Positions 1 to 21,891 of a stretch of 21,891 nucleotides of DNA are shown piece by piece. The stretch comes from a virus. Location of the stretch: IMG/VR virus record IMGVR_UViG_3300025695_000110, positions 1 to 21,891 of that record; one strand, given 5' to 3'. Made by a program: the position numbers and the translations under genes. Numbering within the stretch: the stretch's first letter is position 1; the number at the start of each line of letters is the position of its first letter. The notes below the pieces were generated by a model. It was not told the origin of the DNA, did not search any database, and saw only the letters and a program-made list of their open reading frames with translations.

Positions 1-2
1 TT

Positions 3-1043
3 ACAAAGAACGAATTAGATATTGTAGCAAGTTATCCAAAAAGTTTTAAAAAATGGATTGTAAACAGTTATAAAGATTATATGAACGCTTGTAACGAAGT
101 TGAAGAAGATATGTTTTGGATGATATATCCTGATCTAACCATCAACAAAGATTTTGATTTTAACTTTTATATTAGTCATCACGATCAATACAATCGTCGA
201 GTACATCATGTTTTTAAGAACAACAACTACTACGATGGCATATCATTAATAAGTAAAAATGTAACAATCAGTAGAAAAGAATTTGAATATAGATTTTTTG
301 CACACAAAAAAGAACACAATATACAAGCAACTAAACCTTTGCCGTATGACATTGTGTTTATAAGTTATAACGAACCAAATGCTGATGAAAATTACAAAGC
401 ACTATGTAAAAAATATCCTAATGCTAAAAGAGTGCATGGAGTTAAAGGAATTCATCAGGCACATATTAAGGCAGCAAAAATAGTAGACACAGAAATGTTT
501 TGGGTTGTTGACGGTGATGCACAATTAATTGACGACTTTAATTTTGATTATCAAATTGCACATTATGATGTAGACGGAAAACGCACGGTACATGTATGGC
601 GTAGTTTTAATCCTATTAATAATCTAGTATATGGTTATGGCGGTGTAAAATTGTTACCAACTAAACTTACTAAAAATATGGATGCTACAAAACCCGACAT
701 GACTACAAGTATTAGTAACAAATTTAAAGGTATTAAAAGTATGAGTAATACAACTTCGTTTAATACCGATCCATTTAATACTTGGAAAAGTGCATTTCGT
801 GAATGTGTAAAACTTAGTAGTAAAATTATCGATCGACAAAAAGATGACGAAACTGATTTTAGATTAGATGCATGGTGTACACGTGGCGAAGACAAGCCCT
901 TTGGAAAATATGCTATTGCAGGTGCAATAGCAGGACGTGAATACGGAAGTAAACACAAAGACAATCAGTTAGCACTTGCTAAAATTAATGATTTTGATTG
1001 GTTAGAAAGCCAGTTTATAAAATTAAATGAGACACCTGAATAA
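3..1043 (+). CDS. Glycosyltransferase-like protein with tandem repeat domains (5' partial)
   Basis: The reading frame is open to the left edge (codons start at base 3), so the methionine at 81 is probably internal and the gene begins outside the window. The visible 347 residues contain two copies of one unit. The first reads EEDMFWMIYPD then DFDFNFYISHHDQ, and the second TEMFWVVDGDA then DFNFDYQIAHYDV. Each is followed by a basic VHHV/VHVW segment. The VVDGDA stretch looks like the DxD metal/nucleotide-sugar motif of GT-A glycosyltransferases; the first copy has YPD at that place. Between them, YDIVFISYNEPNAD resembles the start of a GT-A fold. Transfer of a sugar is inferred from these motifs only. 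It ends by overlapping the convergent Nudix gene by 29 bases with no terminator visible. Confidence 0.6.
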   Translation, partial: TKNELDIVASYPKSFKKWIVNSYKDYMNACNEVEEDMFWMIYPDLTINKDFDFNFYISHHDQYNRRVHHVFKNNNYYDGISLISKNVTISRKEFEYRFFAHKKEHNIQATKPLPYDIVFISYNEPNADENYKALCKKYPNAKRVHGVKGIHQAHIKAAKIVDTEMFWVVDGDAQLIDDFNFDYQIAHYDVDGKRTVHVWRSFNPINNLVYGYGGVKLLPTKLTKNMDATKPDMTTSISNKFKGIKSMSNTTSFNTDPFNTWKSAFRECVKLSSKIIDRQKDDETDFRLDAWCTRGEDKPFGKYAIAGAIAGREYGSKHKDNQLALAKINDFDWLESQFIKLNETPE

Positions 1044-1449
1044 CAGTTTCTAGTTTATTTTTGTTTGTTTTACTACGTAATGTATTTGCTAATCCGGTAT
1101 GCAAAGGCTTTGGCCATTGATTAAAACTGCACCACGAGTAACCACTATGTTCGTTGTTTAACGTTGGAATAAACTCTTTTTCTACTACACACAAATATGT
1201 GTGGAAATTAAAATGTTCGTCGCTGCTTACAAAACTTTCTAAGGGTATTGTTTTCTTTATAGCAACTGTACCAATTTCTTCTTCAATTTCTCTTTGTAGG
1301 CCTTCCCAAGGAGTTTCACAACCTTCGTTCTTTCCACCAACTAATCCCCAACAGTTACTATTGTTTCCGTTATTAGTTCTGTACAAAAGTAAAAAACGTT
1401 TTGTGTCTAAAGCATAGAATAATGTACCACTACAAATAATTTTATTCAT
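1015..1449 (-). CDS. Nudix hydrolase
   Basis: This 144-residue protein has an almost perfect Nudix box, GX5EX7REUXEEXGU, at residues 39-61: G39, E45, R53, E54, E57, E58 and G60 are all present, and only the last hydrophobic position is a threonine. Nudix enzymes cleave nucleoside diphosphates linked to another moiety using Mg2+ held by the box glutamates. The size fits a single-domain phage Nudix protein. The WGLVGGK segment before the box is typical. The substrate cannot be read from the sequence. It is the last gene of the minus-strand gp14-gp15-Nudix operon and starts 13 bases after the gp15 stop. No Shine-Dalgarno precedes the ATG; an ATAAGTA box lies 5 bases upstream instead. Confidence 0.9.
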   Translation of the reverse strand: MNKIICSGTLFYALDTKRFLLLYRTNNGNNSNCWGLVGGKNEGCETPWEGLQREIEEEIGTVAIKKTIPLESFVSSDEHFNFHTYLCVVEKEFIPTLNNEHSGYSWCSFNQWPKPLHTGLANTLRSKTNKNKLETVIQVSHLIL

Positions 1450-1454
1450 AAAAA

Positions 1455-1461
1455 TACTTAT
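1455..1461 (-). promoter_or_regulatory. Late-promoter-like box ATAAGTA before the Nudix gene
   Basis: On the minus strand ATAAGTA sits just after the gp15 stop and 5 bases before the Nudix ATG. It is one mismatch from ATAAATA. The same variant lies before gp14 and gp17 at nearly the same distance from the ATG. Promoter function is inferred. Confidence 0.35.
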
Positions 1462-1462
1462 T

Positions 1463-3232
1463 TTAAAGTATTATACTCCATGTACCTTTTGGATAATAGC
1501 CGTCAATGCTCTCAATCCACATATTATCGTTGTACACATACTGAACACCTGTATTGAGATTTGTTACAAATACCGGATCTATAAATTCACTAGCATCGTA
1601 TATAACTTGCCATTTAGATCCTGTCCATTCAACTATATCATTTTCATCAGCAAAGAAATCTGTTCCGTCTGTATTTTTCCAAGCATCTGCACCATCGTCA
1701 TTAAAATGCAATATATATTGTACTTTATTATCTGGAGTTACATTTTCGTCAAGTATAATTGATATTTGATTACCAATATTTTGTAAAGATGCACTAACAC
1801 TTTCTCCGTCAACGGTAACCTCTATACTTGTAACTTTATCTGCTAACCACCAAGATTGTTGATAAAAATATAATTTTTCCTCATCAGTCTTATAAAATAA
1901 ATCGTTTTTGTTTGGAGAACTAGGAAACGATATTCCACTGTCGACTCCGGCTGGTTTTTCTATATTGTTAATATAATAATCTACATATGTATCAATTCTG
2001 TTAGTAGTGCCTTGCGGTGTAATGTTTCTAACAGCAGCATTACCAATTGCATCTAGTACCAATAATCTAGCACCTGAAGTTTTTACACTTGTAGGATTGA
2101 ATGATCTAGGATTAATCACATAATCTACAGTTCCGTATTGAGTAGGATTTCGTGCCGGTCCTTCTATTAAAGTATTACTAGGCAGTGTATCTTCGTCGTA
2201 TGTAATATACAATGAAGTTGAATCATCTGGATCAATTTCGATTGTGCCTCTTACATTAGTGCTAAAATACGTTCTGCGTAATTCTATTTGACTAATGCCT
2301 GGTTCGTACTGCGCCGGCAATTCAGCTTCGACTACATCGATCCAGTGTGCATCTGGCGCGAATAATAATTTATTTGTAGCTAATTTTGCTAACGAGTCAG
2401 TAATATTAATACCATACTGTCTATACGATGTAATATGTGGATTAAGTTGAATACCTAGCCCTGTTTCACCGGTAGATTGCCCTGGTAGATATCCTTCTGG
2501 TGTTAATGCTGCTTCACTATCTGGATTAGGAGTAAAGCCGTCAAGCTCTATTGTACCTGTATCAGTATTAATAATACCTGTAACGATTTTTGTAATAATG
2601 CCCATTTTCTTGACCTTTGCAGGCGGCGAAATATAAATTGGCGCAGTAAATGACATTGTACAAATATCAATTTCGCTTTCAGTTCCAGCAGGAATACTTC
2701 TTGAACTAAATGTCATACTATCCATAAACAATGTTGTTAAACTAGTCCAGTCGACATAATTGTCGTTAGTTTGGAATTCTAAACTAGGATTAAACAACAT
2801 CAATATTTGTTCAAGTATTTGTAGTTTTTGATCTGTGCTTGTACTCCATAAATCAACATTTACACTTAACGTAAACGGATTAGGATGCAAGCGTTCAACA
2901 GTGTATCCTTTGGCTTGTGATGCTAGATAACTATTTGTTTCACTATCAAATTCTTTTTCTCTTAAATTTACTTTACTAACAAAACTACTATCGCTTGTAC
3001 GTGTACGATCCATTTCTAAACCGGTAATATAAACAGCCATACGCGGCGCACTAGGAATCTTGTTTTCGCTGTTGTCACGCATAATACTAGCAACTTGTCT
3101 AGTTAAATCTCCATATGCTACCGGAACTTGACGTAAATCACCGTCTCCATCTTTGTAACTAAAATTACTAAATGCTCTAACAATTTGCGTTACATATCTT
3201 CTTACTTGACCGTCATAAAAATATTGCATCAA
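1463..3232 (-). CDS. 15: Tail sheath stabiliser / tail terminator gp15, with long C-terminal extension
   Basis: In T4, gp15 forms the hexameric ring that caps the tail tube and sheath and joins the tail to the neck. The first ~215 residues follow T4 gp15 as recalled: YFYDGQVRRYVTQIVRAFSNF at the N-terminus, an RQVPVAYGD strand, a segment like MAVYITGLEMDRTR, then PNPFTLSVNVDLWS and ILEQILMLFNPSLEF. T4 gp15 is about 272 residues; this one is 589. The extra ~350 residues are beta-rich and include NDLFYKTDEEKLYFYQQSWW, a motif also found in gp14 and gp18 here, and end in further aromatic stretches (VEWTGSKWQVIYD, YNDNMWIES). The start overlaps the gp14 stop as ATGA, indicating translational coupling. 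Confidence 0.85.
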   Translation of the reverse strand: MMQYFYDGQVRRYVTQIVRAFSNFSYKDGDGDLRQVPVAYGDLTRQVASIMRDNSENKIPSAPRMAVYITGLEMDRTRTSDSSFVSKVNLREKEFDSETNSYLASQAKGYTVERLHPNPFTLSVNVDLWSTSTDQKLQILEQILMLFNPSLEFQTNDNYVDWTSLTTLFMDSMTFSSRSIPAGTESEIDICTMSFTAPIYISPPAKVKKMGIITKIVTGIINTDTGTIELDGFTPNPDSEAALTPEGYLPGQSTGETGLGIQLNPHITSYRQYGINITDSLAKLATNKLLFAPDAHWIDVVEAELPAQYEPGISQIELRRTYFSTNVRGTIEIDPDDSTSLYITYDEDTLPSNTLIEGPARNPTQYGTVDYVINPRSFNPTSVKTSGARLLVLDAIGNAAVRNITPQGTTNRIDTYVDYYINNIEKPAGVDSGISFPSSPNKNDLFYKTDEEKLYFYQQSWWLADKVTSIEVTVDGESVSASLQNIGNQISIILDENVTPDNKVQYILHFNDDGADAWKNTDGTDFFADENDIVEWTGSKWQVIYDASEFIDPVFVTNLNTGVQYVYNDNMWIESIDGYYPKGTWSIIL

Positions 3233-4398
3233 TTATCTGCCTTTGCTCTGAGAGCTTTACTTAATGCTTGTCTTTCTACAACATCTTCACCGCTTATTTC
3301 GTTGACTGTTGTATTATTAACAAACGTTCCTAGTTGTGTATTTCTGGTATCTGTATTTGATAATTCTGCTCTAACATTATCTTCTACTTTAATCCAGCCG
3401 CTTCCGCTGTATCTAAATAATCTATTAGGCAATAAATCAGTTCTTAGATAGTAATCGCCTTCCTCAGACAATTGAGGAAATCCTGAACCTACACCAAATG
3501 GTGCTCCGTTAGGAGGAATACCATCGCCTACTAAGTATCCAAGATATCCACTTGAAAGCGGCGTTTGAAAAACTATATCAGCAGTAATACCACTTGATGC
3601 ATCTATATCGTCTATGTCTACACTTACCAAACTAACACTTGCATCATCATTAACTTGAACTGTATAGAACTGTTGAGTTGAATATCCTGCATATTTTACA
3701 TCGTTGTTTGCTTGTGCTATTACTGCATTATTAATTTGCATTTCTTTTTCAAATGTAGACATAATATCTCTAAGAGTTTTGTCAGAATTTTCAGCAGCAG
3801 GCAAATCTAAAATATCTTTGTATTCCTGACCGTCATAAATTTGTTTTACTTTTAATCTGTAAAGATGTGGGTACCACGTTTGACTAAAGCCTTCGCTGGC
3901 TCTTGTAATATCCTCAATTACATAAAATCTTTTAAGTGCAATTTCTAAATCATTTGCTGCATATTCGTCAATCATATGAGGCAATTCAATTACATCTCCG
4001 GGCATAAGTTTTCTGCCTATTGTTTTAACACTACTGTTTATATGAACGGTAAGAAACAATGTGTCGTTGCTAAGAAAAAGACCAAATTGACTTAAATCAA
4101 AATCGTTGTCTTGAACGTTGTAATGTCCTCTAAGCACATAAACGTCTTTGTCATATTTTCTATCTCTGTTTTCAAGAAACAATAAATCTTGTATATTTGT
4201 TTCTTTAACAGAATCATATTGTGGTTGATCTGCGGTAGAATCAGCATCATCAGGATTTTTAGGCCCGATGTATTTGTGTATTACAAAATCCGTCCCGCCA
4301 ACTGTAAACATTTCATAGATAGTATTATCTAGAAATGTATAATCTTTTGATTTGTGTGGTCTATATAAACTTAGCTTTGGCATACGTATATTTAGCAT
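3229..4398 (-). CDS. 14: Neck protein gp14
   Basis: gp14 builds the phage neck between portal and tail. Evidence is the marine T4-like N-terminus (PKLSLYRP..KDY.F), the segment FGLFLSNDTLFLTVHINSS followed by GRKLMPGDVIELP and FYVIEDITRASEGFS...YPHLYRLKV, which matches the gp14 core, and its place immediately before gp15. At 389 residues it exceeds T4 gp14 (about 256). The additional C-terminal part contains GDYYLRTD...LFRYSGSGWIKVED (residues ~312-340), a module shared with gp15 and gp18. The ATG at 4398 lies 3 bases after an ATAAGTA box; an in-frame ATG at 4383, giving MPKLSLY, is at least as likely a start. Neither has a Shine-Dalgarno. It is divergent from gp13. Confidence 0.82.
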   Translation of the reverse strand: MLNIRMPKLSLYRPHKSKDYTFLDNTIYEMFTVGGTDFVIHKYIGPKNPDDADSTADQPQYDSVKETNIQDLLFLENRDRKYDKDVYVLRGHYNVQDNDFDLSQFGLFLSNDTLFLTVHINSSVKTIGRKLMPGDVIELPHMIDEYAANDLEIALKRFYVIEDITRASEGFSQTWYPHLYRLKVKQIYDGQEYKDILDLPAAENSDKTLRDIMSTFEKEMQINNAVIAQANNDVKYAGYSTQQFYTVQVNDDASVSLVSVDIDDIDASSGITADIVFQTPLSSGYLGYLVGDGIPPNGAPFGVGSGFPQLSEEGDYYLRTDLLPNRLFRYSGSGWIKVEDNVRAELSNTDTRNTQLGTFVNNTTVNEISGEDVVERQALSKALRAKADN

Positions 4399-4403
4399 AA
4401 ATA
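4397..4403 (+). promoter_or_regulatory. Late-promoter-like box ATAAATA before gp13
   Basis: ATAAATA lies 16 bases before the gp13 ATG, with the Shine-Dalgarno GGAGA at 4409-4413 between them. It matches the core of the T4 late promoter TATAAATA and overlaps a minus-strand ATAAGTA box (4402-4408) facing gp14, so the two divergent promoters would share bases. Confidence 0.55.
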
Positions 4404-4408
4404 CTTAT
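4402..4408 (-). promoter_or_regulatory. Late-promoter-like box ATAAGTA before gp14
   Basis: The minus strand reads ATAAGTA then TTT then the ATG at 4398. It overlaps the ATAAATA box that faces gp13 by two bases. If it works like T4 late promoters, transcription would start at or inside the first codons, which would favour the second ATG at 4383. Confidence 0.35.
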
Positions 4409-4419
4409 GGAGACAAACT

Positions 4420-5178
4420 ATGAGCAATACTACTGCATACCAAGAAATTTATGATTATGTTGAAACCTTTTTAGGCGGAGGCATGATCGATGTTGAATTA
4501 GATCCTATACATTATAAAACTGCATTAAGTAAATCTTTAAACAGATATCGTCAAAGAACTGAAAACAGTGTTGAAGAAAGTTACATTACTATTGCATTTG
4601 AACAAGATAAAAATGAATATACATTGCCTCAAGAAATTATTGAAGTGCGTAAAATTTATAGACGAAGTGTTGGTAGTAGATTAGGTGGAAGTGCTGACGG
4701 CGGTAGTTTGTTTGAACCATTTAACCTAGCATATACAAACACATACTTGTTAGCAGGCAGTGGTATAGGCGGTCTTGCTACATATGATATGTTTGCACAA
4801 CAACAAGAATTAGTAGGTAGAATGTTTGGATCGTTTATTGAATTTACATGGAATACTAGTACAAAAAAATTAACTATACTACAACGACCAAGAACAGATG
4901 AAGAAGTACTATTATGGTGTTACAATTATCGTCCCGACTTTGAATTGTTAAAAGATTATAAAGCAAATCAATGGGTAAAAGATTATACACTTGCAAGTTG
5001 TAAATATATGCTAGGGGAAGCTCGTAGTAAGTTTAGTACTATTGCAGGCCCTGGAGGCGGCACTACACTTAACGGTGACACACTGAAATCTGAAGCTCAA
5101 CAGGAAATGGAAAAACTAGATAACGAACTAGCAACAGCAATGGCTGGTGGCACAGGCTATAGTTTTATTATAGGTTGA
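4420..5178 (+). CDS. 13: Neck protein gp13
   Basis: gp13 is the head-completion/neck protein that joins gp14 at the portal end. The 252-residue product has the features recalled for marine T4-like gp13: an N-terminal helix (YDYVETFLGGGMIDVELDP), a strand region EYTLPQEIIEVRKIYRR, and a conserved C-terminal half with FTWNTSTKKLTILQRP, WCYNYRPDFELL and WVKDYTLASCKYMLGEARSKF, ending in a glycine-rich tail. It is shorter than T4 gp13 (about 309). It starts with a clear GGAGA Shine-Dalgarno 6 bases before the ATG. It lies back-to-back with gp14, whereas in T4 genes 13-14-15 run in one direction. Confidence 0.83.
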   Translation: MSNTTAYQEIYDYVETFLGGGMIDVELDPIHYKTALSKSLNRYRQRTENSVEESYITIAFEQDKNEYTLPQEIIEVRKIYRRSVGSRLGGSADGGSLFEPFNLAYTNTYLLAGSGIGGLATYDMFAQQQELVGRMFGSFIEFTWNTSTKKLTILQRPRTDEEVLLWCYNYRPDFELLKDYKANQWVKDYTLASCKYMLGEARSKFSTIAGPGGGTTLNGDTLKSEAQQEMEKLDNELATAMAGGTGYSFIIG

Positions 5179-5201
5179 CAAATGCCTGATCCTATTATAA
5201 T
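5175..5201 (+). promoter_or_regulatory. Sigma70-type promoter for the dNMP-kinase-like gene
   Basis: A perfect -35 TTGACA (5175-5180) is followed by a perfect -10 TATAAT (5196-5201). The 15-base spacer is short; TAATAT at 5198-5203 gives 17. The -35 overlaps the gp13 stop. Transcription would start around 5208, at the ATG (5210), and no Shine-Dalgarno is present, so the message may be leaderless. A host-polymerase (early) promoter fits a nucleotide-metabolism gene among late genes. Confidence 0.6.
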
Positions 5202-5209
5202 ATAATAAT

Positions 5210-5713
5210 ATGAAGAAAAAGTTATTGGTTATTGGCCACGGCCGACATGGTAAAGATACTGTGTGCGAAATATTACGTGATAAGTATGAATATAGTTTTG
5301 AGAGCAGTTCAAAGTTTTGCTCCAAGTTGTTTATCTACGAGCAGTTAAAGGACAAATATGGATACGATAATGAAGAACAGTGCTACGCTGACAGGCATAA
5401 TCACAGAGCAGAATGGTATGATGCTATCTGCAATTATAATATTCCTGATGCAGCGACTTTAGGAAGGGAAATGTTTGCAGCCTACGATATTTATTGTGGG
5501 CTTCGTAACAAGCGTGAATTTTTTGCTATGCAAAATACTGGCGTGTTTGATTATGTTATTTGGGTAGACCGTAGTATGCACCTTCCTCCTGAGTCAAAAG
5601 ACAGTATGAGTCTTGAACAATGGATGGCCGATTTTACAATTGATAACAATGGAACATTAGAAGAATTAGAATTTAATATTGATCAATTATATAGTTCTAA
5701 GTTAAATGCGTAG
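5210..5713 (+). CDS. Deoxynucleoside monophosphate kinase-like P-loop protein (gp1-like)
   Basis: The protein opens with a beta strand and P-loop, KLLVIGHGRHGKDT (Walker A GHGRHGKDT at residues 9-17), the form seen in phage dNMP kinases of the T4 gp1 type, which phosphorylate dNMPs to dNDPs for DNA synthesis. A second strand FDYVIWVDRS (around residue 115) looks like the Walker B/LID region. It has 167 residues against about 241 in T4 gp1, so it is a short version, and the specificity is uncertain. It stands alone between gp13 and gp18 with its own TTGACA/TATAAT promoter. Another P-loop kinase function is possible. Confidence 0.72.
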   Translation: MKKKLLVIGHGRHGKDTVCEILRDKYEYSFESSSKFCSKLFIYEQLKDKYGYDNEEQCYADRHNHRAEWYDAICNYNIPDAATLGREMFAAYDIYCGLRNKREFFAMQNTGVFDYVIWVDRSMHLPPESKDSMSLEQWMADFTIDNNGTLEELEFNIDQLYSSKLNA

Positions 5714-5736
5714 ATAATAGTCCAAAACCACCAATT

Positions 5737-5785
5737 TCTCCTCTGATCAGCTAAATAATAGTAGAAAGTATTACCCATGAGGAGA
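5737..5785 (+). promoter_or_regulatory. gp18 leader: anti-Shine-Dalgarno pairing element
   Basis: TCTCCTC (5737-5743) is exactly complementary to GAGGAGA (5779-5785), the gp18 Shine-Dalgarno. The late box CTAAATA lies between the two arms. RNA reading through from dNMP kinase could fold and hide the ribosome site, while RNA started at the late box would lack the 5' arm. Confidence 0.5.
5751..5757 (+). promoter_or_regulatory. Late-promoter-like box CTAAATA before gp18
   Basis: CTAAATA is one base off ATAAATA and is preceded by the palindrome CTGATCAG. It lies 35 bases before the gp18 ATG, leaving room for the strong Shine-Dalgarno GAGGAGA. Late promoter function is inferred from position. Confidence 0.45.
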
Positions 5786-5792
5786 CAAAGCA

Positions 5793-8700
5793 ATGGCACT
5801 AACATCACCTGGTGTTCAGGTTAGCGTAATAGACGAGAGTTTTTATACTCCGGCTGAACCTGGTACAACACCTATTATTTTTGTAGCAACAGCCGAAAAC
5901 AAACTAAACGGCGGCGGCACAGGTATAGCACCTGGTACATTAAAAGAAAACGCAGGTAAAGTTTACCTGATGACATCGCAGAGAGATCTAGTTGAAACAT
6001 TTGGAGATCCGACATTTATTACTGACGTAAATAATAATGTTGTACAAGGCGGTGAACAAAACGAATACGGATTACAAGCTGCATATAGTTATCTAGGCGT
6101 AAGCAATAGATCATATGTAGTAAGAGCAGACATTGACTTAAATAGTTTAAATGCAAGCTCAACACCAACAACTGCAAACCCAGAAGATGGTACATGGTGG
6201 CTAGATACACAAACAACAGAATGGGGCATTTTTGAATGGGACGGATCGGCTGCTACAACCGAAACCGGTCAAACATTTATCGCAAAGACTCCACGAGTAA
6301 TTACAAATGCTACTGACTTAATTGGCGGTGATGCAACTAACGCTCCTGGTAGCTGGGTTGGACAAAAAGGCGATTATGCAATAGTCGCAGTAACTAATGT
6401 AGTAAAATACTATTATAAAAATGTTAACGACAATTGGGTTTTAGTTGGCTCTCCAGACTGGAGTTCAAGTATTCCAACAGTTGAAGGTACAAATGCAATC
6501 AGTTCTACAATTGGAAACATTGGTGATACTTTCGTAATCAATGCTAGTGACAGCAGTGCCGAATCAGTACAAATTACTCTTACAGGAAACACATTAACAA
6601 GTCTAGTAAATGATATTAATAATGCAGCTATTGGTGGTGTGACAGCAGAAGCAAGAAACAACAAACTTGTATTATTAAATGATCGTAGCACAAGTGATAC
6701 AATCCAATTAGTTGACGGCGCAGGAACTCCTCTTTCAGCAGCTGGTATTGAAGAAGGATTTTATCTTGCTCCAAAAGCACAAATCAGTAAGCACACTGAT
6801 GTTCCTCTTTTTAAAGAAAACGACGACGATACTCGTCCAAGTGGAAGTGTTTGGATTAAAACAACAACACCAAACCTTGGTGCTGACTGGAGAGTAAAAC
6901 AGTTTAATGGCGAAACTGAAATTTGGAACAGAGCAGTATCTCCAATTTATAATTCTAATCACAGCGCAATTTACGCACTTGATAGATCAGGCGGCGGAGT
7001 AAATATTCCAGTTGGTACAGTGTTTATTCAGTCAAACGCAATCGAAAATGTAAACGACAATGCTAACTTTAAAGTCTTTGTAAAACGTGCAGGCGGCGCA
7101 ACTACAATTACTAGTAATAAAATTACTGCATCAACGTTTGCAGGTGGTTCTTACAATATAACACTACAAGAAAGTTTAAAATCTCAAGAAGCACTAGACA
7201 CAGCAAAAACAATAAGTTTTACAGCAGCAGGCCAAGCATCGGACGCACAAGAAATGGCAGCAGCAATTAACGCAGCTGGATTTACTAACGTTGTTGCAAG
7301 TGTTGATTCTCAAAATAGAATTACTATTTCGCATACAGTAGGCGGAGAAATTAGATTAACTGATACAGATAACGCATTTACATTTGCTGGATTTACTCCT
7401 TATAATGCAACTGCAAAAACTGGTACACAAAATCTTTATTGGCAGCCGGGCGAAACAGATAGCGACCCAGAGAAGCTATTAATTAGTCTTTGGTCTCCTT
7501 TAGTTTATACTGCAAGTGAAGATGCACCAACCGCATTAGCAGCTGACGGCGCATTATGGTATAGTAGCACAATTGACGAAGTTGATGTACTAGTACACAA
7601 CGGCTCAAACTGGGTTGGTATTAATCACTCGTCAAGCCCATATTATAATGTTGATAGTGCTCAATCACCAGATCCAGAAGGGCCGATTGTTAGTGCATCT
7701 GAGCCAGGCAACGGCGATCGTTCAGATAGTGGCAATTTAGTAACTGGCGACATTTGGGTTAGTACAGCAGACTTAGAAAATTATCCACAAATATACATTT
7801 ATAATGCTACACTAGCAAAATGGGTATTAATTGATAGTACAGATCAAACTACAGAAAATGGTATCCTATTTGCAGATGCACGTTATAATACAAGTGGAGC
7901 AAACAGTGGCGAAGCTGGCGATATTGTAGATCTAAGAACAAGTAACTATTTAGATCCGGATGCTCCAGATCCTGCACTATATCCAAAAGGTATGCTGTTA
8001 TGGAACTTACGTAGAAGCGGATTTAATGTAAGACGTTTTGAGCGTAATTATATTGATGTAAATGCTGATAACGAGCGTAACGGCGACGAAGCAATGGACG
8101 CATACTACCCACACCGTTGGGTAACTGAATCAGCTAACCAAGCAGATGGTTCGGGTACATTTGGACGTAAAGCACAGCGTAAAGTTGTTGTACAAGCATT
8201 ACAATCAATGATTAATAGTAATCAAGACATTAGAGACGACGAATCAAGAACATTTAACTTAATTGCATCACCAAGTTATCCAGAACTAATTGGCGAAATG
8301 ATTAGCTTAAACTTTGATAGAGGTTTAACTGCTTTTGTTGTAGGCGATAGTCCAATGAGACTTACTCCAGATGCAACTAGTTTAGAAAATTGGGCAACCA
8401 ACGTTGAACTAGCAGTTGAAGATAACGCAGACGGATTAGTAAGTCGAGACGAATACTTAGGTGTTTATTATCCAGCAGGATTTACAAGTGATAATGTAGG
8501 TAATAATGTTGTTGTTCCGGCATCGCATATGGTACTACGTACTTTTGCACTAAATGACCAAGTTGCTTATCCGTGGTTTGCGCCAGCAGGTACAAGACGC
8601 GGCGGAGTTACAAATGCTTCAAGTGTAGGTTATATTAACAACGAAGACGAATTTGTAAGTATTGCACTAAACGAAGGACAACGTGATACATTGTACAGAA

Positions 8701-9104
8701 ACAATGTTAACCCAATTACGTTCTTAAATGGCGCAGGACTAGTTGTATTTGGACAGAAAACTCGTGCAAGAAACGCAAGTGCATTGGATAGAGTTAATGT
8801 TGCAAGACTAGTTGTATACTTACGTAGTCAGTTAAATCAACTTGCAAAACCATATCTATTTGAACCAAATGATAAAATCACACGCGACGAAATCAAACAG
8901 CAAGTAGAGAGCTTAATGGTTGAGCTAGTAGGACTAAGAGCACTATATGACTTCCTAGTTGTATGTGACGAAACTAATAATACACCGGCAAGAATTGACA
9001 GAAACGAGCTATATGTAGATATAGCTATCGAACCTGTAAAAGCAATTGAATTTATTTACATTCCGTTGCGTATTAAAAACACAGGAGAGATCGCAGGTCT
9101 ATAA
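5793..9104 (+). CDS. 18: Tail sheath protein gp18, enlarged by a repeat-rich insertion
   Basis: This is the contractile sheath subunit that surrounds the tail tube. The N-terminus MALTSPGVQVSVIDESFY and the C-terminal ~400 residues (FNLIASPSYPELIGEMISLN, GLTAFVVGD, YPWFAPAGTRRGGV, DTLYRNNVNPITFLNGAG, GQKTRARNASALDRVNVARL, a final AIEFIYIPLRI strand) are typical of T4-like sheaths. T4 gp18 has about 659 residues; this has 1103. The excess lies in residues ~130-690, a beta-rich region with four copies of a W-containing unit (residues 132-153, 350-381, 585-611 and 651-682). Such insertions would face outward on the sheath (inference). It has a strong Shine-Dalgarno, GAGGAGA, and a late box, as expected for an abundant protein. 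Confidence 0.95.
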   Translation: MALTSPGVQVSVIDESFYTPAEPGTTPIIFVATAENKLNGGGTGIAPGTLKENAGKVYLMTSQRDLVETFGDPTFITDVNNNVVQGGEQNEYGLQAAYSYLGVSNRSYVVRADIDLNSLNASSTPTTANPEDGTWWLDTQTTEWGIFEWDGSAATTETGQTFIAKTPRVITNATDLIGGDATNAPGSWVGQKGDYAIVAVTNVVKYYYKNVNDNWVLVGSPDWSSSIPTVEGTNAISSTIGNIGDTFVINASDSSAESVQITLTGNTLTSLVNDINNAAIGGVTAEARNNKLVLLNDRSTSDTIQLVDGAGTPLSAAGIEEGFYLAPKAQISKHTDVPLFKENDDDTRPSGSVWIKTTTPNLGADWRVKQFNGETEIWNRAVSPIYNSNHSAIYALDRSGGGVNIPVGTVFIQSNAIENVNDNANFKVFVKRAGGATTITSNKITASTFAGGSYNITLQESLKSQEALDTAKTISFTAAGQASDAQEMAAAINAAGFTNVVASVDSQNRITISHTVGGEIRLTDTDNAFTFAGFTPYNATAKTGTQNLYWQPGETDSDPEKLLISLWSPLVYTASEDAPTALAADGALWYSSTIDEVDVLVHNGSNWVGINHSSSPYYNVDSAQSPDPEGPIVSASEPGNGDRSDSGNLVTGDIWVSTADLENYPQIYIYNATLAKWVLIDSTDQTTENGILFADARYNTSGANSGEAGDIVDLRTSNYLDPDAPDPALYPKGMLLWNLRRSGFNVRRFERNYIDVNADNERNGDEAMDAYYPHRWVTESANQADGSGTFGRKAQRKVVVQALQSMINSNQDIRDDESRTFNLIASPSYPELIGEMISLNFDRGLTAFVVGDSPMRLTPDATSLENWATNVELAVEDNADGLVSRDEYLGVYYPAGFTSDNVGNNVVVPASHMVLRTFALNDQVAYPWFAPAGTRRGGVTNASSVGYINNEDEFVSIALNEGQRDTLYRNNVNPITFLNGAGLVVFGQKTRARNASALDRVNVARLVVYLRSQLNQLAKPYLFEPNDKITRDEIKQQVESLMVELVGLRALYDFLVVCDETNNTPARIDRNELYVDIAIEPVKAIEFIYIPLRIKNTGEIAGL
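6186..7838 (+). repeat. Four diverged W-rich units inside gp18
   Basis: Units lie at 6186-6251 (DGTWWLDT...FEWDGSA), 6840-6935 (SGSVWIKT...KQFNGETEIWNRA), 7545-7625 (DGALWYSS...VHNGSNWVGIN) and 7743-7838 (TGDIWVST...IYNATLAKWVLI). The shared pattern is G-[DS]-x-W-[hydrophobic]-x-[ST], a gap, then aromatic-x-[NG]-rich turn and W. The DNA itself is diverged, so the repeats are old. Confidence 0.6.
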
Positions 9105-9107
9105 AAT

Positions 9108-9137
9108 AATTGGGGTCAAGGAAACTTGGCCCTAATT
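9108..9137 (+). terminator. Hairpin between gp18 and gp19 with GAAA loop
   Basis: GGGTCAAG (9113-9120), loop GAAA, CTTGGCCC (9125-9132) form an 8-base-pair stem with one G-U pair, flanked by pairable AATT/AATT. No U-run follows, so it is a weak terminator at best; it could also protect the 3' end of the gp18 message. Confidence 0.5.
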
Positions 9138-9139
9138 AG

Positions 9140-9146
9140 ATAAATA
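9140..9146 (+). promoter_or_regulatory. Late-promoter-like box ATAAATA before gp19
   Basis: GATAAATAC lies directly after the gp18 hairpin and 25 bases before the gp19 ATG, with the Shine-Dalgarno AAGGAGA (9157-9163) between. It is one of the clearest examples of the box in this window. Confidence 0.6.
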
Positions 9147-9171
9147 CTTGTGTATTAAGGAGAAACAATAG

Positions 9172-9798
9172 ATGGCAATCTCAACACTAACAAAAATTTC
9201 GGTACCGTTGGCAAACGATAACAGCGCAAATAGCCAAGGTTTGCTAATGCCAAAATTACAATATCGTTTTAGAATTACACTAGAAAACTTTGGTGTAAGT
9301 GCTGAAACACAAGAACTTACAAAACAAGTTGTAGAAGCGTCTCGCCCTACACTAAGTTTTGATCCTATGACGCTTGATGTATATAATTCACGTGTATATC
9401 TTGCAGGTAAACACACATGGGATACTGTTTCGGTTACACTTAGAGATGATGTAAACGGTAACGTACAAAAATTAGTTGGTGAGCAATTACAGAAACAATT
9501 TGATTTCTTTGAACAGTCAAGTGCTGCTTCAGGAATTGACTATAAATTTACTCAGCGTATTGAAATCTTAGATGGCGGCAATGGAGTGAACACACCAAAC
9601 GTATTAGAAACATGGGAACTATACGGATGTTTCTTAACAAACGTTGATTATGGATCTCTAAACTATGCAAATAACGATGCTGTACAAGTAGCGTTAACAA
9701 TACAATACGATAATGCTATCCAAGCACCGAATGGTACAGGCGTAGGAGCTCCAGTTCCACGTAATACAAGTACACTTACAACAGGTGGCGGTAGCTAA
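9172..9798 (+). CDS. 19: Tail tube protein gp19
   Basis: gp19 polymerises into the inner tail tube through which DNA passes. The protein shows the tube-fold pattern: PKLQYRFRITLENFG (strand), LTKQVVEASRPTLSFDPMTLDVYNSRVYLAGKHTWDTVSVTLRDD (the conserved loop and strands), then VLETWELYGCFLTNVDYGSLNYANNDAVQVALTIQYDNA near the C-terminus. The length of 208 is somewhat more than the T4 protein (about 163). It follows gp18 as in T4 and has its own Shine-Dalgarno AAGGAGA and late box. The C-terminal ~25 residues are Gly/Thr-rich and probably flexible. A strong terminator follows, fitting high, self-contained expression. Confidence 0.95.
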   Translation: MAISTLTKISVPLANDNSANSQGLLMPKLQYRFRITLENFGVSAETQELTKQVVEASRPTLSFDPMTLDVYNSRVYLAGKHTWDTVSVTLRDDVNGNVQKLVGEQLQKQFDFFEQSSAASGIDYKFTQRIEILDGGNGVNTPNVLETWELYGCFLTNVDYGSLNYANNDAVQVALTIQYDNAIQAPNGTGVGAPVPRNTSTLTTGGGS

Positions 9799-9825
9799 AA
9801 AAGATAAGAGATTGTCAACAAGAAG

Positions 9826-9850
9826 AAGGAGCACGGTGCTCCTTTTTTTT
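9826..9850 (+). terminator. Rho-independent terminator after gp19
   Basis: AGGAGCAC (9827-9834) and GTGCTCCT (9836-9843) are perfect inverted repeats, likely folding with a 5-base ACGGT loop, followed by a run of T to 9850. This is the strongest terminator in the window. Confidence 0.9.
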
Positions 9851-9855
9851 GTGAG

Positions 9856-9862
9856 ATAAATA
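9856..9862 (+). promoter_or_regulatory. Late-promoter-like box ATAAATA before the tail-tube-like gene
   Basis: GATAAATA lies right after the gp19 terminator and only 4 bases before the ATG at 9867, with no Shine-Dalgarno. As the terminator isolates this gene from upstream transcription, a promoter is needed about here. Confidence 0.5.
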
Positions 9863-9866
9863 TAGT

Positions 9867-11186
9867 ATGTCCAGTTTTATAAAAAATTATTTTGATAACT
9901 TTAGCAATTCTTTAGGAAATCCTAAAGGTAATCTTGGCGATTTTGCACACGCAAGTGCTTTGTATATAAGAAACAATTTACGGCTAACACCTAAAGTTAA
10001 ATTCCTCTATCATGTAGTATTTGATGTTAACAGAACAGCATTGCTAGAATTAGGTGTATACGATCAGTTACAAAAAAATGAATTTAATTTACTTGTTGAA
10101 TCTGCTAGTATGCCTAGTTATACATTTGATACAAGTACATTAAATATGTATAATAGAAAAAAAGTTGTACAAACTAAGGTAAATTACGATCCTGTTGAAT
10201 TTGTTTTTCACGATGACAATGCAGGGTTAACTACATTATTATGGGAAAGCTACTTTAGATGGTATTATCAAGACCCTAATTATGCACAGACAACTAGCTT
10301 TGGACAACCAGATACATCTGTGCCATTACCATATAATAATTCTCCTGTAAATCATTATAAAGGAGAATTTTCAAATACTTTTAACCACGGACTTGACAGA
10401 AGACGTAGTAATCAAGTTCCGTTTTTTAATAGTATTACTATCCATCAGTTACACAGCACAAATGTTAATAATGTATATACGAGTGTTACTTTAATAAATC
10501 CTTTAATTGAATCATTTTCTCATGATAGAGTTGAACAAAGCACAAGTGATTTTATGACAAATACTATGCGAGTTGCATATGAATCTGTTACTTACGGTAG
10601 AGGAATAACTGGCAATGATTCTCCTGCCGGGTTTGCTAATCCTTCTCATTATGATGTTACACCAAGTCCGTTGTCAATCGAAGGCGGCGGCGTATCTAAT
10701 ATATTTGGGCGCGGCGGATTAGTTGACGGATTTACTAGTATCTTTAGAGATTTAGAAAACGGAAGATTTGATTTAGGTACAATTGCAAATATTAAAAATA
10801 CAATTGAAATTGCCAAAACGTTAGACATTGACAACATACCGGACATAATTAATAGTGCAGAAGGACAAGGAATACAAGCTGGAATTTTAGATCAATTAAT
10901 TTACGGTGCAATTAACGCTGTATTTCCTAACTCTAACAATACAGGACAGCTAACTAACACAACACAGTCGTCAGTTAATTTACAAGGATCACCTGCTTCG
11001 AGAAAAGAAAGAATCGATGCTTTACAAAACAATCAAGGATTATTAGACGCAGTTGGATTTCAAGTATTTAGATTAGACACAGGAACAACTAATTCAGGAA
11101 ATATACAGGATATGAAAGATATTTGGAATAGTTTAAGTCCAATTGGAAAAGAAGAATATTATCAAAAGGCGTTAGATCAAGCATGA
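9867..11186 (+). CDS. Tail-tube-like virion structural protein
   Basis: The 439-residue product has, in its N-terminal half, the layout of tube-fold proteins: KFLYHVVFDVNR, then LVESASMPSYTFDTSTLNMYNRKKVVQTKVNYDPVEFVFHDD, then LLWESYFRWYYQDP, and later FNSITIHQLHS plus VTLINPLIESFSHDRVEQS. The central part parallels gp19 (DVYNSR...TVSVTLRDD). Similar proteins are recalled as unnamed structural proteins of marine T4-like phages; a tube-baseplate junction role like gp48 or gp54 is possible but not shown. The C-terminal ~180 residues are glycine/asparagine-rich with short helices and look separate. A TGA directly upstream in frame (9852) fixes the start near 9867. The stop overlaps the next ATG (ATGA). 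Confidence 0.65.
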   Translation: MSSFIKNYFDNFSNSLGNPKGNLGDFAHASALYIRNNLRLTPKVKFLYHVVFDVNRTALLELGVYDQLQKNEFNLLVESASMPSYTFDTSTLNMYNRKKVVQTKVNYDPVEFVFHDDNAGLTTLLWESYFRWYYQDPNYAQTTSFGQPDTSVPLPYNNSPVNHYKGEFSNTFNHGLDRRRSNQVPFFNSITIHQLHSTNVNNVYTSVTLINPLIESFSHDRVEQSTSDFMTNTMRVAYESVTYGRGITGNDSPAGFANPSHYDVTPSPLSIEGGGVSNIFGRGGLVDGFTSIFRDLENGRFDLGTIANIKNTIEIAKTLDIDNIPDIINSAEGQGIQAGILDQLIYGAINAVFPNSNNTGQLTNTTQSSVNLQGSPASRKERIDALQNNQGLLDAVGFQVFRLDTGTTNSGNIQDMKDIWNSLSPIGKEEYYQKALDQA

Positions 11187-11539
11187 GTAGTATAGAAAAT
11201 ATAAATTCAAAAGACAAAGTACAGACTTTTTTTGACACGTACTTTGAAAAGAAAATTGAAGTAAGTGCTAATAAAGTAGATGCTACAGTTGGATTTTTTA
11301 AAGAAAGAGATTTTGACGAACAAGCTGCACTAAGTATCAGTGCTATATTGCTAGAACAATCGATTAAAGACAATGTTGATATTTTTAAAGTTTTAGACAC
11401 ATTAAAAGTTTTTGATAAAATACAGTTGTCCGGTATTGTTGCAAAAATTCTAAACACCAATCGTAGTGCAGTTAGTCTACTAGGTATAAAAGCTATTAAG
11501 AGTAATACAACTATAGAAGCTAGAAATGTGGTATATTAA
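11183..11539 (+). CDS. Small conserved T4-like marine phage protein, function unknown
   Basis: A 118-residue mostly helical protein: KVQTFFDTYFEKKIEVSANKVDATVGFFKERDFDEQAA, then LLEQSIKDNVDIFKVLDTL and QLSGIVAKILNTNRS..SLLG. I recall similar small proteins next to head or tail completion genes in cyanophage-type genomes but know no function. It is coupled on both sides: the start overlaps the preceding stop as ATGA, and the gp4 ATG follows its TAA directly. It therefore probably works with the tail-tube-like protein or gp4, for example as a tail or baseplate assembly factor (inference). No Shine-Dalgarno of its own is seen. Confidence 0.6.
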   Translation: MSSIENINSKDKVQTFFDTYFEKKIEVSANKVDATVGFFKERDFDEQAALSISAILLEQSIKDNVDIFKVLDTLKVFDKIQLSGIVAKILNTNRSAVSLLGIKAIKSNTTIEARNVVY

Positions 11540-11977
11540 ATGCCAAGATTTGCTCAAGGAAAGTACAGCCTCAAAAACCCTGACAAATATGTAGGAGGAC
11601 GCAATCCTACATATAGAAGTAGTTGGGAATTTATGTTTATGCGTTTTTGTGATACCAACAATAATGTTAGTAAATGGGCAAGTGAAGCAATTCGAATACC
11701 TTACAGAAATCCACTAAGTGGAAAGTTTACTATATATGTTCCTGATTTTTTTATTGTGTATGTAGATAAAAACGGTAAAGAAAATGTAGAGTTAATCGAA
11801 GTTAAGCCTGCTAACCAAACAACATTAGAAAAAGCAGGCCGCAGCAGAACTAATCAATTACATTTTGCAGTTAACCAAGCTAAATGGGCAGCGGCTAGAG
11901 CATGGTGCAAACAAAAAGGTATTAATTTTAGAATAATTAACGAAGGCGATATTTTCCACCAAGGCAAACGTAGATAA
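11540..11977 (+). CDS. 4: Head completion protein gp4 (TnsA-like nuclease fold)
   Basis: T4 gp4 (gp50/65) acts after DNA packaging to make heads competent for tail joining. The 145-residue product matches that family in length and order: basic N-terminus GKYSLKNPDKYVGG, YRSSWEFMFMRF, WASEAIRIPY, then YVPDFFIVYV and ELIEVKP. The acidic residues E30, D69 and E87-V-K89 form the PD-(D/E)xK pattern of TnsA-like endonucleases. The later region QLHFAVNQAKWAAARAWCKQKGINFRIINE is the usual helix-strand end. It starts at the base after the previous stop. Its own TAA stop is part of the late box for gp16. Confidence 0.82.
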   Translation: MPRFAQGKYSLKNPDKYVGGRNPTYRSSWEFMFMRFCDTNNNVSKWASEAIRIPYRNPLSGKFTIYVPDFFIVYVDKNGKENVELIEVKPANQTTLEKAGRSRTNQLHFAVNQAKWAAARAWCKQKGINFRIINEGDIFHQGKRR

Positions 11978-11980
11978 ATA
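11974..11980 (+). promoter_or_regulatory. Late-promoter-like box ATAAATA before gp16
   Basis: GATAAATA contains the gp4 stop codon (TAA, 11975-11977) and lies 26 bases before the gp16 ATG. Confidence 0.55.
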
Positions 11981-12006
11981 ATACTAGCATATAATGGAAT
12001 ATAACT

Positions 12007-12498
12007 ATGACTAAAAAATTAGAAGACATGTTAAACTTGCCAGATAATAAAGACCTTATTGCAGAAACTAAAAAAGAAGAAGCAATAGTTGAACAGGAAA
12101 GTACATTTAGAGATATAGAAGAGTTTGATAAGATTACTAGTGCATTGCCGGCAGTCAAAGGATTAGGCGAATTAGCCGACAAAGAGTTAAACGAAGTTGC
12201 AGATAAAGCAATGGCAGCATACGACGATTTGATGGACTTGGGAATGAACGTTGAAAGTCGTTATAGTGGTAGAGTTTTTGAAGTAGCAGGTACAATGCTA
12301 AAAACTAACCTAGATGCTAAAGTTGCTAAACTAGATAAAAAACTTAAAATGGTTGAGCTACAACTTAAAAAACAAAAGATGGATCAGGACGGATCTAATA
12401 CTAATGGTGATATTGTTAACGGAGATGGTTATGTAGTTACTGATCGAAACAGTTTACTACAAAAACTCAAAGGCCTTGACACAGATGGTAATAGTTGA
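12007..12498 (+). CDS. 16: Terminase small subunit gp16
   Basis: gp16 forms the ring that recognises DNA and stimulates the gp17 packaging motor. The 163-residue product has the expected central antiparallel helices: NEVADKAMAAYDDLMDLGMNVESRYSGRVFEVAGTMLKTNLDAKVAKLDKKLKMVELQLKKQK, where YSGRVFEVAGTMLKT corresponds to the conserved PRAYEVAGQLIKT-type core of T4-like gp16. The N-terminus is acidic and probably disordered; the C-terminus (after ~140) is a short linker plus LLQKLKGLD helix. Length equals T4 gp16 (about 164). In T4, genes 16 and 17 are adjacent, but here five genes lie between them. The 3' end overlaps the sulfotransferase-like gene. Confidence 0.85.
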   Translation: MTKKLEDMLNLPDNKDLIAETKKEEAIVEQESTFRDIEEFDKITSALPAVKGLGELADKELNEVADKAMAAYDDLMDLGMNVESRYSGRVFEVAGTMLKTNLDAKVAKLDKKLKMVELQLKKQKMDQDGSNTNGDIVNGDGYVVTDRNSLLQKLKGLDTDGNS

Positions 12499-13063
12499 AA
12501 ATAAGTTTACATTTGTACATATTAGAAAAACAGCTGGTACTAGCGTAAGATCTTGGATTATAAATAATTTTAAAAACCATACTAGTGTTGACAACTGGCA
12601 TATCACGCTTCAAGAAGCATCTAATCAAGGATATAAAAACTTTGGCTGGAAATTTTGCGTAGTAAGAAATACATTTGACAGATTGCTAAGTCATTACAAC
12701 TTTCAAAAAGATAGACATTATTTTAAACTACAATCATTGGAATATAAAGATGACTGGGAAAATTTAAAAAACAAAACTAATATATACCAACATGGATTTG
12801 AGTATTGGTACGATAAACAAATAGATAACGGTCATTATTTTACACAACTGAAATATAGCTGTGATTGCGATTATATACTCAAGTTTGAAAAGTTGTCAAG
12901 TAACTTTCGATACATACAATGGTTAACCGGATGTAAAAGTTCTTTGCCGTTTTTAAATAACACTCTGCATAAAAGTTATATAGACGTTTATACAAGTAGT
13001 TTAATTTCTAAAGTAAAAAAACACTATGCCGAAGAACTTGAAACTTTTAAATATACTTTTTGA
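12485..13063 (+). CDS. Sulfotransferase-like protein
   Basis: Residues 9-18 (FVHIRKTAGTS) match the 5'-phosphosulfate-binding loop of the Sulfotransfer family, and FCVVRNTFDRLLSHYNFQK (around residue 58) matches the 3'-phosphate-binding VRNPxDRxxSxY segment. Known members move sulfate from PAPS to sugars or other acceptors; the phage substrate is unknown. With 192 residues it is a compact version. I choose the ATG at 12485; a TTG at 12476 would add three residues. It begins inside the 3' end of gp16 (overlap 14 bases, different frame), so its translation is probably coupled to gp16. Its TGA is followed at once by a late box. Confidence 0.75.
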   Translation: MVIVENKFTFVHIRKTAGTSVRSWIINNFKNHTSVDNWHITLQEASNQGYKNFGWKFCVVRNTFDRLLSHYNFQKDRHYFKLQSLEYKDDWENLKNKTNIYQHGFEYWYDKQIDNGHYFTQLKYSCDCDYILKFEKLSSNFRYIQWLTGCKSSLPFLNNTLHKSYIDVYTSSLISKVKKHYAEELETFKYTF

Positions 13064-13065
13064 TG

Positions 13066-13072
13066 ATAAATA
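13066..13072 (+). promoter_or_regulatory. Late-promoter-like box ATAAATA before the putative internal head protein
   Basis: GATAAATAC starts two bases after the sulfotransferase-like stop and lies 24 bases before the ATG at 13097; a TAGGA Shine-Dalgarno is at 13085-13089. Confidence 0.6.
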
Positions 13073-13096
13073 CAATATATAATTTAGGATACAACA

Positions 13097-13654
13097 ATGA
13101 AAAGTTTTGCAGAATACTTAACTGAATCTAAAAAAACCTATCCATTTAAAGTGGGTGTTGCAGGAGAACTTCCTGAAGGGTTTGAAAATAGACTAGAAAC
13201 AATGTTAGAAAAATACGGTGTAACAAGTATGACACCTGGTAAAAAAACTCCAATACAAAAACGTCCATTAGATTTTCCACAGTTAGAAAACGTTGATGTG
13301 ACATATTACGAAATTGAACTACAGTATCCTACAACAGTTCAAATCTTAGAACAATATTTACAGCAAAGCTGTAATATTGAAGAAGGAAAAATTATTGTAC
13401 GTAATCCTAACGAACCTCAAGAGCTTTATCAAGAAGAAAAGGACGATGGGGAATATGTAGCAAAACTTACACAAGAAGATATGGGCGGCGAAAGCGCACA
13501 AGACGATGTTGCTGGTAATCGTGTTATGAACTTGTTAAAAGAATTAGAAACAGCACGTAAAGAACGTGATACAGATCCAACTGCCGATACACCAACTGGT
13601 GAAAGTAAAGATATTGGCGATTCACAGAATACCAAAGCGGTAGTAGGAGGTTAA
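13097..13654 (+). CDS. Putative capsid-targeted internal head protein
   Basis: The N-terminus MKSFAEYLTES closely resembles the capsid-targeting sequence of the T4 internal proteins (MKTYQEFIAE-A), which directs them into the prohead core and is removed by the gp21 protease after an (I/L)xE site; here the site would be LTE followed by S12. The rest (185 residues in all) has a folded middle (PFKVGVAGELPEGFENRLETMLEKYGV, VDVTYYEIELQYPTTVQILEQYLQQ) and an acidic, low-complexity C-terminus with more possible cleavage sites. I do not recognise the folded part. It ends two bases before the next ATG, whose Shine-Dalgarno lies in its last codons, so the two are co-expressed. Confidence 0.6.
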   Translation: MKSFAEYLTESKKTYPFKVGVAGELPEGFENRLETMLEKYGVTSMTPGKKTPIQKRPLDFPQLENVDVTYYEIELQYPTTVQILEQYLQQSCNIEEGKIIVRNPNEPQELYQEEKDDGEYVAKLTQEDMGGESAQDDVAGNRVMNLLKELETARKERDTDPTADTPTGESKDIGDSQNTKAVVGG

Positions 13655-13655
13655 T

Positions 13656-14573
13656 ATGTTAACAGAACAAGAGATCTTACAAGAAAAAGAACAACTTAAT
13701 GAGGTTGCACCATTACTAGCATTTTTGTTTGGTATATTTGCAAAAGCAGGTTACGACAGAAACCAGGCAGCACAAGCAGCTAGAGCAGCAGCCGCAGCAG
13801 CAGAACAACAAGCACCAGGCGCTGCTACCGCTGTAACACAAACTGGACAACCAAATCCACAAGCAGCCGCAGGTAACGGTAATGGATATATTTTAGACAA
13901 TAGAGAACGTATTACTAGAGGTCCTCGTGTTAGTGCGATGCAAGCAGCATTAGGAATGCCATCTAATGAACAAGATGGTATGTTTGGTCCTAAGACTACA
14001 GCAGCAGTAAAAGAATTTCAAAGGTCTATGGGACTAAGACAAGATGGTATTGTAGGTCCTAACACAATGGCAGCAATGCAAAGAAGAGCTGCAAGTGCAG
14101 GAGAAACACCAGGTAATCCAGTTGATGACGGTGGATTAGGTCAACGTCCGTACCAATACGCAAGTAAAGAAAATACAGGAAATAAAATGAACGAAGAAAT
14201 TACAATTTCAGGAGATGCAGAATCGTTAATACGTATGATGCAACTTGCCGGCGCCGACGGTGCTAAGGCAGTAGACGCTGGCGATATTAGCCAAGGTTCA
14301 AAACCTTGTTCGGCTTGCGGAGAAGTACATAGTGAACATGGGTGCGGAAATCGCAATGGCGATCTTGCACGTAGTATTGCAATGATGGCAGACGAAGACT
14401 GGGATAATTCGCCAGACGAAGATATTAAAGATTTTGAAGCAACTCCGCCTACAAATGATTTAAATAAAGCTAAAAAATCATATCCAAAAGTTGCTGGTGG
14501 AGATAATCCAATGGCGTTAGAAAATAATCTACGTGCTAAATTATCAGATGCACTTGCTAAAAAGAAAAAATAA
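13656..14573 (+). CDS. Head-associated-like protein with peptidoglycan-binding domain and Cys/His cluster
   Basis: 305 residues in four parts. (1) N-terminal helix with several possible gp21-type sites (LTE at 2-4, LQE at 8-10, LNE at 14-16), then an Ala/Gln-rich stretch (35-75). (2) Residues ~88-145 look like a PG_binding_1 domain: GPRVSAMQAALGMPSNEQDGMFGPKTTAAVKEFQRSMGL, then QDGIVGPNTMAAMQ. (3) EITISGDAESLIRMMQLAG, a motif recalled from other marine T4-like virion proteins, followed by C218-x2-C221-x3-H225-x2-H228-x-C230, a likely zinc site. (4) an acidic linker and the C-terminal NPMALENNLRAKLSDAL. It has a strong AGGAGG Shine-Dalgarno. No catalytic lysin domain is seen. A virion role is inferred. 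Confidence 0.6.
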   Translation: MLTEQEILQEKEQLNEVAPLLAFLFGIFAKAGYDRNQAAQAARAAAAAAEQQAPGAATAVTQTGQPNPQAAAGNGNGYILDNRERITRGPRVSAMQAALGMPSNEQDGMFGPKTTAAVKEFQRSMGLRQDGIVGPNTMAAMQRRAASAGETPGNPVDDGGLGQRPYQYASKENTGNKMNEEITISGDAESLIRMMQLAGADGAKAVDAGDISQGSKPCSACGEVHSEHGCGNRNGDLARSIAMMADEDWDNSPDEDIKDFEATPPTNDLNKAKKSYPKVAGGDNPMALENNLRAKLSDALAKKKK

Positions 14574-14591
14574 GATTGTTTTGTACAGCTC

Positions 14592-14618
14592 AATAGCGCC
14601 TTAAGGCGCTATTTTTTT
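14592..14618 (+). terminator. Rho-independent terminator
   Basis: AATAGCGCC (14592-14600), loop TTAA, GGCGCTATT (14605-14613) form a perfect 9-base-pair stem followed by a T-run. It closes the 13097-14573 gene pair. Confidence 0.9.
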
Positions 14619-14633
14619 GACTAATTACTATGT

Positions 14634-15233
14634 ATGAAAAATTATATTGTAAAATCACCCGGACGCACAGGAAGTATATATATAGCACAATGGCTTGCAA
14701 AAAATCAAGGATGCATATATCTTAGTACACACGATAATGACTTTTATAAAAATTTACACCAACATAATATAGTTAACAAAACTCCTGTTGTATTACACGA
14801 CCATTACGACTTTGTGCCTTTACGTCCAAATGATTGGGTGTTAGTATTAAGTGACCGGCGTAATAAATTTGACGGAATACTAAGTTGGATTATTGCAGAA
14901 AAAACTAAAAACTGGTCAAAGTACGAACAATATCCAACATCTGTTACAATTAATTTTGCTGACGTTCAAGAAAAACATATAGGACGTAGGAGCAAAATTA
15001 ATGCTGATCATATAGTTGCAAGTACGCATTTGTGGTACGGTGTACACAAAATATATCAAGAAGATATAAGCAACGAATATCTAAAAAAACAATTTAGTTA
15101 TAATAAATTCGAACCTGTGTATAGTAAATATAATATTACTAATCATCGCAGTCCGTACAACAAGAAACAATATGTTACCAATTATTGGGAATTAAAAAAA
15201 CAATACAGGAAATGGTTAAAGCATGGAGTATAA
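14634..15233 (+). CDS. Second sulfotransferase-like protein
   Basis: 199 residues beginning MKNYIVKSPGRTGSIYIAQWL, where SPGRTGS resembles the phosphosulfate-binding loop of sulfotransferases, and later DWVLVLSDRRNKFDGILSWII, which resembles the second (3'-phosphate) motif RxxxFDxxxSW. HLWYGVHKIY further on fits a helix. Both motifs are looser than in the gene at 12485, so the family call is tentative. It lies just after a terminator with only 15 bases before its ATG and no Shine-Dalgarno or clear ATAAATA box, so its expression signal is not evident; low-level read-through is possible. The composition is very A+T-rich (many AAT, AAA, TAT codons), like the SGNH pair further on. Confidence 0.5.
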   Translation: MKNYIVKSPGRTGSIYIAQWLAKNQGCIYLSTHDNDFYKNLHQHNIVNKTPVVLHDHYDFVPLRPNDWVLVLSDRRNKFDGILSWIIAEKTKNWSKYEQYPTSVTINFADVQEKHIGRRSKINADHIVASTHLWYGVHKIYQEDISNEYLKKQFSYNKFEPVYSKYNITNHRSPYNKKQYVTNYWELKKQYRKWLKHGV

Positions 15234-15273
15234 AAGATTTTAGAAAAAATTAATCCTTTACGCAAATAGAAAG

Positions 15274-15280
15274 ATAAGTA
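15274..15280 (+). promoter_or_regulatory. Late-promoter-like box ATAAGTA before gp17
   Basis: GATAAGTA lies 5 bases before the gp17 ATG, with no Shine-Dalgarno, exactly as for the Nudix gene. Confidence 0.4.
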
Positions 15281-15285
15281 ATTAT

Positions 15286-16866
15286 ATGTCAAAATCATTA
15301 GATGGTGTATTAACTAAAAAAGCAAATCAGCAGGAAACATACACTGAAGATCAAATACAAGATCTTTTAAAATGCATGGATCCTGATGAAGGATATTTAC
15401 ATTTTGCAAAACACTTTGCACACATACAACACCCTGTAAAAGGCAAACTATTGTTTGATCCTTATGAGTATCAGTTAAGACTAATGCATAGCTATCATAG
15501 TTATCGCTTTAATATCAACATGATGCCTAGACAAACAGGCAAAACTACATGTGCTAGTATCTATCTAGCATGGTACGCTATGTTTATTGCAGATCAAACT
15601 ATTCTTATTGCAGCACACAAATATACAGGTGCTCAAGAAATTATGCAACGTATACGTTACGTATATGAACTTTGTCCTGATCATATTAGAGCAGGTGTTA
15701 CAAGTTACAATAAAGGTAGTATTGAGTTTGAGAATGGTTCACGTATTATTAGCCAAACAACAACGGGCACTACTGGACGCGGTCTTTCAATCTCGCTACT
15801 ATACTGTGACGAGTTTGCATTTGTGCAACCTAACATTGCTGAAGAGTTTTGGACTTCAATATCTCCTACACTAGCAACTGGTGGTAGAGCTATTATTACC
15901 AGTACACCTAACTCGGATGAAGATACCTTTGCAACCATTTGGAAACAAGCAGAAGACAAGTTTGACGAATACGGAAACGAAAGTGATGTAGGTGTAAATG
16001 GGTTTCATGCATACAGAGCACATTGGGACGAGCATCCTGATAGAAACGAAGAATGGAAAGCAGAAGAAATTGGACGCATTGGCGAAGAAAAGTTTCGCAG
16101 AGAATACGGGTGTGAATTTTTAATCTTTGATGAAACATTGATTAATAGTTTAAAACTAGCAGCAATGACCGCAGGAGATCCTATCATTAATATGGGACAG
16201 GTGCGTTGGTACAAGAAATTAGATGCAAATAAAAGTTATGTAATTGGGCTAGATCCTAGTATGGGAACAGGCGGTGATTTTGCAGCAATACAAGTAATTG
16301 AACTACCTACTTACGAACAAGTAGGAGAATGGCAGCATAATTTAACAGCAATACCCGGACAAGTTCGAGTTCTAAAAGATATATGCACGTACATTGCTAG
16401 TCAAACTAAAAGTGATAGTAATATATATTGGAGTGTAGAAAACAACGGAATTGGTGAAGCAGCACTAATAGTAATTAATGATTTTGGAGAAGAAAATTTT
16501 CCAGGATTGTTTATTAGCGAACCAATACGCAAAGGGCATGTGCGTAAATTTAGAAAAGGGTTTAACACTACTCACAGTAGTAAAACAACTGCATGTGCAA
16601 GATTAAAAACAATGATAGAAAACGATAAATTTATTGTTCGTAGTAAACCTTTACTAACTGAACTAAAAAACTTTATTGCTTCTGGAAGTAGTTTTCAGGC
16701 CAAGCCTGGAAAAACAGATGATTTAATAAGTGCAATCTTACTAACATTAAGAATGATGAGTGTAATGAAAGACTGGGATCCAACGGTGTATAATACATTT
16801 AGTCAAATTGATCACAACGATGACTACGAAATGCCCATGCCAATCTTCGTTAGTAGCAATTATTGA
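15286..16866 (+). CDS. 17: Terminase large subunit gp17
   Basis: gp17 is the ATP-driven motor and nuclease that packages DNA into proheads. ATPase domain: adenine-binding FDPYEYQLRLM (57-67), Walker A MPRQTGKTT (80-88), Walker B LLYCDEF (171-177) with catalytic E176, and coupling motif ITSTPN (204-209). Nuclease domain (RNase H fold): VIGLDPSMGTGGDFAAIQV with D322 and D330, VENN with E384, and KTDDLISAIL with D477/D478. All key residues are present, so the enzyme should be active. The length of 526 is shorter than T4 gp17 (610), as in marine relatives. It is separated from gp16 by five reading frames' worth of accessory and head genes. Its TGA overlaps the next late box. Confidence 0.97.
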   Translation: MSKSLDGVLTKKANQQETYTEDQIQDLLKCMDPDEGYLHFAKHFAHIQHPVKGKLLFDPYEYQLRLMHSYHSYRFNINMMPRQTGKTTCASIYLAWYAMFIADQTILIAAHKYTGAQEIMQRIRYVYELCPDHIRAGVTSYNKGSIEFENGSRIISQTTTGTTGRGLSISLLYCDEFAFVQPNIAEEFWTSISPTLATGGRAIITSTPNSDEDTFATIWKQAEDKFDEYGNESDVGVNGFHAYRAHWDEHPDRNEEWKAEEIGRIGEEKFRREYGCEFLIFDETLINSLKLAAMTAGDPIINMGQVRWYKKLDANKSYVIGLDPSMGTGGDFAAIQVIELPTYEQVGEWQHNLTAIPGQVRVLKDICTYIASQTKSDSNIYWSVENNGIGEAALIVINDFGEENFPGLFISEPIRKGHVRKFRKGFNTTHSSKTTACARLKTMIENDKFIVRSKPLLTELKNFIASGSSFQAKPGKTDDLISAILLTLRMMSVMKDWDPTVYNTFSQIDHNDDYEMPMPIFVSSNY

Positions 16867-16872
16867 TAAATA
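16866..16872 (+). promoter_or_regulatory. Late-promoter-like box ATAAATA before the 578-residue protein
   Basis: TGATAAATAC includes the gp17 stop codon and lies 7 bases before the ATG at 16880, with no Shine-Dalgarno. Confidence 0.5.
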
Positions 16873-16879
16873 CTTTATA

Positions 16880-18616
16880 ATGAAAAATCTAGATAAAATA
16901 GCAGAAGAACTTTTTAATCAAATACGCAGTCGCTTTAGTAATGTTACTATTGGCGATGAAACTGCTGAAGTAGTAAACGATCCAAAAACCGCAAGATATT
17001 TTGATTTTGTGTATAGCGAAGACACTAGCCAAATCGGTAATGTGAGTGTTAGTCTCGACGAAACTGAAGGTGTGGTTGTGATGTTTAGCAACAATTTTGG
17101 CGAAGGATCGCAAAACTTTCAAAAAGATGCATGGTTTAGTTTTTTAAAAGAATTAAGATCTTTTGCAAAAAAACGTCTATTAAATTTTGAAGTTAGAGAT
17201 ATTAACAAGTCTAGTTTACAAAGAAGAGATTATAAAACTTTAGCCAAAAATCGTAGCGGAGAAAAAACAATGGCCGAATCAAAAATGTACGGAACACACA
17301 AAACCAGTTTTCAAAAGATAGGTAATGCAAAGTTAGCTATCAAACATGCTGGTAGTTTAGGAGAGGGTGAAAATAGAACTAAAAAAATAGGGGCTATTTA
17401 CATCGAAAACAATCAGGGCGAAAAGTTTAAATATCCGTTTAAACACCTCAGCGGTGCAAGAGCAATGGCAGTACACGTTAGCGAAGGCGGTCATCCGTTT
17501 GATGATTTTGGCAAACACATTACAGGATTAAGTGAAGAACTTTCAAATCTCCGCAAGTTTAAAACTTACATGGGACGTAGCAGTGTAATGGCTGAAAGTT
17601 TAGCTGAACACATGACTACAATAAACGAACGTATTACATCTGTAAAGAAAACAATACAAAATCTACAAAAGTCTAATTATTACAAAGAAGCATTTGAAAA
17701 CTTTGTAGCAGAAGAGTCTGTTGAAGTACCGTCGGAAGTAGCCGAAAATTGGATAGATCAACTTACAGTAAAACAATTCAACGAAGAATTAAAAGACGTA
17801 TTTCCGTATATTTACAAACTAGTAGGCGAAAGTACAAAAGCAGACGAGTTAACATTTGAAGATATTATCAACGAAGCTGAAGATATGCGTGTAAAAGTAT
17901 TACCTGGTGAAAATGATCTTATTATGTTAGGCAAACGGTTTAATGTGCCTACAGCAAAAATGCAAGACTTTATAGGGGATATGATAGAAGTTAATGGACT
18001 CGACGATGCATCATTAGAAGGTGAAAAAGAAGTAATAATACCAGCTAGTTATATATCAGGCGCTCCAAAATCAAGTCCTCGTCCGCAAGCAAGACCATCA
18101 GACATAGAAGATCCAGGATTTGATTTTAATCCACGTGCAGGTCATAGAGATCAGCCTTCTCATCCTGAAAACAGAGGTTTATCAGATAGCATTGAATATG
18201 CATTTAATAAATTGTTAGGACAGTTTGCATCTCAAATAAATGAAGACGAAGAAACAGACGAAGGCAATGCATATGCACACGCAGTACGTCAGGCTAAGAT
18301 AAATGGCAAGAAAAAAGGCGACAAAGTTGACGGTCCAGACGGTGACGAGATTACACTAGAAAAAGATCAAAAAACACCATTAGGCGAATTTATACTAAGT
18401 TATTTTGATAAAGAAACCGGCCAGTTTCCAAAAGGCCCAACAGCCGTACTTACTATGGTAGAAAAAGAATACGGAGAACAGTATGTAAGGCCCGCAGGAA
18501 AGTTTATAGAACGCATCGACGCAAAGGTCGCAGAAGTTATGGGCTACAGAGAGGCAGAACCAGAACTTGAAGAAAATCCAGAACTAGATAGAATATCATC
18601 GTTAGCCGGTTTATAA
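16880..18616 (+). CDS. Conserved marine T4-like phage protein of unknown function, probably virion-associated
   Basis: 578 residues from the ATG at 16880 (an earlier in-frame ATG at 16808 would overlap gp17 by 59 bases and is unlikely). The N-terminal ~115 residues form an alpha/beta domain (KIAEELFNQIRSRFSNVTIG, WFSFLKELRSFAKKRLLNFEVRD). Next a basic region with GAIYIENNQGEKFKYPFKHLSGARAMAVHVSEGG, coiled helices around 245-275, an acidic middle, a Pro-rich linker (SSPRPQARPSDIEDPG), and a C-terminal block AYAHAVRQAKINGKKKGDKVDGPDGDEITLEKDQ...LGEFILSYFD..TGQFPKGPTAVLTMVEKEYGE. I recall similar proteins in marine T4-like genomes but know no function. Position after gp17 and a late box suggest a head-related role (inference). 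Confidence 0.65.
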   Translation: MKNLDKIAEELFNQIRSRFSNVTIGDETAEVVNDPKTARYFDFVYSEDTSQIGNVSVSLDETEGVVVMFSNNFGEGSQNFQKDAWFSFLKELRSFAKKRLLNFEVRDINKSSLQRRDYKTLAKNRSGEKTMAESKMYGTHKTSFQKIGNAKLAIKHAGSLGEGENRTKKIGAIYIENNQGEKFKYPFKHLSGARAMAVHVSEGGHPFDDFGKHITGLSEELSNLRKFKTYMGRSSVMAESLAEHMTTINERITSVKKTIQNLQKSNYYKEAFENFVAEESVEVPSEVAENWIDQLTVKQFNEELKDVFPYIYKLVGESTKADELTFEDIINEAEDMRVKVLPGENDLIMLGKRFNVPTAKMQDFIGDMIEVNGLDDASLEGEKEVIIPASYISGAPKSSPRPQARPSDIEDPGFDFNPRAGHRDQPSHPENRGLSDSIEYAFNKLLGQFASQINEDEETDEGNAYAHAVRQAKINGKKKGDKVDGPDGDEITLEKDQKTPLGEFILSYFDKETGQFPKGPTAVLTMVEKEYGEQYVRPAGKFIERIDAKVAEVMGYREAEPELEENPELDRISSLAGL

Positions 18617-18625
18617 TCGGCTAAC
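18601..18625 (+). terminator. Hairpin spanning the stop codon
   Basis: GTTAGCCG (18601-18608) and CGGCTAAC (18618-18625) are perfect 8-base arms with the TAA stop in the 9-base loop. No U-run follows, so termination would be weak. Confidence 0.5.
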
Positions 18626-18636
18626 TAATTATTATC

Positions 18637-18643
18637 TTAAATA
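18637..18643 (+). promoter_or_regulatory. Weak late-promoter-like box TTAAATA before the first SGNH-like gene
   Basis: TTAAATA lies 4 bases before the ATG at 18648, the same short spacing seen for several genes here. One mismatch from ATAAATA; tentative. Confidence 0.3.
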
Positions 18644-18658
18644 GTGTATGAACACTAT
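18641..18658 (+). promoter_or_regulatory. Hairpin presenting the start codon in its loop
   Basis: ATAGTG (18641-18646) and CACTAT (18653-18658) are perfect inverted repeats; the six-base loop TATGAA holds the ATG at 18648-18650. No Shine-Dalgarno is present. A second in-frame ATG follows at 18657. Confidence 0.4.
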
Positions 18659-19346
18659 GTATGTATACGGTGATAGCTTCTCTGATCCTAATCACAAGTT
18701 TGGTGTAGTAAAACCATATTTTTGGATTACTGAATTAGAAAAATATTTTGAAGTACATAATTTTTCTATAAAGGGATCAGGTCCGCAATACCAACTTAAT
18801 TGTTTAATCAATACTATTGAAAATACCGATCCTTCAAAACTTAAACAAAGCAATATGATATTTTTTATGTCTGACATTAATAGACACTGGTGGAATTTTA
18901 TGGAACCGTCAGACCAGTACCTTTATGCACCTATTTTATTTAATCATAAAGCTAATACCAAAGAAGCTGCTGAAAAAATTTTAAAATATAGATCATATAA
19001 AGAATGGTTAAAAAACTATGACCGATATACAGGAATGTCTGAAAATTACAATATAACAAATGTTATTAATAACATATATGCTTTTAGTAAGTTTTTTAAT
19101 AAAACATTATTTTGGCCTATATTTAATAATGTTCCTGATTATTTAAAAAAATATAATACTAGAGAATTTAATATAGTACCTAAATTATTAAACGATATTA
19201 GTAGTAACGAAAAGATATCAGATAATCAAAAAAACATGCACTTACATAAAAAAAATCATTTAATTATGCAAGATGAAATATATTTATGGATGAAAAAGAA
19301 TTACACGATAAATGTAAAAAACTTTAAGGGTAATATAGATGAGTAA
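18648..19346 (+). CDS. SGNH-hydrolase-like protein, copy 1
   Basis: 232 residues. MYVYGDSFSD (catalytic-type Ser10) is the GDS block I of SGNH/GDSL hydrolases, and IKGSGPQYQLN corresponds to the Gly block. FFMSDINRHWW takes the place of the GxND block. At the C-terminus MHLHKKNHLIM aligns with CPNHLSLKNHKIM of copy 2, but the acidic residue that precedes the His in copy 2 is a Gln here, so activity is uncertain. Family members remove acyl or acetyl groups from sugars or lipids; the target is unknown. It overlaps copy 2 by 8 bases and is clearly its paralogue (same GDS, GSGPQ, and FF.SD landmarks in order). Very A+T-rich. Start could also be the ATG at 18657. Confidence 0.6.
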   Translation: MNTMYVYGDSFSDPNHKFGVVKPYFWITELEKYFEVHNFSIKGSGPQYQLNCLINTIENTDPSKLKQSNMIFFMSDINRHWWNFMEPSDQYLYAPILFNHKANTKEAAEKILKYRSYKEWLKNYDRYTGMSENYNITNVINNIYAFSKFFNKTLFWPIFNNVPDYLKKYNTREFNIVPKLLNDISSNEKISDNQKNMHLHKKNHLIMQDEIYLWMKKNYTINVKNFKGNIDE

Positions 19347-20034
19347 ACCTTTACTTTGGATACTTGGCGATAGTTATGGAGAAAATGTTAAATCAATCTC
19401 TAAATGGAAAAATATGTGGACATGGCCACAAGAAATTACTAGGATATTTGATGTTGAAAATTTTGCAATAGCTGGATCGGGTCCACAAACACAAATAGAA
19501 TATTTTTTAAATAATGCAAAAGATAGAGAATTAGAATACTGTTCGGATATTAATGTAATATTTTTTGTAAGTGACCCAGCACGAATAAATTTTAATTTTT
19601 ATCAAACACCTTTTCATCAGACTTATCCAAAAGTATTATTAGACAACCCAACCAAAATAGAACTTGATTGGAAAGAATATTATAAAGATAAAAATAAATT
19701 TATTATGAATTACTTTAAGTATATTGATATTATGCCAGTATACGAAACAGAAAAGTATATATCTATATTAAAAATGTATAGTAAGTTTTTTAAAAAAATT
19801 CTTGTGTTTAATTGTTTTCAGTATACAGACGATACTCTAGCAACAAGCATAAATGATGAAAAATTTCATCTTATTAACAATCCAATGATTAATATTAATA
19901 ATGATCCTGAAAAGTTTTTTGATTGTCCTAATCATTTAAGTTTAAAAAATCATAAAATTATGTACAGTCAGCTCGTTGGACATTTTTTAAACAATCAAAA
20001 TCTAATGCATCGTAAGTTTTTGAGAAATGATTAA
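19339..20034 (+). CDS. SGNH-hydrolase-like protein, copy 2
   Basis: 231 residues with block I LWILGDSYGEN (Ser12), FAIAGSGPQTQIEYFLNNA as the Gly block, VIFFVSDPARINF in the third position, and FDCPNHLSLKNHKIM near the end, where Asp and His could complete the catalytic set. This copy keeps more of the expected residues than copy 1, so it is the better candidate for an active esterase or deacetylase, for example on surface glycans (inference). No signal peptide is visible, so it would act in the cytoplasm or in the virion. It begins within copy 1 with an AAGGG Shine-Dalgarno in that gene's last codons, implying coupled expression. Confidence 0.65.
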   Translation: MSKPLLWILGDSYGENVKSISKWKNMWTWPQEITRIFDVENFAIAGSGPQTQIEYFLNNAKDRELEYCSDINVIFFVSDPARINFNFYQTPFHQTYPKVLLDNPTKIELDWKEYYKDKNKFIMNYFKYIDIMPVYETEKYISILKMYSKFFKKILVFNCFQYTDDTLATSINDEKFHLINNPMININNDPEKFFDCPNHLSLKNHKIMYSQLVGHFLNNQNLMHRKFLRND

Positions 20035-20042
20035 AAAAAATG

Positions 20043-20071
20043 TTGACAAGATAAATAGAACAGTGTAGTAT
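20043..20071 (+). promoter_or_regulatory. Composite promoter for gp32: sigma70-type with embedded late box
   Basis: A perfect TTGACA (20043-20048) is followed after 17 bases by TAGTAT (20066-20071), a fair -10. In the spacer lies GATAAATAG, with ATAAATA at 20051-20057. The region could thus serve host-type early and phage late transcription, which suits gp32, needed throughout infection. Confidence 0.6.
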
Positions 20072-20097
20072 ATAAGAGTGCTACACAGTTAAGGCAC
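20063..20097 (+). promoter_or_regulatory. Hairpin / possible pseudoknot in the gp32 leader
   Basis: GTGTAG (20063-20068) pairs with CTACAC (20081-20086). The end of the 12-base loop, GTG (20078-20080), can pair with CAC (20095-20097) to make a small H-type pseudoknot. It ends about 35 bases before the gp32 ATG. T4 gp32 represses its own translation through a leader pseudoknot, so the position is suggestive; the second stem is short. Confidence 0.35.
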
Positions 20098-20131
20098 AAA
20101 GGCTATAAGGCAAAACATAGGAGGCATTATT

Positions 20132-21130
20132 ATGGCATCATTAGCAGAAATCCGAGCAAAGCTCAAAGAACAAGAATCACGCCAGGGTGGTAACAATAAC
20201 ACAGGCGGCGGTGATAACAGCATTTACCCATTTTGGAATATGAAAGAAGGCGATCAAGCAACATTACGATTCCTTCCTGATGGAGATGACTCAAACACTT
20301 TCTTTTGGAAAGAGCGTTTGGTTATTAAACTTCCGTTTGCAGGTATTAAAGGCGAAACTGATTCACGTCCAGTACAGGTACAAGTTCCGTGCATGGAAAT
20401 GTATGGCGAATCTTGTCCAATCTTACAAGAAGTACGTGGCTGGTTTAAAGATCCAAGTCTAGAAGATATGGGTCGTAAATACTGGAAGAAACGTAGTTAT
20501 ATCTTCCAAGGGTTTGTTGTAGATGATCCACTTAAAGAAGATTCACAACCAGAAAATCCAATTCGTCGATTTATTATTGGACCACAAATCTTCCAACTTA
20601 TTAAAGCAGCACTTATGGATCCGGATATGGAAGAACTGCCAACAGATTATACTGCTGGTGTAGACTTCCGTCTTTCAAAAGGCAGCAAAGGCGGATACGC
20701 AGATTACGGTGCAAGTAATTGGGCACGTAGAGAGCGTCCGCTAGATGATGCAGAGATGGCAGCAGTGAACAATCACGGATTGTTTAATCTTAATGACTTT
20801 TTGCCTAAAAAGCCAGACGAAACTTCACTTAAGGTTCTTACAGAAATGTTTGAAGCAAGTGTAGACGGCGAAGCATATGATCCAGATCGTTGGAGCAATT
20901 ACTTCCGTCCAGCAGGTATGGCAGCACGTACAGGTGATCCGCAAAATCGTGCACCTGCACCAGCAGCAGCGCCAGCACCTGCTCCGCAAGCAGCAGCACC
21001 AGTAGCAGAAGCAACAACTGATACAGGTTGGCAAGATCCTGCTCCAGCAGCAACTCCTGAACCTGCTCCATCAACAGATGGCGGCGGTGCCCAAGACATT
21101 CTTGCAATGATCCGCGCACGTCAAGGTTAA
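20132..21130 (+). CDS. 32: Single-stranded DNA-binding protein gp32
   Basis: gp32 coats ssDNA during phage replication, recombination and repair. The N-terminus MASLAEIRAKLKEQESRQGG is the basic LAST-type cooperative-binding segment; the core runs from YPFWNMKEGDQATLRFLPDGD (31-51) through WKERLVIKLPF, YWKKRSYIFQGFVVDDPL and FIIGPQIFQLIKAAL, to LNDFLPKKPDE. The T4 zinc ligands (one His, three Cys with a CxxC) are not kept: only C87 and C95 remain, in VPCMEMYGESCPIL. Residues ~265-310 are an Ala/Pro linker and the end is AQDILAMIRARQG instead of the acidic T4 tail. It has a strong AGGAGG Shine-Dalgarno (20119-20124) and its own promoter region. Confidence 0.95.
   Translation: MASLAEIRAKLKEQESRQGGNNNTGGGDNSIYPFWNMKEGDQATLRFLPDGDDSNTFFWKERLVIKLPFAGIKGETDSRPVQVQVPCMEMYGESCPILQEVRGWFKDPSLEDMGRKYWKKRSYIFQGFVVDDPLKEDSQPENPIRRFIIGPQIFQLIKAALMDPDMEELPTDYTAGVDFRLSKGSKGGYADYGASNWARRERPLDDAEMAAVNNHGLFNLNDFLPKKPDETSLKVLTEMFEASVDGEAYDPDRWSNYFRPAGMAARTGDPQNRAPAPAAAPAPAPQAAAPVAEATTDTGWQDPAPAATPEPAPSTDGGGAQDILAMIRARQG
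21044..21072 (+). other. out of place: see terminator at 21144-21172
   Basis: This span lies inside gp32 and codes for its Ala/Pro/Glu linker; repetitive GCT/CCA/GAA codons here create long antisense open frames that are not genes. Confidence 0.3.
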
Positions 21131-21143
21131 TAACGCAACTAAA

Positions 21144-21172
21144 ATGGGTTGCATTTTGTAGATGCAACCCAT
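21144..21172 (+). terminator. Hairpin after gp32
   Basis: ATGGGTTGCAT (21144-21154) and ATGCAACCCAT (21162-21172) are perfect 11-base arms with a 7-base loop. The following sequence is T-rich only in part, so partial termination with read-through into uvsX is likely; no promoter is seen before uvsX. Confidence 0.7.
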
Positions 21173-21200
21173 ATTGTATTTGGCTTTTTAGGAGAATTTA

Positions 21201-21891
21201 ATGGCTAGTAAAACATTCGATCCAACGAAGTTCCGTAATTCGTTGACAAAATCTATTACGGGTATGAGCGCAGGCTTTAACGATCCAACTGACTGGATTA
21301 GCACAGGCAACTATGCACTCAACTATCTACTAAGTGGTGACTTTCAAAAAGGCATTCCACTAGGTAAGGTGTCAGTATTTGCAGGGGAATCGGGTGCAGG
21401 TAAATCCTACATTGTATCAGGTAATATTGTACGTTATGCACAAGAGCAAGGTATCTTTGTAGTACTAATTGACTCAGAGAACGCACTTGACGAAACATGG
21501 CTAAACGCACTACAAGTAGACACAGCAGAAGACAAGCTTCTTAAACTTAACATGGCAATGATTGATGACGTTGCTAAGACTGTTAGCACGTTTATGGAAG
21601 ACTACAAAGCAATGGCCGAAGAAGAACGTCCTAAGGTGTTGTTTGTAGTTGACAGTTTGGGCATGCTTATGTCACCTACTGAAATGGACCAGTTCCAAAA
21701 AGGTGATATGAAGGGTGACTTTGGTCGTAAGGCAAAGGCACTTAAAGCACTTGTAACAAACTGCGTTAACATGTTTGGTAGCTACAATGTAGGTATGTGT
21801 GTTACTAATCACACTTATGCATCTCAAGATATGTTTGATCCAGATGATAAGATCTCAGGCGGTTCAGGCTTTGTGTATGCATCAAGTATGG
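21201..21891 (+). CDS. uvsX: UvsX RecA-like recombinase (3' partial)
   Basis: UvsX is the phage strand-exchange ATPase that works with gp32 and UvsY in recombination-dependent replication. The visible 230 codons run off the window end. Seen in order: DWISTGNYALNYLLSGDF, which precedes the ATPase core in UvsX; Walker A GESGAGKS (residues 62-69); VLIDSENALDETWL with the catalytic-type Glu region; Walker B VLFVVDSLGML; DFGRKAKALKALV; and VTNHTYASQDMFDPDDKISGGSG, the loop 2 region. The ATG at 21201 has an AGGAG Shine-Dalgarno at 21190-21194. It follows gp32 across a hairpin, so the two are probably co-transcribed with attenuation between them. Confidence 0.95.
   Translation, partial: MASKTFDPTKFRNSLTKSITGMSAGFNDPTDWISTGNYALNYLLSGDFQKGIPLGKVSVFAGESGAGKSYIVSGNIVRYAQEQGIFVVLIDSENALDETWLNALQVDTAEDKLLKLNMAMIDDVAKTVSTFMEDYKAMAEEERPKVLFVVDSLGMLMSPTEMDQFQKGDMKGDFGRKAKALKALVTNCVNMFGSYNVGMCVTNHTYASQDMFDPDDKISGGSGFVYASSM

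Follow-up and report, generated by a model that had tools for sequence, protein, structure and literature searches.

We found that three virion proteins encoded on a 21.9 kb (21,891 nt) fragment of the IMG/VR virus record IMGVR_UViG_3300025695_000110, namely a gp14-like protein, gp15 and the tail sheath protein gp18, carry copies of a tryptophan-rich module of about 33 residues with the consensus [AF]PSxPxxGDLWYDTxxxxLxVYxGxxWV, which is also present in a broad range of other phage proteins. The explanation we consider probable is that this W module is a widespread beta-meander that has been moved by recombination and kept as a compact structural joint; as part of the same explanation, the six segments in which the module was originally noticed, together with one or more additional gp15 copies, would constitute a single module family. 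The whole stretch of DNA that was analyzed is referred to below as the window.

The Window and Its Three Virion Proteins

The closest cultured relatives of the window sheath, gp15 and gp14-like proteins are those of Phosso, Atu_ph07, PA5oct, RaK2, SCTP-2 and Vibrio 2.275; ordinary T4-like cyanophages are not the nearest relatives of any of the three. Judged by these relationships, the window is evidently a piece of a PA5oct/RaK2/Atu_ph07-like jumbo phage, a description that should replace the “marine T4-like” label initially attached to it. The gene order Nudix-gp15-gp14 is common to the window and PA5oct, and for all three window proteins the PA5oct orthologs are flagged as ESI-MS/MS-detected.

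Residues 3-222 of gp15 match the T4 gp15 sheath stabilizer family PF16724 (E 1.5e-22; 80.4 bits, curated cut-off 25) and the gp15 profile matches T4 gp15 structures at E 0.001. Similarly, gp18 matches the C-terminal sheath domain PF17482 with 60 bits (cut-off 26.9). The cores of T4 gp15 and gp18 (PDB 4huh, 3j2m, 9mkb) are homologous to those of their window counterparts, but the T4-type proteins lack the W module, and none was seen in the gp18 proteins of the T4-like cyanophages S-SSM5 and ACG-2014f. The original prediction placed the module in a part of each protein that is absent from T4. This holds for gp15, whose similarity to T4 ends near aa 222, and for gp18, whose T4 similarity covers aa 862-1092. 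The gp14-like protein shows no T4 gp14 similarity against which its placement could be judged (hhalign probability 0.18%; T4 gp14 is absent among the PDB profile matches). As far as these comparisons go, T4 similarity lends the name gp14 no support; its basis is the position of the gene next to gp15, besides a weak 19% match of the protein to phiM7 Hc2.

Table 1. Positions of the three genes, the W modules and the optional sheath domains in the window.
Feature	Coordinates	Strand	Evidence
gp14-like virion structural protein, 389 aa	3229..4398	-	phrog_11591; PA5oct relative is a virion protein
W module of gp14 (aa 304-339)	3382..3489	-	external profile E 1e-7; best-modeled part of AlphaFold2 model (pLDDT 69-76)
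gp15, tail sheath stabilizer/terminator with C-terminal extension, 588 aa	1463..3229	-	PF16724; T4 gp15 structures by profile
15m, W module of gp15 (aa 431-464), lineage-specific in-frame insertion	1838..1939	-	external profile E 5e-9; 12/67 homologs
15n, additional half-module of gp15 (aa 515-542)	1604..1687	-	W517, D531, G537, W540 invariant; external profile E 0.012
15c, possible degenerate copy in gp15 (aa 549-572)	1514..1585	-	weak: hhalign 7-37% vs generic profiles
gp18 tail sheath protein, 1103 aa	5793..9104	+	phrog_10581 E 3e-233; PF17482
gp18 module m1 (aa 122-155)	6156..6257	+	external profile E 0.02; hhalign 90% vs generic profile, 95% vs m4
gp18 segment m2 (aa 186-219)	6348..6449	+	predicted meander; weak sequence support, hhalign 41% vs gp14 module
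gp18 optional domain D1 (~aa 224-328)	6462..6776	+	flagellin-outer-domain-like by Foldseek
gp18 module m3 (aa 342-381)	6816..6935	+	hhalign 95% vs m5; predicted strands
gp18 optional domain D2 (aa 405-535)	7005..7397	+	likely paralog of D1 by hhalign
gp18 module m4 (aa 575-611)	7515..7625	+	external profile E 3e-4; hhalign 96% vs generic profile
gp18 module m5 (aa 643-681)	7719..7835	+	external profile E 0.009; hhalign 92% vs generic profile; predicted strands

Sequence Evidence for a Module Family

All six W-rich segments initially noticed in gp14, gp15 and gp18 are present where they had been placed: the gp14 motifs GDYYLRTD and FRYSGSGWIKV are at 3436-3459 and 3385-3417, the gp15 motif NDLFYKTDEEKLYFYQQSWW is at 1847-1906 and the gp18 motifs start at 6186, 6843, 7548 and 7746. 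For each protein we assembled about 70 distinct homologs from viral contigs and phage records, aligned them and made segment profiles, and in HMM and hhalign comparisons with controls the segments are related beyond chance. The gp14 and gp15 segment HMMs detect each other, with family-wide best E-values of 6e-7 and 2e-7 (best shuffled sequence, 0.02). The hhalign probabilities of the segment pairs gp14-gp15, gp18 m1-m4 and gp18 m3-m5 are 97, 95 and 95%, respectively, values reached by 0 of 680 control comparisons, and ten module pairs in all outscore every one of those controls in profile-profile alignment.

Additionally, we used an external profile made from 24 modules of unrelated virion proteins, with no gp14, gp15 or gp18 sequences included. 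Its six best matches in the three window proteins are all module sites (E 5e-9 to 0.02, for three sequences), in the order gp15 432-464, gp14, gp18 m4, gp18 m5, gp15 528-544 and gp18 m1 (Table 1). Among relatives it recovers, at E<0.01, 65/69 gp14, 12/70 gp15 and 20/70 gp18 sequences vs 1/4,180 shuffled ones; the lowest E-values among shuffled and reversed relatives were 0.005 and 1.1, respectively (for 209 sequences). This profile recovers the copies in gp15, gp14 and gp18 m1, m4 and m5 but not m3 (6840-6935), which is tied to the family only by its hhalign match to m5 and its predicted strands. Copies beyond the first six are the half-module 15n and, more weakly, 15c and m2. The segments are short, and the individual gp18 links are modest. 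Two gp18 homologs (L269 and L186) have the literal GDLWYDT consensus at the m4 position.

Could these segments be generic Trp/Gly/Asp-rich beta-hairpins that are alike through composition, without common descent? Their short length and the weak single scores of the gp18 copies would fit, as would the outcome of masking GDLWYDT, a relevant control since part of the generic module set was gathered by that pattern and favors it: m1, m3 and m5 then lose most of their support, with m1-m3 near the control level. However, the gp14, gp15 and gp18-m4 segments remain above all 44 controls after masking, sequences of the same composition obtained by shuffling or reversal fail to score, the flanks beyond the searched motif agree in unrelated proteins (GTSFPxSP...LYxYxGxxW) and predicted local structures match at 0.5-1.4 Å. 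We consider convergence of this kind very improbable.

Predicted Fold

The beta-hairpin-type module of the original prediction is borne out, in modified form, by AlphaFold models of gp14 and gp18, in which the module is predicted to be a three-stranded beta-meander with one conserved aromatic residue per strand, and in which the strand register of the gp14 module is the same as that of gp18 m2, m3 and m5. Most of the gp14 model is of low quality (mean pLDDT 46.6 overall), the exception being the module, with predicted strands at residues 316-319, 326-330 and 335-340. Over aa 130-570 the gp18 insertion is modeled with pLDDT values mostly of 80-95, which drop around m3; strands are placed at 195-198, 203-209 and 215-217 in m2 (pLDDT ~90), at 353-357, 368-372 and 377-381 in m3 and at 654-657, 666-671 and 676-681 in m5. 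Two of the three meander strands are matched in m1, the first and second (135-138, 145-149), and in m4, the second and third (599-602, 607-609), the first strand of m4 being of low confidence.

When the gp14 model was compared with predicted viral proteins using Foldseek, stretches of about 40 residues were matched in a 547-aa uncharacterized protein (0.5 Å, probability 1.00, E 0.014) and in a tail fiber protein (1.4 Å, probability 1.00, E 0.19). Their length, and the part of the gp14 model that is confident, suggest that these stretches are the module.

Distribution Among Phage Virion Proteins

The module was first thought to be a specialty of neck and tail surface proteins, a view that gives way to that of a common virion-protein module, found mostly in tail fibers and in more than 50 PHROG families. 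A tblastn search with the gp14 module alone retrieved a Geobacillus siphophage tail fiber and a roseophage protein, and in the roseophage two adjoining proteins both carry the module. A scan of viral contigs for GDLWYDT gave at least 120 stretches and at least 124 protein matches, and most of the carriers listed run on into the same L-x-V-Y-x-G-x-x-W half; a GDLFYRTD scan likewise found GTSFPxSPxxGDLFYRTDxxxLYxYxGxxW in proteins otherwise unrelated to gp15. Among the matches listed, 60/124 carriers have 2-9 copies, and in 18/116 contigs the module occurs in 2-4 ORFs. Collagen-like repeats are rarely associated with it (5/221 modules among the matches listed).

Bare modules, in an alignment of 24 that included one from gp14, one from gp15 and two from gp18, match 56 PHROG families, including tail fiber, minor head and head-tail adaptor Ad2 families and phrog_11591, to which the gp14-like protein belongs. 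For instance, phrog_8309, phrog_21412 (tail fiber), phrog_13518 and phrog_211 (head-tail adaptor Ad2) are all matched by modules of about 33 aa, and one and the same bare module matches phrog_8309 at positions 24-54 and phrog_21412 at 717-748. These PHROGs cluster whole proteins, and the module is neither defined nor named in any of them; the full-length gp14, gp15 and gp18 proteins fall into PHROGs other than these four. Neither Pfam nor NCBIfam has a model for the module, a PDB sequence search with four module profiles gave chance-level matches and no solved relative, and the open-access literature searched yielded neither a paper with the literal motif nor a description of the module. DUF2793 (PF10983), a phage tail domain, co-occurs with the module in a tail fiber-like protein (L317); the two are separate because they occupy different positions, aa 35-110 and aa ~156-190, respectively.

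Domain shuffling in phage virion proteins, neck proteins included, is established (PMC10684548), and promiscuous Ig-like domains are a known example (Fraser et al., 2006, cited in PMC9230969). We conclude that the W module is a promiscuous virion module without a name and broadly akin to these domains: like them it is small, rich in beta structure by prediction, common to unrelated virion proteins, missing from many homologs and apparently spread by recombination. It differs from them in having about 33 residues and three predicted strands, as opposed to a beta-sandwich of about 90 (80-100) residues, in having no Pfam entry and in exceeding, in gp18, the conservation of the surrounding accessory domains; no Ig Pfam match was found in the window proteins. 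Being common yet without a Pfam entry, the module goes unannotated, although it ties together tail fiber, neck, sheath and minor head families; in searches it will cause false whole-protein similarities. Through the module alone, gp15 matches unrelated proteins at E ~1e-8.

Mobility of the Module and the gp15 Insertion

That the module is mobile, as had been proposed, is illustrated by gp15, in whose alignment 15m is an in-frame insertion present in 12/67 homologs. In a tree of the gp15 core, presence and absence of 15m change twice, which would fit two independent gains, but because both 15m-bearing lineages share the flank KPAGV, a single gain with later exchange or loss is equally likely. 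What was the source of the insertion? Duplication of the neighboring gp14 copy is disfavored because the gp15 modules of the window clade and of L066 are closer to modules of unrelated proteins (~40-64% identity, these modules having been picked by an 8-residue pattern) than to the gp14 module (30-39%). In gp15 proteins of the L044 type there is no clear difference between the two comparisons. We suggest that the module travels between virion genes by recombination.

Modules and Optional Domains in gp18

The gp18 insertion of about 570 aa holds five W-like segments and two larger domains in the order m1, m2, D1, m3, D2, m4, m5, so that the modules sit at the junctions of the larger domains. 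These domains may be flagellin-like: outer domains of flagellins are the best high-probability structural matches of the gp18 model in Foldseek (probability 0.85-0.97, but E 0.02-0.15), and a Flagellin_IN match to D1/D2 falls short of its 22.7-bit cut-off, at 14.5 bits. An hhalign probability of 70%, vs <1% in controls, makes D1 and D2 probable paralogs.

The larger domains come and go among relatives. D1 is missing in RaK2, PA5oct, SCTP-2 and Vibrio 2.275, and D2 in Phosso and Atu_ph07, so one or the other is missing in 6/8 jumbo lineages compared, whereas m1, m3, m4 and m5 are kept in 8/8; RaK2 has a partial m2. Conservation is also higher in the modules (3.06-3.42 bits) than in D1/D2 (2.50-2.65 bits), the sheath core being at 3.8 bits. 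With its conserved N- and C-terminal core and several added domains, the window gp18 resembles the Type 3 multi-domain tail sheaths of Atu_ph07, SCTP-2 and RaK2, modeled earlier in a study whose authors proposed that the added domains aid adhesion or stability (PMC9230969); the passages of that paper that were searched describe neither W modules nor an exchange of flagellin-like domains between them.

Possible Roles of the Module

A major question arising from these observations is what the module does for the virion. In the explanation we favor, it would be a self-folding staple that sits at domain boundaries and closes them off, letting larger accessory domains come or go with the rest of the protein undisturbed. 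In gp18, m1-m5 would frame two removable, flagellin-like domains of the sheath insertion; the modules of gp15 and gp14 lie in the C-terminal parts of these proteins.

Glycan binding, one of the functions first suggested, is possible because carriers are often tail fibers and some have carbohydrate-binding domains. The module would then be a small carbohydrate-binding element whose exposed aromatic residues bind cell-surface glycans weakly and multivalently, as proposed for phage Ig-like domains. Many carriers match tail fiber PHROGs, some also hold CBM_4_9, CBM_5_12, Laminin_G_3, GH16 or other glycan-related domains, and in one (L314) the module directly precedes CBM_4_9. Against this, the signature residues are nearly invariant among gp18 and gp14 relatives, above the level of the neighboring domains and unlike host-range determinants, the module is also found in neck, sheath, head-tail adaptor and minor head families, and no CBM was matched in Pfam searches with the window proteins or in PDB profile searches with these proteins or the module profiles. 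We favor a structural joint over glycan binding, which we think unlikely, because the modules are retained when D1 or D2 is missing and their conservation exceeds that of the flanked domains.

The high conservation and the retention of the module in ring- and helix-forming proteins could also be explained if it were an inter-subunit clamp that packs on a neighboring gp18, gp15 or gp14 subunit and stabilizes the assembled particle, and additional sheath domains have been suggested to cement the tail (PMC9230969). However, the module is also carried by tail fibers, minor head proteins and others of different symmetry, and a binding partner common to carriers that differ in symmetry is unlikely. 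We are as doubtful of a clamp as of glycan binding, although a role of the module in particle stability, as first suggested, is compatible with the data.

If the module is a neutral joint, it would mark insertion-tolerant sites in phage virion proteins and so aid in understanding their evolution. A bolder version of the structural joint, which we put forward tentatively and rate only a little above the glycan and clamp proposals, is that a connector of about 33 residues, universal and interchangeable, is common to tailed phages; jumbo phage sheaths would use it as sockets for plugging in and unplugging whole flagellin-like domains, and the decoration of the sheath would thus evolve as domains are swapped between conserved joints.

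The W module in other viral proteins

Roseobacter phage CRP-143 (L173 73-2421) encodes the W module in each of two adjoining hypothetical proteins, the second copy with an E-value of 0.095, and this protein pair is an independent instance of the module-sharing pattern. The module can also mislead similarity searches: a 256-aa protein in another compared sequence (L299 116-883), otherwise unrelated to gp14, matches phrog_11591, the gp14-like PHROG, through the W module only, and the match is a false whole-protein similarity caused by the module.

Sheath protein domains and neighboring genes

The two putatively flagellin-like domains within the gp18 sheath protein are probably paralogues of each other, and some jumbo-phage relatives lack the first while some lack the second. 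The Nudix hydrolase-like gene of the window adjoins gp15, and both PA5oct and RaK2 likewise have a Nudix gene beside gp15. The likeness of the ORF upstream of the sheath gene to deoxynucleoside monophosphate kinases is suggested by its IGHGRHGKDT motif; an annotated kinase of this type lies upstream of the sheath gene in RaK2, and two genes upstream in Phosso.

Structural genes surround two ORFs whose P-loop-like starts are reminiscent of sulfotransferase-like proteins, and an ORF with an apparent peptidoglycan-binding repeat sits inside a virion gene region. The adjoining GDS-type ORFs look like paralogues of each other and, judged from sequence, resemble SGNH-hydrolase-like proteins.

Features of the window by position
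Feature	Position	Sequence or detail
Nudix hydrolase-like gene	1015-1449	immediately downstream of gp15
ORF, deoxynucleoside monophosphate kinase-like	5210-5713	immediately upstream of sheath gene
gp18 domain, predicted flagellin-outer-domain-like fold	6462-6776	aa 224-328
gp18 domain, predicted flagellin-outer-domain-like fold	7005-7397	aa 405-535
ORF, P-loop-like start	12476-13063	IRKTAGTSVRSW
ORF, putative peptidoglycan-binding repeat	13656-14573	AMQAALGM...GMFGPKTTAAVKEFQ...GIVGPNTMAAM
ORF, P-loop-like start	14634-15233	SPGRTGSIYIAQ
Two adjoining ORFs (232 and 231 aa), GDS-type N-terminus	18648-20034	YGDSFSDP / LGDSYGEN

Follow-up and report, generated by a model that had tools for sequence, protein, structure and literature searches.

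A short tryptophan-rich module in the neck, tail-terminator and sheath proteins of a probable jumbo myophage

The neck, tail-terminator and sheath proteins encoded in one stretch of viral DNA (the window, 21,891 nucleotides) carry short tryptophan-rich segments, which raises the question of whether these are copies of a single module and, if so, how old the copies are and what they might do in the particle. A preliminary description had listed six such segments, and translation returns each peptide in its place: EEGDYYLRTDLLPNRLFRYSGSGWIKVED in gp14 (3379-3465, minus strand), NKNDLFYKTDEEKLYFYQQSWWLADK in gp15 (1835-1912, minus strand) and four segments of gp18, all on the plus strand (6186-6251, 6840-6935, 7545-7625 and 7743-7838). 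The consensus, P-x(3-5)-G-[DT]-x-[WF]-x-x-T-x(5-12)-[LI]-[YF]-x-[YWF]-[ND]-G-x(0-4)-W, spans about 30 residues. To the original six we add a fifth copy in gp18 (module B) and two further segments in gp15 (B and C; Table 1).

Table 1. Proteins, modules and inserted domains in the window (positions in nucleotides of the window, aa in residues of the protein).
Feature	Positions	Strand	Evidence
gp15, tail terminator/sheath stabiliser	1463..3229	-	PF16724 (T4-gp15_tss) E 1.5e-22, aa 4-223
gp15 W-rich segment C, aa 552-586, weakly module-like	1475..1579	-	81/91 homologues; fibre profile E 1.7e-4
gp15 W-rich segment B, aa 517-550, weakly module-like	1583..1684	-	82/91 homologues; fibre profile E 4.4e-4
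gp15 module A, aa 433-466, clade-specific insertion	1835..1936	-	19/91 homologues; hhalign to gp14 2.4e-6
gp14, neck/virion structural protein, 389 aa	3229..4398	-	phrog_11591 E 1.4e-90
gp14 module, aa 308-342	3373..3477	-	17/17 homologues; pLDDT 73-80
gp18, tail sheath, 1103 aa	5793..9104	+	PF17482 E 2.5e-16; phrog_10581 E 3e-233
gp18 module A, aa 122-152	6156..6248	+	kept in 16/16 homologues; hhalign A-D 2.5e-6
gp18 module B, aa 188-224, weak fifth copy	6354..6464	+	three strands, fair confidence; similarity weak, E 4.8e-3
Flagellin/FliD D2-like domain 1, gp18 aa 225-332	6465..6788	+	VIA Z 10.8
gp18 module C, aa 336-384	6798..6944	+	hhalign C-E 1.8e-6; strands 353-357/367-372/377-382
Flagellin/FliD D2-like domain 2, gp18 aa 431-545	7083..7427	+	FliD model E 7e-5; VIA Z 6.9
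gp18 module D, aa 577-612	7521..7628	+	hhalign A-D 2.5e-6; low model confidence
gp18 module E, aa 636-684	7698..7844	+	strands 654-657/666-671/676-681; hhalign C-E 1.8e-6

Judged by the sheath, the isolates closest to the window are all jumbo phages, namely Sinorhizobium phage Phosso, Agrobacterium phage Atu_ph07 and Pseudomonas phage PA5oct, and its IMG/VR relatives include contigs as long as 275 kb and 382 kb, which makes it probable that the 21.9 kb record is one piece of a jumbo myophage genome. Its gp18 is a T4-type tail sheath, matching the sheath C-terminal domain (PF17482) above the cut-off, and residues 468-649 of T4 gp18 align with it (E 1.3e-39). T4 gp14 matches the window gp14 weakly in sequence (E 0.074) and its chains score VIA Z 4.4-4.6 against the gp14 model, level with unrelated rows; the gene order, with gp13 and gp15 as neighbors, fits the T4 neck protein. 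The gp15 reading frame is listed to 3232 and has an ATG at 3229 that overlaps the gp14 stop (3229-3232), the two genes forming a unit (1463-4398) on the strand opposite gp13 and gp18. In the PA5oct record, the homologues of gp13, gp14, gp15 and gp18 are flagged ESI-MS/MS. The earlier statement that the segments lie in parts absent from T4 is consistent with our alignments, in which T4 gp18 covers only residues 904-1098 of its counterpart and T4 gp15 only residues 1-151, and with the gp14 module (308-342) lying beyond the 256 residues of T4 gp14. The whole T4 genome gave no match to a broader module profile.

Homologues were gathered from 100 loci (2118 ORFs) and aligned. At E<0.01, a module-family profile matched 214 domains in gp18, 89 in gp14 and 19 in gp15 among these ORFs, with no match at E<1 in their reversed or shuffled copies; since the profile includes rows from the window and its near relatives, this result measures specificity and is not an independent discovery. 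Profile-profile comparison (hhalign) linked gp14 with gp15A (2.4e-6), gp18 C with E (1.8e-6) and gp18 A with D (2.5e-6), and across the groups gp14 with gp18A (1e-3) and gp15A with gp18E (1.6e-3), these E-values being those of single comparisons between segments picked by eye beforehand. All five pairs outscored every pairing of a module with a non-module window from the same proteins (378/378, background maximum 15.3). The similarity among the segments clearly exceeds that in the shuffled, reversed and in-protein controls, and the claim of a shared module stands. Single-family HMMs mostly failed to detect gp18 from gp14/gp15 or the reverse and are not reliable for this purpose. Because the links within each group are strong and the direct links across groups weaker, sequence comparison supports well the homology of the gp14 and gp15 copies, and that among the gp18 copies, whereas homology between the two groups, though likely, stops short of proof.

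Pfam and NCBIfam scans of the modules and of the whole proteins revealed no family covering the module, and profile searches of the PDB gave partial matches only (E 0.09 or worse) and no solved structure containing it. With single modules, tblastn against phage records found few matches outside close relatives, those in Geobacillus, Vibrio and Roseobacter phages having E-values of 0.02-0.2, and a literature text search for the motif strings returned no papers. DUF2793 (PF10983), considered as a candidate, has no match in the window proteins, and the Phosso fibre reaches only 16.9 bits against a cut-off of 27. The module is real and absent from Pfam; it is new as a named thing, while its kind, that of small accessory virion modules, is known.

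The module had been described as mobile, which holds for the gp15 copy (module A) only, that is for one of the six copies. This copy occurs in 19 of 91 homologues and, in a tree of the gp15 core, marks one clade (support 100/100), which is surrounded by lineages that lack it; it is thus a single, recent gain in one clade. A recent duplication of the gp14 module into gp15 was judged unlikely, the two being only about 30% identical. In contrast, every one of the 17 distinct gp14 homologues has the gp14 copy, and gp18 copies A, C, D and E occur in 16 of 16, including PA5oct and Atu_ph07. Among distant jumbo sheaths, copies are found at corresponding positions in SCTP-2 and Vibrio 2.275 and remain recognisable, if weaker and partial, in RaK2, CBB and GAP32; the T4 sheath has none. 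In copy A the third-strand tryptophan is replaced in the window phage and retained in PA5oct and SCTP-2. Being constant in gp14 and fixed across sheaths from phages of very different hosts, these copies are not mobile on a recent scale. Most of them may well have been fixed before the jumbo-phage lineages split, with the gp15 copy following later in one clade, a history that we hold to be somewhat probable jointly with the functional explanation given below.

When the profile was run against the whole records of the relatives, it picked up not only gp14 and gp18 but also one or two copies in fibre- or collar-type proteins, at about residues 57-135. These are clear in four of the proteins (those of Phosso, of Atu_ph07 and of the contigs of 275 kb and 382 kb, E down to 9.8e-9), a tail protein of PA5oct matching weakly (E 0.037), and two of the module-bearing fibre proteins contain a Collar domain (PF07484). 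The copies, one or two per protein, read G-[DQ]-x-W-x-x-T ... [LI]-[YK]-x-[YF]-[ND]-G-x-x-W and follow the N-terminus, often in tandem, whereas in the window the module forms part of neck, terminator and sheath proteins. A fibre-only profile matches gp14 (2.3e-8), gp15A (5.2e-7) and gp18 A, C, D and E (4.5e-5 to 2.4e-8), a link between the families that is partly circular because the fibre copies were themselves found with a mixed profile. The fibre copies also match stretches in about 30 PHROGs, some of them minor head, minor tail or tail fibre families, with many of the matches weak. Module-length matches (E 4e-7 to 2e-4) fall in phrog_8309, 15511, 1786, 20787 and 9729, which are mostly unnamed and whose matching stretch carries no common annotation; the window copies themselves match PHROGs only weakly (phrog_8309, E 0.27). 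In four relatives (L084, L087, L089 and L090) an ORF of 348 aa (e.g., L087:8547-9590, minus strand) contains a canonical copy, GNLWLDTNTGILYVYFNDGSSSQW (E 1.1e-8). A fibre copy also aligns weakly (E 0.082) with residues 614-641 of phrog_211, the head-tail adaptor Ad2 (gp13) family, upstream of the gp13-like part (723-964), a hint that some gp13 proteins may carry the module too.

A beta-meander as short and aromatic as this one could have several origins, and the likeness between the two groups might therefore be convergent. Aromatic meanders with G-D and N-G turns would arise repeatedly in beta-rich virion proteins, and the gp14/gp15 and gp18 groups would be non-homologous, while the internal copies of gp18 would still be true repeats and those of gp14 and gp15 would share a single origin. 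The failure of single-family HMMs to bridge the groups, direct hhalign values of only about 1e-3 and the occurrence of the motif in many unrelated PHROGs are all in line with this reading. However, G-D, W, T, Y, G and W succeed one another with the same spacing across the families, the best cross-protein pairs lie above every background pair, and the gp15 copy was inserted as a ready-made unit. Taken as a whole, we regard convergence as a minority possibility, and common descent of all the copies as the preferred reading.

The AlphaFold2 models are poor overall (mean pLDDT 50 for gp18 and 45 for gp14), but within the gp14 model the module is the best-predicted region (block pLDDT 73-80), as expected for a self-contained unit, and has strands at residues 316-319, 326-330 and 335-340. 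The same three-strand pattern is seen in gp18 modules B, C and E, with A and D modelled at low confidence. Instead of the beta-hairpin proposed in the preliminary description, the module is thus predicted, with moderate model confidence, to be a three-stranded antiparallel beta-meander. Aromatic residues occupy their column in 99% of cases in strand 1, in 61 and 77% at two positions of strand 2 and in 99% in strand 3 where it is present, and the glycine of the entry turn reaches 92%. An Ig-like accessory domain, i.e., a beta-sandwich of about 80-100 residues, was rejected as an identity for these modules of about 30 residues and three predicted strands, which have no Ig match in Pfam. The lists of structural matches likewise contained nothing Ig-like for the modules, although such an absence carries no weight as evidence.

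Two domains of a different kind are inserted between the sheath modules. The first resembles FlaA of V. cholerae (VIA Z 10.8, rmsd 2.4, 95 residues aligned) and FliD (Z 10.3), the second FliC of P. aeruginosa (VIA Z 6.9, rmsd 2.8, 93 residues aligned), and the two resemble each other (E 5.6e-5). Flagellin_IN (PF07196) matches the second insert at E 8.8e-6 and 21 bits, under its cut-off of 22.7, and passes the cut-off in the sheaths of Phosso and Atu_ph07. Foldseek found no match for the gp18 model in the PDB at E<0.001, and the flagellin matches were confirmed via VIA-align. The likeness to Flagellin_IN/FliD D2 domains in fold and sequence concerns the two inserts (225-332 and 431-545) and not the W modules. 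The slots used differ between phages, being B-C and C-D in the window, A-B and B-C in Phosso and Atu_ph07 and C-D only in PA5oct. The W modules are the fixed frame of the sheath and the flagellin-type domains its changeable part. This arrangement recalls the accessory domains of large tail sheaths, which are beta-rich additions separating one half of the sheath core from the other, as presented in PMC9230969, where the Atu_ph07 sheath is listed with 5+ domains; that paper stresses Ig-like sandwiches, and its available portion mentions neither a W-rich module nor flagellin-type domains.

What, then, might the module do? The explanation to which we lean, though only somewhat, is that every segment is a copy of a single small virion module, which would serve as an aromatic-cored bracing or joint element. 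Strand 1 would contribute W or F, strand 2 Y, F or W and strand 3 W, with G-D at the entry turn and [ND]-G at a second turn. In gp18 the module would mark the joints of the added region of the sheath, with flagellin-type domains inserted between these joints; in gp14 and gp15 it would be part of extensions to the neck and tail-terminator cores, and in the fibres of relatives it would sit just past the N-terminus. Placement on the outer surface of neck and tail, as originally proposed, is plausible because the modules sit in regions added to T4-like cores. Between the two functions suggested earlier, glycan binding or particle stability, stability would be the better fit. Accessory domains of large sheaths are thought to stabilise the tail or aid adhesion (PMC9230969).

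Glycan or cell-surface binding, in which exposed aromatic residues would bind host polysaccharide weakly, as proposed for virion Ig-like domains, draws on the richness of the module in aromatics, its position in added sheath regions and the role in adhesion suggested for accessory sheath domains (PMC9230969). But the same aromatics are kept whether the phages infect Pseudomonas, rhizobia, Klebsiella or marine hosts, and the fibre copies are N-terminal, presumably virion-proximal and away from the expected receptor tip, both of which argue against a host-tuned sugar site. Pfam and NCBIfam scans gave no match to a carbohydrate-binding family; no evidence supports this part of the earlier suggestion, which we consider quite unlikely. 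Alternatively, modules of fibre, neck and sheath might pair through contacts between their beta-sheets and in that way keep parts of the particle joined. The C-terminal region of T4 gp14 (aa 178-256) docks on gp15 (PMC12270204), so that modules occur in proteins that are adjacent in T4, and others lie near the fibre N-terminus; yet tandem copies within one protein can pair with themselves, and such a docking clip appears to us very doubtful. Its broadest form, in which large contractile phages in general would use the module as a docking clip that pairs edge to edge and also as the joint for flagellin-type domain swaps, so that one small fold would hold the outer particle together, is the most improbable of these readings.

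The unnamed module in neck, terminator, sheath and fibre proteins offers a handle for annotating many virion proteins of large phages now labelled 'unknown', and it separates the fixed part of giant tail sheaths (W modules) from the exchanged part (flagellin-type domains).

Several other features of the window were noted. Directly upstream of the sheath gene lies a probable deoxynucleoside monophosphate kinase gene (5210-5713); according to record annotation, a kinase gene also adjoins the sheath gene in PA5oct, RaK2, GAP32 and CBB and lies one gene further upstream in Phosso. Two successive tail-tube-type genes (9172-11186; phrog_4542 and phrog_13438/4542) are found likewise in PA5oct, Phosso and Atu_ph07. 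Within the structural/packaging region, an ORF at 13656-14573 encodes a peptidoglycan-binding domain (PF01471, E 2.7e-15). Finally, two adjacent ORFs of similar length at 18648-20034, for which Pfam gave no match, each contain G-D-S-[FY] near the start and G-S-G-P-Q, and are possibly tandem duplicates.
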